From: an uncultured SAR86 cluster bacterium
GTDB taxonomy: Bacteria > Pseudomonadota > Gammaproteobacteria > Magnimaribacterales > D2472
Direction of reading: 5' to 3'
Assembly: GCA_905478035.1 (NCBI GenBank)
Contig: CAJQGX010000001.1
Span: forward strand, 1-64,000
DNA length: 64,000 nt
Below the pieces are notes generated by a model that had not been told where the DNA came from, did not search any database, and saw nothing but the letters and a program-made list of their open reading frames with translations. The stretch's first letter is position 1; every line of letters starts with the position of its first letter. Positions 1 to 64,000 of the stretch are shown in pieces. The translations under genes and the position numbers were made by a program.

Positions 1-153
1 CCAATATTAAGGGATAGCTTAGAACATATTAGAATCGTGCCTTCAACAATGATGCCCGTTAAGCATTATGGATATTCAGCACAATGGTTCACAATGTGGC
101 TTGCAATTTGTTTAATGTATATATGGATAGGATTTAAAAAAAATGAAGAATAA
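1..153 (+). CDS. SURF1-family cytochrome oxidase assembly protein, C-terminal fragment
   Basis: The window opens inside this reading frame. The last 50 codons are present and end at a TAA. The tail contains HYGYSAQWF followed by one hydrophobic helix and a short KKNEE end, as in the C-terminal membrane helix of SURF1 proteins, which help insert haem A into cytochrome c oxidase subunit I. The next gene begins inside its last codons (11-base overlap), and ctaA, ctaB and sco follow, the usual context of surf1. The N-terminal helix and the loop lie outside the window, so the call rests on the tail and the neighbours. Confidence 0.72.
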   Translation, partial: PILRDSLEHIRIVPSTMMPVKHYGYSAQWFTMWLAICLMYIWIGFKKNEE

Positions 154-691
154 AATATTTTTAGCAATAATTTTACTAACACCAATTTTAGTAGTTACTT
201 TTTCTTCCTTGTATTTTTCTTATGGCTACTCGCCTGATGGCACTAAAAATAATGGTATTTTTTTCAAATCATATTTTAATTTTGATCAGTTTAATCAAAA
301 TGATAATGAGCAAATGATTGAATTCGAAGACGGCAAATGGGTAATGGCTGTATATATAACAGACCCGCAAAAATCAGCCAAATCTCTTTATCTCATGCGT
401 CAGCTAAATGTTGCTCTTAATAGAGATATTAATAGAGTAAAAAGGGTAGCATTTTATAGCAATGCATTACTTAAGGATTCAGTAGATGAGCTTATTAATG
501 AGTATCCGAGAACAGAGTTGGTGAATGATAAGAATGGAATTTTACTTAATGTATTGCAGAAAAACTCTGAGGCCAACATAACCGAACAAAACCCTATTTT
601 TATAATTGACCCATATGGAAGGGCTGTGATGTATTTTGAAACTTCTACAGACCCAAAGAAAATATTAAAAGATTTAAAGGTATTAATTTAA
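143..691 (+). CDS. Membrane-anchored protein of the cytochrome oxidase assembly cluster
   Basis: A 182-residue protein with one N-terminal hydrophobic segment (about residues 5-27) and a soluble, probably periplasmic domain. The order of strands and the late segment PIFIIDPYGRAVMYF resemble the SCO/thioredoxin fold, but no cysteine is present, so it cannot act as a redox thiol protein or bind copper through cysteines. A small uncharacterised protein of this kind often sits between surf1 and ctaA in gammaproteobacterial cox clusters. It overlaps surf1 by 11 bases and its stop shares one base with the ctaA start. A structural or chaperone role in oxidase assembly is inferred only from context. 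Confidence 0.72.
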   Translation: MKNKIFLAIILLTPILVVTFSSLYFSYGYSPDGTKNNGIFFKSYFNFDQFNQNDNEQMIEFEDGKWVMAVYITDPQKSAKSLYLMRQLNVALNRDINRVKRVAFYSNALLKDSVDELINEYPRTELVNDKNGILLNVLQKNSEANITEQNPIFIIDPYGRAVMYFETSTDPKKILKDLKVLI

Positions 692-1665
692 TGAATAACA
701 TAAAAAACTTATCACTTTTTGGAATTTGTCTTGCGTTTGTGGTTATCGCCCTTGGGGCGTGGACTAGGCTTGTAGATGCTGGGCTGGGATGTCCTGATTG
801 GCCTGGATGCTATGGCTTCATAGTCTTTCCAACAAATGAAATGGAAATCGCTGTTGCAGAAAGCAGGTTCCCAATGTATCCATATGATATAAATAAAGCT
901 ATTCCTGAAGTTGTTCATAGATACTTTGCTGCAACGTTGGGCTTTTTTGCAATCGTATTGGCTTATCTCTCTTTTAAGCAAAATGAAAATATAAGAATCA
1001 GATATTGGGCAGTTGGACTTTTAATATTTATCTGTTGCCAAGGGCTATTTGGGTACCTAACAGTTAGTTTAAAACTTCTTCCAATAATTGTTACCGGGCA
1101 TCTATTTGGAGGTTTTACCACCCTAACATTATTCTTCTTTATATTTCTTATGGCAGGAAATTTTGAACTCTTAAATAAAATGAGAATACCTAACTTAAAA
1201 TTTATTGCAGGTTTGGCATTCTTTGTTCTAATTTTTCAGATATTTTTAGGCGTGTGGACAAGTACAAATTATGCATCTTTAGCGTGTGCAGATTTTCCTA
1301 CTTGTCAGGGAAGCTATTTTCCAGAAATGGATTTTAAAAATGGATTTAATTTAAATCAAGAAGTCGGACCAAATTATCTATATGGCTTGCTCGATAATCC
1401 ATCAAGAGTAGCTGTACATTATTCTCATAGGGTTTCTGCAATTCTTGTAACTATAGTTTTTCTTATCTTAATGTCTAAACTCTGGTTTTCTAATGCAGCT
1501 CCATTAGCTTCAACATTAGGGATATTACTTCTTACACAGATTAGTCTAGGAATAATAAATGTTGTTTATGTATTGCCATTGTATGTAGCGATTGCTCATA
1601 ATCTTATAGCCGCAACATTATTACTAACCGTATTTACAATAAATTATCTTGCTTGGAAAAAATGA
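691..1665 (+). CDS. ctaA: Haem A synthase (COX15/CtaA)
   Basis: A 324-residue multi-pass membrane protein that oxidises the C8 methyl of haem O to the formyl group of haem A for cytochrome c oxidase. Hydrophobic segments suggest the family's eight helices. The first periplasmic loop holds the conserved cysteine pair C34 and C40 in GLGCPDWPGC, and a second pair lies in LACADFPTC. Conserved histidines (EVVHRY, VTGHLFGG, VHYSHR, IAHN) are the expected haem ligands. The ATG overlaps the previous stop by one base (TAATG), and ctaB starts inside its last codon, so translational coupling is likely. Length and motifs are normal. Confidence 0.94.
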   Translation: MNNIKNLSLFGICLAFVVIALGAWTRLVDAGLGCPDWPGCYGFIVFPTNEMEIAVAESRFPMYPYDINKAIPEVVHRYFAATLGFFAIVLAYLSFKQNENIRIRYWAVGLLIFICCQGLFGYLTVSLKLLPIIVTGHLFGGFTTLTLFFFIFLMAGNFELLNKMRIPNLKFIAGLAFFVLIFQIFLGVWTSTNYASLACADFPTCQGSYFPEMDFKNGFNLNQEVGPNYLYGLLDNPSRVAVHYSHRVSAILVTIVFLILMSKLWFSNAAPLASTLGILLLTQISLGIINVVYVLPLYVAIAHNLIAATLLLTVFTINYLAWKK

Positions 1666-2522
1666 ATTTAATTAAAAGTTACTATCTATTATGTAAACCT
1701 AATGTGGTTTATATGATGTTGATTTGTGCATTTGTAGGGATGTTGCTAGCTGAAGATTCAGTGAGTTCTATCTCGACAATTTGTATTGCTCTTTTTGGGA
1801 TAGCGCTTTGCTCAGGTTCAGCTGCAGCCATAAATCAGGTTATAGATAGAAAAGCAGATGCTGCAATGACAAGGACTGATCAAAGGCCGCTTCCACAAGG
1901 AGAGCTCAGTGCTTTTCATGCATCCTGCTTTGCATTTGTTATAGGTATGCTTGGTGCTTTAATTTTGTATGTCTTTATTAATACCCTTACTATGGTTTTA
2001 ACCTTGGCATCTTTGATTGGTTATGCTTTTATTTATACTGTTTATTTAAAGAGAGCAACTCCTCAGAATATAGTAATTGGAGGCCTTGCCGGAGCGGCAC
2101 CGCCACTATTAGGATGGTCATCAATAAGCAATTCGATAGATCCTTATGCACTCTTGCTAGTATTAATCATATTTGTTTGGACGCCACCTCACTTTTGGGC
2201 TTTGGCTATTTATAGAAAAGATGAATATGCTAAGGAATCAATCCCAATGCTACCAGTAACTCATGGCGTCGCTTTTACTAAACTCCAAATAGTTCTTTAT
2301 ACAATTATTTTATTTATTGTTAGTATTCTTCCATATGTGGTTTTAATGTCTGGAGAGATCTACTTAGTTTCATCAGTAATATTGAGCTCAATGTTTTTAT
2401 ATTATTCTATAAAATTGTACTTTAGTAATGATGACTCCGTAGCTATGAAAACTTTTAACTTTTCAATTTATTATATCTTTTTAATTTTTATAGCTTTATT
2501 AGCTGATCACTATTTAATGTAA
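1662..2522 (+). CDS. ctaB: Protohaem IX farnesyltransferase (haem O synthase)
   Basis: An integral-membrane UbiA-superfamily prenyltransferase that attaches a farnesyl group to haem B to give haem O, the substrate of the neighbouring CtaA. The first Asp-rich motif is N58, D62, D66 in NQVIDRKADAAMTRT followed by RPLP, and the second conserved loop is YLKRATPQNIVIGGLAGAAP. Nine hydrophobic segments are visible. An upstream TTG at 1653 is in frame, but the ATG at 1662 forms an ATGA overlap with the ctaA stop and gives the usual N-terminus (YYLLCKPNVV), so it is preferred. The result is 286 residues, typical for the family. Confidence 0.94.
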   Translation: MNLIKSYYLLCKPNVVYMMLICAFVGMLLAEDSVSSISTICIALFGIALCSGSAAAINQVIDRKADAAMTRTDQRPLPQGELSAFHASCFAFVIGMLGALILYVFINTLTMVLTLASLIGYAFIYTVYLKRATPQNIVIGGLAGAAPPLLGWSSISNSIDPYALLLVLIIFVWTPPHFWALAIYRKDEYAKESIPMLPVTHGVAFTKLQIVLYTIILFIVSILPYVVLMSGEIYLVSSVILSSMFLYYSIKLYFSNDDSVAMKTFNFSIYYIFLIFIALLADHYLM

Positions 2523-3163
2523 TGAAATCTATAAACAAAAATTTATTCTTAATAGCAATATTTATTATTACTGTAATGAGTTTATTTATAAATAAACTCA
2601 CAACTCCACGAACACTTAGCAATAATGAATTACTAGTAAACGGCTTGTTTTTATTTGAAAAACCAAAACAAATATCAAACTTTGAATTTTTTACCTCTAA
2701 CAACAGGTCTTTCACCAAAGAAGATCTTATGGGTAAATGGACAATTATGTACTTTGGATTTTCAAGATGTCCAGATGAGTGCCCAACAACAATGTATGAG
2801 CTTTCCAAATTAGTTAAGATTCTAAGAGAAAAAAATTACAACCTAAATGATAAACAGTGGGTTTTAGTTACAATTGATCCTGAAAGAGACTCACCTGAAG
2901 ATATAGATAAATATGCGAAAGGTTTTGATGAGGACTTTATTGGTGTTAGCAATCAGAGACCAATGCTTTTAAATTTGGCAACTCAACTTTCTGTAAATAA
3001 TGTTATGCCAAGCTCAAATCATGACATGGATCATTCCCATCTAGACAACCATGTGAATAGCATCATTTTGTTAAATCCAAAAGGTGAATATGCAGGACTT
3101 TTTAGGCCACCATTTAGCACTTCAAGACTCTCTTTAACCTATCAGTCTGTAACCCAGGATTAG
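2522..3163 (+). CDS. SCO1/SenC family copper chaperone for cytochrome oxidase
   Basis: A 213-residue protein with an N-terminal membrane anchor (about residues 7-24) and a periplasmic thioredoxin-like domain. The copper-binding CxxxC motif is C83 and C87 in SRCPDECPTT, and the third ligand is H177 in LDNHVNSIILLNPKG. SCO proteins load copper into the CuA site of oxidase subunit II. A His/Asp-rich insert (NHDMDHSHLDNH) precedes the ligand histidine. The gene starts one base inside the ctaB stop and ends the cox-assembly operon. It overlaps the convergent qor-like gene by four bases, leaving no room for a terminator between them. Confidence 0.92.
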   Translation: MKSINKNLFLIAIFIITVMSLFINKLTTPRTLSNNELLVNGLFLFEKPKQISNFEFFTSNNRSFTKEDLMGKWTIMYFGFSRCPDECPTTMYELSKLVKILREKNYNLNDKQWVLVTIDPERDSPEDIDKYAKGFDEDFIGVSNQRPMLLNLATQLSVNNVMPSSNHDMDHSHLDNHVNSIILLNPKGEYAGLFRPPFSTSRLSLTYQSVTQD

Positions 3164-4164
3164 AAGTTAATTACGACCTTTCCTTTTGCTTTCCTGTCTT
3201 TCAGATGAGCAATGGCATCTGCAGCAGTATCTAGAGTAAATTTATCTGAAGCTTCAGGGTTAATTTTCCTTTCAGCAAACATTGCAAAAAGCTCCTCAAA
3301 ATTTTTCTGATTTTCAGCAGGAAACATTCCAGTCCAGGCTCCCCAAAAAACACCTATTATTTGGCATCCTTTTAACAGAGTTAGATTAAGTGGCATTTTG
3401 GGTATTTGGTCTGCTCCAGCAGCAAAGCCAATCACTAAATATCTTCCTTCCCAAGCTATAGATCTTAGGCATGGTTCAGCATAACTTCCTCCAACAGGGT
3501 CATAGATAACATTAGGACCCATCCCTCCAGTTAGTTCTTTTATCTTATTTGAAAGATCTTTTTGCTGATCTCTATCAAGAATACCTGAGGGGTAAACAAA
3601 GCCTTCATCAGCTCCATTTGCTATACATATATCAACCTTTTCTTGTGTTGAAGCTGCTGCAATTACCTTGGCACCCATCGCCTTGCCTAGCTGGACTGTT
3701 GCTAGACCAACACCACCTGATGCTCCCAATACTAATAAGGTTTCGCCAGGTTGAATATTTGCTCTTTGTTTTAAAGCATAGATTGATGTTCCATATGTAA
3801 CCGAAAGGGCGGCAGCAATTTCAAAATCCATTTCCTCAGGTATCAGTCTCAACATAGATTGATGAGCTAGAATCTTTTCAGAAATACCACCGACACCAGT
3901 TGCTGCAAAAACTTTATCACCAACCGCATAACCAGAAACCCCCTCACCAACCTCTGTAATGATTCCTGCAGACTCTCCTCCAGGTACGAAGGGCAATGGA
4001 GGTTGAAATTGATAAAGACCTTGAATCATTAATACATCAGGGAAATTCACACTGGCAGATTTAACATCAATAATTACATGTTCTGCTGAAACTTCAGGAT
4101 CTGGAATCTCATTAAGTTGAAGTTTTTCTGGACCACCTAATTCTACGCATTGTAAAGCTTTCAT
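3160..4164 (-). CDS. Zinc-independent NADPH:quinone oxidoreductase (MDR superfamily)
   Basis: A 334-residue medium-chain dehydrogenase/reductase of the quinone oxidoreductase branch. The N-terminal GroES-like domain lacks the catalytic and structural zinc cysteines of alcohol dehydrogenases. The Rossmann domain carries LVLGASGGVGLATVQLGKAM for NADPH binding. Likely reactions are reduction of quinones or of enones such as 2-enoyl-CoA and acrylyl-type substrates; the true substrate cannot be read from sequence. A GGGGA ribosome-binding site lies about five bases before the ATG. It follows gshA after 12 bases on the same strand, so it may be the last gene of a pckA-gshA-qor operon. Confidence 0.88.
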   Translation of the reverse strand: MKALQCVELGGPEKLQLNEIPDPEVSAEHVIIDVKSASVNFPDVLMIQGLYQFQPPLPFVPGGESAGIITEVGEGVSGYAVGDKVFAATGVGGISEKILAHQSMLRLIPEEMDFEIAAALSVTYGTSIYALKQRANIQPGETLLVLGASGGVGLATVQLGKAMGAKVIAAASTQEKVDICIANGADEGFVYPSGILDRDQQKDLSNKIKELTGGMGPNVIYDPVGGSYAEPCLRSIAWEGRYLVIGFAAGADQIPKMPLNLTLLKGCQIIGVFWGAWTGMFPAENQKNFEELFAMFAERKINPEASDKFTLDTAADAIAHLKDRKAKGKVVINF

Positions 4165-4176
4165 ATTTTCCCCTAT

Positions 4177-5667
4177 TTAAAGATTTTTGTTGTAACCAGC
4201 CAAGAAATTATTGACATCATCAATTGTATCATCTGAAATCTTATCAAATTTTATTAAAGAATCCTCTGCTTCTTTTATAAAAGATTTCATGTCTATATCT
4301 TTCATTTTTAGCATTTCTGAATGATTCTTTTTTGCTAGCTCTATCCCAGTATCATTAAAAGATACAGCTGGATTAAAAATATTTTTTCTTAAATTTAAAC
4401 TTTTTAAAGCGAGCTTGTGATCTTCGCCATTCATCATCTCAGCAACAACCATGAGATCCTTAATAATTTTATTTCTAGCATCACCTATAGAGATTTCATC
4501 TTTTTTAATAATAATTTTTGTATTTTTATTTCTACCATTTTTAATTGCAGCTTGGTCATTACAATTAATAACATCAAACTCTTGGTCATCGATTTCAGGA
4601 CTCTCATCAATAAGACAATAAAGGAGTATTAAATCAAGTATTCGAATCTGATTTTTTGAGATACCTGTAAGCTCTTTAGGAGATAAGTCTATCCCCCTTA
4701 CTTCAACGTATTTAATGCCCTCTCTCTTTAAAATATCATAAGGTCTAACATCACCATGAGCTGCTCTCTTTGGTCTTATGCAATCGTATAATTCATTTTC
4801 TATTTGAAGTATCCCATCAGATATTTGACTATAGAGACCATCTTCATCTTTCATGTTGAGCTTACTAAATTCTGGATATGGGTAAATAATTGCCTCTTTA
4901 ATCTCTTTAAGAAAAGAATTTAAATCATTGTAGTGAATATTTAAATTTTCCTGAGCGGGGCTTTTATATCCAATTTCACTCATTCTTAATGAGGTTGCAT
5001 CTTCTTTGTATAAATCTGTTTCATTCAACTCATTAAGATCGTTGTCTCTATTTCTTACAAAAGACTTATCAACAATAGCTGATTCACCAAATTCAGTTAA
5101 AACGAACCAAAAAACTCTTTTAAAATTTCTTATCAAGCGCAAGTACGCAGAGTCTATATCATCCTGAATGTTCGAGTTTATTAGATGTCTCATTGAACTA
5201 TCAGATAAGGAAAAATTGAAATGTATTCCCGAAACACATTGCATAGTTTTACCATACCTTGCGGCGAGGCCTTTACGATAAACATACTTTAAATGGCCTG
5301 CTTTATTATTAGCATATGTTGCTATATTTATTTTTGACTCGTCTTTAATTCTAGGAGGGATTGAGAATGGCCATAGAATCTCTTCATCTATGTTCTTATT
5401 TATAAATACATGAAGAGCTAATAGATGATCATGAAGATCATTAACGTCAGTAAAAACTGGTGTAACTATTTCTACTAATGCCTCAGCAAAATCAGTTGTT
5501 ATAGATGGGTTTGTGAATGAAGAGCCAAGTGCTTTTGGATGTTTTTTGTTAGAGATGTTTCCGTTTTGGTCAACTCTTAGAGATTCTTTTTCGATACCTC
5601 TTTCAATCTCAAGACTTTCGAAAAAGCCAGATTTTTTTAGTTCTTTTATTTTTTTAGTGAATTCCAC
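4177..5667 (-). CDS. gshA: Glutamate-cysteine ligase
   Basis: A 496-residue enzyme of the gammaproteobacterial type I GshA family. It joins L-glutamate and L-cysteine with ATP, the first and rate-limiting step of glutathione synthesis. The N-terminus has the signature GIEKESLRV, followed by the substrate-site stretch ITTDFAEALVEIVTP, the HFNFSL segment and RAAHGDVRPYDIL. The frame opens at a GTG; no better-placed ATG is present. It lies nine bases downstream of pckA. Cysteine-poor glutathione could feed the peroxidase gene at 41990, though that link is inference. gshB is not in the window. Confidence 0.93.
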   Translation of the reverse strand: MEFTKKIKELKKSGFFESLEIERGIEKESLRVDQNGNISNKKHPKALGSSFTNPSITTDFAEALVEIVTPVFTDVNDLHDHLLALHVFINKNIDEEILWPFSIPPRIKDESKINIATYANNKAGHLKYVYRKGLAARYGKTMQCVSGIHFNFSLSDSSMRHLINSNIQDDIDSAYLRLIRNFKRVFWFVLTEFGESAIVDKSFVRNRDNDLNELNETDLYKEDATSLRMSEIGYKSPAQENLNIHYNDLNSFLKEIKEAIIYPYPEFSKLNMKDEDGLYSQISDGILQIENELYDCIRPKRAAHGDVRPYDILKREGIKYVEVRGIDLSPKELTGISKNQIRILDLILLYCLIDESPEIDDQEFDVINCNDQAAIKNGRNKNTKIIIKKDEISIGDARNKIIKDLMVVAEMMNGEDHKLALKSLNLRKNIFNPAVSFNDTGIELAKKNHSEMLKMKDIDMKSFIKEAEDSLIKFDKISDDTIDDVNNFLAGYNKNL

Positions 5668-5676
5668 ATGGGTATC

Positions 5677-7218
5677 TTAAAGCTTAGGACCAGCAGATAC
5701 AATTTCTGAGCCAACATCAAATTTCTCAAAATTATTTTGAAATTTTTCCACAAGCTCATGAAGGTATTTCTCATACTCTTCCTTGTCATCCCACGTCTCA
5801 ATTGGATTAAGCAGCTTAGTATCAACTCCATCAACCGCTAATGGAACTTCTAGATTTAATCCGGATATATGCTGTGTAGCAACTCCATTTAATTCACCAT
5901 TTTGAATTGCATTAACTACTCTTCTCGTAGTTGGTATTGCGAATCTAGACCCTTTTCCAAAAGGACCCCCAGTCCAACCAGTATTTACTAAAAATACCCT
6001 AGATCCAAAAGACTCAACTCTTTTCATTAATAAGTCTGCATATTCTCCAGCAGGCCTAGGAAAAAATGGCGCTCCAAAGCAAGTAGAGAAAGTAGACTCA
6101 ATAGATGAGCTTGAGCCCATCTCTGTAGATCCTACCTTAGCTGTATAACCACTTAAAAAATGATAAGCAGCAGCCTCTTTGGAAAGAATAGAAACAGGAG
6201 GGATGAGACCTGTTAGGTCGCAAGTTAAAAATATAACTGTTTCAGGCTCACCAGCTGCATTCGAAGGTATAGCATTATCTATATGGCTTCTAGGATAGCA
6301 GCATCTGCCGTTTTCAGACAAAGATGTATTGTAGTAATCAGGGTTACCCTCGCTATCTAGATATACATTTTCAATAACACTACCATGTTTAATAGCTTTA
6401 AATATGACAGGTTCATTTTCTTCAGATAAATCTATTGTTTTTGCATAACAGCCACCTTCAAAATTAAATACAGAGCCAACACCCCAGCCATGCTCGTCAT
6501 CTCCAATTAATGAACAAGACGGATCAGCTGATAAAGTTGTTTTTCCTGTACCAGAAAGGCCAAAAAACAGAGCAACTTTTCCCTCTGCATTTACATTCGC
6601 AGAACAATGCATCGGTAAAACATCCTTTTCAGGTAATAAAAAGTTCTGGGCAGAAAACATAGATTTTTTCATTTCGCCTGCATATTTCATTCCAGCAAGT
6701 AAGACTTTTCTCTTTGCAAAATTTATGATCACACATCCATCCGAGTTTGTTCCATCAACATCCGGATTACATTCATAATTTGCTGCACTTAAAATTTCCC
6801 ACTCTTGTTTGTTGGAAGGATTAAAGCTTGGAGGAACTACAAAAATTAACCTAGCAAATAATCCATGCCAAGCTGTTTCTGTTGTGACTTTAACAGGTAA
6901 ATAATGTTCATCATGAGATCCAACATGAACTTCTGAAACGTATCGTTCTTTTTCGAATAAGTAGGACTCTACTTTATTCCATAGTTTATCAAAACTATTT
7001 TCATCAAATGGTTTGTTAATAGATCCCCAGTCAATAAGATCAGAGGTTGTAGATTCTTGAACGATAAATCTGTCATTAGGACTTCTTCCAGTCCTATCAC
7101 CAGTTATTGCAGAAAAGGCACCATTACTTGCAATAGTACCCTCATTATTTTCTACCGCTTTTGATATTAATTCTTCGCTTGAAAGTCTTAATTCATTTAG
7201 GTTATCTGCATTTTTCAT
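5677..7218 (-). CDS. pckA: Phosphoenolpyruvate carboxykinase (ATP)
   Basis: ATP-dependent PEP carboxykinase, the gluconeogenic enzyme converting oxaloacetate and ATP to phosphoenolpyruvate and CO2. The P-loop [13 protein letters not shown] lies near residue 225, the metal-binding kinase-2 motif is [10 protein letters not shown], and the substrate-binding N-terminal [12 protein letters not shown] is present. An in-frame GTG at 7230 would add four residues, but the ATG at 7218 is the more likely start, giving 513 residues, close to the family norm. The gene has its own strong promoter (7252-7280) surrounded by a repeated 7-mer. gshA follows after nine bases. Confidence 0.94.
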
Positions 7219-7225
7219 ATTAATA

Positions 7226-7303
7226 TTCACTATATCTAATAGGGGAGTAAAATTATATAGCCTTCACTATAAAGTGTTAAATATTTACATTACTTGTAGT
7301 GAA
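7226..7303. repeat. Three copies of a TTCACTA motif around the pckA promoter
   Basis: TTCACTATA occurs at 7226-7234 and 7263-7271 on the plus strand, and the inverted form TGTAGTGAA at 7295-7303. The middle copy sits exactly in the spacer between the -35 and -10 boxes, one copy is upstream of the -35 and one lies over the start of the leader. Centre spacings are 37 and 32 bases, not exact helical multiples. The arrangement fits an operator for a repressor of gluconeogenesis; no regulator is identified. Confidence 0.4.
7252..7280 (-). promoter_or_regulatory. Sigma-70 type promoter of pckA
   Basis: On the minus strand a TTAACA box (7280-7275, five of six matches to TTGACA) is separated by 17 bases from a perfect TATAAT (7257-7252). 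The predicted start of transcription is near 7245, giving a leader of about 27 bases before the ATG at 7218. It is the clearest promoter between dsbB and pckA. Confidence 0.6.
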
Positions 7304-7407
7304 TTAAAGGTCAAGGCCTGATTTTAGTCAAATAATTTATTATTTGCTTAATGAATAAGGTTTATAAGACATTTATTTTGTAGTTTTGTTACAAAAATAC
7401 TAGTAAA

Positions 7408-7914
7408 TTACTTTTTACCGATCTTTACTAAAGTGGCAATAGATATAATTATAAAAAATAGTAGGCCCCATTCTGCAAAATTAAATATAAATCGCCAGTT
7501 TTCTTCGGCGCATGTGGGTCCGCCCTTATATGCATTAGCAATGCCTCCTATGAGTCCAAAGTAATCTATCTGGGTTGATAAAGGCATCCCGCAACTAGCG
7601 GCAAGGTTAGATATTTCTTCGGCGCTTAAGTTTTGGAGGTAAACCTGCTTCCCTGTAATCGCAATCCCCCCGAGTCCCGATGCTATAACAAAGAATCGCG
7701 TGACTATGGCTATATTTTTAAAAAAGAAGCCTATCAGTGACCAAAACGCAATTAGCCCAAATGCATATCTAGACATGATGCACATTGGGCAAGCATCAAG
7801 ACCAAGATAATAATCCATGAAGATTGCTAACAAAATAATTATAGAAGATCCTATAAAGCAGGCTAATTCAAAATAGTTTTGATAAACTGTTTTATTAAAT
7901 TGTAAAAGTTGCAT
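7408..7914 (-). CDS. dsbB: Disulfide bond formation protein B
   Basis: A 168-residue inner-membrane protein with four predicted helices. It reoxidises DsbA and passes electrons to ubiquinone. The first periplasmic cysteine pair is C42-P-M-C45, followed by a conserved arginine at 49, and the second pair is C108 and C135 in the long second loop (SCGMPLS and GPTCAEENWRF), all four required for electron transfer. Its partner dsbA is at 13768 in this window. A 189-base gap separates it from pckA downstream, and pckA has its own promoter, so the two are probably not strictly co-transcribed. Confidence 0.93.
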   Translation of the reverse strand: MQLLQFNKTVYQNYFELACFIGSSIIILLAIFMDYYLGLDACPMCIMSRYAFGLIAFWSLIGFFFKNIAIVTRFFVIASGLGGIAITGKQVYLQNLSAEEISNLAASCGMPLSTQIDYFGLIGGIANAYKGGPTCAEENWRFIFNFAEWGLLFFIIISIATLVKIGKK

Positions 7915-7994
7915 AAAGTAATTTTTCTATAATTTGTAATTAAACAGTATAAAAAAAACTTATGCATAATACATCTAGGTAATCACAATTAAAT

Positions 7995-10712
7995 ATGAAA
8001 GATAGAATTTTTATAATTGACGGATCCTCATACTTATATCGTGCATATCATGCTATGCCTCCTTTAACGTCATCTTCTGGACAACCAACTGGAGCAATAA
8101 AGGGCGTTACCAATATGTTAATGACTCTAAAAAAAGATAGTGAAGGCTCACCAATAATTGTTGTTTTTGATGCAAAGGGTAAGACTTTTAGAAATGATAT
8201 ATACAAGGAATACAAAGCGAACAGGCCTCCAATGCCTGACGATTTAAGAGAACAGCTCCAGCCATTAAAAAACATAGTTAAGGCTATTGGGTTTCCTTTA
8301 ATTGAAATAGCTGGTGTGGAAGCCGATGATGTTATTGCAACACTTGTAAAAAAAGCAAAAGAAAAAAACCTTAAAGCTGTCATATCTTCTCTGGATAAAG
8401 ATCTTATGCAATTAGTTGAAGATCCGGTTTCAACAATGATGAATACAATGACTCATCAAATTTTTAATGAAGAGAAGGTATTGGAGAAATTTGGTGTTAA
8501 GCCCAATCAAATAAGAGATATGCTTGCATTAACTGGCGATACTTCAGATAACATCCCAGGAGTTCCGAAGGTAGGTCAGAAAACGGCAGCTAAGTGGTTA
8601 AATGAATATGGGGATATTAATGAAATCAAAGCTAACGCAGATTTAATAAAAGGAGTTGTGGGCGACAATCTAAGAAATTCATTAGGTGATCTAGATAGAA
8701 ATGTTGAACTTGTCTCTCTTAAGTATGATGTTGATATAGGGGTGTCATTTGAGAGCTTGATGGAACAAAATAAAGATCAAGAACGACTTGATGAGCTGTT
8801 TAATGAATTAGAGTTTAAGGCCCTTAAAAAACCTACTTTAAAAAATACAAAAGAAGGAATATCTAGCCGCTCTTATGAAGAACCCGCAACCGAAAAGAAA
8901 ACTCAAAGTAACTACCAAACTTTATTTACTAAAAAAGATTTAGAAGACTGGGCAAAAAAATTAAATGCTTGTAAGGTATTTGCTATAGATACTGAAACGG
9001 ACTCTCTTGATACAGTTACTGCAAACCTGGTTGGAATATCTTTAAGTACTCAAGAAGAGTCTGGTTGTTATATCCCAATCAACCATGAATATGATGGCTG
9101 TCCAAAGCAAATAGATTTAAAAACAGTTATCAAAGTCTTGGGGACGGCTATTGAAAAAAATAAGCAGAAAGCTGTTGGTCAAAATCTTAAATTTGATATT
9201 CCAATACTTGCTAGACATGGGATTAATTTAGATGATTTTCATGCAGACACAATGCTTATGTCGTATGTTTTAAATAGCACTGCAACAAGGCATGGGATGG
9301 ATAAGTTAGCTGAGTTTTATTTAAATTACACCACTGTAAAATATAAAGAAATTACAGGAACAGCATCAAAACAAATAAATTTTTCTGCTGTTCAAATTGA
9401 TATCGCATCAAATTATGCCGCAGAAGATGCTGACATAACACTTAGACTATTTAATAAACTAAACGGGCTTCTTAAAGATAAGCCAACTCAATTAAAGCTA
9501 CTTAAAGAAATTGAATACCCATTAGTCCATGTTCTTTCTAATATAGAGATGAATGGTGCAAAAGTTGATAAGAATAAGTTAGCTGATCACTCTGAAGAAC
9601 TATCTAAAAAAATTGAAGATCTTTCAAAACAGGCTTTCAAAATTGCTGGAGAAGAATTTAATTTAGATTCTCCAAAACAATTACTTGTAGTCTTATATGA
9701 AAAATTAAAGTTACCCATCCTAAAGAAGACTCCTAAAGGACAGCCATCAACCAATGAAGAGACTCTCCAAAGGTTGGCTGAAGAATATGAAATACCAAAG
9801 GTAATTCTTCAATATAGAACTTTAGCAAAATTGAAGTCTACTTACACTGATAGTCTTATAAGAATTGAGAACCCTTCTACAAAAAGGATTCATACTTCTT
9901 TTCAACAGGCAGTTACCTCAACTGGAAGACTTTCTTCCACGGAGCCAAATTTACAAAATATTCCAATAAAAACTGCAGAAGGGAGAAGAATAAGAGAGGC
10001 ATTTGTACCTGAAAAAGGGAATGTACTTATATCAGCTGATTATTCTCAGATAGAATTAAGAATAATGGCTCATTTATCAAAAGATAAAAACTTGACGCAT
10101 GCTTTCAATAATAATCTAGATGTTCATTCTGCAACTGCAGCAGAAGTTTTCAGTGTGAGTCTAGATAACGTCACGCAGGAACACAGAAGAAGTGCAAAAG
10201 CTATTAACTTTGGATTGATGTATGGGATGTCAGCCTTTGGACTGACAAGACAGCTCGATATCCCAAGAGCTGAAGCACAAAAATATCTTGATACTTACTT
10301 TGAAAGATATACCGGCGTTAAGGATTATATGGAAAATATTAAAGCTAAAGCTAAAGAGGATATGTTTGTAGAAACAATAATGGGAAGAAGGCTTTACTTG
10401 AATGAAATAAATGCTGCAAATGGATTGCGGAGACAGGCTGCCGAAAGAGCAGCAATTAATGCTCCGCTTCAAGGCTCTGCAGCTGACATTATTAAAAAAG
10501 CAATGATAGATATTAATGGTTTCTTAAACAAGGAAATGCCAGAGGTTAAAATGATTATGCAGGTACATGATGAGCTCATATTTGAAACCCCAAAGAATAT
10601 ATCTGAAGAAGTTTTATTATTAATGAAGAATATGATGGAAGATGCTGTTAAGCTTGATATACCATTAATAGCAGAAGCTGCCATAGGAATAAATTGGAAT
10701 GAAGCTCACTAA
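7995..10712 (+). CDS. polA: DNA polymerase I
   Basis: A 905-residue full-length Pol I. The N-terminal 5'-3' nuclease domain (about 1-285) opens with IIDGSSYLYRAYHAMPPL and contains the helix-hairpin-helix loop TGDTSDNIPGVPKVG. The proofreading 3'-5' exonuclease domain keeps its metal-binding motif AIDTETDSLD near residue 333, so proofreading should be intact. The polymerase domain has motif A DYSQIELRIMAH (about 682), motif B RRSAKAINFGLMYG (about 731) and motif C QVHDELIFE (about 857). It fills gaps in repair and removes Okazaki primers. It is divergent from dsbB, and the next gene overlaps its end by 14 bases. Confidence 0.97.
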   Translation: MKDRIFIIDGSSYLYRAYHAMPPLTSSSGQPTGAIKGVTNMLMTLKKDSEGSPIIVVFDAKGKTFRNDIYKEYKANRPPMPDDLREQLQPLKNIVKAIGFPLIEIAGVEADDVIATLVKKAKEKNLKAVISSLDKDLMQLVEDPVSTMMNTMTHQIFNEEKVLEKFGVKPNQIRDMLALTGDTSDNIPGVPKVGQKTAAKWLNEYGDINEIKANADLIKGVVGDNLRNSLGDLDRNVELVSLKYDVDIGVSFESLMEQNKDQERLDELFNELEFKALKKPTLKNTKEGISSRSYEEPATEKKTQSNYQTLFTKKDLEDWAKKLNACKVFAIDTETDSLDTVTANLVGISLSTQEESGCYIPINHEYDGCPKQIDLKTVIKVLGTAIEKNKQKAVGQNLKFDIPILARHGINLDDFHADTMLMSYVLNSTATRHGMDKLAEFYLNYTTVKYKEITGTASKQINFSAVQIDIASNYAAEDADITLRLFNKLNGLLKDKPTQLKLLKEIEYPLVHVLSNIEMNGAKVDKNKLADHSEELSKKIEDLSKQAFKIAGEEFNLDSPKQLLVVLYEKLKLPILKKTPKGQPSTNEETLQRLAEEYEIPKVILQYRTLAKLKSTYTDSLIRIENPSTKRIHTSFQQAVTSTGRLSSTEPNLQNIPIKTAEGRRIREAFVPEKGNVLISADYSQIELRIMAHLSKDKNLTHAFNNNLDVHSATAAEVFSVSLDNVTQEHRRSAKAINFGLMYGMSAFGLTRQLDIPRAEAQKYLDTYFERYTGVKDYMENIKAKAKEDMFVETIMGRRLYLNEINAANGLRRQAAERAAINAPLQGSAADIIKKAMIDINGFLNKEMPEVKMIMQVHDELIFETPKNISEEVLLLMKNMMEDAVKLDIPLIAEAAIGINWNEAH

Positions 10713-11952
10713 TCAAATATCTTTGTTTTTTATATTTAGTATGACTGCCAATATTTTGGTAGGACAGGATGCATATTTTGGAGATCTTGCTCCTGGATAT
10801 AACGAACCAGCTTTCCATAGTCCAAATAGGCCTTCAACTTATGAGCATCCAAGTGATGATGCTAATTTAGAACTTCATCGAGTTAATAAGAAAAATAAAT
10901 CAAGTGGTTTTGAGAATTCTCAAAATATAATTACTAAGAAGCATTTCTCAAATATCTTTGACGCTGAATTATCAAGCTTTAAGAATTGTATTAAAAGCGA
11001 AGGCACAGCTGAAGAAAGTTATATCAATACTAATTGTAAAATTTCAAAAGCTCTCCAAGATGCAGCTTTTATTTTACAGGGTAAAAAAAATATACAGGCT
11101 ATCGACTTATTAGATAACTTCACAAAATTTAAAAAAATTAAAAACTCCACACCAAGATATCCAAAAAATATGCTTGAGTTTGGAGAAACTGGTTACGTCA
11201 TAGTCGAATATGACATTACTGAAAAGGGCAGAATTGCCAATGAAGAAATTGTAGAAGCATGGTGCGGCAATATCTCAAGTCCATTCACTGAATTTCAACC
11301 TTGCTCATTTTTTAATAGAGAATCTCTCACGTCAGTTATCAAGTTTAAATATAAGCCTGCAAAGTTTGAAAATAAGCCAGTTTATACAAAGGATGTAAAA
11401 CATAAGTTTACGTTCAGCCTAAATCCAAAACTATCTAAGATGAAAGATAAAGTAGATCAAGCTTATGATGAGGTTCGAAACAAAATTATTGCTAAAGATT
11501 ATGTCAATGCAGCCGCGATAGCTCAAAACTATATTGAATATGACAATATATTCTTATTTGAGAAAGCAAGAGCACATTATTTTAATGAGGAATACTTACA
11601 AGCATCAACTGCTCTTTTTAAATTTATAGAATTAACAAAAGATGAAAAATATCGCTACCCTGAAGAGGTCTTATTAAGCAGTCTTATAATATTGGTAGAC
11701 TCATTATACTTTTCGGAAGACTTCAAAAAGATAATCAGTTTAGATAATAATGTATCCAATTACATAAAAGAAAAACCTCAATATAGAAGAAACTTAGCGA
11801 TGACCAGTCTATATCTTGGAACTTCATATGTTAATACAGGGGATCTGCAGCAGGGGATGTATTACCTAGGTATAGCACGCAAATATGCACCATCAGATGC
11901 TCAGGTAAAATATATCGACAATGTAATAAACCAAACAGCTAATTATTTATAG
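10699..11952 (+). CDS. Secreted TonB C-terminal-domain protein with TPR-like C-terminus
   Basis: A 417-residue protein with a plain signal peptide (about 1-22, cleavage near LVGQDA) and no retained membrane helix. Residues about 153-240 match the energy-transducer TonB C-terminal fold (PRYPKNMLEFGETGYVIVEY, then DITEKGRI and KFKYKPAKFENKPVY). An insert with two cysteines (WCGN and PCSFF, residues 189 and 202) may form a disulfide. Residues about 250-417 are helical with TPR-like periodicity (YIEYDNIFLFEKARAHYFNE; YVNTGDLQQGMYYLGIARKY). Lacking an anchor, it cannot act like classical TonB and may instead bind periplasmic partners. It overlaps polA by 14 bases, suggesting coupling. Confidence 0.75.
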   Translation: MKLTNQISLFFIFSMTANILVGQDAYFGDLAPGYNEPAFHSPNRPSTYEHPSDDANLELHRVNKKNKSSGFENSQNIITKKHFSNIFDAELSSFKNCIKSEGTAEESYINTNCKISKALQDAAFILQGKKNIQAIDLLDNFTKFKKIKNSTPRYPKNMLEFGETGYVIVEYDITEKGRIANEEIVEAWCGNISSPFTEFQPCSFFNRESLTSVIKFKYKPAKFENKPVYTKDVKHKFTFSLNPKLSKMKDKVDQAYDEVRNKIIAKDYVNAAAIAQNYIEYDNIFLFEKARAHYFNEEYLQASTALFKFIELTKDEKYRYPEEVLLSSLIILVDSLYFSEDFKKIISLDNNVSNYIKEKPQYRRNLAMTSLYLGTSYVNTGDLQQGMYYLGIARKYAPSDAQVKYIDNVINQTANYL

Positions 11953-12454
11953 AACCAGACCATTGTGTTGGAATGTAATTTAGCTCTTCTGCGCTGAGAA
12001 TATTAATTCCATGAATTTTCCTAAGATCAGATATTCTCATATTTAGGTATTCATCAGGCATTTGGAATGGCCATTTTTTTTTCATTTTAAATGTTTTAAA
12101 GATGACCTTTCTTTTTATACCAGAGATATTCCAATAAAGTTTTAAAAATCCTCTTACTCCAAGCTCGTTAATGAGATGTTTTTGGATTTTCTTTATTTGT
12201 GGAAGTTTTGCATAGCCAAGAAGATACTTCCATTTAAAAGATGAGCCCCATAGAACCCAAGTATCTAGTATAGCCTCTTGATCAATTGATATATCGAGGC
12301 CAAAAACTATGTGAGTACAGTCATGGTCTCTTAATAGATTTCCTGACTGAAGATCATCTTCTAATATCTCTTTTGACTCGGGAAAAGAGTCGTAATAACA
12401 CTCCAGTCCTTCTGATAAGGTTAGATCACAGTCTTGTTTTTGATATTTAAGCAC
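11939..12454 (-). CDS. COQ4-like protein (putative ubiquinone biosynthesis factor)
   Basis: A 171-residue soluble protein. Residues 44-60 read HDCTHIVFGLDISIDQE, an exact HDxxH-x11-E arrangement (H44, D45, H48, E60), the metal-binding signature of the COQ4 family. The following glycine (VFG) and hydrophobic helix (ILDTWVLWG) also fit that family. In eukaryotes COQ4 works on the C1 position of the ubiquinone ring. It starts at a GTG eight bases inside the end of engB; no ATG is available near the N-terminus. The window carries several ubi genes but none is adjacent. The metal motif is directly visible; a role in quinone synthesis is inferred. Confidence 0.6.
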   Translation of the reverse strand: MLKYQKQDCDLTLSEGLECYYDSFPESKEILEDDLQSGNLLRDHDCTHIVFGLDISIDQEAILDTWVLWGSSFKWKYLLGYAKLPQIKKIQKHLINELGVRGFLKLYWNISGIKRKVIFKTFKMKKKWPFQMPDEYLNMRISDLRKIHGINILSAEELNYIPTQWSGSINN

Positions 12455-13031
12455 CAGTAAATTCTAGTATTGCTCTTGAAAGCTTGTCAAACCCTACGAT
12501 ATCTTTTGATGAGACGGCAATGGCTTCAACCCCTTGCATTTGCCTATTTACTGCTGATATAGCCTTATGTTTTTGATTGTTAGATAGCTTATCACTTTTT
12601 GTTAAAACTGGAATAAAGGCAATATCCGAGTTATTGCATAGCTCAATCATATCTCTATCACTATCTTTTAATGGATGCCTTATGTCCATAAAAATGACTA
12701 CAGCTTTCAAGGCTTTTCGTTTTGCAAAATACTCTTCCAACAAAGGAGCCCAATCTTTTCTCTTATGAAAGCTTGACTTAGCAAAGCCATATCCAGGAAG
12801 ATCTACAAATTTTAAAGTTTCGTTTACTTTAAAGAAGTTTATTTCAGTGGTTCTTCCAGGCGTTTTGCTTATTCGTGCAAGCTTAGGGTTTTCTGTTAGA
12901 GCATTTAGTGCACTCGATTTGCCAGCATTTGATCTACCAGCCAATAAAATTTCATCACCCATGTCTTCTGGGAGATTCTTAAACTTAGTTACTCCAAGCA
13001 TAAACTCAGATTCTTTAAAAAGGTTTTTCAT
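12447..13031 (-). CDS. engB: Ribosome-biogenesis GTPase EngB/YsxC
   Basis: A 194-residue TRAFAC-class GTPase of the YihA/YsxC family, needed for late assembly of the large ribosomal subunit. The G1 loop is GRSNAGKSS (residues 32-40), the G3 motif DLPGYGFAK, and the G4 motif TKSDKL; the family's FVDLPGYG context is intact. It is divergent from the cytochrome c4 gene (65-base gap), the common EngB-cytochrome c4 arrangement in gammaproteobacteria. Its end overlaps the COQ4-like gene by eight bases. Confidence 0.95.
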   Translation of the reverse strand: MKNLFKESEFMLGVTKFKNLPEDMGDEILLAGRSNAGKSSALNALTENPKLARISKTPGRTTEINFFKVNETLKFVDLPGYGFAKSSFHKRKDWAPLLEEYFAKRKALKAVVIFMDIRHPLKDSDRDMIELCNNSDIAFIPVLTKSDKLSNNQKHKAISAVNRQMQGVEAIAVSSKDIVGFDKLSRAILEFTGA

Positions 13032-13039
13032 TTAATAGT

Positions 13040-13067
13040 TTGTATCATACCAACCTATGTTTATAAT
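13040..13067 (+). promoter_or_regulatory. Probable promoter of the cytochrome c4-dsbA-cytochrome c operon
   Basis: TTGTAT at 13040-13045 (four of six matches) is separated by 16 bases from a perfect TATAAT at 13062-13067. Transcription would start near 13074, about 23 bases before the ATG at 13097. Confidence 0.5.
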
Positions 13068-13096
13068 ACACATCACAATACACACTTAATAAGTAT

Positions 13097-13759
13097 ATGA
13101 AATCAATTTCGTTATTTTTTACATCTTTTTGTTTAGTATTTTCTTTACATGCAGCAGAAAGTGGAAATTCAGAGAATATGCCGCAAGGATTTATTTCAGG
13201 CGATGCATCTAACGGCTCAACTTTAGTAGATTCATGTACTGCTTGTCATGGAAGTGATGGCAATAGTATTAGCTCTGATTGGCCTAAATTAGCAGGACAA
13301 AATCAAAGATACCTCTATGAGCAATTAAAATATTTTAGAGATGGCGAAAGAAATAATGCCCTTATGATGGCTGTAATTCCATATTTAAATACCTTACAAG
13401 ATGCTGATTTACTAGATATGGCAGCATTTTATGAGTCTAATGAGACCTCAAGAGGCCAAGCAAAAAACGATGAAGAGCTTTTAGAACTTGGAACTAGTTT
13501 ATATAGATTTGGAAATATGAAAAAAGGCATACCTGCATGTACTGCATGTCACTCTGTTGATGGACAGGGTAACTATTTAGCAGGATTTCCAGGCGTAGCT
13601 GGCCAACAAGTTGGCTATCTGACTAGTACTCTCAAGGCGTATAGATCAAAAGAACGAAATGCTGGAGAGCAATCTCTTGTAATGCAATCCATAGCTCTAA
13701 ATTTAAGCGATGGAGATATTGATGCTTTAGCTAATTACATGCACGGACTATATAAATAA
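13097..13759 (+). CDS. Cytochrome c4 (di-haem, periplasmic)
   Basis: A 220-residue protein with a signal peptide (about 1-20) and two class I cytochrome c domains in tandem. Haem attachment motifs are C47-T-A-C50-H51 and C148-T-A-C151-H152. Each is followed by the family pattern of a proline/glycine loop (WPKLAGQ and FPGVAGQ), and methionines in the NALMMAVIP and SLVMQSIA segments are the likely axial ligands. Cytochrome c4 carries electrons from the bc1 complex to terminal oxidases, matching the oxidase assembly genes at the window start. It leads an operon with dsbA and a second cytochrome c, eight bases before dsbA. Confidence 0.92.
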   Translation: MKSISLFFTSFCLVFSLHAAESGNSENMPQGFISGDASNGSTLVDSCTACHGSDGNSISSDWPKLAGQNQRYLYEQLKYFRDGERNNALMMAVIPYLNTLQDADLLDMAAFYESNETSRGQAKNDEELLELGTSLYRFGNMKKGIPACTACHSVDGQGNYLAGFPGVAGQQVGYLTSTLKAYRSKERNAGEQSLVMQSIALNLSDGDIDALANYMHGLYK

Positions 13760-13767
13760 TATTAACT

Positions 13768-14379
13768 ATGAAAAACATATATAAATTTTTTGCAATCGCT
13801 CTTATTTCAGTTTCTATTAACGCTGAATACAAATTGGGCAAAGACTATCGCTTAATTGATAATCCTATTCAAGTAAGAAAAGATGGAATAGTAGAAGTCA
13901 CTGAGGCTTTTTGGTATGGATGTAATCATTGTTACAACTTTGAGCCATCTATTAATGCTTGGGAATCGAGACTTGATGCTGGAGTAAAATTTGAAAAAAT
14001 GCCAATTACTTGGGGAAGTATCCATCAATTGCATGCTGCTCTTTTCTATACTATAGAATCCCTTAAGTTAGATCCATCCACGCACTCTGCTGTTTTTGTA
14101 ACAATCCATAAAGAAGGTAATTTTCTTCAAAACCCAAAAGCCATTGAACAATTTTTAGCAAAGTTTGGTGTTGCACCTGAGGTAACAGCTCAATATTTAA
14201 ATTCTTTTGGAGTAAAACAAAAAGTTAACAGAAGTATTAAATACGGCAAGCAAGTCAAAGTTACTGGAGTCCCAATGATGATTGTAGACGGGACTTATAT
14301 AATTGAATCGAAAGGATCATTCGGAGATATGCTTAAAGTGGTTGATCATGTCATAGATCTTCAAAGACCAAACTCATAG
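13768..14379 (+). CDS. dsbA: Thiol:disulfide interchange protein DsbA
   Basis: A 203-residue periplasmic oxidoreductase with a signal peptide (about 1-19). The active site is C52-N-H-C55 within FWYGCNHCYNFEP, and the conserved cis-proline loop is VTGVPMMIV. It introduces disulfide bonds into exported proteins and is recycled by DsbB (gene at 7408). Between the two halves of the thioredoxin fold lies the expected helical insertion (residues about 80-145). It is flanked on both sides by cytochrome c genes, whose CxxCH cysteines pass through the same periplasmic thiol system. Confidence 0.94.
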   Translation: MKNIYKFFAIALISVSINAEYKLGKDYRLIDNPIQVRKDGIVEVTEAFWYGCNHCYNFEPSINAWESRLDAGVKFEKMPITWGSIHQLHAALFYTIESLKLDPSTHSAVFVTIHKEGNFLQNPKAIEQFLAKFGVAPEVTAQYLNSFGVKQKVNRSIKYGKQVKVTGVPMMIVDGTYIIESKGSFGDMLKVVDHVIDLQRPNS

Positions 14380-14387
14380 GAATTTAA

Positions 14388-14792
14388 ATGAAAAATAAAA
14401 GTTATCTACTAATTTTGCCACTATGTGCAATATTTCTTTTTAATGGTAAAAAATATGATGATTCAGTAATTGAAAGAATTCATCTCAATGTAAACATATG
14501 CGTTGAAGGTCAGGACTGCGGTGCTGTTTTAGCAGAAGCGAGTGCTGATGCAGGAGGATCTTCAACAGTATCAAAACTCTATGCTAGCTGTATTGCATGT
14601 CATGGAGCCAAGGGAGAGGGTGGAATTGGCCCATCATTTAAGGGTAGAAAGAGTGATTATATTTCAACAGCATTAGTTCAATATAAAAATAAAGAAGAAA
14701 GAGGAGCTCAAAGTGCACTAATGTATGCTCAAGCTGCAGCACTATCGGATAAAGAAATAAAAGACCTCTCGGAATATATTACTACTTTATAG
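14388..14792 (+). CDS. Mono-haem cytochrome c5-like protein
   Basis: A 134-residue exported protein with an N-terminal hydrophobic segment (about 5-19) and one class I cytochrome c domain. The haem site is C68-I-A-C71-H72 followed by GEGGIGPSFKGR; the methionine in SALMYAQAAALSD is the probable sixth ligand. Residues 35-45 carry an additional cysteine pair (C38 and C44 in VNICVEGQDCG) before the haem domain. This short Cys-containing segment also precedes cytochrome c5 in some gammaproteobacteria. An AGGA ribosome-binding site precedes the ATG. It ends with an 11-base convergent overlap with ubiK. Confidence 0.85.
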   Translation: MKNKSYLLILPLCAIFLFNGKKYDDSVIERIHLNVNICVEGQDCGAVLAEASADAGGSSTVSKLYASCIACHGAKGEGGIGPSFKGRKSDYISTALVQYKNKEERGAQSALMYAQAAALSDKEIKDLSEYITTL

Positions 14793-15018
14793 ATTCTTCT
14801 AATAAAATAATTCTTTTTTCTAGCCTATCGGCAATATTTTTTAAGGCTTCATATTTGGATCTGCTGACATAGCCACTTTGCTCTATCAGGCCATCAAAAT
14901 CTTTAGATAAATTGCCTGCCAAAGAATTTATTACTTCAACTGGCAAGACGCCTCCAATTGCTCCGATCTCTTTTTTTATGATATTCATTACAGCATCTCT
15001 TAGCTCGTTATCTTTCAT
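14782..15018 (-). CDS. ubiK: Ubiquinone biosynthesis accessory factor UbiK (BMFP family)
   Basis: A 78-residue protein of the YqiC/BMFP type. It has an amphipathic N-terminal helix and a C-terminal coiled coil (ALKNIADRLEKRIILLEESI) after the conserved YVSRSKYEAL, equivalent to LVSREEFD in E. coli. UbiK partners UbiJ (gene at 30822) in the soluble Ubi complex under aerobic conditions. A TTG at 15030 would add four residues; the ATG at 15018 is preferred. It overlaps yigB by 11 bases and the convergent cytochrome gene by 11 bases. Confidence 0.82.
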   Translation of the reverse strand: MKDNELRDAVMNIIKKEIGAIGGVLPVEVINSLAGNLSKDFDGLIEQSGYVSRSKYEALKNIADRLEKRIILLEESIK

Positions 15019-15712
15019 TAAGTTCCTCAATCAGTTTTATACAGTCCTTCCAATAAGCAAACTCATCCGGCTTACCAAAAGACTGTTCCCATTCTTTATT
15101 TCTATTATTAAACCAAACCGCTTTCATTCCCAGTTCATGGGCTCCAAATACATCATTAACTTGATGATCGCCAATATGAATTATTTCTTGAAAAGAAATG
15201 TCGTTATATTTATTTTTAGCTGATACAAAGTGCGGCTTATTTGGTTTATTATCTTTGACATCAAAAGAGCTCAGAGAAAAGTCAAAATATTTCCCAATTT
15301 TATACTTAAAAATATCTGCATTACCATTTGTAAGAATTCCAAGATGATAATTCTTAGATAGATCTTTAATAGCATCATAAACACCATCGTAAAAAACTAC
15401 TTGATGTCTTTTTTCTAAAAACATCGAATAGGCAGTATTAATTATTTCATTTCTTTCTGCTTCGTCAGAAATGATATCCTTTAATTTTTGTTTATAAATT
15501 TCTTTTCTAAGCAGACCTATGTCCCACTCTAAAGAAGGCATGGTTTTGATGAGATCTTCTCTTATGCCCATGAAATCGCTCATAGACCCCCACTCTATAT
15601 TTCCTACCTTTTGTCTAAGCCATTCCCTAGTATCTCTTTCAGCCTTGATGATTACTGGGGCAATATCCCAAAAAGTATCATCAAGATCAAATGTAATTAA
15701 TTTATATTTCAT
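15008..15712 (-). CDS. yigB: HAD-superfamily phosphatase, YigB-like
   Basis: A 234-residue HAD hydrolase of subfamily IA. Motif I is ITFDLDDTFWD with the nucleophile and acid/base aspartates, motif II is GILTNGN, a lysine lies in the VKDNKPNKPHF segment (motif III), and motif IV is IGDHQVNDV. In E. coli YigB dephosphorylates FMN and sits directly after xerC, exactly as here, so the assignment rests on both motifs and order. It overlaps xerC by four bases and ubiK by 11. Confidence 0.88.
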   Translation of the reverse strand: MKYKLITFDLDDTFWDIAPVIIKAERDTREWLRQKVGNIEWGSMSDFMGIREDLIKTMPSLEWDIGLLRKEIYKQKLKDIISDEAERNEIINTAYSMFLEKRHQVVFYDGVYDAIKDLSKNYHLGILTNGNADIFKYKIGKYFDFSLSSFDVKDNKPNKPHFVSAKNKYNDISFQEIIHIGDHQVNDVFGAHELGMKAVWFNNRNKEWEQSFGKPDEFAYWKDCIKLIEELNER

Positions 15713-16605
15713 TTCTTTGCTCTTGGGTGGGCTTTGTCATATATCTTAACTAAATATTGATAATCTAACTTAGTATAAATTTGTGTAGTAGACAGTGAAC
15801 TATGTCCTAGTAGCTCTTGGATTGTTCTGAGATCCCCACTTGATTCAAGCATATGTGTTGCAAAACTATGCCTTAGCATATGGGGGTGAACTGGAGGCAG
15901 CCCTTGTTTTAATGCCATTCTTTTTAGTCTTAATTGGATGCTCCTTACAGAAAGCCTTGATCCTTTTAAATTTATAAATAATGCTGTTGATTCTTCAGAA
16001 TATTTTTGCCTTTCTTTGATCCAATTTTGAATTGCGCTAATAGCATATCTTCCTAGTGGAACAATTCTAGTCTTAGAGCCTTTGCCCAAAACCCTTAAGA
16101 AAGACATCTCTTCTTCGAAATCATCTATATCAATATTTGCAGTTTCTGAAACTCTTAATCCAGATGAATACATTAGCTCAACAATAGCCAAGTCTCTAAT
16201 CTCTAGAGCATCTTCAGGCTTTATGCTCAAAAGTTGCTCTACATCTTCTGGTGACAAAACATCAGGCAGATGCTGAGCAGTCTTTGGTGCTTTCACAAGC
16301 TCAAAGGGCGAAGATTCAATTATAGAATTCTTTTTCAAAAATTTAAAAAAACCTTTTGCTGACGACAAATGCCTTTGGATGCTTCTTGGATTATTGTTTG
16401 CAGAAAAAAGGTTGCCGATCCAGCCAGTACATATATCATCCGTTATTTCATTATATAAGGTGATTTCTAATGATTTTAGGTAGGTAGATAACTTTAACAA
16501 ATCTCTCTTATAGGAGTTTGCGGTATTTGGCGAAAGATTTTTAACTTGAAAGATATATTCTATATATTGAGCTATGTCCTTAGTAATAAAATATTCTTTA
16601 GACAT
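15709..16605 (-). CDS. xerC: Tyrosine recombinase XerC
   Basis: A 298-residue tyrosine recombinase that, with XerD, resolves chromosome dimers at dif. The N-terminal SAM-like core-binding domain (NLSPNTANSYKRDL) is followed by the catalytic domain with SSGLRVSE (first Arg), the conserved lysine turn GKGSKTR, HMLRHSFATHMLE (His and Arg), LGHSSLSTTQIYT and the nucleophilic tyrosine in that last segment. Its place between DUF484 and yigB is diagnostic of xerC rather than xerD. No XerD or dif site was seen in the window. Confidence 0.95.
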   Translation of the reverse strand: MSKEYFITKDIAQYIEYIFQVKNLSPNTANSYKRDLLKLSTYLKSLEITLYNEITDDICTGWIGNLFSANNNPRSIQRHLSSAKGFFKFLKKNSIIESSPFELVKAPKTAQHLPDVLSPEDVEQLLSIKPEDALEIRDLAIVELMYSSGLRVSETANIDIDDFEEEMSFLRVLGKGSKTRIVPLGRYAISAIQNWIKERQKYSEESTALFINLKGSRLSVRSIQLRLKRMALKQGLPPVHPHMLRHSFATHMLESSGDLRTIQELLGHSSLSTTQIYTKLDYQYLVKIYDKAHPRAKK

Positions 16606-17233
16606 TCATGTCTTCTGAAGCAAATCTTTTTTCTAAAATATCTCTTATATACTCTATAAAAGTAGTATCTTCATCACCCAAATACTTGGTTCTGTCATAG
16701 CTACCAAGCATTAGGAGGCCAATATCTTTGCCATTGATGATTACTGCAATTGCCATAGATTGAACTTCATTGTCATTAAACAATAGATTCATTTTTTCTT
16801 GCGAAAAAGATCCACAGTGTATTGAGCCTTTATGAAAAGACATTCCTGTTTTCTTTTCTAGTTCATTTATTTCTGAATTATCATGAAGGCGCAAAATACA
16901 GTTATCCACATTAAATTGCTTATGAAAATTCTCTTGAACTTTATTGATAATTTCTTCACTAGAAGACGCTCCCAAAATACTTAAAGTAAGATCTTTTGAT
17001 TTATTAAAGAGATCTTCATTTATTGAAGCTGTCTTTACAAAAGAAGACAACAACTCCATTAAATCTTTTTGTTCATCTCTAAGTTTTAGAATCTGCCTTT
17101 CAAGAAGAGAGGATGCTGAGCTCGAGGAATGTTTAAATTTAAGTTCGCTTACAAGAGACTCTCTAGATTCAAAAAAATCTAAATTATCTAATAAAAATAT
17201 CTCTACTTCTTTAGCATCTATCTTTTTACCCAT
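16598..17233 (-). CDS. DUF484 family protein (YigA-like), GAF-like fold
   Basis: A 211-residue cytoplasmic protein found between dapF and xerC in many gammaproteobacteria. An N-terminal helical segment (VEIFLLDNLDFFE) and coiled coil (LLERQILKLRDEQKDLMELL) precede a GAF-like domain ending in AIAVIINGKDIGLLMLGSYD. The function is unknown. A TTG at 17236 is in frame, but the adjacent ATG at 17233 is the likely start. It overlaps dapF and xerC by eight bases each, so the run is one translationally coupled operon. Confidence 0.85.
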   Translation of the reverse strand: MGKKIDAKEVEIFLLDNLDFFESRESLVSELKFKHSSSSASSLLERQILKLRDEQKDLMELLSSFVKTASINEDLFNKSKDLTLSILGASSSEEIINKVQENFHKQFNVDNCILRLHDNSEINELEKKTGMSFHKGSIHCGSFSQEKMNLLFNDNEVQSMAIAVIINGKDIGLLMLGSYDRTKYLGDEDTTFIEYIRDILEKRFASEDMNV

Positions 17234-18005
17234 CAAAACTCCCAGAATATATAAATTTAGTTGGCCCAGACATCAAAATACTTCCTTCAATTCTTTTAAA
17301 TTGAAGTCTGCCACCAGAGGATTTAATTGTAACCTTTTTAATTTTATCTTTAAGACATAGGCAAGCAACCGAAAAAGATGCTGACCCACAGGATAGAGTT
17401 TCACCAACACCATTTTCATATGTTCTTATATTGAAATTATTTTTATCTTTTGAGTATATCGAGACATTAATTCCAATTGGTTTTATGTGAAGAGCTAATT
17501 TATTATAAAGATCATTTAAATCAAATTTAGCTACACTTTTTTTTGGGATACAAAGATGTAAATTGCCAGAGTCAACAAGATTGAAAGGGGTTTTGATAAT
17601 TTTTTTTATTTTAGTTTCTAAGCTAGAATCCGAAAAAGATTTAGCTTCATCTAAAATAACCTCAACATTATTTTTAATAGGATTGCATCTAATATCCATT
17701 GTTTTAGTTTGAAAAGTTAACGGGCCATTTGGTGCAAACTTTTGATCCCATATATACGATGCAGCACATCTGATGCCATTTAGGCACATATTGGCTTGGC
17801 CGCCATCAGCGTTATAGAATTTTATATAAAAATCTTTATTATCTTTTGTAGGTACTCCGATATGTATCATTTGGTCAAATCCAATGCCTAAATTTCTATC
17901 ACCAAGCTTACTAATTAGTGATTTAGTTGGTTTAAATTCTTGTTCTAGTGAATTTACCATTACGAAATCATTCCCATTCCCATGCATTTTAGTAAATTTA
18001 ATCAT
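17226..18005 (-). CDS. dapF: Diaminopimelate epimerase (divergent active-site loops)
   Basis: A 259-residue enzyme interconverting LL- and meso-diaminopimelate, supplying LysA and peptidoglycan synthesis. The N-terminus KFTKMHGNGNDFVMV is canonical. Both catalytic cysteines are present, but their loops depart from the usual forms: NMCLNGIRC where MCGNGARC is usual, and ETLSCGSASFSVA where ETLACGTGACA is usual. The protein is also slightly short (about 274 is typical). The frame opens with a GTG at 18011; the ATG at 18005 gives the normal N-terminus. It overlaps lysA by eight bases. Orthology is supported by order (lptM-lysA-dapF-DUF484-xerC). Confidence 0.9.
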   Translation of the reverse strand: MIKFTKMHGNGNDFVMVNSLEQEFKPTKSLISKLGDRNLGIGFDQMIHIGVPTKDNKDFYIKFYNADGGQANMCLNGIRCAASYIWDQKFAPNGPLTFQTKTMDIRCNPIKNNVEVILDEAKSFSDSSLETKIKKIIKTPFNLVDSGNLHLCIPKKSVAKFDLNDLYNKLALHIKPIGINVSIYSKDKNNFNIRTYENGVGETLSCGSASFSVACLCLKDKIKKVTIKSSGGRLQFKRIEGSILMSGPTKFIYSGSFDG

Positions 18006-19242
18006 TAACACTTAGTTCCATTTTTAAAATATCGTCTAATGATTCTCTTTTTCTTATTAGAAGAGCTTTGTCTGCATCCACAAGAACTTCGCAGGCCCTT
18101 GGTCTTGAATTATAGTTTGAAGACATAACAAAGCCGTAAGCCCCTGCAGTTCTTACTGCTAAAATATCATCTTCTTTAGCATTTATTTTTATATTTTTAC
18201 CAAGAAAATCAGAAGACTCACATATGGGCCCAACTACATTCATATTTTTTTTATCATGGCCATTGTCATTTTCATGAATGTTCCAAATTTCGTGTCTTGC
18301 TTCATATAGAGATGGTCTTAGAAGATCATTCATTGCAGCATCAACGATCAAAAATTCATCTTTTACATATTCAACCTTTGTTAAAAGTACTCCAGCATTT
18401 GCTGATATGCTCCTCCCAGGTTCCAGTATTAACCTTTCTCTTCTACCTTTAAATTCATCATTTAAACAAGTAATTAATTCTTCAGGATTGGGGTGGTTAT
18501 TGCTATCATATGAAACACCTAAGCCTCCACCTAAATCTAAGAAATCAAGAGAAATACCTATCTCAGAAATTTGATCAGCAAGCTCAAAAGTTTTTTGAGC
18601 TGTTTCCTTGAAACTATCAAGATTGGTAATTTGAGATCCAATATGGCATGCAAGCCCAATCATATGAGTATGCGGGGAGCTAAAAATGTATTTACTAAGA
18701 CTTAAAATATCTTCAACGGAAGATATGCCAAACTTATCACCCTTCCTACCAGTTGTTATGTAATCATGTCCTCCTGAATCTATATCGGGATTAAATCTAA
18801 TAGATACCGGAGCAACCATTTTAAGTTGTTGTGCAATAGCTTCAATTCGATATAGTTCTGATACCGACTCAACATTAAAAGACAATATTCCATTTAAAAT
18901 ACCTTGCTCAATTTCATCAGATGATTTACCAACTCCTGAGAATATTATTGTTTTTGGGTCCGCTCCAACAGATAAAGCTCTATACATCTCTCCACCAGAA
19001 ACCACATCGAAACCACAGCCGATATCTTTTAAAATTTTTAGAACTGAAATATTGCTTAGTGATTTAACTGAAAAACAAGCTAAGTTATTTGTGCCTTTAA
19101 AAGAATCAACATATTTCAATGCATTGTTTTGAAGTGCATTTTTTGAATAAACATAGCAAGGAGTACCAAAGTCTTCAGCTACATCTGATAGCGGGACGTC
19201 ATCACAAAATAATTTATTTTGTTTGTATTCGAATGCATCCAT
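17998..19242 (-). CDS. lysA: Diaminopimelate decarboxylase
   Basis: A 414-residue fold-type III PLP enzyme making L-lysine from meso-diaminopimelate. The PLP lysine is in ACFSVKSLSNISVL (the more usual form is YAVKANSN), HIGSQI and LDLGGGLGVSY bind the cofactor phosphate region, EPGRSISANAG is intact, and the catalytic cysteine is in GPICESSDFL. Two consecutive pathway steps (dapF, lysA) are encoded together. The ATG shares a base with the lptM stop (TAATG). Confidence 0.94.
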   Translation of the reverse strand: MDAFEYKQNKLFCDDVPLSDVAEDFGTPCYVYSKNALQNNALKYVDSFKGTNNLACFSVKSLSNISVLKILKDIGCGFDVVSGGEMYRALSVGADPKTIIFSGVGKSSDEIEQGILNGILSFNVESVSELYRIEAIAQQLKMVAPVSIRFNPDIDSGGHDYITTGRKGDKFGISSVEDILSLSKYIFSSPHTHMIGLACHIGSQITNLDSFKETAQKTFELADQISEIGISLDFLDLGGGLGVSYDSNNHPNPEELITCLNDEFKGRRERLILEPGRSISANAGVLLTKVEYVKDEFLIVDAAMNDLLRPSLYEARHEIWNIHENDNGHDKKNMNVVGPICESSDFLGKNIKINAKEDDILAVRTAGAYGFVMSSNYNSRPRACEVLVDADKALLIRKRESLDDILKMELSVND

Positions 19243-19346
19243 TAAAGAATCTCCAGCCCTTTCGATTCAACTAGAGGTCCTTTAACTCCGCAAGACGATA
19301 TTGCTAATATTAAAAATAGACTTAATGTAATTTTGAAAAAGTTCAT
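19242..19346 (-). CDS. lptM: LptM-like small lipoprotein (YifL family)
   Basis: A 34-residue lipoprotein precursor. An N-terminal Lys and hydrophobic stretch lead to a lipobox ending at C19 (LAISSCGVKGPL), and the conserved CGxKGPL segment is the hallmark of YifL/LptM. In E. coli LptM helps mature the LPS translocon LptD/LptE. It lies immediately before lysA-dapF, as in many gammaproteobacteria, and its TAA overlaps the lysA ATG. After the family core only a short ESKGLEIL tail remains. Confidence 0.85.
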   Translation of the reverse strand: MNFFKITLSLFLILAISSCGVKGPLVESKGLEIL

Positions 19347-19354
19347 AGTGCGTA

Positions 19355-19380
19355 TTATGGGCAATTATGCCCATAATTGC
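19355..19380. other. Overlapping alternative perfect hairpins between ahcY and lptM
   Basis: TTATGGGCA (19355-19363) pairs perfectly with TGCCCATAA (19368-19376), nine base pairs with a four-base loop. The overlapping GCAATTATG (19361-19369) pairs perfectly with CATAATTGC (19372-19380), nine base pairs with a two-base loop. The two cannot form together. No T-run follows on either strand, so this is not a standard intrinsic terminator. It could separate ahcY from lptM-lysA expression or be a protein-binding palindrome. Confidence 0.4.
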
Positions 19381-19391
19381 ACAGTGTTAGA

Positions 19392-20786
19392 TTAATATTT
19401 GTAGCTTTCTTCTTTAAATGGGCCTTCTTGAGGCACATTAATATAATCAGCTTGATCTTGAGTAAGTTTAGTTATAACCCCTCCAAAACCTGCAACCATT
19501 AAAGCTGCCACTTCCTCATCAAGTTTTTTAGGAAGAACTTCAACAGTTATCATCTCTGCTTTTGTATCTGCATCATTTATATTTGCAAAACCCTGCTTAT
19601 ATAAATGTATTTGTGCTAAGACCTGATTAGCAAATGAACCATCCATGATTCTGCTTGGGTGTCCTGTTGCATTTCCTAAATTAACTAATCTACCTTCGGC
19701 TAAAAGAATAAGATAGTTTTTGCTGGTTTGGTCTGGTGTTCCATCAGGCTTAGTATCTCTAAATATTCTGTGAACCTGAGGTTTAATCTCATCCCAATAG
19801 TAGTTGTCTCTCATAAACGCAGTATCAATCTCATTATCAAAATGACCAATATTACAAACAACAGCTGTATTTTTTAAAGTAGCTAACATTGCAGAGTCAC
19901 AAACATTAACATTACCTGTTGTAGTAACAATTAAATCAGTATTGCCCATTACTTCCATGTTGATATCTGCTTCATTTCTTGAAACAGCACCATCTTTATA
20001 ACAGGACACAACTGAAAAACCATCCATACAAGCTTGCATAGCACATATAGGATCTGATTCGACAACACTTACGATCATTCCTTCTTGAGCTAGACTGGCT
20101 GCTGAACCTTTGCCAACGTCGCCATAACCAATCACTAAACCTCTTTTGCCCATAAGCAACATGTCAGTCCCTCTTTTTAGAGCATCATTAAGACTATGCC
20201 TACAGCCGTATTTATTATCATTTTTTGCCTTAGTAACCGAATCATTAACGTTAATTGCTGGAACTTTGAGCTCACCTTTTTCGAGCATCTCCTTTAACCT
20301 ATGAACTCCAGTGGTTGTCTCTTCTGAAACGCCATGAATAGTTTCTAGCATATCTGGAAATTTTTCATGCACCATTGCAGTTAAGTCACTGCCATCATCA
20401 AGAATCATATTTGCATCCCAAGGAGCTCCATCTTTAAGAATTGTTTGCTCAATGCACCATTCAAACTCCTCATCTGTTTCACCCTTCCATGCAAATGTTG
20501 GAACACCTCTAGCTGCCATAGCCGCCGCAGCATGATCTTGAGTTGAAAAAATATTACATGATGACCATCTTAATTCAGCACCAAGGTCAATAAGAGTTTC
20601 CATCAAGACAGCTGTTTGAATTGTCATATGAATACAACCCATAATTTTTGCTCCAGCGAGTGGTTGCTCGTCTCTATATTTATCTCTCAATGCCATTAAA
20701 GCTGGCATTTCATTTTCAGCAAGAGAGATTTCTCTTCTACCAAACTCAGCTAAGTTAATATCAGCTACTTTATAATCGTTATCCAT
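19392..20786 (-). CDS. ahcY: Adenosylhomocysteinase
   Basis: A 464-residue NAD-dependent enzyme hydrolysing S-adenosylhomocysteine to adenosine and homocysteine, removing the inhibitory product of methyltransferases. Visible features are the substrate-site segment [16 protein letters not shown], the NAD-binding [13 protein letters not shown] (about residue 225), IGHFDNEID, and the C-terminal FKEESYKY with the conserved Lys and Tyr ending the chain. An AAGGA ribosome-binding site lies before the ATG. It is the second gene after metK (22-base gap), so both halves of the methyl cycle share an operon. Confidence 0.96.
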
Positions 20787-20808
20787 TTTTATTTATCCTT
20801 TTTAAATT

Positions 20809-21963
20809 TTATTGTGAAATATCTGAAGCTCTGTCTGTTCTTTCCCATGAAAGATCAATATCAGTTCTTCCAAAATGCCCATATGCTGCAGTCGGTTGAT
20901 ATATTGGCCTTTTTAAATCAAGCATATTGATTAAGCTTTTTGGCCTTAAATCAAATTCTTCTTCAACTATTTTAACTATTGCATCTTTTGATATTTTTTC
21001 GCTGTTAAAAGTCTCAACATGAATTGATGTAGGTTCTGCAACACCAATAGCATAGGACACTTGTATTTCACAATAATCTGCTAAACCTGCTGCAACAATA
21101 TTTTTGGCTACATAGCGAGAAGCATAAGCTGCAGACCTATCTACCTTAGAAGGGTCTTTGCCTGAGAAGGCGCCACCGCCATGTCTGGCCATACCTCCAT
21201 AAGTATCAACAATGATCTTTCTTCCTGTTAACCCACAATCACCAACAGGACCACCAATAACAAACTTGCCGGTAGGATTGATATAAATATTTGTAGAATC
21301 TAAAAGCCATTCTTCAGGTACAACAGGCTTTATGATTTTTTCCATCACCTCATTTTTGATTTCTTCTTGGCTGACATCTTCATCATGCTGAGTAGATAGA
21401 ACAACTGCAGATAAACCCTCAATAGTTTTACCATCATCAGAATATATTACACTTACTTGGCTTTTCGCATCCGGCCTTAGCCATTTGATTTCTCCACACT
21501 TCATCACGTCAGCTTGTTTCTTAACAAGTCTATGAGATAAGTCGATTGGCAAAGGCATTAAAGATTCTGTCTCTTTACATGCATATCCAAACATTAAGCC
21601 TTGATCTCCAGCTCCTTGTTCTAAGTTTTCACCCTCACCTTCTGTTACCCCCTGAGAAATATCAGGCGACTGCTCAAACACAAGATTAGTAAACTCGCAT
21701 GTATCGCCATTGAAACCATACTCATCAGAATTATATCCAATATCATTAATAGTCTTTCTTACAACAGGTTCAAGGTCTGGGCTGGCTGTAGATGTTATTT
21801 CCCCAGCTATAAAAACCATATTATTTTTTATCATTGTTTCGCAAGCAACTCTGCTATTAGGGTCTTCTGCTAAGTATGCATCGAGAACTGCATCTGAGAC
21901 CTGATCACAAACTTTATCTGGATGTCCTCCTGATACGGATTCGGAAGTAAAAATATAACTCAT
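20809..21963 (-). CDS. metK: S-adenosylmethionine synthase
   Basis: A 384-residue enzyme making S-adenosylmethionine from methionine and ATP. It has the N-terminal [17 protein letters not shown], the hexapeptide GAGDQG, the P-loop-like [19 protein letters not shown] and the C-terminal YGHFGR. A GGAG ribosome-binding site is centred eight bases from the ATG. Upstream, a 171-base divergent gap separates it from tkt; on the minus strand it contains TGTTATAAAAT, a possible extended -10 box. No SAM riboswitch fold was recognised in the leader. Confidence 0.96.
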
Positions 21964-22134
21964 TTATTTCTCCAATTGATTATAAAGACGTGAAATAAAG
22001 AATTTTTTAGCAATTGTTTGATGCAAAAAATTTAAAAATCACAAGTGTGTGTATTTTATAACAATATGCCAAAGTTTTGCTATGAATTCTCAAATATAAA
22101 CACTATTATTGAATTTTAAATCTTAAAAAATTAC

Positions 22135-24123
22135 ATGAATAACTCAGAATCTACTAACGCCCTTAGATTTTTATCAATTGATGCTGTACAAAAAGCCAAT
22201 TCTGGGCATCCAGGTATGCCAATGGGAATGGCAGAAATTGCTACAGCATTATGGAAGAATCATCTCAACCATAACCCTTCTAATCCTAAATGGTTTAATA
22301 GAGATAGGTTTGTTTTATCAAATGGGCATGGTTCCATGCTTTTGTATAGTTTATTGCATTTAACTGGATACAAGATATCAATTGAGGACTTAAAAGACTT
22401 CCGTGTTTTTAAGTCGAAGACACCAGGGCATCCAGAATATGACCTAGATTACGGAATAGAAACCACCACTGGTCCCTTAGGTCAAGGCATAGCTAACGCT
22501 GTAGGAATGGCTATAGCGGAGAAAATTCTTTCAGCAGAATTTAATAAAGATGATTGCAAACCTATAGATCATTTTACTTATGCTTTTTTAGGAGATGGCT
22601 GTCTGATGGAAGGCATATCTCATGAGGCATGTTCATTTGCCGGAACTCATAATCTAGGTAAATTAATTTGTTTCTATGATCAAAATGGTATTTCTATTGA
22701 TGGTGAAATAGATAACTGGTTTACAGATGATACGGTAAAGAGATTTGATAGCTACGGTTGGCAAACTATCTCTGTTGATGGACATAGCATTGATGAGATA
22801 AATAATGCTATTGAATTAGCTAAGAATGTTTCAGAAAAACCAACTATGATTTTTTGCAAGACTACAATTGGGTTTGGTTCTCCTAACAAATCAGGAACTT
22901 CAGATGCTCATGGCGCTCCTTTGGGTGATGAAGAGATTGCCAAAACAAGAGAGGCTTTGGACTGGAATCATGCACCTTTTAATATTCCAGATTCGATTTA
23001 TGATTTTTGGAATGCAGCTGAAGAAGGCGGTTCTAAAAATGCAGACTGGGATGGTCTTATGGATTCTTATAAAGAAAAATATGCCGAAGAGCATGATGAA
23101 CTAATAAGACGTATCTCATCAGAGCTGCCTAATGATTTCGAAAAGCAATATAGTAGTTTTCTTACCGAATGTAATGAAAATAATTCCCCAATGGCAACCA
23201 GAAAGTCCTCTCAAGTGTGTTTAGATTTCTTTGTTAAAGAGCTTCCGGAGTTAGTTGGTGGTTCTGCAGACTTAACACCATCAAATAATACATTTTCTAA
23301 ATCAAGCACAACATTTTCAAATGAAAATCCGTCTGGGAATCATATTAACTATGGTGTAAGAGAGTTTGGTATGTCTGCAATTATGAATGGAATGGTGTTA
23401 CATGGAGGCATTAAACCCTATGGAGCAACCTTTCTGGTCTTTACTGATTATGCCAGAAATGCTGTGAGGCTTTCTGCTCTTATGGGGCTACCAAATATTT
23501 TTGTTTACACTCATGACTCTATTGCTCTTGGTGAAGATGGGCCAACCCACCAGCCAATAGAACATCTAGTTACTTTACGTGCGACCCCCAATTTAAATAA
23601 TTGGAGACCTGCAGATTTGGTAGAAACTTCAGTTGCATGGAAACATGCAGTTACTTCTTCTAGTACGCCAACCTGTTTAATATTCAGTAGACAAAATACA
23701 TCACCTATATCAAGGTCATCAAATCAGGTAAACAACATTAGCAATGGGGGGTATTTGCTAAAAGAAAATAGTGAAGCTCAATTAACCTTGGTTGGTTCTG
23801 GTAGCGAAGTTCAACTTATTTTAGATGCTGCTGATATGCTTAATAAAGAGGGTATTCATGTCAATGTGGTTTCAATGCCATGCTTAGATATTTTTCTAGA
23901 AAGCGATAATAGTTATCAATCTTCTGTTATTAGGAGCGATCTTCCTATCTTAGCAGTAGAGCTTGGTCATCCTAACTCATGGTATAGGCTCCTAAATAAG
24001 AATGATAAGGTTTTAGGCATTGATAGTTTTGGAGAATCAGCTCCAGCAAAGGTTTTACTAGATCATTTTGGATTTACAGTGCCAAATGTTACCAAAATGG
24101 CGAAATCATTATTAGATGCATAA
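22135..24123 (+). CDS. tkt: Transketolase
   Basis: A 662-residue thiamine-diphosphate enzyme moving two-carbon units between sugar phosphates in the non-oxidative pentose phosphate pathway. Landmarks are SGHPGMPMGMAEIA, GPLGQGIANAVGMA, the ThDP/Mg motif GDGCLMEGISHE, the pyrimidine-domain RFGVREFGM-like segment NYGVREFGMSAIMNG, and THDSIALGEDGPTHQPIEHL. It leads a sugar-phosphate operon and overlaps pgk by eight bases. No strong ribosome-binding site precedes the ATG. RpiA, of the same pathway, is encoded at 42517. Confidence 0.96.
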   Translation: MNNSESTNALRFLSIDAVQKANSGHPGMPMGMAEIATALWKNHLNHNPSNPKWFNRDRFVLSNGHGSMLLYSLLHLTGYKISIEDLKDFRVFKSKTPGHPEYDLDYGIETTTGPLGQGIANAVGMAIAEKILSAEFNKDDCKPIDHFTYAFLGDGCLMEGISHEACSFAGTHNLGKLICFYDQNGISIDGEIDNWFTDDTVKRFDSYGWQTISVDGHSIDEINNAIELAKNVSEKPTMIFCKTTIGFGSPNKSGTSDAHGAPLGDEEIAKTREALDWNHAPFNIPDSIYDFWNAAEEGGSKNADWDGLMDSYKEKYAEEHDELIRRISSELPNDFEKQYSSFLTECNENNSPMATRKSSQVCLDFFVKELPELVGGSADLTPSNNTFSKSSTTFSNENPSGNHINYGVREFGMSAIMNGMVLHGGIKPYGATFLVFTDYARNAVRLSALMGLPNIFVYTHDSIALGEDGPTHQPIEHLVTLRATPNLNNWRPADLVETSVAWKHAVTSSSTPTCLIFSRQNTSPISRSSNQVNNISNGGYLLKENSEAQLTLVGSGSEVQLILDAADMLNKEGIHVNVVSMPCLDIFLESDNSYQSSVIRSDLPILAVELGHPNSWYRLLNKNDKVLGIDSFGESAPAKVLLDHFGFTVPNVTKMAKSLLDA

Positions 24124-25261
24124 GCTATCAGATTTTAATATTGAAAATAAAAATCTTACTATAAGGGTAGATATGAATGTGCCCATTAAAGATGGCATGG
24201 TTGTAGATCAAACAAGAATCAACGCATGCATACCTACAATAGAGTTAGCTCTAAAAAAAAATGCAAATATTCTTCTTGTTAGCCACCTTGGAAGACCTGA
24301 AGAAGGCAAGCATGACAGCTCCTTATCATTAATACCTGTAGCAAAATGTATATCTGAAATATTTCAAGTTCCAGTTGATGTCATAAATAGTTTAGATGAC
24401 ATATCCATATTTAATGGATCTTCTTCAATTCAGATTCTTGAAAATATTAGGTTCTTTGATGGAGAAATGGGTAACAAAGATTCTCTAGGAAAATCTCTTG
24501 CAAACATTGGAGACATTTATGTTTTTGATGCATTTGGAACATCCCATAGAGAACAAGCTTCTACGCACTCAGCAATAATTAATTCTAAGGCTTCATGCGC
24601 AGGACTTTTGTTAGAAAAAGAAATAAGTGCTTTAACCAAGGCATTAAAAAATGCAGAAAGCCCTTTTGTAGCCGTTATAGGTGGAGCAAAAGTGTCAACA
24701 AAATTAGAGCTTATTAAGAATATAAATCTTAAAGCAGACAGTATTATTGTTGGAGGTGGAATTGCAAATACTTTTATTAGAGCATCAGGGTATGAGATTG
24801 GAAAATCTTTATATGAGGAATCAATGCTTGATATAGCTAGCGAGATTTTAGAAGGAAATAAAATAATGCTTCCAGAAAAGGTTATTACATCTTCAACTTT
24901 TGAAGGAGAGAATATTCAAGAAAAAATGCTTAGTGATATTTGTGAAGATGAAATGATACTTGATCAATCTTTAACAGCTGCTATGAAAGAAACTTTAATT
25001 AATTCAAAAACCATTTTATGGAATGGTCCTTTAGGGGTGTTTGAAAATGAGAGTTTTTCAAAAGGGACAAAGGACTTATCTAAGACTATTGCTGGTTGCG
25101 ATTCCTTCTCTCTTGCAGGCGGAGGTGAAACTCTAACCGCAATAAATAATTTCATTAATAAAGATGATGTATCATATTGCTCTACAGGTGGAGGGGCTTT
25201 CTTAGAGTTTATGGAAGGCAAAGAGCTTCCATCTATAGCGGCACTGAAGGCTAAAAATTAG
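24116..25261 (+). CDS. pgk: Phosphoglycerate kinase
   Basis: A 381-residue glycolytic/gluconeogenic kinase exchanging phosphate between 1,3-bisphosphoglycerate and ADP. It has the N-terminal IRVDMNVPIKDG with the substrate-binding Arg and Asp, SHLGRP, the VFDAFGTSHREQAS loop (usual form NDAFGTAHR), GGAKVSTKL and the nucleotide-binding GGGETL. It starts inside the tkt end and is followed after 14 bases by the aldolase gene. Glyceraldehyde-3-phosphate dehydrogenase, often encoded between tkt and pgk, is absent from this cluster and the rest of the window. Confidence 0.95.
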   Translation: MHKLSDFNIENKNLTIRVDMNVPIKDGMVVDQTRINACIPTIELALKKNANILLVSHLGRPEEGKHDSSLSLIPVAKCISEIFQVPVDVINSLDDISIFNGSSSIQILENIRFFDGEMGNKDSLGKSLANIGDIYVFDAFGTSHREQASTHSAIINSKASCAGLLLEKEISALTKALKNAESPFVAVIGGAKVSTKLELIKNINLKADSIIVGGGIANTFIRASGYEIGKSLYEESMLDIASEILEGNKIMLPEKVITSSTFEGENIQEKMLSDICEDEMILDQSLTAAMKETLINSKTILWNGPLGVFENESFSKGTKDLSKTIAGCDSFSLAGGGETLTAINNFINKDDVSYCSTGGGAFLEFMEGKELPSIAALKAKN

Positions 25262-25275
25262 AAAAAGGAGAATGT

Positions 25276-26289
25276 ATGTCAATAAATAATATAGAAGAAG
25301 TAGCTTCTTACATCGTTTCAGAAGGCAAAGGAATACTTGCAGCTGACGAAAGTAATCCAACATGTGGAAAAAGATTTGATTCCATAGGAGTTGAATCAAC
25401 AGAAGATAATAGAAGAGATTACAGAGAGATGCTTTTTAGATCTGCGGGGATGGAGGGCAACATTGGCGGGGTAATCTTGTTCGATGAAACTATCAGACAA
25501 AAAGCAAAAGATGGTACCTTGTTAGTAGATATAATAAATAATCAAGGAGCTCTACCTGGAATCAAGGTAGACAAGGGTCTTCAGTCAATAGGCGATTCAG
25601 AAGAGACCGTAACTGTTGGTCTAGATGGCTTAGATGAAAGGCTGAAAGAATATGCAGCCATGGGAGCAAAATTTACTAAATGGAGGGCTGTAATAAAAAT
25701 AGGCGATGGCATGCCAACCGACCAATGTATTGACTCTAATATGAAGGCTTTAGCTGATTATGCCAAACTTGTTCAAGATAACGGAATGGTTCCTATAGTA
25801 GAGCCAGAGGTTTTGATGGATGGTTCGCATTCTATTGAGGACTGCTATGATGCTACTGATAGATCTCTCAAATCTTTATTTGCTCATTTAGAAGCAAACA
25901 GTGTGAATATTAGAGCGACTCTCCTTAAGCCGAACATGGTTTTGTCCGGAAGCACCTCAACCACTCAGGCTAATATTCAAGAGGTTGCTCAAAGAACCTT
26001 AGATTGCCTAAAGGCCAATGTTCCTTCAGAGCTCCCTGGTATAACTTTTCTTTCAGGTGGACAATCTGATATAGACGCCACAGCTCATTTGGATGCTATG
26101 AATAAGATAGGAGGCTTTCCATGGAAGCTTAGCTTTTCATATGGTAGAGCCTTGCAAGCACCTGCCTTAAAGGCATGGGGCGGCAAGCCTGAAAATGCTT
26201 TTATATCTCAAGATGCCCTTTCTCATAGAGCTAAGATGAATAAATTTGCATCTTTGGGTGAATGGGATGATGGAATGGAAGAAGATTAA
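25276..26289 (+). CDS. Class I fructose-bisphosphate aldolase
   Basis: A 337-residue Schiff-base aldolase of the animal/plant-like class I family, not the zinc-dependent class II enzyme usual in the tkt-pgk-fba operons of gammaproteobacteria. Signatures are GKGILAADESNPTCGKRF at the N-terminus, the lysine-containing active-site stretch ATLLKPNMVLSG, and FLSGGQSDIDATAHLDAMN. The preceding AAAGGAG is the best ribosome-binding site in this operon. It cleaves fructose 1,6-bisphosphate or forms it in gluconeogenesis. Replacement of class II by class I at the conserved locus is visible directly. Confidence 0.93.
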   Translation: MSINNIEEVASYIVSEGKGILAADESNPTCGKRFDSIGVESTEDNRRDYREMLFRSAGMEGNIGGVILFDETIRQKAKDGTLLVDIINNQGALPGIKVDKGLQSIGDSEETVTVGLDGLDERLKEYAAMGAKFTKWRAVIKIGDGMPTDQCIDSNMKALADYAKLVQDNGMVPIVEPEVLMDGSHSIEDCYDATDRSLKSLFAHLEANSVNIRATLLKPNMVLSGSTSTTQANIQEVAQRTLDCLKANVPSELPGITFLSGGQSDIDATAHLDAMNKIGGFPWKLSFSYGRALQAPALKAWGGKPENAFISQDALSHRAKMNKFASLGEWDDGMEED

Positions 26290-26876
26290 TGACTATTCAA
26301 AATATTTCCGTTTTTTGCGGGGCGCATCTAGGGAATAATCCAATTTATGCATCAGAGGCTAAAAAAGTTGCTGAAGTAATAGCAAACAAAGGTATTAATG
26401 TTGTTTTTGGAGGAGGAGACGTGGGTTTAATGGGAGTTGTTTCCCACACGGCTGTAGATAAGGGTACTGGCGTTTTAGGAATATCGCTAAGATCTCTCTT
26501 CGAACTAGAGTTAACGAATCCAAGAATCGAAGAAGTAGTGGTTGCTGAAACCCTATTAGAAAGAAAAGATATTTTTATGCAAAGGTCAGATGCTTTTATA
26601 GTTCTTCCTGGAGGGGTTGGTTCATTAGATGAGCTTGCTGAGGTTATGGCCAGCAATCAATTGGGCATCATTAACAAGCCAATTGGTATTTTAAATACAA
26701 ATGGTTATTACAATGATTTATTGTCATGGATGAAGAAGGCAGTCGAGGAAGGATTCATTTCAGAGGCTAATTTTAAGGAATTAATAATTACCGAATCTTG
26801 TGATGAGCTTATTGACAGAATTATTTCTGAAGAAAGACCTGCTGATGATGATTGGACTAATAGGCTGGGCCTCTAA
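26289..26876 (+). CDS. LOG-family nucleoside monophosphate phosphoribohydrolase
   Basis: A 195-residue Rossmann-like protein of the TIGR00730/LOG family. The motif PGGVGSLDELAEVMA corresponds to the family's PGGxGTxxE, and an upstream MQRSDAFIVL supplies the conserved arginine. Family members cleave the ribose-phosphate from AMP or cytokinin-type nucleotides; in bacteria without cytokinins they probably act in nucleotide salvage. It is joined to the aldolase gene by a TAATG overlap, so it is part of the sugar operon, but the connection to glycolysis is unclear. Confidence 0.88.
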   Translation: MTIQNISVFCGAHLGNNPIYASEAKKVAEVIANKGINVVFGGGDVGLMGVVSHTAVDKGTGVLGISLRSLFELELTNPRIEEVVVAETLLERKDIFMQRSDAFIVLPGGVGSLDELAEVMASNQLGIINKPIGILNTNGYYNDLLSWMKKAVEEGFISEANFKELIITESCDELIDRIISEERPADDDWTNRLGL

Positions 26877-26918
26877 TTCCTTTCTTTAGTTTTTTTTTAA
26901 AAAGATTATTCTAGGTAT

Positions 26919-27536
26919 ATGTCTTTTGAAGAAGCTAGAGTAATTTGTGTTGTTTATCTTTCAGTAATAGTTCCTGTCATAGTATTTTTTAGAAATAAAT
27001 CTAATCTCCCATCATGGACCTTGCCCATTTACATAATATCTTTTTTGGCTTGTGCAATTGGATGGGAGCTTTGGTTTACTTATGGTTGGGTAGATGGGAT
27101 TGCTGTTGATTTAAGGCGTTCTGATGCTCTCAATAATTGGTTACCAAGAGATATAAATTGGATGATGAATTCTCTAGGAGACGCTGGAGCAGTTCTTTTG
27201 GGCGGATTTTGGTTAATGTGGGTAGCTTCTAATAAAAATCAAAAAATTTTCTCTAAATGGGATTGGAGAGCATTCATCATTTTAATGCTTTGGTGCATTG
27301 GACAAAATATTTTAGTAGAAATGTTCCTTTATCATGATCAGTTAGCTGAAGGTAAGCCACTCTCTTGGGCTCCTCTTTCTCCATTAGGACCATACTTTAA
27401 TCCAGTGCTTCTGGAATTTAATAATCGAACACTAATGTTGCAATCCCAAATACCCTGGTTGTTATTGCCTGCTCTAATCTATAGGACAGTTATTCAAATT
27501 AATAACAGTCATTCTAAAAAAATTAATTCCGACTAA
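26919..27536 (+). CDS. Uncharacterised multi-pass membrane protein
   Basis: A 205-residue protein with about five hydrophobic segments (roughly residues 6-24, 34-54, 88-106, 117-137 and 176-194). The loops are rich in Trp (GWELWFTYGW; WDWRAF; NWMMNSLGDAGAVLLGGFW). No known family signature was recognised and no catalytic motif is obvious. A polar loop LWCIGQNILVEMFLYHDQ in the fourth helix has buried-looking Gln, Asn, Glu and His. It follows the LOG gene after 42 bases containing a run of nine T, and converges with the PhyH-like gene with 14 bases of overlap. Confidence 0.7.
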   Translation: MSFEEARVICVVYLSVIVPVIVFFRNKSNLPSWTLPIYIISFLACAIGWELWFTYGWVDGIAVDLRRSDALNNWLPRDINWMMNSLGDAGAVLLGGFWLMWVASNKNQKIFSKWDWRAFIILMLWCIGQNILVEMFLYHDQLAEGKPLSWAPLSPLGPYFNPVLLEFNNRTLMLQSQIPWLLLPALIYRTVIQINNSHSKKINSD

Positions 27537-28227
27537 CTAGAATTTTCTCATCTGAGAAACGATATAACATATTTCTGTAGACACATATGTCGGTTATATT
27601 GTCAGGCGTATTCTTTGGTACGCAACGATAATTAGTTGAAGCTCTAACACTATCTTTAATTGGGAGAACTTTGTGCCAGAGGCGACCATGTAAAAGAAGT
27701 AGAGAGCCTTTTTTAGGTGCTATAGTAATTTCGGTACCAATATTTTTTCCTGCGGTGTCTGAGGGTATCATCCCTTTTTTATGAGAACCTCCTATAACAA
27801 CAATCTCGCCACCTGTTGAACTATCAATATTCATTGTATAGATGAGTCTATTAAGATTAAAAGTTTTTTCATCCTCTGCATTACAATCTTGATGCCAGGC
27901 CTGCCCATTAGATAATCTATTGCTAAACATAACCATGCTATATAGGGATCTCCAGCCTTCACCCAGAATACTTCCAGTAAGATTTTTTAGATGAGTATCA
28001 TCCTCAACAATATTAAATATCTGTTCGCCATCAAGCTGTGGAAACCAGGGAATGACATCAGTATCTGATTTCTCAATGAAAGATTCATTATGTTTGTGTT
28101 CAGAATTTAACGCAAAATAATTTAATATCTTTTCTTGATAGGCATCCATTAGGTTTTCAGAAAAAAAACTTTCTATATAAATGTAACCATTTTTATCAAA
28201 TTCTTTAGACAACTGATTAAGATTCAT
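27523..28227 (-). CDS. Phytanoyl-CoA dioxygenase (PhyH)-family oxygenase
   Basis: A 234-residue Fe(II)/2-oxoglutarate-dependent oxygenase. The iron ligands are visible as HxD in AWHQDCNAED and the distal His in LLLHGRLWHKVLP, followed by an arginine about ten residues later that would bind 2-oxoglutarate. The substrate is not predictable; family members hydroxylate acyl-CoAs, small metabolites or antibiotics. It lies immediately after tatC with a one-base overlap, so it is transcribed with the Tat genes although nothing links it to export. Confidence 0.83.
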   Translation of the reverse strand: MNLNQLSKEFDKNGYIYIESFFSENLMDAYQEKILNYFALNSEHKHNESFIEKSDTDVIPWFPQLDGEQIFNIVEDDTHLKNLTGSILGEGWRSLYSMVMFSNRLSNGQAWHQDCNAEDEKTFNLNRLIYTMNIDSSTGGEIVVIGGSHKKGMIPSDTAGKNIGTEITIAPKKGSLLLLHGRLWHKVLPIKDSVRASTNYRCVPKNTPDNITDICVYRNMLYRFSDEKILVSRN

Positions 28228-28931
28228 TACGACTTATCACGAGATATTAATAAACCAAGCTCAAAAAGTATCCACATAGGAATGGCTAAAAAAAGCTGTG
28301 AAAAAATATCTGGAGGAGTTAATAGCATTCCCATAACAAAGAATAGAATTACTAAGTAAGGCCTTGAATTTACCAATGCATCTTTTTTCATAATACCTGA
28401 TTTAATCAACAAGAAGGTCGCAATTGGGATTTCAAATGCGATACCAAAAGCAAAGACAAGCTTAATAACAAAGTTTAAATACTGACTAATATCTGTCATG
28501 ACTTGAATAGAATTCGGTGCAGAAGCAATAAAAAATTTAAAAATAATTGGGCATACAATAAAGTATGCAAAGGCAACTCCAGCAGCGAAGAGTATTGATG
28601 TTGATGCCATCAAAGGCGCAATAAAAGTTTTTTCATTTTTATATAAGCCTGGGGACATAAACATCCAAACTTCATAAAATAAATAAGGCATAGTCACTAA
28701 GAGCGCAACAAACAAGACTAACTTAATTGGAGCCATAAACGGAGAAGTTACTTGAGTTGCAATCATAGAGCTTCCTTCAGGGAGAATGTTTAGCAATGGT
28801 GATGCCACGAAGCTATATATTTCTGATGCAAAAGGAATGCCTACAATGGACAAGATACCAAGACAAATAATTACTCTAATAAGTCTTGAACGAAGCTCAA
28901 TTAAGTGACTTGAAATTGATTCGTTACTCAT
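28227..28931 (-). CDS. tatC: Twin-arginine translocase subunit TatC
   Basis: A 234-residue inner-membrane protein with six predicted helices that recognises twin-arginine signal peptides. It has the N-terminal SSHLIELRSRLIRVI, with the conserved glutamate and arginines, the first periplasmic loop region around SPLLNILPEGSSMIAT and the segment YEVWMFMSPGLYKNEK. A TTG at 28949 is in frame, but the ATG at 28931 gives the family N-terminus and overlaps tatB by eight bases. Confidence 0.95.
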   Translation of the reverse strand: MSNESISSHLIELRSRLIRVIICLGILSIVGIPFASEIYSFVASPLLNILPEGSSMIATQVTSPFMAPIKLVLFVALLVTMPYLFYEVWMFMSPGLYKNEKTFIAPLMASTSILFAAGVAFAYFIVCPIIFKFFIASAPNSIQVMTDISQYLNFVIKLVFAFGIAFEIPIATFLLIKSGIMKKDALVNSRPYLVILFFVMGMLLTPPDIFSQLFLAIPMWILFELGLLISRDKS

Positions 28932-29172
28932 TTTTCTCTGATTTTTCAAAAAGATCTAACTCTTCCATTCTCATTTCATTGAACACATCTTTCTTAATTT
29001 CTTCAGTACCAATGTCACTCTCTAGATCGTTTTTAAAACTTGCGATTTGCTTTTGAATTTTTTTATAAAACTTTAAACAAAATTTTATTAATTCTGGTAA
29101 TTTCTTCGGACCAATTACAAGTAAACCTAAAATAAGGATTAACGCAATTTCTAAAAAGCCAATTTGAAACAA
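28924..29172 (-). CDS. tatB: Twin-arginine translocase subunit TatB (TTG start)
   Basis: An 82-residue protein with the TatB N-terminus FQIGFLEIALILILGLLVIG, the GPKKLPELI turn and an amphipathic helix followed by an acidic, charged tail. The start must be the TTG at 29172: there is no ATG that would retain the essential N-terminal helix, and TTG gives the canonical MFxIGF opening. Only three bases separate it from the tatA stop, so translation probably depends on ribosomes finishing tatA. The tail is shorter than in E. coli TatB (171 residues). Confidence 0.9.
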   Translation of the reverse strand: MFQIGFLEIALILILGLLVIGPKKLPELIKFCLKFYKKIQKQIASFKNDLESDIGTEEIKKDVFNEMRMEELDLFEKSEKNE

Positions 29173-29175
29173 TTT

Positions 29176-29334
29176 TTAGTCGTCTTTTTCTTCTTCTTTA
29201 ACAGCTTTTTTAAAACCTTTAAGACTAGCCCCAAGATCTGAGCCTAAAGATTTTAACTTACCGCTTCCGAATACTAGAACAACAACAACTAAAATTATTA
29301 GAAGTTGCCAAATACTTATACCGCCAAAGCCCAT
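29176..29334 (-). CDS. tatA: Twin-arginine translocase subunit TatA
   Basis: A 52-residue protein with a short hydrophobic N-terminal helix ([16 protein letters not shown]), then the [14 protein letters not shown] hinge and amphipathic helix with SLKGFKKAV, and a charged EEEKDD tail. This is the exact TatA architecture; the family motif FGxxKLxxxGxDLG is present. A strong AGGAG ribosome-binding site lies seven bases before the ATG. TatA forms the protein-conducting assembly. It is shorter than most TatA proteins (about 80-90 residues) because the C-terminal tail is nearly absent. Confidence 0.92.
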
Positions 29335-29343
29335 ATGAATCTC

Positions 29344-30825
29344 CTATGTGATTATTATTAAAGCACCACATACAACTATTATACCAATTCCAATGAGTCT
29401 TATGATGTATTTCTCTTTTTGCAATTGAATTTCCATCTGATGAATTTTCTTATCATAAGACTGCTTATTTTTTGAATAACCTCTTAATTCATCCAAAGCC
29501 TCATATAAAAAACCAGGCATTTCAGTGACCTTTAGAAGAATATCTTCCTTATTATTCACAATAAAATCTTTAAGCTTCAATGGACTAAATTGTTCCTTCA
29601 GCCAATTATCTAGATATGGCTCAGCAATTGCCCAAAAATCTAAATCTGGATAAATCTGCCTACCCATTCCTTCGATGTGGATCAAAGTCTTTTGAAGAAG
29701 TACAAGAGAGGGCTGGATAGACAGCCCAAATGGTCTAGTGCTTTGGAAGAGGTATAAAAGAAGCTTACCGAACTCAATTTCTGACAGGGGTTTTTCAAAA
29801 ATTGGCTCGCAGCATGCACGAAGTGTATTTTCAAGATCTATAATATTAGAATTTGGATCTACCCACTCAGAGTTGATAAAAAGTTGAGCTAGAGATTTGT
29901 AATTTTGTTTTAAGACTGACTGTAACATCCTTGCAAGGACATACCTCTCATCATTTGAGAGCGAGCCAGTGATTGCACAATCAATCGCAATATAGCCAGG
30001 TTTTTCAGGATGTTCCTTTGATACAAATATATTTCCTGGATGCATGTCTGCATGAAAGAAATTATCTCTAAAGACTTGGTTTAAGAATATCATTACCCCA
30101 TTCTCGGCAAGCCTTTTTTTATTAATACCATGTTCCTCTATCTGCTTTATATCTGTGCAAGGTATGCCATCTATTTTCTCAAGCACCATAACCTTAGAGG
30201 TTGTCATATCCCAAAAAACTTCTGGAATATATAGCTCCTCAGCTTCAAAAAAGTTTTTTCTGGTTAAATTTGTATTCGCTGCTTCCAATTTCAGATCAAG
30301 CTCTCTTAAGATAGTTTTTTCATAATCTCTTACAACCTCAAGAGGTCTAAGTCTTTGGCTTTCGGAATATGCATAGGTTAAGAATTTTGCTGCTGCTTTC
30401 ATGAGCCTGAGATTCCTTTTAACCTTTTTTTCAATACCTGGCCTTAGAGTTTTTATTACAACCTCTTTACCATTTTTTAACTTTGCAGAATGTACCTGTG
30501 CTAAAGATGCAGCAGCAAGAGGGGTCTCATCAAAATCATCGAATAAGTTTGCTATGCTATCCCCAAGCTCTTTTTCAACAATCTGTTTATAAACATTAAC
30601 GTCGAAAGGCATGCAATCATCAGTCAGGCTTTGTAATTCTTTTGCCATGCTTTCATCTAAAATATCAGTTCTAGTTGATAACAGCTGCCCAAATTTAATA
30701 AAGATTGGACCCAGAGACTCTAAGTATTTAACTAGTTTTTGGCCATTAAGGTTTCTATAAATACCATGCTTTAAGCCAAGGGATGACATCCTCAATCCTT
30801 CATAAATTAATATAAATATATTCAT
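29344..30825 (-). CDS. ubiB: Ubiquinone biosynthesis protein UbiB (ADCK-like kinase fold)
   Basis: A 493-residue membrane-bound atypical kinase/ATPase that supports ubiquinone synthesis. It has the KxGQ motif in LGPIFIKFGQLLSTR, the alanine-rich loop in AAASLAQVHSAKLKNGKEVV with the conserved lysine in VVIKTLRPG, the HADMHPGNIF catalytic loop, and two C-terminal hydrophobic segments (IIRLIGIGIIVVCGALII) anchoring the protein. It starts in an ATGA overlap with ubiJ. It is somewhat shorter at the N-terminus than E. coli UbiB (546 residues). Confidence 0.94.
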   Translation of the reverse strand: MNIFILIYEGLRMSSLGLKHGIYRNLNGQKLVKYLESLGPIFIKFGQLLSTRTDILDESMAKELQSLTDDCMPFDVNVYKQIVEKELGDSIANLFDDFDETPLAAASLAQVHSAKLKNGKEVVIKTLRPGIEKKVKRNLRLMKAAAKFLTYAYSESQRLRPLEVVRDYEKTILRELDLKLEAANTNLTRKNFFEAEELYIPEVFWDMTTSKVMVLEKIDGIPCTDIKQIEEHGINKKRLAENGVMIFLNQVFRDNFFHADMHPGNIFVSKEHPEKPGYIAIDCAITGSLSNDERYVLARMLQSVLKQNYKSLAQLFINSEWVDPNSNIIDLENTLRACCEPIFEKPLSEIEFGKLLLYLFQSTRPFGLSIQPSLVLLQKTLIHIEGMGRQIYPDLDFWAIAEPYLDNWLKEQFSPLKLKDFIVNNKEDILLKVTEMPGFLYEALDELRGYSKNKQSYDKKIHQMEIQLQKEKYIIRLIGIGIIVVCGALIIIT

Positions 30826-31325
30826 AAGTTAATTCTAGCCTCAAGCCTATCCATTCGTATTGTCAGTTCTCTAAATCTTGAATAAATATTTTTTTCATTT
30901 AAATTATCTTTAAAGCCAAAGCCTGAAGCAAATTGGCTAGTAAGATGAACTAATATGGCTGGGATATTCCCAAAATATTTATCTAAAAGATATAAAAAAT
31001 CTATGTCGGCTTTTTGAAGAGTATTTGCTAGCACCATTGCTAATTCTTGGTCACCAATAAAAATATTACGATCAATTTTTTTTGTAATCATCATTTTCAA
31101 GATTTCATTTACAGAAGTGATGATTTCAAAATCAACCTTTAAAATAGGGCTAAAAGATATAGATCGTATTTCTTTATCAATAGATACATATATATTTTTA
31201 TGACCTTTTAGGCTTACCTTGAATGCTACTGGATAAATATTAAAAAGGGTATTTTTTATATTAGGAGTTGCGTCTTCAAGATCTCTTAAAAGTTTTTGAA
31301 AATTGTCTTGATAATCATTTTTCAT
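30822..31325 (-). CDS. ubiJ: Ubiquinone biosynthesis accessory factor UbiJ (SCP2 domain)
   Basis: A protein of about 167 residues located between ubiE and ubiB, the standard position of ubiJ. It has the SCP2-type lipid-binding fold core (VSIDKEIRSISFSPIL and IDRNIFIGDQELAMVLANTLQKADID) and a C-terminal coiled coil (SRFRELTIRMDRLEARI), matching UbiJ in layout. UbiJ binds ubiquinone intermediates in the soluble Ubi complex with UbiK. The open frame extends to 31391, but those extra codons lie inside ubiE; the ATG at 31325 (or 31334) is more plausible. Overall similarity is weak and position is a large part of the argument. Confidence 0.82.
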   Translation of the reverse strand: MKNDYQDNFQKLLRDLEDATPNIKNTLFNIYPVAFKVSLKGHKNIYVSIDKEIRSISFSPILKVDFEIITSVNEILKMMITKKIDRNIFIGDQELAMVLANTLQKADIDFLYLLDKYFGNIPAILVHLTSQFASGFGFKDNLNEKNIYSRFRELTIRMDRLEARINL

Positions 31326-32055
31326 ATGCGACATGAATTGAGACAATTCCATTAACAAGATTATAAAATTTACATTCATTAAACCCAGCATCCAAGATCA
31401 TCGTTTTCAATGACTCTTGGTCGGGGTGCATCCTAATTGATTCGGCAAGGTACTGGTAGCTTTCAGAGTCATTAGCAAGAATAGATCCTAGCTTAGGTAG
31501 GATATTAAATGAATACCAATCATATATTTTTGAGAACAATGGATTTATGGGTTTAGAGAATTCAAGCACCAGTAATTTGCCTCCTCTTTTAAGACATCTC
31601 TTCATTTCTTCTAATCCAGCCTCTTTATTTGTAAAATTTCTTAAACCAAAGCCTATGGTAATAATATCAAATGAAGAATCCTCAAACGGAATAGTTTCCC
31701 CACTTAGTTGACAAAAATGACAGTTTGAAGAAAAGTTTTCATCAACAGCCCTATTCCTTCCTTCAGAAAGCATATCCATATTTATATCTGTCATATAGAT
31801 TTCTGTCTCTGGGTATTCTTTTGAAATAATTTTTGCAATATCTCCAGTTCCACTTGCTATATCAAGTACTTTGTCTTTTTGAGAAATCCCTGCAAGCTCA
31901 ACAAGAATTTTCTTCCACACTCTATGCAGCCCTAAAGACATAGCATCATTCATAATGTCATAGCTTTCTGCAACTGAAGAAAAGACGCCACCTACGTGAG
32001 CACTTTTGTCTTGCTCATCAACCTCTTTGAATCCAAAATGAGTCTTTTTAGTCAT
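31315..32055 (-). CDS. ubiE: Demethylmenaquinone/2-polyprenylphenol C-methyltransferase UbiE
   Basis: A 246-residue SAM-dependent methyltransferase carrying out the C2 methylation step of ubiquinone synthesis. Visible features are the family N-terminus VFSSVAESYDIMNDAMSLG, motif I LDIASGTGDIA, ITIGFGLRNFTNKE and KRGGKLLVLEFSKP. It overlaps rsgA by eight bases upstream and ubiJ downstream, in the conserved ubiE-ubiJ-ubiB order. The methyl donor is supplied by MetK and its product recycled by AhcY, both encoded in the window. Confidence 0.96.
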   Translation of the reverse strand: MTKKTHFGFKEVDEQDKSAHVGGVFSSVAESYDIMNDAMSLGLHRVWKKILVELAGISQKDKVLDIASGTGDIAKIISKEYPETEIYMTDINMDMLSEGRNRAVDENFSSNCHFCQLSGETIPFEDSSFDIITIGFGLRNFTNKEAGLEEMKRCLKRGGKLLVLEFSKPINPLFSKIYDWYSFNILPKLGSILANDSESYQYLAESIRMHPDQESLKTMILDAGFNECKFYNLVNGIVSIHVAYEK

Positions 32056-32917
32056 CTACTTCACCATCTCTAAATTTAATGAAATTATTGTATCTGCTTT
32101 CAGTGATTTCTCCATTCATAAGTTCACTTAAAACCTGACATCCATCATTTGCAACATGGTTGCAGTCATTGAATTTGCAATTTTGTGAGCTTTTATAAAT
32201 TTCTGAAAAGCCTTGGATAATTTCAGATTCTGATAATCCTGATATTGGTAGATCCCTAACTCCAGGAGAGTCAATTATTTTAGTTTCTCTATTAAGCTCA
32301 TACAGTGTAGATATAGATGTGGTGTGCATACCTTGATTGTTTGATAGGACATTAGTTTTAATCTGTTTACCAGTTAGTTTTGTAGTAAGTGTAGACTTGC
32401 CTGCACCTGAGTTGCCTACAAAAACTACACATTTGTTCTCTAGATACTTGTTTAATTCGTTCATCTTTACATCATTTTTTGCTGATAGATTGATTATTCT
32501 TATTCCAAGATTTTTATATATTTCTAATTTTCGCTTGTAATCATAGTCATGATTAAGATCTGTTTTATTATTTATGATAAATGGAGTTATTTTTGAAGAA
32601 TGTGCTGTTAAAAGCCATTTATCAATAAATTCTCTACTAGTTACCGGTTCAGGAGTTACAAGGATTCCAACATGAGAAATATTTGCAGCAACAGCTTTTG
32701 ATTTTATTCCTTCTCTTTTTTCAAGAAATGAACTTCTTTGCTCTCTAGAAATAATAATCCCTTTTACTTCTTTACTGTCTTGGATTAATTCAAGGTTTAC
32801 TCTATCGCCCACAACAATATTTTTTATTGCTAAACATTTAATATCTCCAATGTCAGTTCTAACTAGACAGCTATTGGAATAAAATTCTATTACTAAACCG
32901 GATTGAAGTTTTTGCAT
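32048..32917 (-). CDS. rsgA: Small-subunit maturation GTPase RsgA
   Basis: A 289-residue circularly permuted GTPase that checks late 30S maturation. The motifs come in the permuted order G4 (NNKTDL), G1 (GNSGAGKSTL) and G3 (DSPGVRDL), after an N-terminal OB domain (VRTDIGDIKCLA). The C-terminal zinc knuckle is CKFNDCNHVANDGC. The open frame extends to a GTG at 32935, but the ATG at 32917 matches the family start and leaves a 41-base divergent gap to orn; orn and rsgA are classic neighbours. Confidence 0.95.
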   Translation of the reverse strand: MQKLQSGLVIEFYSNSCLVRTDIGDIKCLAIKNIVVGDRVNLELIQDSKEVKGIIISREQRSSFLEKREGIKSKAVAANISHVGILVTPEPVTSREFIDKWLLTAHSSKITPFIINNKTDLNHDYDYKRKLEIYKNLGIRIINLSAKNDVKMNELNKYLENKCVVFVGNSGAGKSTLTTKLTGKQIKTNVLSNNQGMHTTSISTLYELNRETKIIDSPGVRDLPISGLSESEIIQGFSEIYKSSQNCKFNDCNHVANDGCQVLSELMNGEITESRYNNFIKFRDGEVDD

Positions 32918-32958
32918 ATAAAGCACAAAATACACTAAAGGAACAAATATAAAAAGTT

Positions 32959-33510
32959 ATGAAAAGTTTACAATCAAAAGATAACCTAATATGGATAGAT
33001 CTAGAGATGACAGGTCTCGATCCTGAAAAGGAAAAAATCATTGAAATTGCAACTCTTATAACGGATGCCCAGTTAAATATTGTTGCAGAAGGGCCAAATA
33101 TAATTATAAATCAGCCAAAATCTCTTCTTGATGAGATGGATGAATGGAATCAGAACCAACACGGCTCCTCTGGACTTATAGATGCTGTAAAGAAAAGCGC
33201 AATAACACAGCAAATGGCCGAAATAGAAACATTAGATTTTATTTCAAAATATGTTGGTCAAAAGAAATCACCTATGTGTGGCAATACAGTATCTCACGAT
33301 AGAAGATTCTTAATAAAGTATATGCCAAGGCTAGAGTCATATTTTAACTATAGGCATATTGATGTATCTTCATTCAAGGAAGCAGCTGTAAGGTGGATGA
33401 ATGAAGCACAGGTATATGAGAAACAAGGATCACATAGAGCGATGGGAGATATAAAAGATTCTGTGGCTGAACTAAAGTTTTATAAAAATTTATTTCTGCC
33501 TGAGAGCTAG
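32959..33510 (+). CDS. orn: Oligoribonuclease
   Basis: A 183-residue DEDDh 3'-5' exonuclease that degrades short RNA fragments and pGpG, completing RNA turnover. Motif Exo I is WIDLEMTGLDPEKEKIIEIA, the Exo II region contains GNTVSHDRRFL, and Exo III is HRAMGDIKDS with the catalytic histidine and aspartate. The length is typical. It is divergent from rsgA and overlaps the convergent DUF1820 gene by four bases. Confidence 0.96.
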   Translation: MKSLQSKDNLIWIDLEMTGLDPEKEKIIEIATLITDAQLNIVAEGPNIIINQPKSLLDEMDEWNQNQHGSSGLIDAVKKSAITQQMAEIETLDFISKYVGQKKSPMCGNTVSHDRRFLIKYMPRLESYFNYRHIDVSSFKEAAVRWMNEAQVYEKQGSHRAMGDIKDSVAELKFYKNLFLPES

Positions 33511-33833
33511 TCTTTGCTATTAATAGGTTGAATGTTAAGAGGGAATGGACTGACTTGCCCCTTATTTTTTTTAATTTTTGATTCACCTGATTCATTAACC
33601 TCATCAATACGAATAATTGCATTCATAGGTATGTAGCTTCTTTGGACTTCTGAGAATTCATTTTTTAACTTTTCTGATGTTGGATCGACAACTAGTTGTT
33701 TATCTTTTTTAAATATATAATCTTCGACCTCTATGAAACCATACATCTCGCTTTGATAAATCTGTTTTGCAAATACCTCGTAAATCTCTCCGAGTTGAAT
33801 AAAAATTATCTTGTAAACGCTATTTATTTTCAT
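33507..33833 (-). CDS. DUF1820 family protein
   Basis: A 108-residue cytoplasmic protein of the gammaproteobacterial DUF1820 family. The N-terminus VYKIIFIQLGEIYEVFAKQI is followed by YQSEMYGFIEVEDYIF, the family's most conserved block, then VVDPTSEKLKNEF and RSYIPMNAIIRIDEV. The gene is commonly beside miaB in this class; here it is divergent from miaB with only 13 bases between start codons, so the promoters must lie inside one or both genes. Function unknown. Confidence 0.85.
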   Translation of the reverse strand: MKINSVYKIIFIQLGEIYEVFAKQIYQSEMYGFIEVEDYIFKKDKQLVVDPTSEKLKNEFSEVQRSYIPMNAIIRIDEVNESGESKIKKNKGQVSPFPLNIQPINSKD

Positions 33834-33846
33834 AATACTTAATTAT

Positions 33847-35187
33847 ATGGGAACGAAACTTTATATTAAAACCTACGGTTGTCAAATGAATGAATATGAC
33901 TCTGATAAGACCGTCGATATACTTAAAGAAAAGAAAGGTGTTGAGTTAACAAATGATGTTAATGAGGCCGATATTGTTCTGTTGAATACGTGCTCTATAA
34001 GAGATAAGGCTGAGGCAAAGGTTTATTCTGAGCTTGGTAGGCTAAATAAGCTTAAAGAAAAAAATCCTAATTTAAAAATAGGTGTAGGCGGTTGTGTAGC
34101 GACCCAAGAGGGTAAAAATATTACTAAAAGAGCTCCATATGTTGACCTTATATATGGACCGCAAACTCTTCATAGAGTATCCGACTTACTTGATGTTGAT
34201 AAATCAAAAGGTATTAAGGCTATAGATATTACATTTCCAATAGAAGAAAAATTTGATTCTCTACCAAATCCTACTTCTTCTGGACCGTCCAGCTTTGTTG
34301 CAATTATGGAAGGATGTTCAAAGTATTGCTCCTTTTGTGTTGTCCCTTATACAAGAGGTGATGAGGTAAGTAGGAAGCCAGAACAAATTTTTGATGAGGT
34401 TGCACGGCTTGCTGAACAAGGAGTCTCAGAAATAACGTTTATTGGTCAGAATGTTAATTCTTACAAAATGCCTTATAAAAATAGAATCCTTAGGCTTTCG
34501 GATCTTATCGAAATAATAAGCCATATCAATGGAATTGAAAGAATACGATATACAACTTCTCATCCATTAGATATGACGGATGATTTAATAGAGGTATACC
34601 AATTTGTACCTCAGCTTGTCAGCCAACTCCATTTACCTGTGCAGTCAGGCTCTAATAAAATTTTAGAAAAGATGAAACGTAATTATACTGTTGATATATT
34701 TTTAGAATCCGTTGAGCGCATAAAGGCGTTTAGACCAGATCTCAGGGTCTCATCAGATTTTATTGTGGGCTTTCCAGGGGAAACTAAAGAGGACTTTGAG
34801 GAGACTATGAATTTAGTCAATCTAATAAAATTTGATTCCTCATTCAGTTTTATATATTCAAAGAGGCCTGGCACACCAGCTTCAAAGCTTGAGGACAATA
34901 CTTCGTTAGATGAAAAGAAAGAGAGGCTTAAGACTCTCCAAGACCAACTCAATACCTATCATAGAGATCACAGCAAAAGCATGATCGGATCAATTCAGAG
35001 ATGTTTGGTGACTGGCTTAGCTAAAAAAAGTCCAGATCAACTTCAAGCAAGAACAGAATGTAATCGTGTTGTAAATTTTGACTTCCAAAATATTGGTTTT
35101 ATAGGTAAATTAGTAGATATAAGAATTGAAGAAGCACTTTCGTTTTCTTTATTAGGAACATTGCATAACTCAAGAGGTCAAAATTAA
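33847..35187 (+). CDS. miaB: tRNA-2-methylthio-N6-dimethylallyladenosine synthase MiaB
   Basis: A 446-residue radical-SAM methylthiotransferase that modifies A37 of tRNAs reading UNN codons. The N-terminal domain holds three cysteines for the auxiliary cluster (TYGCQMNEYDS, LLNTCSIRDKAE, GGCVATQEG), the radical-SAM motif is CSKYCSFCVVPYTRG, and the C-terminal TRAM domain covers about 375-440. It heads the miaB-phoH-ybeY-corC-lnt operon, a conserved gammaproteobacterial order. Confidence 0.96.
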   Translation: MGTKLYIKTYGCQMNEYDSDKTVDILKEKKGVELTNDVNEADIVLLNTCSIRDKAEAKVYSELGRLNKLKEKNPNLKIGVGGCVATQEGKNITKRAPYVDLIYGPQTLHRVSDLLDVDKSKGIKAIDITFPIEEKFDSLPNPTSSGPSSFVAIMEGCSKYCSFCVVPYTRGDEVSRKPEQIFDEVARLAEQGVSEITFIGQNVNSYKMPYKNRILRLSDLIEIISHINGIERIRYTTSHPLDMTDDLIEVYQFVPQLVSQLHLPVQSGSNKILEKMKRNYTVDIFLESVERIKAFRPDLRVSSDFIVGFPGETKEDFEETMNLVNLIKFDSSFSFIYSKRPGTPASKLEDNTSLDEKKERLKTLQDQLNTYHRDHSKSMIGSIQRCLVTGLAKKSPDQLQARTECNRVVNFDFQNIGFIGKLVDIRIEEALSFSLLGTLHNSRGQN

Positions 35188-35193
35188 CTTTTA

Positions 35194-36177
35194 ATGCAAG
35201 AAATACAAACCTCCCTCAGAAATATTTCATTGGAACCATCTAGCGCAGACAGAATAGCCTTGTTTGTTGGCGAGTTGAATGGAAATCTTAAGTTAATTGA
35301 AAAAACATTCTCTGTAAAAATTTTTCATAAAGGGGATAAAATTAACGTAACTGGAAATGAAAAAGATATCAAGCATGCATCAGATGCCATCTTAGATTTA
35401 TATAATCTTACAAAGAAAAATATAGAAATAAGCAAAGAAGCAGTTCATTTGACTATCCAGTCTCATTTAAATCTGAGCTTAGCTAAAACAACAAACGAAA
35501 AAGAAAACCTGAATGAAATCCAGATCAAAACTCCAAAGAAGATTATTAGACCCAGAGGCAAAAACCAGCAAGATTACATTAAAAGAATAAATAAATATGA
35601 ACTTAATTTTGGCATTGGACCAGCAGGAACTGGCAAGACTTATTTAGCAGTAGCTGCAGCTGTAGATGCTTTCTTAAATGATAAAGTTCAGAGGATTATT
35701 CTCATTAGGCCGGCAGTAGAGGCTGGGGAGAAGTTAGGTTTTTTGCCTGGAGACTTATCTCAAAAAGTAGATCCCTACCTTAGACCTTTATATGATGCCC
35801 TTTACGAGATGATGGGTATAGAAAAGGTTACTAAGCTCATAGAAAAAGAGGCTATTGAGGTTGCTCCTTTAGCATACTTGAGAGGAAGGACTTTAAATAA
35901 TTCATTTATTATCATGGATGAGAGTCAAAATACTACTGTAGATCAAATGAAAATGGTTCTTACAAGAATGGGCTTTGGATCTCATGCCGTAATAAATGGT
36001 GATTTAACCCAAGTGGACTTACCTAAGCATATTAATTCTGGTCTTGAGCATGTCGTACAAGTGCTTGAAAATACAAAAGGAATTGGAATGACGCAATTCT
36101 CTTCTCAAGATGTTGTTAGGCACCCTCTTGTAAGAAAGATAATTGATGCTTATCAAAAATTTGAACAAAATATATAA
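35194..36177 (+). CDS. ybeZ: PhoH-like ATPase (YbeZ)
   Basis: A 327-residue PhoH-family P-loop ATPase. The N-terminal KH-like region (about 1-105) is followed by the ATPase core with Walker A GPAGTGKTYLAVAAA and Walker B FIIMDESQNTT. YbeZ works with the neighbouring endoribonuclease YbeY, probably in rRNA quality control. It starts seven bases after miaB, and ybeY begins four bases after it ends. Confidence 0.93.
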   Translation: MQEIQTSLRNISLEPSSADRIALFVGELNGNLKLIEKTFSVKIFHKGDKINVTGNEKDIKHASDAILDLYNLTKKNIEISKEAVHLTIQSHLNLSLAKTTNEKENLNEIQIKTPKKIIRPRGKNQQDYIKRINKYELNFGIGPAGTGKTYLAVAAAVDAFLNDKVQRIILIRPAVEAGEKLGFLPGDLSQKVDPYLRPLYDALYEMMGIEKVTKLIEKEAIEVAPLAYLRGRTLNNSFIIMDESQNTTVDQMKMVLTRMGFGSHAVINGDLTQVDLPKHINSGLEHVVQVLENTKGIGMTQFSSQDVVRHPLVRKIIDAYQKFEQNI

Positions 36178-36180
36178 AAA

Positions 36181-36630
36181 ATGGCTCTAGAAGTATTAGT
36201 TGATAATAAATTCAATATTTCTAAAGATTTAATTCTTAGTCTAAAAAATGCTGCCAATCTTACTCTTTCTGAAGAGAGTATCGATGAAAGCGTAGTCAAC
36301 TTAAAAATAATAGACAATTTTGAAATGCAAGAACTCAATAAAGAGTTCAGAAATAAAGATAAAACTACCAATGTCTTATCTTTTACAAATAACGATTTAT
36401 CAAAGGAAATCACTAAAAATATTGGTGATATTGCCATAAGTTATGAATTTGTTTCAGATGAAGCCAAGGAACATGGAAAATCTTTTTCTGATCATATCAT
36501 TCACATGTTGGTTCATGGGATATATCATATATTAGGATATGATCATGAAGACGATGCCTCAGCAGAAATTATGGAATCCAAAGAGATACAGATACTTGCT
36601 AAATTAAAAATCAATAACCCATATAATTAA
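36181..36630 (+). CDS. ybeY: Endoribonuclease YbeY
   Basis: A 149-residue UPF0054 metalloprotein involved in 16S rRNA 3'-end maturation. The zinc site is HMLVHGIYHILGYDHEDD, with three histidines in the HGxxHxxGYDH pattern. The NKEFRNKDKTTNVLSF segment is also conserved (usual form NxxyRxkdkpTDVLSFP). It lies between phoH and corC and ends directly against the corC start codon. Confidence 0.95.
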   Translation: MALEVLVDNKFNISKDLILSLKNAANLTLSEESIDESVVNLKIIDNFEMQELNKEFRNKDKTTNVLSFTNNDLSKEITKNIGDIAISYEFVSDEAKEHGKSFSDHIIHMLVHGIYHILGYDHEDDASAEIMESKEIQILAKLKINNPYN

Positions 36631-37485
36631 ATGAATCAAAAACTAGATAGCGACGATAATCACCCTCCTTCGGGATTTTTCTTAAAAATAAAAAAATTCT
36701 TTAAAAATCCCTTTTTTATAAAGACTCAATCAGTTTCAGAAGTAACAGACTTCTTAAAAGATGCAGTAGATTTAAATATTATCGACAAAGAAGCAGAATC
36801 AATCGCATCAAAAGCTATAAGGCTTGGGTCTATAACAGTAAAGGAAATCATGGTTCCAAAAGTTGATATGGTAACTATAAGCCTTGATATGAACACAGAT
36901 GAGATTATTGAAAGAATAATTGAGTCAGGACACTCAAGATATCCTGTCCTGGGAAAAGATAGGGATGAAGTAAGTGGTATTTTGCTTGCAAAAGACTTAT
37001 TGCCTAAATTAGTTGAAGAAACAGATGATTTTGATCTTAATGAGATGTTAAGAGATTCAAAAATTGTCCCCGAAACAAAAAAAGCAGACTCCTTATTAGA
37101 AGAATTTAAAAAAGATAGGTCTCATTTAGCAATAGTTATTGATGAATATGGGACTATATGCGGACTTGTGACTATTGAAGATATTCTTGAAGAGCTAGTT
37201 GGAGAAATCGAAGATGAGCATGATGTGGAAGAAGAAGAAATTATTAAAAATATAGATGGCTCTTACTCTGCAGATCCAAAAGTAGAAATTGAAGAATTTA
37301 CACAATTTTTTGGATTAAAGATAGATCCTTTAATAATAGATGCTGAGACTCTTGGCGGCCTAATAATTAATGAATTAGGTGTCCTTCCTAAGGTTGGAGA
37401 CATGGTAAAAATAGAAAATTTAAACATCCAAGTTACGCACGCTGATGGAAGAAAAATTACTAAGGTCTTAATAACTAGAGCCTAA
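36631..37485 (+). CDS. corC: CorC/HlyC-family CBS-domain transporter-associated protein
   Basis: A 284-residue soluble protein with two CBS domains (about 60-185; EIMVPKVDMVTISLDMNTDE and HLAIVIDEYGTICGLVTIED) and a C-terminal CorC/HlyC domain (about 200-284, AETLGGLIINELGVLP). CorC is associated with magnesium/cobalt handling and nucleotide sensing. There are no membrane segments. It overlaps lnt by one base (TAATG), in the standard ybeZ-ybeY-corC-lnt order. Confidence 0.92.
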   Translation: MNQKLDSDDNHPPSGFFLKIKKFFKNPFFIKTQSVSEVTDFLKDAVDLNIIDKEAESIASKAIRLGSITVKEIMVPKVDMVTISLDMNTDEIIERIIESGHSRYPVLGKDRDEVSGILLAKDLLPKLVEETDDFDLNEMLRDSKIVPETKKADSLLEEFKKDRSHLAIVIDEYGTICGLVTIEDILEELVGEIEDEHDVEEEEIIKNIDGSYSADPKVEIEEFTQFFGLKIDPLIIDAETLGGLIINELGVLPKVGDMVKIENLNIQVTHADGRKITKVLITRA

Positions 37486-38954
37486 TGAAAATTAAGGAAT
37501 ATTTCATACCATTCTTTTTTGGTTTTATAGGAATATTTTCATTTGCACCCTTCTCACTCAAGCCTTTAATAATAATTTCATATGCTTATTTAATTAAAGA
37601 ATTAGCCTTCAAAGCCTCCTCACTTAAGCAGTTAATAATGTGGTCAATTGGTCACTGGGGGTTTGGAATGTCTTGGTTAATAGTAAGTGTTTACTATTAT
37701 GGAAATACAAGCATTGTAGTGTCTTTAGTAATATTTATATTATTAATTTTTTTTTTAACAGTATTCTTTTCTCTTCCTCTACTCATAATAAGAACTAATT
37801 TTTTTCAAGAATCTAGATATGATAATTATAAATTTATACCACTTGTTATTAGCTTATTCGTTTTAAACGAATGGAGTATGTATTACTTATTATATGGGGT
37901 TCCCTGGCTCATACCAGGAGTAGTATTCCTAGATACCATTACCCAGAATATATTTCCGTTTTTTGGGGTACTTAGTGCTTCAATTTTTATATATACATTT
38001 TCAACATTAATAGCTATAAGTTGGCATAACAATAAAAAAAATCTTTTAGTTATTTCGATGTTTACATTATTATTTTTTATTCCAAATTTCTATGAAAGGA
38101 TCTCTGATGGCAGTCAAATAAAAGTATCAATAGTTCAACCTTCTTCTGATCCATTTTTAAAGTATAAAAGTAATTATAAAAATAAACTTGAAGATAATTT
38201 ATTATCTTTAATTCATGAGGCTGATACAGATTCTGATTTGATAGTTTTACCTGAAGCAGAGCTTCCTTATGCCTATGAAAGTAATAATTTTTCTGATTTT
38301 AAAAAGAGGATTAGTCTTGATAAAACAATTATTGGAGGAATCTGGCATGTTTCTGAAGGTGACTTATTTAATTCAATGGTTAATTTTGAGTTGGGAGGTG
38401 CATATAATAAGGTTCACCTAGTTCCATTTGGTGAATTTATACCTTTAATATCTTCTTTGAGGGGGTTAATCTCTTTTTTTGATATGCCCATGTCAGATGT
38501 TACTAGAGGCCAATACAATCAAGAACCCATGTTAATTGGTCTTAATCCTAAAATACAAGCTGCGCCATTAATATGTTTTGATATAGCTTTTGGAAATACT
38601 GTGAGAAAAAGTAACATAAGTTCATTATTTATGATAAATATTAGTAATGATACTTGGTTTGGGAATTCAATTGGGCCTCATCAACATCTAGAAATTGCAC
38701 GAGTAAGATCAATAGAAAATAATAGATGGATGATCAGAGCTACTAATGATGGTTTTTCAGCAATAATAGATAATAATGGAACAATTGTTGATAAATTAGA
38801 AAAGGGCATTTCTGGTGTTCTAAATAGCTCAATAAGACTAGAAAAAAGAAGAACTATTTATAGCAAATATGGTTATTTTCTTCCTTATTTAGTGGCACTC
38901 TTAATAATTCTAATATCGGCTATAATAAATATATGTTCAAGAAAGCCTTCTTAA
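37485..38954 (+). CDS. lnt: Apolipoprotein N-acyltransferase
   Basis: A 489-residue inner-membrane enzyme adding the third acyl chain to lipoproteins. The N-terminal half has six or so hydrophobic helices (about 1-210) with the conserved GVPWLIPG-like motif. The periplasmic nitrilase domain has the catalytic glutamate in VLPEAELPY, lysine in YNKVHLVPFGEFIP and cysteine in LICFDIAFG. A final helix (LVALLIILISAIINI) anchors the C-terminus. Probable substrates in this window are LptM and the lipoproteins at 41990 and 60840. It overlaps the next gene by 22 bases. Confidence 0.93.
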   Translation: MKIKEYFIPFFFGFIGIFSFAPFSLKPLIIISYAYLIKELAFKASSLKQLIMWSIGHWGFGMSWLIVSVYYYGNTSIVVSLVIFILLIFFLTVFFSLPLLIIRTNFFQESRYDNYKFIPLVISLFVLNEWSMYYLLYGVPWLIPGVVFLDTITQNIFPFFGVLSASIFIYTFSTLIAISWHNNKKNLLVISMFTLLFFIPNFYERISDGSQIKVSIVQPSSDPFLKYKSNYKNKLEDNLLSLIHEADTDSDLIVLPEAELPYAYESNNFSDFKKRISLDKTIIGGIWHVSEGDLFNSMVNFELGGAYNKVHLVPFGEFIPLISSLRGLISFFDMPMSDVTRGQYNQEPMLIGLNPKIQAAPLICFDIAFGNTVRKSNISSLFMINISNDTWFGNSIGPHQHLEIARVRSIENNRWMIRATNDGFSAIIDNNGTIVDKLEKGISGVLNSSIRLEKRRTIYSKYGYFLPYLVALLIILISAIINICSRKPS

Positions 38955-39466
38955 TTATTATGACCTCATCTGCATTTGCGCAAGATAATCTTTCTATAGA
39001 GATTGATATTTCCTTGCAGCGGCTTTATTTGGTTGATAATTCAACAATAATTAGTTCTTACCCCATATCATCTTCTAAATATGGTGAGGGAAGTAAGCAA
39101 AATTCTTTTAAAACACCTTTAGGAAGTCACATGATAAAGGAAATGATTGGTGATCAGGTTCCAAAAAACACTATTTTTATATCCAGAATTAATACGCAAA
39201 GAGAAGCTAAAATTATTCATGATCAAGAAAATTCAGATAATGACTATGTTACAACAAGAATAATGTGGCTAGATGGTCTGGAAGACGGCAAAAACAAAGG
39301 AAAGGGCGTTGATTCTTATAACCGATATATTTACATTCATGGAACCCATGAGGAGGGCCTAATCGGCCAGAAAGCCTCTCATGGATGTATAAGAATGTTC
39401 AATTCTGATGTGATTGAGTTATTTAGTGTTGTAAAAAAGGGGACAAAAGTCTATATTAGAGCTTAG
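38933..39466 (+). CDS. L,D-transpeptidase (YkuD family)
   Basis: A 177-residue exported enzyme with a short signal peptide (about 1-16, SSAFAQ). The YkuD catalytic signature is YIHGTHEEGLIGQKASHGCI followed by RM, with the catalytic cysteine in SHGCIRM. L,D-transpeptidases crosslink peptidoglycan stems or attach lipoproteins to them. The N-terminal IEIDISLQRLYLVDN is typical of the minimal Ldt domain; no LysM or peptidoglycan-binding domain is present. It starts inside the lnt end, so it belongs to that operon. Confidence 0.9.
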   Translation: MFKKAFLIIMTSSAFAQDNLSIEIDISLQRLYLVDNSTIISSYPISSSKYGEGSKQNSFKTPLGSHMIKEMIGDQVPKNTIFISRINTQREAKIIHDQENSDNDYVTTRIMWLDGLEDGKNKGKGVDSYNRYIYIHGTHEEGLIGQKASHGCIRMFNSDVIELFSVVKKGTKVYIRA

Positions 39467-39480
39467 CACCCTTTTTACAT

Positions 39481-41646
39481 TTAAAAATTATTTGCAACAG
39501 AAGACATAGCAAAATTCAATTTTTCCTTTCTATCCTCTAAATCTGGAGCGTTTCCAAGCTTTTCACCATTTTTTGATAGTTTTATTAGTAATTCACTAGG
39601 TTTATAAACGTCACTACCAGTTTTTTCAGCATATTCTTCTAATTTCTTGACAACAACATCTAATCCCATTGCATTTGCATGGTGCATAGGGCCACCTCTC
39701 CATATTGGGAATCCATAACCATTTATGTAAACAACATCTAAATCAGCTGCTTTTTGAGCAACACCTTCAGAAAGAATATCAGCACCCTCATTGATTAAAG
39801 CAAGAATACATCTTTCGACAATTTCTACATCTGATATTTCCCTTCTAGTGAATCCATTTTCAGAAGAAACTCTTTTATATATTTCTTCATTTTCTGGAGC
39901 TGGACTTGGTGCTCTTGAGCCCTCATTATAATTGTAGTATCCCTTGCTATTTTTCTGACCAAATCTATCATTGTCACAAAGGGTGTCACCAATCTTTGCA
40001 TGAAGAGGCGATTCTTTACCACCCAACTTTCTTGCTCTCCATCCAAGATCTAATCCTACCAAATCCATCATTCTAAATGGTCCCATATTAAGTCCAAATG
40101 ACTCCAATGCCTGGTCAACTTGGTGAGGAAGGGCTCCCTCTAAAAGAAGCATGTTTGCTTGTGCTGTATAACCAAAAAGCATTCTATTTCCTATAAAGCC
40201 TGGTGCATTTAAAGACACTACAGCAGTCTTCTTGATCTTTTTGCCGACGCTCATAATTGTTGCAAGTGTTTCATTTGAAGTCTTCTCTCCACGAACAACC
40301 TCAAGTAGTCTCATAATGTTTGCTGGACTAAAAAAGTGAGTACCTACTACTAGTTCAGGTCTATTAGTTACTGATGCTATAGCATCTATATCTAAACCTG
40401 ATGTATTACTTGCTAGGATTGCACCTGGCTTAACATGCTCATCTAAACTCTTAAAAATGTCCATTTTTAGATCAAGATTTTCGTATACAGCCTCAATTGC
40501 AATGTCACAATCATGTAAGTCTTTATAATCTAAGCTTGAACTAATTAATCCAAAAACAGTTTCTTTTTGATCTGAGGTTAATTTTCCTCTACCAACCATA
40601 AAGTCATAATTTTTTTCAATTACAGACATTCCTCTTTTTAAGTTATCTTCATCTTGATCAATTATATGAACTGGTATACCTGCATTTGCAAAACACATAG
40701 CTATACCACCACCCATCGTTCCTGAACCAATAATTCCTGCTTTTTTGATATCCATAACGGGAGTATCTTTTGGAACATCAGCAATCTTGGATGCAGCTCT
40801 TTCACCAAAGAATATATGAATCATTGCTTCTCGTTGAGGGTGAAGAAGGCATTCCATAAAGTATTCTGCTTCTTTTTTTAGTCCTTCATCAAAATCATCA
40901 CAATTTATTGCTGCCTCTACACATTTGATTATTTGTCCTGGAGCAAACTGTCCTTTTCTTGTTTTAGCTGCCATTGCTTGTGCTTCAACTAAAACATTTT
41001 CTGAACCTCTTGCTTCTATGACTTTTTCATTAAGATCCCTTACAAGAGGGTGTTTTACACCGCTATTAGCCTTTTCTTTGATAAAGGAAATAGCATCTTC
41101 AACAACATTGTCTGAAATAGAATCAATAATTCCTAAAGCTAAAGCTTTTTTTGCAGGAACATGAGCTCCTGAAAGCATTATCTTTAGTGCTTCAGCAGGG
41201 CCTGTAAGCCTAGGAAGTCTTTGAGTGCCGCCAGCACCAGGCAAAAGACCTAAATGAACCTCTGGTAAACCCACAAATGCATCTTTAGAGGCAATTCTAT
41301 AGTTACAACATAAGGCTGTTTCAAGACCACCACCCAATGCTAGTCCATTAATAGCTGCAACTACTGGTTTTGAACAAAATTCTAAGTTTTTAAAAACAGT
41401 ATGAAGGCCATGTCCATCTCCTTCACCACCAAATTCAGAGATATCTGCCCCAGCGATAAAAGCTCTACCTTTTCCAGTAACAACAACGCCAACAACATCT
41501 CCGTCTGCTTCTGCATTTACGATTCCATCAAATAAACCAGCTCTAACACCATCACTAAGGGGATTAACGGGTGGATTATCAACTGTTAAGACGGCTATCC
41601 CATCTGTTACTTCGTAATGTACTGTTCCTTTCAATGTAATCTCCAT
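39481..41646 (-). CDS. Bifunctional enoyl-CoA hydratase/3-hydroxyacyl-CoA dehydrogenase
   Basis: A 721-residue beta-oxidation enzyme. The N-terminal crotonase domain (about 1-190) has both catalytic glutamates in GLALGGGLETALCCNYR and GLPEVHLGLLPGAGGTQRLP. The NAD domain starts near residue 300 with AGIIGSGTMGGGIAM and includes ASNTSGLDIDAIA and VGTHFFSPANIMRLLEVVRG. The C-terminal dehydrogenase domain has GFIGNRMLFGY. The layout is closest to the MFE-1/FadJ type. No thiolase gene (FadA/FadI) adjoins it. Confidence 0.93.
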   Translation of the reverse strand: MEITLKGTVHYEVTDGIAVLTVDNPPVNPLSDGVRAGLFDGIVNAEADGDVVGVVVTGKGRAFIAGADISEFGGEGDGHGLHTVFKNLEFCSKPVVAAINGLALGGGLETALCCNYRIASKDAFVGLPEVHLGLLPGAGGTQRLPRLTGPAEALKIMLSGAHVPAKKALALGIIDSISDNVVEDAISFIKEKANSGVKHPLVRDLNEKVIEARGSENVLVEAQAMAAKTRKGQFAPGQIIKCVEAAINCDDFDEGLKKEAEYFMECLLHPQREAMIHIFFGERAASKIADVPKDTPVMDIKKAGIIGSGTMGGGIAMCFANAGIPVHIIDQDEDNLKRGMSVIEKNYDFMVGRGKLTSDQKETVFGLISSSLDYKDLHDCDIAIEAVYENLDLKMDIFKSLDEHVKPGAILASNTSGLDIDAIASVTNRPELVVGTHFFSPANIMRLLEVVRGEKTSNETLATIMSVGKKIKKTAVVSLNAPGFIGNRMLFGYTAQANMLLLEGALPHQVDQALESFGLNMGPFRMMDLVGLDLGWRARKLGGKESPLHAKIGDTLCDNDRFGQKNSKGYYNYNEGSRAPSPAPENEEIYKRVSSENGFTRREISDVEIVERCILALINEGADILSEGVAQKAADLDVVYINGYGFPIWRGGPMHHANAMGLDVVVKKLEEYAEKTGSDVYKPSELLIKLSKNGEKLGNAPDLEDRKEKLNFAMSSVANNF

Positions 41647-41753
41647 TTTAAATTTTGTAATGCATTATACATAATATATAGCAATATTTATGCACATTAT
41701 ATGCACCACTATTGATGATATTTGAGATAATTCAAATATCTTTATAAAAAGTA

Positions 41754-41781
41754 TTGATAATTAATTATAAATATATATAAT
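41754..41781 (+). promoter_or_regulatory. Near-consensus sigma-70 promoter of the candidate small RNA
   Basis: TTGATA (41754-41759, five of six) is followed after a 16-base spacer by a perfect TATAAT (41776-41781). The expected start of transcription, six or seven bases further, falls at 41788, the first base of a perfect hairpin. The gap from 41647 to 41989 is the longest gene-free stretch in the window: 41647-41753 holds AT-rich fadJ-type gene upstream sequence with two TATGCAC copies, then this promoter, the RNA and a 28-codon ORF. Confidence 0.68.
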
Positions 41782-41787
41782 AATGAA

Positions 41788-41863
41788 TGTCAGCACTCCT
41801 CTCCCCCTATTAGTTTGCTGACACTCTGAAATCATATGGAGGGCTCAGTCCCTCCATTTTTTT
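41788..41863 (+). ncRNA. Candidate small RNA with a C-rich anti-Shine-Dalgarno loop
   Basis: About 76 bases from the predicted start to the end of the T-run. The 5' arm TGTCAGCA (41788-41795) pairs perfectly with TGCTGACA (41816-41823), presenting a 20-base loop that begins CTCCTCTCCCCC. A 12-base linker and an intrinsic terminator follow. The loop is complementary to GGAG-type ribosome-binding sites, as in known C-rich-loop trans-acting sRNAs; this one matches no family I recognise. The loop segment CTCTCC could also pair (with one G-U) with GGAGGG of the terminator's left arm, so an attenuator controlling the downstream genes is an alternative reading. Confidence 0.62.
41836..41863 (+). terminator. 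Intrinsic terminator
   Basis: ATGGAGGG (41836-41843) and CCCTCCAT (41850-41857) form a perfect eight-pair stem with the six-base loop CTCAGT, followed directly by seven T (41857-41863). There is no comparable T-run on the minus-strand side, so it acts on plus-strand transcription. Confidence 0.82.
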
Positions 41864-41884
41864 AACTAAATTTAAGGTTTTTTT

Positions 41885-41971
41885 ATGAAGAAATATCAGG
41901 AAATATTTGAAACAGTTATATTAACTAGTTTTTTTATTATATCTGTTATGGCTATAGCCCCAATAACATAA
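41885..41971 (+). CDS. Possible 28-residue membrane peptide
   Basis: An ATG-TAA frame of 28 codons. TAAGG lies about eight bases before the ATG, a usable ribosome-binding site. The peptide begins MKKYQEIFET and continues with one hydrophobic stretch (VILTSFFIISVMAIAP), the typical form of small single-pass membrane proteins. It begins 21 bases after the terminator T-run and ends 18 bases before the peroxidase start. No family is recognised; it may be a chance frame or a leader peptide. Confidence 0.38.
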   Translation: MKKYQEIFETVILTSFFIISVMAIAPIT

Positions 41972-41989
41972 TATCAATATAATCATTAG

Positions 41990-42514
41990 ATGAATAAATT
42001 TTATACTTTTGGCCTTTTATTATTTTCTATGAATGTATTTTCTTGTTCGGATCTTTTGAACACTGACATGAGAGTGCTTGATTCGGCTGAGTCTAAGAAT
42101 CTTTGTGAATACGAAGGAAAAGCACTGCTGGTTGTTAATGTTGCTAGTAGGTGTGGTTATACATATCAATATGCAGGCCTCCAAGAGCTTTATGAGAATT
42201 ATAAAGATAATGATTTTCTTGTAATTGGAATTCCTTCTAGAGATTTTCTTCAAGAATATTCAGATGAAAGTGATGTTGCAGAATTTTGTTCGACCGAGTA
42301 TGGCGTCGACTTTCCTATGTTTTCGACTGTTAAGGTAAGAGGAAAAAAAGCTCATCCCTTTTATAAAAAACTCACAGCAGAAACAGGATACACGCCTTCA
42401 TGGAACTTTAATAAGTATCTAATCTCAAAAGAAGGTAAAGTCGTTTCGACATACGGTTCAAAAGTAAAGCCAGATTCACAAGAATTAATATCAGCTATAG
42501 AGAGCCTGCTGTAA
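41990..42514 (+). CDS. Glutathione peroxidase-family protein, exported (possible lipoprotein)
   Basis: A 174-residue thiol peroxidase of the GPx family. The peroxidatic cysteine is C55 in NVASRCGYT, a likely resolving cysteine lies in AEFCSTEYGVDFPMF, and WNFNKYLI supplies the conserved Trp/Asn of the catalytic site. Unlike cytosolic BtuE it has an N-terminal signal (FGLLLFSMNVFSCSDLL) whose C19 could be a lipidation site (VFSC), so it probably acts in the periplasm or on a membrane. It would reduce lipid or alkyl hydroperoxides with thioredoxin-like donors. It lies downstream of the candidate small RNA. Confidence 0.87.
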   Translation: MNKFYTFGLLLFSMNVFSCSDLLNTDMRVLDSAESKNLCEYEGKALLVVNVASRCGYTYQYAGLQELYENYKDNDFLVIGIPSRDFLQEYSDESDVAEFCSTEYGVDFPMFSTVKVRGKKAHPFYKKLTAETGYTPSWNFNKYLISKEGKVVSTYGSKVKPDSQELISAIESLL

Positions 42515-42516
42515 AG

Positions 42517-43155
42517 TTATTCTGAAACTAGAACTGTCTCAGGTTTATTAAGACCAAAAATTCCATTATCAACAACTCCAGGAATATTATTAATCATTGC
42601 TTCTAGTTTAATGGGGTTTGATATGTCCATATCATGAACATCTAATATATGATTTCCTTGATCTGTTATAAAGCCAGTCCTGTAATTAGGAGTTCCACCT
42701 ATAGAGATAATTTTTCTAGCTACTAAACTTCTACTTTCTGGTATTACTTCTACAGGAAGAGGGAAGGTACCAAGACTGTTAACCATCTTAGAGCTATCTA
42801 CAATACAAATAAATTCATTTGATGCAGATGCAACTATTTTTTCTCTTGTATGTGCACCACCACCACCTTTGATAAGAAAGTTTTGAGGTGAAACTTCATC
42901 AGCCCCATCAATATAAAAAGAAATATCAATAACATCATTAAGATTAAAAACTTCAATACCATTTTCATTTAATAGTTTAGACGATGCTTCTGAGCTGGAT
43001 ACAGCTCCAGCAAATTTATGCTTAAAATCTTTTAGTTCTTCTATAAAAAAATTAACTGTTGAGCCTGTACCAATTCCCAAGATCATCTCGGGATGAAGTT
43101 TTTTTTCAATGTATTTAATAGCTTGTTTAGCAACATTTATCTTTGAGCCACTCAT
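42517..43155 (-). CDS. rpiA: Ribose-5-phosphate isomerase A
   Basis: A 212-residue enzyme (from the ATG at 43155) interconverting ribose 5-phosphate and ribulose 5-phosphate. Signatures are GIGTGSTVNFFIEEL, the substrate loop DGADEVSPQNFLIKGGGGAH, and PVEVIPESR. An ATG at 43182 is also in frame but adds an unusual FIFLYYNA stretch that resembles promoter DNA shared with ilvA. It converges with the peroxidase gene (two-base gap) and diverges from ilvA, the same rpiA-ilvA divergence seen in other gammaproteobacteria. Confidence 0.95.
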   Translation of the reverse strand: MSGSKINVAKQAIKYIEKKLHPEMILGIGTGSTVNFFIEELKDFKHKFAGAVSSSEASSKLLNENGIEVFNLNDVIDISFYIDGADEVSPQNFLIKGGGGAHTREKIVASASNEFICIVDSSKMVNSLGTFPLPVEVIPESRSLVARKIISIGGTPNYRTGFITDQGNHILDVHDMDISNPIKLEAMINNIPGVVDNGIFGLNKPETVLVSE

Positions 43156-43193
43156 AGCGTTATAATACAAGAAAATAAACATAGATAATTATT

Positions 43194-44741
43194 TTGAGAC
43201 TAAAAATTAAAAAAACAGGTTCTTTTAAGAATTCTAAAAAGTACCTAAAACTTATTTCTAATGCATCTGTATATGATGTAGCACTTCGATCGCCCATTAC
43301 TTTTGCTCCAAATATTTCTTTTAAAGAAGGCAATCAGATATTTTTGAAAAGAGAAGATTTACAGCCCATTTTTTCTTTTAAAAACAGGGGTGCATATAAC
43401 AAAATTTTAAATTTAACTGATGCTCAAAAGAAGAGAGGGGTAATTGCAGCATCGGCAGGTAATCATGCACAAGGGGTTGCTAGCGCATGTAAAAAATTAA
43501 AAATTAAATGTATGATTGTCATGCCAATTACAACTCCTGAAATAAAGATAAAGGATGTAAAGAGATTCGGAGCAAAAATAATCCAGCATGGTGACAACGT
43601 TAACGCCGCATTAAAAGAAGCACTCTCTCTTGCAAAGAAAAATAAATTATCTTTTGTTCACCCCTTTGATGACCCGTTAACTATTGCTGGACAGGGAACT
43701 ATAGGCAAAGAGATTCTTGAAGATGACAATAACTTCGATGTTGTTTTTGTTCCTGTTGGAGGTGGGGGTATTTTAGCTGGAGTTTCTGCTTGGATATCAC
43801 AGAACAATAAGAAAACAAAAATTATTGGAGTCGAAGTTGAGGACTCTGCATGCCTTGCAGAGGCAGTTAAGGCTAACAAAAGAGTTACATTAAAAGAAGT
43901 GGGACTTTTTGCTGATGGAGTTGCCGTATCAACAGTTGGAAAGAATAATTTTGATGTTATCAAAGAGTGTGTTGATGAGGTCATAACAGTTAGTGTTGAT
44001 GAGGTTTGTACAGCCGTAAAAGATATCTTTGAAGACACAAGGGTTCTTTCTGAGCCTGCTGGGGCATTGGCGCTTGCTGGATTGAAAAAATATTCAAGGA
44101 AAGTAAAAAACAAGAAACTGATAGCCATAAGCTCAGGCGCTAATGTTAACTTCCAAAGACTTAATTTTATTGTTGAAAGATCAGAAATTGGAGAAAATAG
44201 AGAAAAGATACTAAGTATAAAAATTCCGGAGATACCTGGCAGTTTTCTAAAATTATCTCGAATGTTCGGAAGCTCTCAAGTTACAGAATTTAATTATAGG
44301 AAGTCTAGTTTGAAAGATGCATATGTTTTAGTTGGCGTAAGGACTAAAACTGAAAAATCGTTTGAAACACTTAAACTTAAATTAAAAAAAGCAGGATTTG
44401 CTTTTAGTGACTTTACTCGAAATGAAATATCTAATGATCATTTAAGACATATGGTTGGCGGGAGAAATAGTGATCTAGGGTCACAGAATAGCGAAAGAAT
44501 ATTTAGAGGAGAATTTCCAGAGAAGCCAGGGGCGCTATTAAATTTCCTTGAGAGATTTGGAAACAGATGGAATATTTCTTTGTTCCATTATAGAAATTTA
44601 GGGTCAGCCTTTGGAAAGATATTGATTGGCATTGAGGGCAAAGAAAAAGATAAGGCCAAACTAATAAAGCATTTAAATAAATCTGGAACTATTTTTACAG
44701 AAGAAACCTCTAATAAAGCTTATAAAGACTTCCTAAAATAA
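43194..44741 (+). CDS. ilvA: Threonine ammonia-lyase (biosynthetic)
   Basis: A 515-residue PLP enzyme deaminating threonine to 2-oxobutanoate, the first step of isoleucine synthesis. The PLP lysine is in QPIFSFKNRGAYNKI, the phosphate loop is PVGGGGILAG, and SAGNHAQGVA is intact. Two C-terminal ACT-like regulatory domains (about 330-415 and 425-505) indicate the biosynthetic, isoleucine-inhibited form. The frame opens at a TTG (43194), and no ATG occurs before the conserved VYDVALRSPI, so a non-ATG start is required. Its N-terminus has 16 basic-rich residues before the family core. Confidence 0.93.
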   Translation: MRLKIKKTGSFKNSKKYLKLISNASVYDVALRSPITFAPNISFKEGNQIFLKREDLQPIFSFKNRGAYNKILNLTDAQKKRGVIAASAGNHAQGVASACKKLKIKCMIVMPITTPEIKIKDVKRFGAKIIQHGDNVNAALKEALSLAKKNKLSFVHPFDDPLTIAGQGTIGKEILEDDNNFDVVFVPVGGGGILAGVSAWISQNNKKTKIIGVEVEDSACLAEAVKANKRVTLKEVGLFADGVAVSTVGKNNFDVIKECVDEVITVSVDEVCTAVKDIFEDTRVLSEPAGALALAGLKKYSRKVKNKKLIAISSGANVNFQRLNFIVERSEIGENREKILSIKIPEIPGSFLKLSRMFGSSQVTEFNYRKSSLKDAYVLVGVRTKTEKSFETLKLKLKKAGFAFSDFTRNEISNDHLRHMVGGRNSDLGSQNSERIFRGEFPEKPGALLNFLERFGNRWNISLFHYRNLGSAFGKILIGIEGKEKDKAKLIKHLNKSGTIFTEETSNKAYKDFLK

Positions 44742-44745
44742 AAGA

Positions 44746-47031
44746 TTAATACTTTAATCTAAATTTAATTGAAAAAAGCTCGTCACTAGGATTCTTCCAT
44801 GGCTCTCTGAATAGCTCGGATTGAGATCTATCATCTTCTTCATCATAAATACGCCCCCCTTTTGAATATACCAAAAATAGGTATGATAATGGCGCAAGCT
44901 CATATTTATATCTAATTTGAAATGAAGCTACTCCAGTATCAAACTCGTTAACTAAATTATTCCCTTTATAAAGGTAGCCATCAGAGTCTGAAAAAATACT
45001 AACAGGGTTCTCTGCTTTCAGAGCAACAAACTGACTTTTAAGTCTGATTTCATGCTTGTTATTTCTAAACCAATTAAGATCAAAGCTTAGAGTATCTTGT
45101 CTTGAATCATATGAAGCAAGGTTATTACTATCTTGCCATATTAGCCATTCGCTCTCTTTCCTTATTCTATATTGAGCATTAATCTTTAAATTATCACTTG
45201 GAAATATTGAGCCTGCTATTTTGTAAAACTTTCTGCTGTATCCATCTGATTCCCATCTATCATCTTTGCCTCCTTTGAAAAAACTAACTCTCCAGTCATA
45301 TGTCCAGAATGAATAGTTTTTAGCCTCAAAGTCTGCTGTGATTCCTAATCTTCTTTTTGATTTAATAAAAGGGTAGACTTGGTCCTTCCTGGTGATAGTA
45401 GTATTTTTTCCAGAAGATCTGAAATTAAAATCTAATTGAAATTTAGAATTATCTTTGAAACTAAATGAATTTTTTTGATCTAAGCCTATTGGGTTCGAGT
45501 TGCCTTCAGTATCAGCATCATAGTTTAGATCAATCCCATTATCTATTTGTTTTAATTTAGAGTCATTATGAAATTCATTAAGTTTTCTTCCACCCCCAAT
45601 ACCAAAATGAATCCAATCCCTTCTTTTTAAGTAACCAAAATCATTTAATTGAAAATCATCTTCAAAGTATAGGGCGCTACCGCTTATATAAGAAAGATTG
45701 CTTGGTAGATATGAGAATTGTGTTCTATATCCAATTGCGTTATTCCCATTTTTTTCTGATGTTAAAAAGTCAGTGTAAGTAATTAATTTTTTTGAATGAA
45801 CATTGACGTAGTCAATAACATTTACAGTTGATGATTCTCCTGTCATATCGTCCTCAACATTAGTTATCATATAGCCTAATGTCTTATCCCCAAACTTTGA
45901 TCTTGCTCGCAAAGCATAGTATTTTCTTCCAATTGAATAGTCTTCATCAGCTTCACTTGCAATAAAAACACCAAATTCATTGCTCTTATCTTTTTGGGTA
46001 AATCTCAATGCAAAATCAATATCAGAGAAGTTCTTTTTAGATGCTTCACATTCTTCTATATTGGTCTCGTCTGAACACATATAACTTGGGGCTGCGCCAA
46101 TTCTTCGAGTATTAATTACAGAGTATCTATCGTAATGGCTAATATCAAATAGCGACTGATTTTCATTAAAAAAAGCTCTTTTTTCAGAATAAAAGGTCTC
46201 TTGTGCAGAAAAATTAATAACCACATCGTCACTTTCGGCCTGACCAAAATCAGGGTTAATTGCTAAATTTAATTGTTGACCTTTGCCTGTGGTATAAAAA
46301 ATTTCAGCTCCGAAATCAGAATTTTCTTGTTCTGTTACTGAGTTTTTATTAGCAGATATATATGGAAAAAAAGTAAGCTTGGATTTTGTATAATTATTTA
46401 TTTCAAGACTATCTAACTCTTGGAAATAGTTATTTCTGGAAGCCATTGTTCCTGCACTGCTCGTCCATGATTGATTTTCTGCACTATAACGCAATGCAGC
46501 ATAATTAATTTTTCTTAGACCTCCTTCAGGCTGGGTCATCAATGTAATATCCCAAGGAAGAAAGAATTCAGAAACCCAATAACCATCATATTTTTGTGTT
46601 TTAGCAACCCAATCTCCATCCCAATCAGTTTTAAAATCTCCTGATTGAGTTTTTATAGCATCAAATAATGAGTCTCCAAGATTAATTGCAAAAATATATG
46701 CTTTATTAGCATCTCCATCAAAATCTATATTTATGGAGTTCTTATCACTAAGTGAATTTATCTCATCTCTAAGTGTTTTTCTTGAAAGCATAGATTCATT
46801 GTCTTGGAAGTTTTTAAATCCCACATAAATCCCATCTTCATTAGAAAAAATTAAAACAGTTGTATCAAGTTCAGACTTTTTAAGAGTAAAAGGAGAGGTC
46901 TCATAAAAATCTTTAATCTCAACTGCGCTATTCCATTGAGGCTCATCAAGAGAGCCATCAATATTCATTGAGCTTGCCCAGCTTACTGTTGGAATAAGAA
47001 GCAGAAGTAATGTTTTAAAAATTCTGTGCAT
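44746..47031 (-). CDS. DUF5916-type outer-membrane protein with CBM9-like domain
   Basis: A 761-residue exported protein. A signal peptide (about 1-19) is followed by a carbohydrate-binding-module-9-like domain (about 22-210; MNIDGSLDEPQWNSAVEIKD, IYVGFKN, WVSEFFLPW). The rest (about 215-761) consists of alternating amphipathic strands and ends in an aromatic residue (FRLKY), as expected for a beta-barrel. The conserved FGQAESDDVVINFSAQETFY and EKRAFFNENQSLFD mark the DUF5916 family. The substrate is unknown; family members occur near peptidases or polysaccharide genes, but none adjoins here. ilvA converges with a four-base gap. Confidence 0.78.
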   Translation of the reverse strand: MHRIFKTLLLLLIPTVSWASSMNIDGSLDEPQWNSAVEIKDFYETSPFTLKKSELDTTVLIFSNEDGIYVGFKNFQDNESMLSRKTLRDEINSLSDKNSINIDFDGDANKAYIFAINLGDSLFDAIKTQSGDFKTDWDGDWVAKTQKYDGYWVSEFFLPWDITLMTQPEGGLRKINYAALRYSAENQSWTSSAGTMASRNNYFQELDSLEINNYTKSKLTFFPYISANKNSVTEQENSDFGAEIFYTTGKGQQLNLAINPDFGQAESDDVVINFSAQETFYSEKRAFFNENQSLFDISHYDRYSVINTRRIGAAPSYMCSDETNIEECEASKKNFSDIDFALRFTQKDKSNEFGVFIASEADEDYSIGRKYYALRARSKFGDKTLGYMITNVEDDMTGESSTVNVIDYVNVHSKKLITYTDFLTSEKNGNNAIGYRTQFSYLPSNLSYISGSALYFEDDFQLNDFGYLKRRDWIHFGIGGGRKLNEFHNDSKLKQIDNGIDLNYDADTEGNSNPIGLDQKNSFSFKDNSKFQLDFNFRSSGKNTTITRKDQVYPFIKSKRRLGITADFEAKNYSFWTYDWRVSFFKGGKDDRWESDGYSRKFYKIAGSIFPSDNLKINAQYRIRKESEWLIWQDSNNLASYDSRQDTLSFDLNWFRNNKHEIRLKSQFVALKAENPVSIFSDSDGYLYKGNNLVNEFDTGVASFQIRYKYELAPLSYLFLVYSKGGRIYDEEDDRSQSELFREPWKNPSDELFSIKFRLKY

Positions 47032-47053
47032 AATCTTTTATTTTTTAACTAGT

Positions 47054-47632
47054 TTAGTCTATAAGATATGAAAACATCTCGTTATTTTCACTAAAAACGA
47101 GATTGTATTTAAGATCGTGCATCTCACCAAAATGCATTTCAAAAACCTGGTATTCAAATGCCAGTCCTACCAGCAACGGCTTAATTGACTGCTCATCAAA
47201 GGAACTGATAATTCTATCATAATATCCTGATCCATAACCCAGTCTGTATCCATTTGGATCGACTCCAACCATAGGAATAAACATTAAATCAATATTATTT
47301 ATATCAATGTAATCTGTATTATCAAGTTCTTTTATTCCGAATCTATTTATAGAAAATTTAGATTTATGACAAAGTAAATTAAAGGCCATATTAGTTTCAT
47401 CAAGCACTTTAGGCATATAAATATTCTTATGAAGATTTGTAAAAGTTTTTACTAAAATATTTGTATTAACTTCATTTCGGAAGGGAAAATACAAGGCAAT
47501 ATTATCAATATCTCTTGTATCAATTATTTCTAGAGCGTGCTTTTGAATTTGCAAACCGAGCTTATTCTTTGATTCGTTTGAGATGGATTGCCCCTGCTCA
47601 AAGAGTGATTTTCGTATTTTATTTTTCACCAT
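47054..47632 (-). CDS. fau: 5-formyltetrahydrofolate cyclo-ligase
   Basis: A 192-residue enzyme (YgfA/Fau) converting 5-formyl-THF to 5,10-methenyl-THF with ATP. The N-terminal basic segment NKIRKSLFEQG, ALYFPFRNEVNT and the C-terminal GYRLGYGSGYYDRII, which binds the phosphate, are present. The open frame extends to 47653, but that extension runs into the 6S RNA gene; the ATG at 47632 is the better start. In E. coli the same gene follows ssrS and is co-transcribed with it, as appears here. Confidence 0.93.
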   Translation of the reverse strand: MVKNKIRKSLFEQGQSISNESKNKLGLQIQKHALEIIDTRDIDNIALYFPFRNEVNTNILVKTFTNLHKNIYMPKVLDETNMAFNLLCHKSKFSINRFGIKELDNTDYIDINNIDLMFIPMVGVDPNGYRLGYGSGYYDRIISSFDEQSIKPLLVGLAFEYQVFEMHFGEMHDLKYNLVFSENNEMFSYLID

Positions 47633-47649
47633 AAATTGTGCCGAGGCTA

Positions 47650-47820
47650 ACAAACCAAATCACCGCCATGTGTTATACCTGAACCGAAGGGTCAGGTGGT
47701 GAATTTCATAACAAATCAGGCTTCCCTATAAAGGTACTGCGCAACAATGCTAGAGGAATATCACCTATTTAATTGTATCGGTTCAAATTTATTAACACAT
47801 TAGCGAATGAACCAGAATGC
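47650..47820 (-). ncRNA. ssrS: 6S RNA
   Basis: Minus strand, about 171 bases. Near its 5' end TTCGCTAATGTGTT can pair with AACACATGGCG near its 3' end, forming the closing stem. The 3' half has the 6S hairpin ACCTGACCCTTCGGTTCAGG and then GGCGGTGAT, equivalent to the E. coli GGTTCAAGG...GGCGGCATC region. Internal GAACCGATA and GGGAAGCCT correspond to E. coli GAGCCGATA and GAGAAGCCT at matching positions. It lies between zapA and fau, the expected site. 6S RNA mimics an open promoter and holds sigma-70 RNA polymerase. The 3' end is approximate. Confidence 0.88.
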
Positions 47821-47826
47821 TATTTG

Positions 47827-47854
47827 ATTATAAAATATATAGGTATTAAGTAAA
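47827..47854 (-). promoter_or_regulatory. Promoter of 6S RNA
   Basis: On the minus strand TTTACT (47854-47849, four of six) is separated by 16 bases from a perfect TATAAT (47832-47827). The predicted start, near 47820, agrees with the 5' end deduced from the 6S closing stem. Confidence 0.6.
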
Positions 47855-47863
47855 AGATTATTT

Positions 47864-48133
47864 TCAGAGAACAGATTCTATTTTTTCTATCAGTTTTTCA
47901 ATATCTTGATTGTTGGCAGATGACTGATTGTCATTACTGCTCGGCTTGTTGAGAAGCTTGCTGGCCATACTTAGGCCAGCTATAACAAGGGCATTGTTTT
48001 TATCATTAATTGAATCAAGCTCATCATTTAATAATTTTGCCGCATTCATGAGCTGATCTTTCTCTTCAGGAGGACATGCCAAAGTAAGGTCGCGACCAAA
48101 TATTCTTAATGATAAAGTTTCCATTTCTGACAT
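47864..48133 (-). CDS. zapA: Cell division protein ZapA
   Basis: An 89-residue FtsZ-ring stabiliser. The N-terminal globular part has the family LSLRIFGRDLTLACPPEEKD and LMNAAKLLNDEL, followed by a coiled-coil helix that forms the tetramer. ZapA crosslinks FtsZ filaments at the division site. Its ATG overlaps the stop of the preceding small coiled-coil gene (TAATG), and the 6S RNA gene follows. Confidence 0.93.
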   Translation of the reverse strand: MSEMETLSLRIFGRDLTLACPPEEKDQLMNAAKLLNDELDSINDKNNALVIAGLSMASKLLNKPSSNDNQSSANNQDIEKLIEKIESVL

Positions 48134-48303
48134 TATTTGTTCAATTTTTTTATTTGTTTATTTAGAAGGAGCTTGTCTTTTTTCCATTCTCTTTCTCGCT
48201 TTATGTAAGAATCTATAATTCCTTTCTGCTCGTCAAATCTCTTTATTAAAGTGTTAATTTTTTCTTCAAGTTTATCTATAGATGAATTATTGCTCTCTGA
48301 CAT
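48133..48303 (-). CDS. Small coiled-coil protein, ZapB-like (TIGR02449 type)
   Basis: A 56-residue charged helix with no hydrophobic membrane segment. Residues about 8-54 show heptad spacing (IDKLEEKINTLIKRF, IIDSYIKRE, LLLNKQIKKLNK), predicting one long coiled coil. A short coiled-coil gene upstream of zapA with the same overlap is usual in pseudomonads and relatives, where it is called a TIGR02449 or ZapB-like protein. Its TAA shares the zapA start (TAATG). A role in division with ZapA is inferred from position. Confidence 0.78.
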   Translation of the reverse strand: MSESNNSSIDKLEEKINTLIKRFDEQKGIIDSYIKREREWKKDKLLLNKQIKKLNK

Positions 48304-48367
48304 ATCATAAGTTTAATTGCACTAGAAAGAATTGGAAAGTTTCTTTAATAAAAGAGTAAAATACTGC

Positions 48368-49663
48368 ATGGAAAAAATAATGTATAAAAACAGAAGAAAT
48401 TCTTTAATAAACCACTTGCCAAAGAATTCGGCACTAATAATCCCTGGCGCAGATTTGCAGTATAGGAATGCAGACTCTTCATATAATTTAAGACAGGAAA
48501 GTAGTTTTTATTATTTTTCAGGGTTTTGTGAGCCTTCTTCTTTGATGGTCTTAGTCAATAATGGCAGTAGTATTGATTCTATAATCTTTGTTCCTGAAAA
48601 AGATAAACTCAAAGAAATTTGGGATGGTTATAGGGCAGGGCCAGAAGGTGCAGTTAAGGATTTTCTATTTGATCGAGCCTTTGAAAATCATAAATCTGAC
48701 AGTCTTGTTCCAGAAATTCTTCAAGGACTCGATAAAGTTTTTTACTCTATCGGAAAAAAAAGCGGCTTTGATCAGAAGGTTATCGACTGGACTTGTGCGG
48801 CAAATTCTAAAGATAGGCATAGCAGGTCAATAGATATAATAGATGGCTCTTCTTTGGTTGGTAATTTAAGACTTATAAAAGATGATCATGAGATTGAAAC
48901 AATGAAAAAAGCTTGCGATATATCAGCTCAGTCATTTATTGAAGTTATGAAATCAATAAAACCTGGAGATAATGAGCAAGAGATAGAAGCCTTATTTTTA
49001 TATGAGTTTGCAAAAAGAGGAGGTAGGTTTCCAGCCTATACACCAATAGTAGCAGGCGGAGAAGGGGCATGCGTTCTCCACTATATTGAAAATGATAAAA
49101 ATCTTAACAAGACAGACTTAATACTTGTAGACGCAGGCTGTGAATATAAAATGTATGCATCAGATATTACGCGAACATTCCCAGTAGGTGGAAAGTTTTC
49201 AGATGAACAATTGCAAATCTATAATGTTGTTCTTAAAGCAAACCTTGCAGCCATAGAAGCTGTTAAAACTGGAAATAATATAATGCAGCCACAAGTAATT
49301 TCAGAAAAGGTTATCACTGAAGGACTTATTGAGCTTGGAATTCTCTCAGGAGATCCGGAACAGCTTCATAAAGAAGGAGCTTTTAAAGATTTTTATATGC
49401 ATAAGGTTGGTCATTGGCTTGGTTTAGATGTTCATGACGTTGGGGACTATATGGAAGGCGATGATTTTATGAAATTCAAGCCAGGCATGGTTACAACAAT
49501 CGAGCCAGGAATTTATATAAGTAGCTCCATGGATGTTGAAGATAAGTGGAAGGGTATAGGCATTAGAATAGAAGATGATATTCTTGTAACAGAATCAGGG
49601 AATATTAACTTAACGGAAAAAGTTCCATCTAATCCTCAAGAAATAGAATCTTTAATGGCATAG
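48368..49663 (+). CDS. pepP: Xaa-Pro aminopeptidase
   Basis: A 431-residue dimanganese aminopeptidase P that removes N-terminal residues preceding proline. The N-terminal domain contains ADSSYNLRQESSFYYFSGF. The catalytic domain has the metal ligands in VDAGCEYKMYASDITRTFP (two Asp), HKVGHWLGLDVHDVG (His), TIEPGIYI (Glu) and GIRIEDDILVT (Glu). The frame opens at a TTG (48332), but the ATG at 48368 fits the family better (48380 is also possible). It is followed by ubiH after three bases, the conserved pepP-ubiH order. Confidence 0.94.
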   Translation: MEKIMYKNRRNSLINHLPKNSALIIPGADLQYRNADSSYNLRQESSFYYFSGFCEPSSLMVLVNNGSSIDSIIFVPEKDKLKEIWDGYRAGPEGAVKDFLFDRAFENHKSDSLVPEILQGLDKVFYSIGKKSGFDQKVIDWTCAANSKDRHSRSIDIIDGSSLVGNLRLIKDDHEIETMKKACDISAQSFIEVMKSIKPGDNEQEIEALFLYEFAKRGGRFPAYTPIVAGGEGACVLHYIENDKNLNKTDLILVDAGCEYKMYASDITRTFPVGGKFSDEQLQIYNVVLKANLAAIEAVKTGNNIMQPQVISEKVITEGLIELGILSGDPEQLHKEGAFKDFYMHKVGHWLGLDVHDVGDYMEGDDFMKFKPGMVTTIEPGIYISSSMDVEDKWKGIGIRIEDDILVTESGNINLTEKVPSNPQEIESLMA

Positions 49664-49666
49664 GTT

Positions 49667-50827
49667 ATGAATGTTCCAATTATTATTTCTGGTGGGGGGA
49701 TAATAGGCAATTATATTTCTCTAAGACTTCAAAGAAATAATATACATAATATTATTATTGAAAAATCAGATGGTTCTTTGCCCAAAGGCTCTGGAATCAG
49801 AACTGTCACACTTAATGAGAATTCCATACAGCTTCTAAAAGATGTAGGTATTTCTCCATCATTCTCGAAAGTAGAACATATAAATGTATTAGATGGAGAG
49901 GGCTCGGGTAAGATCCAATTTGCTGCAAGTGATATTAATGCCGGGAGTCTTTCTTACGTAATCTACTTTAATGAATTGCACTCTCTGACTTCAGAATTCT
50001 GTAGAGATAGAACTTATTTTAATAATGAGATAAATACCATACAGAATTTAAATACAGAGTCTGATCCTGAGGTCATCCTAAAAGATGATACGTTTATTAA
50101 AGCAAATGTTATTGCAGGATGTGATGGAAGAAATTCAAATGTTGCAAAAATCTCATCCCTTTCTAGTAAATCAGATGACTACTTTCAAACAGCAATTACT
50201 TTTATTGTTGAGGCTGATGAAAATAATAAGACCAAAGCCCATCAAGTTTTTTCTGAAAAGGGAATTTTTGCACTTATGCCGGCACCAGACTATCAAGGAA
50301 CATCTAATAGCTATACAGTTGTTTGGTCTATAAATAATAAAGATCTTAGAGGCAAAGAAATTTCAGAATATGTAACTGCTAATATTGCTTTTTTTGAATC
50401 AAAACTCTCCATACAATTGAGACCCATATCAGACATGCTAAGTTTTAGGTTAACCAATCATCATTTTGAAAACTATATCAATGGCTCTGTTGTTCTTCTT
50501 GGAGATGCAGCTCATTCAATTCATCCATTAGCAGGCCAGGGAATAAATTTAGGTTTTGCAGACGCGGATGTATTTTGTGAGGAAATTATCAATGCATATA
50601 AAAAAGGTATTTCGATTAATGAGAAATCAGTTCTTAAAAGGTATGAAATTAGAAGAAAGAGTATGAATTTATTAATGTTGAAGTCTATGGACTTTTTTGT
50701 TGATTTGTTTGGATCAGACAACCTTTACTTAAGACTATTTAGGAATTTTGGACTTTCTTTTGTAAATAAATCGAGATTTATTAAAACTTTCTTTATAAGA
50801 CAGGCTTCGGGAATAAATAAGATATAG
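49667..50827 (+). CDS. ubiH: UbiH-family FAD-dependent monooxygenase (ubiquinone hydroxylase)
   Basis: A 386-residue flavoprotein that hydroxylates the ubiquinone ring. The N-terminal FAD site is IISGGGIIGNYISLRL, a middle CDGRNSN motif corresponds to the family DG motif, and the second FAD site is LLGDAAHSIHPLAGQGINLG. The gene directly follows pepP, as ubiH does in E. coli. A second monooxygenase (UbiI/VisC) normally next in order is missing here, so the ring position this protein hydroxylates is uncertain. It ends one base from the convergent rpmB. Confidence 0.87.
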   Translation: MNVPIIISGGGIIGNYISLRLQRNNIHNIIIEKSDGSLPKGSGIRTVTLNENSIQLLKDVGISPSFSKVEHINVLDGEGSGKIQFAASDINAGSLSYVIYFNELHSLTSEFCRDRTYFNNEINTIQNLNTESDPEVILKDDTFIKANVIAGCDGRNSNVAKISSLSSKSDDYFQTAITFIVEADENNKTKAHQVFSEKGIFALMPAPDYQGTSNSYTVVWSINNKDLRGKEISEYVTANIAFFESKLSIQLRPISDMLSFRLTNHHFENYINGSVVLLGDAAHSIHPLAGQGINLGFADADVFCEEIINAYKKGISINEKSVLKRYEIRRKSMNLLMLKSMDFFVDLFGSDNLYLRLFRNFGLSFVNKSRFIKTFFIRQASGINKI

Positions 50828-50828
50828 A

Positions 50829-51065
50829 TTATATTTTTTGACCCTTAGCTCTAAGCTCTTTAAGAACTTCGCTTATACCTTTTTTATCTATAATTCTCAT
50901 GCCCTTCGCAGAAACTTTAAGGTTTACAAATCTATTTTCAGACTCAACCCAAAATTTGTGTGTGTGAAGGTTAGGAAAAAACTTTCTTTTAGTCCTATTT
51001 TTAGCGTGGGAAACATTGTTTCCAGACTGTGGTATCTTACCTGTTACTTGACATATTTTACTCAT
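50829..51065 (-). CDS. rpmB: Ribosomal protein bL28
   Basis: A 78-residue basic protein with the L28 opening [20 protein letters not shown] and the family's [13 protein letters not shown] and [12 protein letters not shown]-like segment ([14 protein letters not shown]). The length matches E. coli L28. The usual downstream rpmG (L33) is absent here; the gene converges with ubiH instead. Confidence 0.96.
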
Positions 51066-51110
51066 AGAAACGCGATTTTATAGAACACTGGAGAACTTAG
51101 CAATACTATT

Positions 51111-51599
51111 GTGAAACAAATTTACTTATTAAGACATGCCAATTCAGATTGGAGTAGTTTAAATCAGCAAGATTTTGACAGGCCACTAACAAAAAAAGGG
51201 ATAGAAGAAGCAAGTAAGTTATCTAATTATTTTTATAATCAATCAATCATAGTTGATAAGGTGTTTTGTAGTTCCGCAGAAAGAACCAAGCAAACTTTCG
51301 ACCTATGCAGCGATGGACTTAAATATCCAATAAGTGAAGCAATCTATTTAGATAAACTTTACTTAGCAAAATCTGATGAAATAATTTCTTTAATTAAAAA
51401 ATTAAGCAATTCAACTTCATCAATTTTAATAATAGGCCATAACCCAGCAATGCTGGAGATTATTAATGCTCTTTCTGATAGTGAGTCAATTAACTATCCA
51501 ACATGCAGCTTGGCAGAAATTATTGTTGAAAGTTTATGGAAAGACTTATCTTTAAAAGAATGTAAGTTAAAATCTTTTACTAAACCCATGGAGCTCTAA
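51111..51599 (+). CDS. SixA-like histidine phosphatase
   Basis: A 162-residue phosphoglycerate-mutase-like histidine phosphatase. The catalytic RH motif is LLRHANSDWS (R8, H9), followed by DFDRPLTKKGIEEA, the FCSSAERTKQTFDL arginine loop and the second histidine in LIIGHNPAML. SixA in E. coli dephosphorylates phosphohistidine in the nitrogen phosphotransferase system; no phosphotransferase genes are in view. It starts at a GTG, since no other start retains the catalytic Arg-His. A 45-base divergent gap separates it from rpmB. Confidence 0.87.
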   Translation: MKQIYLLRHANSDWSSLNQQDFDRPLTKKGIEEASKLSNYFYNQSIIVDKVFCSSAERTKQTFDLCSDGLKYPISEAIYLDKLYLAKSDEIISLIKKLSNSTSSILIIGHNPAMLEIINALSDSESINYPTCSLAEIIVESLWKDLSLKECKLKSFTKPMEL

Positions 51600-51602
51600 A
51601 AA

Positions 51603-52058
51603 TTGAAAAATATAAAAATTAAGATTATTAATCCTTTAATGGGATCCTCAATTCCTTTGCCTGAATATGAAACAGCGGGTTCAGCAGGACTAGACCTCAG
51701 AGCTTGTCTTGACACTAAATTGAATCTTGAGGCTGGTATGTCAAAATTAATTCCTATAGGTTTTGCTATGCACCTAGATGACCCAGAACTTGCTGCAATG
51801 GTGATACCTAGATCAGGGTTAGGATCAAAACATGGCATAGTTCTTGGTAATCTTGTTGGACTTATAGATTCAGACTATCAGGGGGAGCTAATGGTTCCAG
51901 CATGGAATAGATCAGAACAAGATTTTCAAATTAATCCTGGAGATAGAATTGCACAAATGATAATAGTGCCAGTAGTTCAGGCAAGTTTTGAAATAGTAGA
52001 CAACTTCACTGAAACACAGCGAGGAACAAAAGGCTTTGGAAGTTCTGGTATAAATTGA
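51603..52058 (+). CDS. dut: dUTP diphosphatase
   Basis: A 151-residue trimeric dUTPase that hydrolyses dUTP to dUMP, protecting DNA from uracil. Motif 1 is [11 protein letters not shown], motif 2 [12 protein letters not shown], motif 3 [13 protein letters not shown], motif 4 [12 protein letters not shown], and motif 5 GTKGFGSSG with the C-terminal swing loop. The frame starts at a TTG three bases after the sixA-like stop. The next ATG ([12 protein letters not shown]) would remove the first strand, so the TTG start is preferred. Confidence 0.95.
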
Positions 52059-52063
52059 TTAAT

Positions 52064-52312
52064 TTACTTTTTTTTACCAAATCTTTCTTCAAACTTCTGA
52101 ACTCTTCCACCAGTGTCAATAATTTTTTGTTTACCGGTATAGAAAGGATGAGAAGCAGATGAGATATCAAGAGGATAGTATGGATATGTTTTCCCATCTT
52201 CCCATTCTTTTGTTTGGGTCGTGTCTAGCGTTGAACGAATGAGAAAGTACTTATCAGCACTAGCGTCATGGAATAAAACTTCACGGTATTCAGGATGTAT
52301 ATCTTTTTTCAT
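52064..52312 (-). CDS. rpmE2: Ribosomal protein bL31, type B (zinc-free)
   Basis: An 82-residue L31 of the zinc-independent type: [20 protein letters not shown], then [29 protein letters not shown] at the end. It has no cysteine, so it lacks the CxxC zinc site of the type A protein. The open frame extends to 52405, but the ATG at 52312 is the family start and leaves 59 bases to priA. Divergence from priA is the standard position of rpmE in gammaproteobacteria; here it holds a B-type paralogue. Confidence 0.94.
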
Positions 52313-52371
52313 AATAAAATCAAAATTTGGATGAGAACTATAACAAAAAACAACCTCTTTACAATCAAAAA

Positions 52372-54360
52372 ATGAATATTTTTTACTATGATGTAGCTGT
52401 TTCATTGCCTTTAAGGCAATGCTTTACATATAGTTCTGATATAAAAATTAAAAAAGGCACACGTGTATTAGTATCATTTGGAAAAAGAAAGCTAGTTGGA
52501 GTGGTTGTAAAAAATTCTAAAAAACCTAATTCTTTAAAAAACACTGGAGCTCTAAAAAAGATTATCTCAATCCTTGATGATTACCCTTTATTCGATAAAT
52601 CTATATTTGATTCTATATTATGGGCATCAGATTATTATCATCATCCAATTGGAGAGGTCTTTAATAACTTTATTCCAACGGACTTAAGGAAAATTAATAA
52701 TAAAAAAATTGAAAAAGTAGAAGAGGTTGATAACTACTCTGTAAATGAAGACAACAAACAATTTGAACTTACAAAGGATCAAGAGAAAGCAGTCAAGAAG
52801 CTATCAAAATTTGAGGGGTTCTTGCCATCACTACTATACGGCGTTACAGGCTCTGGTAAGACTGAAGTTTACTTGAGGCTTGCTGAGAAATGTATTAAAA
52901 GTAATAAGTCTGTATTAATTTTAGTTCCTGAAATCAATCTCACACCTCAGCTTCTATCAAGATTTGAAAATAGATTTAATGGAGAAATTGGCATCTATCA
53001 TTCAAAACAGACTGCTGCAAAAAGGCTTAAAACTTGGCTCAAGGCTAAATTTGGTGCAATTAAGATAATTGTAGGCACTAGATCGTCAGCGCTTATCCCT
53101 TTAAGTAATATTGGTCTAATAATTATCGATGAGGAGCATGATCAATCATTTAGACAATCTGAAGGATTTAAATTTTCTGCAAGAGATTTAAGTATTAAGA
53201 GAGCTCAAATGGCTGAAATCCCTATTATTTTGGGTTCTGCAACCCCATCCTTGCAAACGTTAAGGCTTGTAAAAGAAAGCAAGTTTCAAAGAGTTGATAT
53301 TCTAAGCAGGGTTGATGGAAATAAGCCTCCTAAATTAATTGTTTTAGATATTAATAATAGTCCTTTAAATGGTGGCATAGCTTTGGAAACAATAGATGTA
53401 ATTCAATCAACAATTGAAAGAAATGAGCAAGTCTTAGTTTTTATTAATAGAAGGGGTTTTGCACCTCTATATCAATGCGGTGGTTGTGGATGGGTTGCAG
53501 GATGTAAGTCATGTGATACAAACCTAGTTTTCCATCAATCAAAGAACAGATTGATATGCCATAGATGTGAGTCAGCATATTCTGTAAATGTGAATTGCCC
53601 TGCCTGTAATGCTAAAGATTTTCACATGCATGGAGTTGGTACAGAAAGGGTCGAAGAAGTTCTTAAGAAAAGTTTTGCTGGAACTCCAGTAATAAGAGTT
53701 GATCATGATTCAACTAAAAAAATTGGTGCCATGGAGGCTATTGTAAATAAAATTCACTCTTCAGATGCAGCAATTTTAGTTGGAACTCAGATGATTGCTA
53801 AGGGTCATGATTTTCCTAAGGTAACACTGAGTATTATTTTAAATGCTGATAATGGACTTATAAGTCCCGAATCAAATGCATTAGAAAAGATATCACAATT
53901 ACTTATTCAAGTTTCAGGAAGAGCTGGAAGAAATAATAATCTTGCAAAAGTTATTATTCAAACTAGATATCCTGATGATATTAATCTTAATAAAATTAAA
54001 ACCGGGGATTACATGAATTTTGCCTCTCAATGCCTTAGCAATAATCGTAAGATGAATTTACCACCGTATACTCCCTTATGCCTTTTAAGATGCTCATCTC
54101 CAACTCAAAAGAGCAATATAGATTTTCTAAATAAAGCTGTACACACATTAACAAACAGGCCAGGTATAAATGTTATAGGGCCTTTGCCGTCATTGGTTTC
54201 TAAAGCTAAAGGAAGTTATAGACACCAGGTCTATATTCATGCGTCAAAGAAGACCTATTTAAACAAAGTGCTAAAATTTTTAACAGAAGAATTTGAAAAA
54301 TGGCCTGAGTCTAAAAAAGTAAGATGGTCTTTTGATTTAGATCCTATAGATCTAGGCTAG
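52372..54360 (+). CDS. priA: Primosomal helicase PriA
   Basis: A 662-residue 3'-5' DEAH-type helicase that restarts stalled replication forks. The N-terminal DNA-binding domain ([13 protein letters not shown]) is followed by Walker [16 protein letters not shown], the DEAH-like box [10 protein letters not shown] and [10 protein letters not shown]. The zinc-binding segment has eight cysteines ([13 protein letters not shown], then CHRCE and CPAC), and QVSGRAGR is motif VI. The frame extends back to a TTG at 52327, but the ATG at 52372 gives the family N-terminus. It overlaps amiB by four bases. Confidence 0.96.
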
Positions 54361-55607
54361 ATATAAATTTTAATTAATTGACCTGGATAGATTGACTTGT
54401 TGTTAAGGCTGTTACTTGCATTAATTTCTTCAACAGTTACTCCAAATCTAATTGCTATCTCTGAAAGAACATCCCCTTTTTGAATCTCATAGGTTACATA
54501 CCCAGGATCAATATACATAAAGGTATCTGCTTTTGGCTTATCTTTGAAGTAATTATGAATTCCAAGAAAGATAGACCTTGCAATCATTCTTCTGCCTGGC
54601 TTCCCTTTTAGCCTTTGAGCATCTTCAGGATTGGTTATAAATCCTGATTCAACTAGAACAGATGGAATATCTATAGATTTGAGCACTCTGAAATCAGCAT
54701 ACTCAACATTCTTTTTATGTATTTTAGTGAATGGATCCCTTTTAAGCTGATCTAAAATTTTAGATCCCAATACCTTACTCTCTGAAATTTTATTTTTATA
54801 CATTTCAGGATACAAGGCTCTAGCTTTGTCTTCATCAAAATCAATCGCCTTTAGATTTTTTATATCCGCTTGTATTCTTTTCCTTTGTTTTTCAGATAAA
54901 TTTCTTGCTACTGTGCTTGAGGCCTCATCAGACCATATGAAAACAGAAGCCCCCTTAACTGATGAAAGCCTAAATCCATCAGCATGGATAGAAATAAAAA
55001 TATCCGCACCATGCTTTCTAGCATTTTGGTATCGATCATTAAGTCCAATTGTTTCATCACCAGCTCTTATCATGATTGGCCTATAACCATAGGTATCTTT
55101 TAGAGTCCTCTCTAGTTCTTTTGCAATCAAGAGCGTAATATCTTTTTCTAGTATATTGTTTGGACCAACTGCCCCAGGATACTTTCCGCCATGCCCTGCA
55201 TCAATAGCTACAACAATGTCTCTAATATTTTTATTAATACTCTTATCTTTTTTGATTAGAAGCTTCAGAAAAATATCTTCTCCAACAATAGTCTGAGAAG
55301 GACTTTGCCAATAAACATATTCATATAAATCAATAACAATTCTAGTCAGTTCTCCATCTTGAGAAGCTCTTACTTTTTTAATTGGATAGTTGTGTGGAAT
55401 ATCAACATCACTTTCTAATTCTGCTTGGTTAACCTCTATAACTATTCTGGATGGATTATCTAGGGAGTAAGACCTTACCAAAGAAACCTTTTCTAGTTCA
55501 AAACTTATACTAATCTCATCATTACCTATCTCTTTTATTGCATCGAAAGTAATTTCATTCCCTCTAGCAAATAGAGAAACAAAACAAAGTAGTAGAATTT
55601 TATTCAT
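54357..55607 (-). CDS. amiB: N-acetylmuramoyl-L-alanine amidase (AmiB-like) with AMIN and LysM domains
   Basis: A 416-residue periplasmic amidase that splits septal peptidoglycan. It has a signal peptide (about 1-16), an AMIN domain (about 20-115, VRSYSLDNPSRIVIEV), the Amidase_3 catalytic domain with zinc ligands in VVAIDAGHGGKYPGAVG, EKDITLLIAKEL, ISIHADGF and the catalytic glutamate in LVESGFITNPED, and a C-terminal LysM repeat (YEIQKGDVLSEIAIRFGVTV). Order nnrD-tsaE-amiB matches E. coli. It overlaps tsaE by eight bases. Confidence 0.94.
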   Translation of the reverse strand: MNKILLLCFVSLFARGNEITFDAIKEIGNDEISISFELEKVSLVRSYSLDNPSRIVIEVNQAELESDVDIPHNYPIKKVRASQDGELTRIVIDLYEYVYWQSPSQTIVGEDIFLKLLIKKDKSINKNIRDIVVAIDAGHGGKYPGAVGPNNILEKDITLLIAKELERTLKDTYGYRPIMIRAGDETIGLNDRYQNARKHGADIFISIHADGFRLSSVKGASVFIWSDEASSTVARNLSEKQRKRIQADIKNLKAIDFDEDKARALYPEMYKNKISESKVLGSKILDQLKRDPFTKIHKKNVEYADFRVLKSIDIPSVLVESGFITNPEDAQRLKGKPGRRMIARSIFLGIHNYFKDKPKADTFMYIDPGYVTYEIQKGDVLSEIAIRFGVTVEEINASNSLNNKSIYPGQLIKIYI

Positions 55608-56061
55608 AATTGTTTAACCACTGTTGAAAATTATCATCACCTGCAATCAATGAAACCTCTCTTCCCTCAGAGAGGTGGCTAAATACTATCTTAAGATTAA
55701 AATCTCTTTTTTGCTGCAGTCTTTCAGGCCATTCAATCAGAATAATTTTCTTTGACTCTATTTTCCTAGATAAATCAAAAATATTTATATCAGCTGATTC
55801 GTTAGTTCTATAAAGATCTATATGTAAAAACATCAGGTCATTAAATTCATATTCTTCACAAAGTGTATAAGTTGGACTTTTAACCAAATCATCCCAACCA
55901 CAGTTTTTAATAATTGACCTTGATATAAATGTTTTTCCAGCTCCCAGATCTCCCTCAAGATGAATTTCTATTTCTTTACAAGAAGATTTAAGAATCTCAG
56001 ATGCTATTACTGATCCTAGATGATTTGTAGCTGTATCATCCTTAAGTATAAATTTTTTCAT
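55600..56061 (-). CDS. tsaE: tRNA threonylcarbamoyladenosine biosynthesis protein TsaE
   Basis: A 153-residue ATPase that works with TsaB and TsaD to make threonylcarbamoyladenosine in ANN-reading tRNAs. Walker A is LEGDLGAGKTFISRSI, followed by the family SPTYTLCEEY and LMFLHIDLYR, and the conserved tryptophan-containing LIEWPERL. It overlaps nnrD by four bases and amiB by eight. Confidence 0.94.
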   Translation of the reverse strand: MKKFILKDDTATNHLGSVIASEILKSSCKEIEIHLEGDLGAGKTFISRSIIKNCGWDDLVKSPTYTLCEEYEFNDLMFLHIDLYRTNESADINIFDLSRKIESKKIILIEWPERLQQKRDFNLKIVFSHLSEGREVSLIAGDDNFQQWLNNYE

Positions 56062-56909
56062 TGGTTTAAAAGTTTTCTTATTATAGGTATTAAGCTAGAA
56101 GCATTTAAGCCTATTTCTCCAATTTCTTCACTAAATATCCTTCCAGCTTCTGCATGAACTGCAACAGCAATAAGACTTGCATTTTTTTCATCCAGACCTT
56201 GAGCCAAAAGAGCAGACAAAAGACCCGCTAATATATCACCTGTACCTCCAGTAGCAAGTTCAGGACCTCCATCCATGCAGATATAACTTTCATTATCTTT
56301 TGCAGAATATATTACGGTTTCCATACCTTTTAATATAACTATAGATGCTTTATAGGTTTTAGAAATATTTTCTGCTGCCAAAGTCCTATTTTTTTGGATT
56401 TCATTAATAGATTTTTTGAGCAGAATAGCAGCCTCCCCAGGATGTGGAGTCATTAATATGGATTGATCAAGTTTTTTTGTTATATGAGGTACAGAGGCCA
56501 TTATATGGAGTGCGCCAGCATCAAAAATAAGCTTACAGTTATTACTATTCTTTAAAATCTCGTTGAAAATAGCATCAGTAGCCATAGTTTTATAAATACC
56601 TGGACCATATAAGATTACATCTTGATCTTTAATATCAATCTGTACATTAATGTCATTGCCCATATTGATGCCAGCTGTCATTACTTCAGGATTCCTTGAA
56701 AGAGCTGCCTTAACATTTGATTTATCCGTAGTGAGCTTTACCAAGCCTGATCCACAAAATAAACTTGTCTCAGATGCAAGAATTCCAGCACCACCCATTC
56801 CAGCCGATCCAGCACATATAAATACCTTTCCAAAATTACCCTTATGACTATCTTTTGGTCTTTTAGGTAAAGAATTTTGTAATTGTTTAAAATTAAAGCT
56901 TTGTGGCAT
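56058..56909 (-). CDS. nnrD: ADP-dependent NAD(P)H-hydrate dehydratase
   Basis: A 283-residue ribokinase-fold enzyme repairing hydrated NAD(P)H. Visible motifs are KGNFGKVFICAGSAGMGGAG, MTPHPGEAAILL, VILKGMETVIYS and the catalytic loop GGPELATGGTGDILAGLLSA. In E. coli YjeF (Nnr) is a fusion with an N-terminal epimerase (NnrE). Here only the dehydratase half is encoded, and no separate epimerase is in the window. It precedes tsaE-amiB, the standard order. Confidence 0.92.
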   Translation of the reverse strand: MPQSFNFKQLQNSLPKRPKDSHKGNFGKVFICAGSAGMGGAGILASETSLFCGSGLVKLTTDKSNVKAALSRNPEVMTAGINMGNDINVQIDIKDQDVILYGPGIYKTMATDAIFNEILKNSNNCKLIFDAGALHIMASVPHITKKLDQSILMTPHPGEAAILLKKSINEIQKNRTLAAENISKTYKASIVILKGMETVIYSAKDNESYICMDGGPELATGGTGDILAGLLSALLAQGLDEKNASLIAVAVHAEAGRIFSEEIGEIGLNASSLIPIIRKLLNQ

Positions 56910-56951
56910 GAAAAAATGTAATTAGATTAACTTATATTAGATGCTATAAAT

Positions 56952-58316
56952 TTATTCCTCTAAGAAATAACCAATTCTATCAGAATGAAATGAGCCCATA
57001 AAAATCTTTCCATTGTAAGGAATTGCGATTGTTGGTAATCCAAAGACTGTTTTAGAAAAAGAATAAATAGCTGTTCTTTTTAAAGTCTCATCATTCAATT
57101 GGTGAACAGAAAAGGGCAGAGAACAGTTTGTTTTTTCTGCGCAGTCACCAAAGTCATTTGCTTGCAAATCTAGAGAAGTTAACCAAATAGAGTTATCTTT
57201 TAAAAAAATGTTATCAGGACTTTGAATAAAATAACTACCTTTTTTTATCTTATTATCAAGATCATAAACAGATAGGTTGTCTCCTTGATTATAATTAACA
57301 TAAAGAAGCCCAGCTCTTTCATTAAGGAGTATTCCATTGGGACCACTCCCATCAGTTCCTTCTATTTTTGTAAAATTATCTCCATTCCATAACACTATGT
57401 GGCCTGAGATGCTTTTGAAAAGTGAGTTCATTAACCACTCTTGCATTGTTATTGTTCTCTCATACATATGTGATGCATAAAACGAACCATCGGTTTTGAG
57501 AGCTATATCGTTAAAATAATACTTATCCGGAACTTTAATGCATCCTTTCCAGACCATATCCCATGAAAAACCATTTTCTTTGAGCTCAAACATTTCAATT
57601 GATTCAAATGGAGAATGATTGATAACAGCTAGTTGATATTTTCCTTCATTATTTTCTACAAGGTCTATTCCGTGAGGATTAAATATATCAGCCTCATTTC
57701 TTAGGCAAGAAGGATCTCCCCATGAGTTATCTTCAAAAGTTATTTTCGGGACTATTTTTTCATAATTACTCATGTTCATCAAAGCAAAGTAACCAGGCGC
57801 ATGTTCTGCATAAGGACCAATCCCTCCAAACTCAGAAATAAAGAAAAATTTATTATCAGGAGTAATCACAATATCTTCTGGATTAGAAAAACCACAAATG
57901 ACTTTAATAAGGCTATCTGATTCACATTTACTTATATCTTTCTGTGGGCCTATGTAATCAGTTGAAACTACTGTAAGTGAAATAAATAAATATAATATTG
58001 AAATTGGAATTGTTATTTTATAATAATGTTTTATAAATATTTCAAATGCTTTTGCAGCATTTTCAGGGAATAGAGTTAGCCAAACACCTTTTAAAAATGA
58101 TAACAGGCCCATGATTATAAAAATTATTGACCATAGTCTATCCGCCCAGTCGGGTTGAAGGAAACCAACAAAGAACAAAGCAGTTCCAATAAGGATAGCT
58201 AGATAACCAGTATTTTTAAGATTATTAAAAAGGTATATACGAAGGTTTATGTAAAGAGGCTTAATTAAAACTAACACACCACAGATTAAGAAAAAGAATG
58301 CCAAGTAGTAGTTCAT
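56952..58316 (-). CDS. Membrane-anchored paraoxonase/SMP-30-like beta-propeller protein
   Basis: A 454-residue two-part protein. Residues 1-120 form four hydrophobic segments (about 3-20, 36-53, 62-81, 101-119). From about residue 135 it is a calcium-dependent propeller with the PON-type residues in order: E147-D148 (NPEDIVITPD), H215 (FNPHGID), N269-D270 (YFNDIAL), N327 (GPNGILL) and D368-N369 (SPDNIFL). These correspond to the catalytic calcium ligands and the dyad histidine of paraoxonases. A lactonase or arylesterase activity outside the cytoplasm is inferred. The alpha/beta hydrolase gene ends three bases upstream. Confidence 0.68.
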   Translation of the reverse strand: MNYYLAFFFLICGVLVLIKPLYINLRIYLFNNLKNTGYLAILIGTALFFVGFLQPDWADRLWSIIFIIMGLLSFLKGVWLTLFPENAAKAFEIFIKHYYKITIPISILYLFISLTVVSTDYIGPQKDISKCESDSLIKVICGFSNPEDIVITPDNKFFFISEFGGIGPYAEHAPGYFALMNMSNYEKIVPKITFEDNSWGDPSCLRNEADIFNPHGIDLVENNEGKYQLAVINHSPFESIEMFELKENGFSWDMVWKGCIKVPDKYYFNDIALKTDGSFYASHMYERTITMQEWLMNSLFKSISGHIVLWNGDNFTKIEGTDGSGPNGILLNERAGLLYVNYNQGDNLSVYDLDNKIKKGSYFIQSPDNIFLKDNSIWLTSLDLQANDFGDCAEKTNCSLPFSVHQLNDETLKRTAIYSFSKTVFGLPTIAIPYNGKIFMGSFHSDRIGYFLEE

Positions 58317-58319
58317 AAA

Positions 58320-59213
58320 TTAATCTTTATATAAATGCTCCTTAATAATACTAACAAGTTCTAAAGGCTTGTCCAATGGAACATGGTGAGCAGCACCAGG
58401 AACCTCTCTAAAAGACATAATGTCACCATAGGTATTTTTGATATTCTCTAAGATATTTCCAGAAGTTAATAAGCTATCTTTGCCGTGTATAAATATTGCA
58501 GGACACCCAAATGAAAATGTATAGCCAAATAGCCTCTCTAGACTGCTAAACATTACATCATCAAATTTCCATCTCCATCCTTCACCATTATTTTTAACAG
58601 AATATTCAGCAATATATCTTAAATACCAATCATTTAGACAATCTTGTTTAGGCATCAATCTGAATCTTTTTATAATATCTGTCTTATCTGAATAGTACTT
58701 AATCATCCTAAGCGGGGAAGAGTGCTGACTTGGATCATAATCAGGAGGTCTTATAAAAGTATCAATAATAATAATGTTGTTTATTAGATCTTTTCTTTCA
58801 GATGCAACATAGCCGGCAACATGACCACCTAAAGAATGGCCAATAATAAATATATTTGTGATATTTTTTTTAGTTTTTTCTTTTTCAATAACAGAGACAA
58901 TACATTCTCCAAAATCCTTAATAGCATATGAGTCTCTGAATGAGGAATCACCCATGCCAGGGAGATCTATTGCTACTATATTTGAACAATCTCTAAAGTG
59001 AGGTGCAATGGGATCCCACCATTTTTTATGAGCACCTGTTCCATGAATTAGGACTATTAGGTCCTTACTTTCATTTTTAGAATCCCAGCTTGAGTAAGAT
59101 ATATCTCCACGTGGATTCTTAATTATATCTGAGCTAGGCTCATCTTTTATAGCATCTTTGAACCACTGTGGTGCGTGAATAATATCTTGATTAAGATTGT
59201 TAGTTATTTCCAT
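58320..59213 (-). CDS. Alpha/beta-fold hydrolase
   Basis: A 297-residue hydrolase. The oxyanion HGTG is in LIVLIHGTGAHKKWW, the nucleophile elbow is IIGHSLGGHVAGYVA with the catalytic serine, a late acidic residue lies near IFIHGKDSLLTSG, and the catalytic histidine is in GAAHHVPLDKP. There is no signal peptide. The substrate is unknown; the set covers esterases, haloalkane dehalogenases and C-C bond hydrolases. It precedes the paraoxonase-like gene by three bases, suggesting a shared ester or lactone substrate, and is divergent from the NUDIX gene. Confidence 0.85.
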   Translation of the reverse strand: MEITNNLNQDIIHAPQWFKDAIKDEPSSDIIKNPRGDISYSSWDSKNESKDLIVLIHGTGAHKKWWDPIAPHFRDCSNIVAIDLPGMGDSSFRDSYAIKDFGECIVSVIEKEKTKKNITNIFIIGHSLGGHVAGYVASERKDLINNIIIIDTFIRPPDYDPSQHSSPLRMIKYYSDKTDIIKRFRLMPKQDCLNDWYLRYIAEYSVKNNGEGWRWKFDDVMFSSLERLFGYTFSFGCPAIFIHGKDSLLTSGNILENIKNTYGDIMSFREVPGAAHHVPLDKPLELVSIIKEHLYKD

Positions 59214-59245
59214 AAACAGTATTCTAAGCTATAAAAAATAAAAAT

Positions 59246-60040
59246 ATGAATAAACTTAACTTAACTCCAGCAGCAACTGTTCTTGTACTCAAAGATTCAT
59301 CTCATGGGATGGAAGTTCTCATGGTAAAGAGGTCTAGTAGACCTCCTTTTGGTGACTTGTTTGTTTTCCCCGGAGGAAAAATTGATCACAGCGATTTTAA
59401 TAATAAAATAGAAGATTTATGTGAAGATATAACTGATAAAGAGGCATCAATAAAGCTTGGTTTGGATTCAGGCGGTCTCGCATACTGGGTAGCTTGTATA
59501 AGAGAGTGCTTTGAGGAAGTTGGCATTTTGCTTGCAAAAAAAAGGAATGGCGAAGACCTTGATTTAGATGGATCAGATAAAAGTAAGTTTCAGAAATACA
59601 GAAAGATGCTTCTTAATAACGAAATTGATCTATATAAAATTTGCTCAGAAGAAGATCTAATTTTAATGCCTCAACAGATAGCTCCTTTTTCACATTGGAT
59701 TACACCTGAGATTGAAACAAGAAGATTCGATACTCGTTTTTTCATTGCCTATTTGCCTAATAATCAAACCGGAGAACATGATGGTAGTGAGCTTATAGAC
59801 AGTGTCTGGATTTCTCCAAAAAAAGCACTTGAGAAATCTCGTTCTGGAGAAATGCCAATGATAATGCCAACAATAAAAAACCTTGAACAATGTGCTCAAT
59901 TCGACCTAGGCTCTCAACTTCTAGAAAATCAAAAAGGCCTATCAAATGAAGATATTCCCCCAATTTTACCTAAATTTTTTAAAGAGGATGGTGAGTGGAG
60001 AGGCTTACTCCCTGGTGATAAGGGGTATGAGGACCGTTAA
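59246..60040 (+). CDS. NUDIX hydrolase, NUDT19-like
   Basis: A 264-residue NUDIX protein. The NUDIX box is split: the glycine-rich start VFPGGKIDHSD and the catalytic helix CIRECFEEVGILLA are separated by about 45 residues, the long insertion seen in NUDT19-type CoA diphosphatases. The C-terminal region (about 150-235) has THWITPEIETRRFDTRFFIA, also characteristic of that subgroup. CoA or acyl-CoA cleavage is the likely activity. The metallo-beta-lactamase gene follows after five bases. Confidence 0.85.
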   Translation: MNKLNLTPAATVLVLKDSSHGMEVLMVKRSSRPPFGDLFVFPGGKIDHSDFNNKIEDLCEDITDKEASIKLGLDSGGLAYWVACIRECFEEVGILLAKKRNGEDLDLDGSDKSKFQKYRKMLLNNEIDLYKICSEEDLILMPQQIAPFSHWITPEIETRRFDTRFFIAYLPNNQTGEHDGSELIDSVWISPKKALEKSRSGEMPMIMPTIKNLEQCAQFDLGSQLLENQKGLSNEDIPPILPKFFKEDGEWRGLLPGDKGYEDR

Positions 60041-60045
60041 ATAAT

Positions 60046-60843
60046 ATGAGTTTAATTACAAAAATAACTGCTCCTAATCCAGGTGTTTTCACCGGAGGCG
60101 GGACTAATACTTATCTAGTTGGAAAAAATGATTTGACCCTTATTGATCCTGGGCCAAATATTTCTGAGCATTTGGATGAAATAATAAAAGTAGCAGATGG
60201 AAGGATAAAAAGAATTTTTGTTACCCATACTCATACCGATCATTCACCAGGCGCACTACCTTTATCTAAAATTCTAAATGTCCCAATGTATGGTAGGTTG
60301 GTAGATGGAGAGTCATCATGGGAAGACGAAACATTCGTTCCAGATATTGTATTAAATGATAAAGACATTATTGAAACAGAAGAATATACAATCGAAGTCA
60401 TTCATACTCCTGGACATGCATCCAATCATTTATGCTTTTTAATAAAGGATACTAAATGCCTTATAACCGGTGATCATATTATGGATGGATCTACTGTTGT
60501 AATAGGGCCACCTGATGGCAATATGACAAGTTACATTGATTCTTTAGAAAAGTTACAAGATTATGATATTGATTACTTTGCACCTGGACATGGCAATGAT
60601 ATTCATGAACCAAAAAAGACAATTCAATCAATTATTAGGCATAGGTTAGCACGAGAAGGAAAAGCTTTTAGAAGACTGAAGGAAGCCGGAACTTCATCCC
60701 TAGATGAATTAACAAAACTTGTCTATGACGATGTATCTGAAAAGCTTCATCCTATAGCAAGATATAGTTTAGAAGCACACCTTTTAAAGCTTATCGATGA
60801 AAAAAAGGTTAAGAAAGATAAGAATTTATTCGAAGTAGTTTAA
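60046..60843 (+). CDS. Metallo-beta-lactamase-fold hydrolase (LACTB2-like)
   Basis: A 265-residue MBL-fold enzyme. The zinc motif is FVTHTHTDHSPGA (HxHxDH), with further ligands in HTPGHASNHL and LITGDHIMDG, and the C-terminal FAPGHGNDI. A helical C-terminal extension (about 195-265, LEAHLLKLIDEKKV) matches the LACTB2 group, which includes RNA and thioester hydrolases. It follows the NUDIX gene by five bases; pairing of a NUDT19-like and a LACTB2-like gene suggests joint action on acyl-CoA derivatives, which is inference. Confidence 0.85.
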   Translation: MSLITKITAPNPGVFTGGGTNTYLVGKNDLTLIDPGPNISEHLDEIIKVADGRIKRIFVTHTHTDHSPGALPLSKILNVPMYGRLVDGESSWEDETFVPDIVLNDKDIIETEEYTIEVIHTPGHASNHLCFLIKDTKCLITGDHIMDGSTVVIGPPDGNMTSYIDSLEKLQDYDIDYFAPGHGNDIHEPKKTIQSIIRHRLAREGKAFRRLKEAGTSSLDELTKLVYDDVSEKLHPIARYSLEAHLLKLIDEKKVKKDKNLFEVV

Positions 60844-61220
60844 TCTTTGTTCTTCTTTAGGATCTTCTCTTCTATGGCTTCTATGTCTATATCATCAATT
60901 GAATCAACTCCATCATCAGGCAGTTTCTTCACTTCCTTATCAATTTTAAGATCTATAGATGAATCCCCAAAATCAAAAGTTAGCTCCCTTACATTTTTCG
61001 AAATAGTATCATCAACACAGTCATCTTGATCATATGACTCTCTCGTCTCACCTTTATCATTAATGGGATAAGGTCTTTGAGGTGGTGGCATCTGCAAGCA
61101 TTTAATAGTCGCCGCTGGAGAATAATAGTCAGTATCTGAATAAAGCTTGTCTAGTTCTTTTGGTGATATGGAGCACCCACTAAATCCTAATAAAAAAAAT
61201 ATTACTAAAAACCCTCTCAT
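60840..61220 (-). CDS. Small acidic lipoprotein of unknown function
   Basis: A 126-residue predicted lipoprotein. The signal peptide ends at C16 ([10 protein letters not shown]). The mature part is highly acidic ([18 protein letters not shown]), contains two further cysteines (C41 in [14 protein letters not shown]68 in QDDCVDDT) and has no recognised domain. It ends four bases inside the convergent MBL gene and overlaps acs by four bases, so it is co-transcribed with acs downstream. Outer-membrane location is inferred from the lipobox. Confidence 0.72.
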
Positions 61221-63142
61221 AGACTCTGTTTATTTTCTATCAAAGATTCAACTACAGAAGGATCAGCAAGAGTAGTAGTATCTCCTAAATTAGATAACTC
61301 ATTTTCAGCTATTTTCCTAAGGATTCTTCGCATAATTTTTCCTGATCTGGTTTTTGGTAAACCTGGTGCATTTTGAATAAGATCTGGTTTGGCAATAGCG
61401 CCAATTTCTTTTGAAACAAACTGTTTTAACTCAGAGCTAAAATCATCACTAAATACCTCACCTATCATTAATGTAACAAAGGCATATATTCCTTGCCCTT
61501 TAATTGGATGTTCAAAGCCAACAACTGCTGCTTCTGCAATTTTTGGATGAAGCACTAAGGCGCTTTCTATCTCTGCTGTTCCAAGCCTATGACCAGAAAC
61601 ATTGAGAACATCATCAACCCTTCCAGTTATCCAGTAATAGCCGTCTTCATCTCTTTTTGCACCATCTCCTGTAAAGTAGATATCTTTGTACATTCCAAAG
61701 TATGTATCAATCATTCTCTGATGATCTCCATAAATACTTCTAATTTGACTTGGCCATGACTGCTCAATAACCAAATTTCCTGCGTTAGCACCCTCTAAGG
61801 CATTTCCATTTTCATCATAAAGAGCTGGCTTAACTCCAAAGAAGGGGAGAGTTGCTGAGCCTGGTTTCGTTGGAGTTATTCCCGCTATTGGAGAAATTAA
61901 TACTGAACCAGTTTCAGTCTGCCACCAAGTATCAATAACCTCACATTTAGAATTTCCAACAACACTATAGTACCAATCCCAAGCTTCGGGGTTGATAGGC
62001 TCTCCTACAGTTCCTAACAACCTTAGACTCCCTCTTTTTGTTTTTTTAACAGGTTCATCGCCCTGAGCCATCAATGCTCTTATAGCAGTTGGAGCTGTAT
62101 AAAAAATACTTATATTGTGTTTATCACAAATTTCCCAGCATCTTGATGCTGAGGGATAGGTTGGGACTCCTTCAAACATGAGAGTTGATGCTCCATTTGA
62201 AAGAGGGCCATATAAAATATAAGTGTGTCCAGTAATCCAGCCAACATCTGCAGTGCACCAATACTTATCTTCGGGCTTTATGCCAAAAAGATATTTAAAA
62301 CTTATATGAGCGCCCAAAAGATAGCCTGCTGTTGTGTGAAGAACACCTTTAGGTTTTCCTGTTGATCCTGATGTGTAGAGAATAAAAAGAGGATCTTCTG
62401 AATTCATTGGTTCGGGATCACAAACATTAGAGACATTTTTTACAAGATCCTCATACCAAACATCTCTATCCTTATTCCATTCTATTTCTCCACCAGTTCT
62501 CTTAACAACAAGAGTATTTTTGACATTTGGACAGCCTAGCAAGGCCTCATCAACATTTAACTTTAATGGAACTTTTTTACCACCTCTCAGGCCTTCGTCA
62601 GCAGTAATTACAATTTTACAATCAGCATCGAGAATTCTGTCTTTTAATGATTCAGGAGAAAAGCCACCAAAAACAACAGAGTGAACAGCTCCAATGCGAG
62701 TACAGGCAAGCATCGCAAACGCAGTCTCAACTATCATAGGCATATATATACATACTCTAGAGCCTTTTTCTACACCAAGACTCTTCAAGACATTAGCAAA
62801 TTTACATACCTCATTATGAAGCTCTTGGTAGGTGAGCTCCCTAGAGTCAGTTGGATCATCTCCTTCCCATATCAATGCTATTTTATTTGCGTCATTCGCT
62901 AAGTGCCTATCAATACAGTTTACGCTGATATTTGTTTTACCACCTTCAAACCATTTAGCATCACTAAACTCATTATTATGAGTAGTTTTAAAATCTTCAA
63001 TCCAGCTTAAGTTTTCTTTTGCAAGCTCTTTAAAAAAAAGCGCAGGATTTTCTATAGATTGTTTATAGAGCTCTTGATACTCACCAAAATCTTTAATAAA
63101 TGGATTAGATGAATGCTTAGGCTCATAAATCTTTTGAGACAT
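61217..63142 (-). CDS. acs: Acetyl-coenzyme A synthetase
   Basis: A 641-residue AMP-forming enzyme activating acetate to acetyl-CoA. Motif A3 is [31 protein letters not shown] is motif A5, the A8 hinge region is [20 protein letters not shown], and the catalytic lysine is in [16 protein letters not shown] (the target of acetylation control). The N-terminal ACAS domain is present. It follows the kinase gene by two bases and is followed by a small lipoprotein gene with a four-base overlap. Confidence 0.96.
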
Positions 63143-63144
63143 GC

Positions 63145-63810
63145 TTAAATGATTGAGGGTTGAGGATTAATAAAGTTCTTGCCCTTAGGATTAGACATTA
63201 TTTTTGTAATAAGTGATTCATAATCACTCTCATTAGATTCTAAGTTGATGTCTGCTGCATTGATTATTAAAAGTGGAGCTGAGCTATAGTCTAGAAAAAA
63301 TCTTGAGTAAGCATCATTTAATCTTTCTAAATATTCCAGAGTTAAATATTGCTCATTAATATTACCCCTCTTTGTAATCCTATCTTTAAGCACATCAATG
63401 GGAGCCTGAAGGTATATCACTAGATCAGGGGTAGGAGCATCCAAGGTGAGATGGTCATAAACCTTATCATATAAATCCATTTCTTCATTTGACAAGGTAA
63501 CTTCAGCAAACAATCTATCCTTTTCTATTAAAAAATCTGCAACCCTAACTGTTTCAAAAAGACTTCTTTGTTTAAGATCTTGAATTTGTTGCATTCTTTG
63601 GAATAAGAAGAAAAGCTGGGTGGCTAAAGCTGATTGACTTGGGTTCTTATAAAAATTTTTGAGAAAAGGGTTCTCTGCAGGCTGCTCTAAAAATGAGTCA
63701 TAATTAAATGTTTCTGCTATTTTATTTGCAAGAGTCGTTTTTCCAACACCTATCGGCCCTTCGATTGCGATATATTTTGGAAGTGGAGCTTCTTTAATAG
63801 CTGGGTTCAT
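63145..63810 (-). CDS. Deoxynucleoside kinase-like protein
   Basis: A 221-residue P-loop kinase of the dNK family. The P-loop is [20 protein letters not shown], followed by [17 protein letters not shown], the conserved aspartate-arginine motif in [20 protein letters not shown] (usual form ERS/DR) and a lid region around [14 protein letters not shown]. It phosphorylates deoxynucleosides in salvage; the precise substrate is not readable. In gammaproteobacteria a gene of this type lies near folK/pcnB, as here, where the pcnB tail is 26 bases upstream. Confidence 0.85.
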
Positions 63811-63836
63811 TTATTACGTATAGTTTTTATCCTAGA

Positions 63837-64000
63837 TTATCTTAACTCTCTATAGAATCCAAATATTTTGGCAGATTCTTCATCATTTTTTTCATTCATT
63901 TCAGCAATAATAGTGCCTCTAAGCGAATCATCATTTTTCTGAAAATCGGTCCACCATTTTCCAATACCACTCTTATCTCCTGCAGCTCTTTCCCTGACTA
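63837..64000 (-). CDS. pcnB: Poly(A) polymerase I, C-terminal fragment
   Basis: The window ends inside this minus-strand frame. 53 codons and a TAA are visible. VRERAAGDKSGIGKWWTDFQ resembles the C-terminal region of E. coli PcnB (which has LVKWWGEFQ at the corresponding place), preceded by an LxR-type turn. The usual basic Arg-rich tail is missing; the end is acidic and then FGFYRELR. In E. coli folK and pcnB lie just upstream of panBC; here folK is not between pcnB and the kinase. Assignment rests on one short block, so it is moderate. Confidence 0.6.
   Translation of the reverse strand, partial: VRERAAGDKSGIGKWWTDFQKNDDSLRGTIIAEMNEKNDEESAKIFGFYRELR

Follow-up and report, generated by a model that had tools for sequence, protein, structure and literature searches.

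A conserved candidate small RNA of SAR86 bacteria with a C-rich loop predicted to pair with the leader of a small membrane-protein gene

The window, a stretch of 64,000 nucleotides from a 1.26-Mb SAR86 genome in 57 contigs, contains a compact element with the layout of an independent transcription unit, located between a fatty-acid oxidation gene and a glutathione peroxidase gene. On the forward strand, a -35 box (TTGATA, 41754-41759) and a -10 box (TATAAT, 41776-41781) are separated by a 16-nt spacer and match 11 of the 12 consensus positions, the joint best score across 40-44 kb. They precede a 5′ hairpin (41788-41823), in which TGTCAGCA (41788-41795) forms eight pairs with TGCTGACA (41816-41823) around a 20-nt loop with the first bases CTCCTCTCCCCC; the C-rich seed of this loop, CTCCTCTCCCCCTATTAG, spans 41796-41813. 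An intrinsic terminator (41836-41863), consisting of an eight-pair stem (41836-41843/41850-41857) and a T run (41857-41863), closes the unit on the same strand. All of these parts lie where an earlier note on this DNA had placed them. Transcription of the predicted small RNA (41788-41863, forward strand) would start at about 41786-41788 and end in the T run. The gene upstream, which encodes a fatty-acid oxidation multienzyme (enoyl-CoA hydratase/3-hydroxyacyl-CoA dehydrogenase; PF02737, PF00378 and PF00725; 39481-41646, reverse strand), is a divergent neighbour only. Downstream, on the forward strand, a small ORF (41885-41971) encodes the 28-aa membrane-type sequence MKKYQEIFETVILTSFFIISVMAIAPIT, and 18 nt further on begins a gene of the glutathione peroxidase family (PF00255, 41990-42514), the same order being found in genomes G053 and G197. 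The intergenic region had also been described as the only long gap in the window. It is the longest, at 355 nt with a simple gene caller, but the next ones measure 270, 258 and 246 nt, and the gap also contains the conserved 28-aa ORF.

Promoter-like and terminator-like matches are no commoner in this AT-rich DNA than expected by chance (12 found versus 15.8 expected and 2 found versus 2.2 expected, respectively), and conservation is therefore the deciding test, which the element passes. Its fold of -23.5 kcal/mol compares with -12.2 ± 2.6 kcal/mol for dinucleotide shuffles (z -4.4), none of the 200 being as good. A DNA search matched the element in 91 of the 107 genomes of the window's family (f1), and a covariance model built from 51 copies, to which the copy in the window scores 95.5 bits, located it in 96 of the 107, many of them with a second copy; in the window's own genome the second copy lies at C15:28020-28091. 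Both sides have changed at 11 of the 16 base pairs in a plain alignment. An alignment of 59 copies fitted to the model, which is biased towards the structure but with which the unfitted alignment agrees, raises this to 13 of 16 and shows compensatory changes at all eight pairs of the 5′ hairpin. In this alignment 95.5% of the cells are paired; none of 500 shuffles scored as high and no slid version came near. The stems are variable and the loop core CUCUCCCCCUA is nearly invariant. Thus the comparison of homologous intergenic regions that the earlier note had proposed speaks for the RNA, with both stems kept by compensatory change and the loop kept as well. The note had recognised no named family, and a search of Rfam 15 over the element likewise gave no match, no model coming close to its gathering score even at E values of up to 10. 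Elsewhere in the window, a 6S RNA at 47648-47821 on the reverse strand (RF00013, 56.4 bits) is the sole Rfam match.

The RNA extends into a sister family (f4), where a pattern search showed that 17 of 21 genomes contain TTGATA with GTCAGTCTCTCCTCTCCCC behind it. A marginal covariance match in G197, a member of this family, was read and retained: the order there is L,D-transpeptidase, small RNA, small ORF, glutathione peroxidase and an rpiA-like gene, identical to that of the window but for an upstream insertion of the fad gene in the latter. Another marginal match, in family f3 (G140:C2:26538), was rejected for want of a C-rich hairpin loop. Neither the covariance model nor the pattern search produced a convincing homolog in families f2 and f3, and a search of these families for a small RNA behind the same promoter gave no consistent match. 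Among GTDB genome contigs, a 22-base piece of the RNA has 28 exact matches, CP097973.1 among them, of which 24 bear the title SAR86 cluster. Of the remaining four, one is the gammaproteobacterium SCGC AAA076-P13, two are Gammaproteobacteria MAGs and one is a MAG labelled simply Proteobacteria; none of the 28 is titled as a clearly different clade, and viral contigs held no exact match. Family f1 would correspond to GTDB D2472, called the 'Suzuki' family within SAR86 in PMC11582366, and f4, which shares the RNA, probably to TMED112/CHAB-I-7, two groups that have a common origin (PMC11582366). Taken together, these comparisons indicate that the element is a real small RNA, conserved and structured as judged from its sequence, and not previously catalogued.

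The copies are of two kinds. Those of the first kind, as in the window, have an ORF about 28 codons long shortly past the terminator, and then glutathione peroxidase. Across the family, and in the sister family as well, this ORF stands behind the copy at the first locus; it has no Pfam match and follows the pattern E-[VIL]-x-x-L-x-x-x-F-x-x-[ST]-x-x-[AG]-[IV]-x-P, which is intact in the first-locus copies that were read. Its pN/pS of 0.44, obtained with pS saturated, argues for a selected peptide of membrane type. For this peptide to be expressed, some transcription at the first locus would have to read through the terminator or begin within the element, and first-kind copies leave room for an additional role in cis as a leader. 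Copies of the second kind are convergent to an exonuclease-like gene and have no ORF behind them, which argues for the RNA as a unit in its own right. The element combines its own promoter, a structured body, an intrinsic terminator and conservation, and its second copies dispense with the ORF. A third copy, in G099 (L034 2511-2643), has a decayed small ORF behind it and is apparently a duplicate of the first locus that is losing its peptide.

Conservation of the promoter reaches well beyond the -35 and -10 boxes. The extended block (41741-41784, forward strand), aligned in 60 or more copies, comprises both boxes, an upstream TTTATAAA and a dyad, TATTGATA (41752-41759) and TATAAATA (41766-41773), separated by six nucleotides. 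When a weight matrix of this block was run over 1.2 Mb of G053, three sites scored 47-49 bits, namely the two small RNA copies and a pseudoazurin gene, and all remaining sites scored 9.2 bits or less. A pattern search for the dyad returned one to four sites in each of 27 genomes of the family, compared with two sites for a control pattern over all 32 genomes searched. These sites lie at the small RNA copies, and every full-match site elsewhere that was read belongs to pseudoazurin (TIGR02375), either as a single gene or as part of an operon that also encodes two small membrane proteins (loci L038 1529-2299, L048 2020-2781 and L094 8475-8918). In some genera the two small membrane-protein genes, of 60 aa and about 50 aa and without Pfam match, precede pseudoazurin, and in one genus pseudoazurin is leaderless, its start codon lying a few bases past the -10 box. 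Two sites with one mismatch, in G053 and G081, appear to be chance matches. A weak, degenerate version of the motif stands before sdhA in two genera (L045, about 1950-2013), scoring 9.2 bits in G053 (G053:C1:370312) and having two mismatches in G061. The second copies in the window's genome and in G088 are without a good motif. By inspection, FNR, Fur and PerR boxes were set aside as identities of the dyad, their spacing or half-sites being different. The shared motif suggests that one regulator ties the small RNA to pseudoazurin.

Candidate targets were sought by folding the loop against the region from -30 to +12 of all predicted genes in G053 and G061 (about 1,190 genes each). The top-ranking gene was the same in both, encoding a 72-aa membrane protein, with pairing energies of -24.1 kcal/mol in G053 and -23.0 kcal/mol in G061; this pairing beats the best conserved pair obtained with any of 40 shuffled loops (-21.4 kcal/mol). 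The leader reads CUAAUAGGGGGGA..AUG, or CCUAAUAGGGGGGA..AUG as scanned in the two genomes, and the predicted pairing site CUAAUAGGGGGG, at about -19 to -8 from the start codon, overlaps the Shine-Dalgarno position. The gene lies between pnp and a tRNA gene and is followed by a diverged paralog of 78-89 aa (L085 12789-13289); the tandem pair is present in nearly all SAR86 genomes tested, and the 72-aa protein has no match in Pfam or NCBIfam.

In leaders read from many genomes, the bases immediately preceding the G run vary from genus to genus together with the loop. A loop with UAUUAG is found with a leader CUAAUA in genera g1 and g8, UAUUA with UAAUA in g9, UAUG with CAUA in g5, g7 and g10, and UAUUUAG with CUAAAUA in g6, so that the seed, with its near-invariant C run, covaries by genus with the leaders carrying its partner CUAAUAGGGGGG. 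When loops and leaders of nine genera were permuted, matched combinations gave -21.1 kcal/mol versus -18.7 ± 0.7 kcal/mol for permuted ones (p = 0.0002, a value that ignores phylogeny, the loop/leader switches numbering only about three or four). In the sister family, the loop CUCUCCCCCAUG predicts TGGGGG before the ATG of the ortholog, and this is present in both f4 genomes tested. The intermolecular covariation points to direct pairing and is the strongest evidence for it: a loop predicted to be single-stranded is complementary to the ribosome-binding site of an unlinked gene, and covariation has kept it so. The suggestion that the loop pairs with ribosome-binding sites of the AGGAG type is thereby upheld in its first part, since the loop is complementary and one leader covaries, and amended in its second, the best site being the G run CUAAUAGGGGGG and not a plain AGGAG. 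In family f3, in which no small RNA was found, the 72-aa orthologs also have G-rich leaders, and the G run may be older than the RNA or independent of it.

As a class, TonB-dependent receptors are plausible additional targets. GGGG occurs at -18 to -4 in 8 of 15 receptor genes in G053 and 8 of 16 in G061, compared with 31 of 1174 (2.6%) and 37 of 1181 (3.1%) other genes, respectively, and in both genomes the mean difference in predicted binding between receptors and other genes is greater with the real loop than with any of 100 shuffled loops. A DmdA/GcvT-like gene is a further candidate. In the window, a quinone-oxidoreductase-like gene (3160-4164, reverse strand) has the leader AAAUAGGGGAAAAUAUG with a GGGG ribosome-binding site; its G run also occurs in G053 and G061, and it is a possible further target. 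Beyond the first target, conserved matches were no more frequent than with shuffled loops, and wider target lists were not accepted, their individual entries being unreliable given that shuffled loops yield as many conserved pairs. For this reason, and because of the G-run leaders of f3, we claim confidence for the 72-aa gene only.

We consider it likely that the element acts in trans, as a small RNA whose loop would cover the ribosome-binding sites of target mRNAs. Transcription from the element's own promoter to its own terminator would yield an RNA of 75-80 nt that displays the C-rich loop CUCCUCUCCCCCUAUUAG single-stranded on the hairpin; the loop would pair with G-run ribosome-binding sites, most strongly at CUAAUAGGGGGG of the 72-aa gene, and by occluding the site would lower translation. 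The RNA is thus predicted to be expressed and its effect to be repression.

An alternative to which we give a small but appreciable probability is that the element is the cis-acting 5′ leader of an operon of the small ORF and glutathione peroxidase, its hairpin and terminator being an attenuator and the short RNA only the terminated product. The small ORF begins about 20 nt past the T run, which leaves no space for another promoter, and has been retained with the element in two families; by inspection, moreover, CUCUCC of the loop can pair with GGAGGG of the terminator arm, with one G-U pair. However, the terminator arm does not covary with the variable part of the loop, whereas the loop, including its non-C part, covaries with an unlinked leader, and the second copies are convergent to another gene with no ORF behind them. 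Less probable still, and improbable in absolute terms, is a decoy whose C-rich loop would sequester the ribosome or a C-binding protein instead of base-pairing to particular mRNAs. This would suit the C run being the most conserved part and resembling a general anti-Shine-Dalgarno sequence, but in every genus the bases after the run (UAUUAG, UAUG or UAUUUAG) fit the leader of one target, and a decoy needs no such match. That a promoter and a terminator, which do occur at chance frequency, met in an intergenic gap around no functional RNA is in practice already refuted by the covariation, and is contradicted by the 96 of 107 genomes, the compensatory changes in both stems and the second locus with its promoter-sRNA-terminator unit.

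Profiles for the common RNA chaperones found neither Hfq (PF17209) in six genomes (G000, G053, G061, G049, G104 and G112) nor ProQ (PF04352) in eight, control genomes being positive for both, although a strongly diverged chaperone could escape such Pfam profiles. The small RNA therefore probably acts independently of both, relying on its GC-rich seed; a seed of comparable kind is known from the C-rich-region sRNAs of Firmicutes (PMC4409812). The class of Hfq-dependent sRNAs presupposes Hfq in the organism, which was not found here.

By its predicted mode of action, the RNA would be a new family of a known kind, the anti-Shine-Dalgarno sRNAs. Reportedly, the CcsR1-4 sRNAs of Rhodobacter sphaeroides are linked in gene order to the gene for a very small protein, CcaF1. 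CcsR1-4 are short stem-loop sRNAs and CcaF1 is RNA-binding (PMC10253847), whereas the 28-aa peptide past the SAR86 terminator is of membrane type and unrelated to CcaF1. The alpha-r14 sRNAs of rhizobia (NfeR1; models SmelA075 and SmelA099) present C-rich anti-Shine-Dalgarno loops, CCUCCUCCC, on variable stems and mask the translation start region of mRNAs, which are thereby silenced (PMC10746234; PMC3927594). The likeness lies in a conserved C-rich anti-Shine-Dalgarno motif in a hairpin loop on variable stems, but alpha-r14 RNAs are alphaproteobacterial and have three hairpins, each with CCUCCUCCC, whereas the SAR86 RNA is gammaproteobacterial, has its own promoter motif and presents CUCCUCUCCCCCUAUUAG with a target-specific tail on one hairpin; with a single CUCCUCUCCCCC hairpin and a terminator, it falls outside that family. 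In RsaE/RoxS and other C-rich-region sRNAs of Firmicutes, C runs likewise prevent translation initiation by pairing to Shine-Dalgarno sites rich in G (PMC4409812), but these RNAs are unrelated in sequence and structure, have several C-rich regions and belong to another phylum.

More tentatively, one regulator at TATTGATA-N6-TATAAATA might control both small RNA copies and pseudoazurin, coupling a change of electron carrier to silencing of TonB-dependent receptors and of the small membrane protein, with the 28-aa peptide as a further effector, in a streamlined lineage without detectable Hfq or ProQ; we regard this wider scheme as possible and somewhat doubtful. SAR86 bacteria are among the most abundant of the surface ocean and mostly uncultured, and their regulation is almost unknown; a search of literature that covers few subscription journals turned up no paper describing an sRNA from this clade. 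The RNA would offer a naturally occurring case of regulation by sRNA in a gammaproteobacterium for which the searches for Hfq and for ProQ were both negative. It brings to SAR86 a small RNA that has one target supported by intermolecular covariation and is linked with a copper electron carrier, perhaps also with nutrient receptors.
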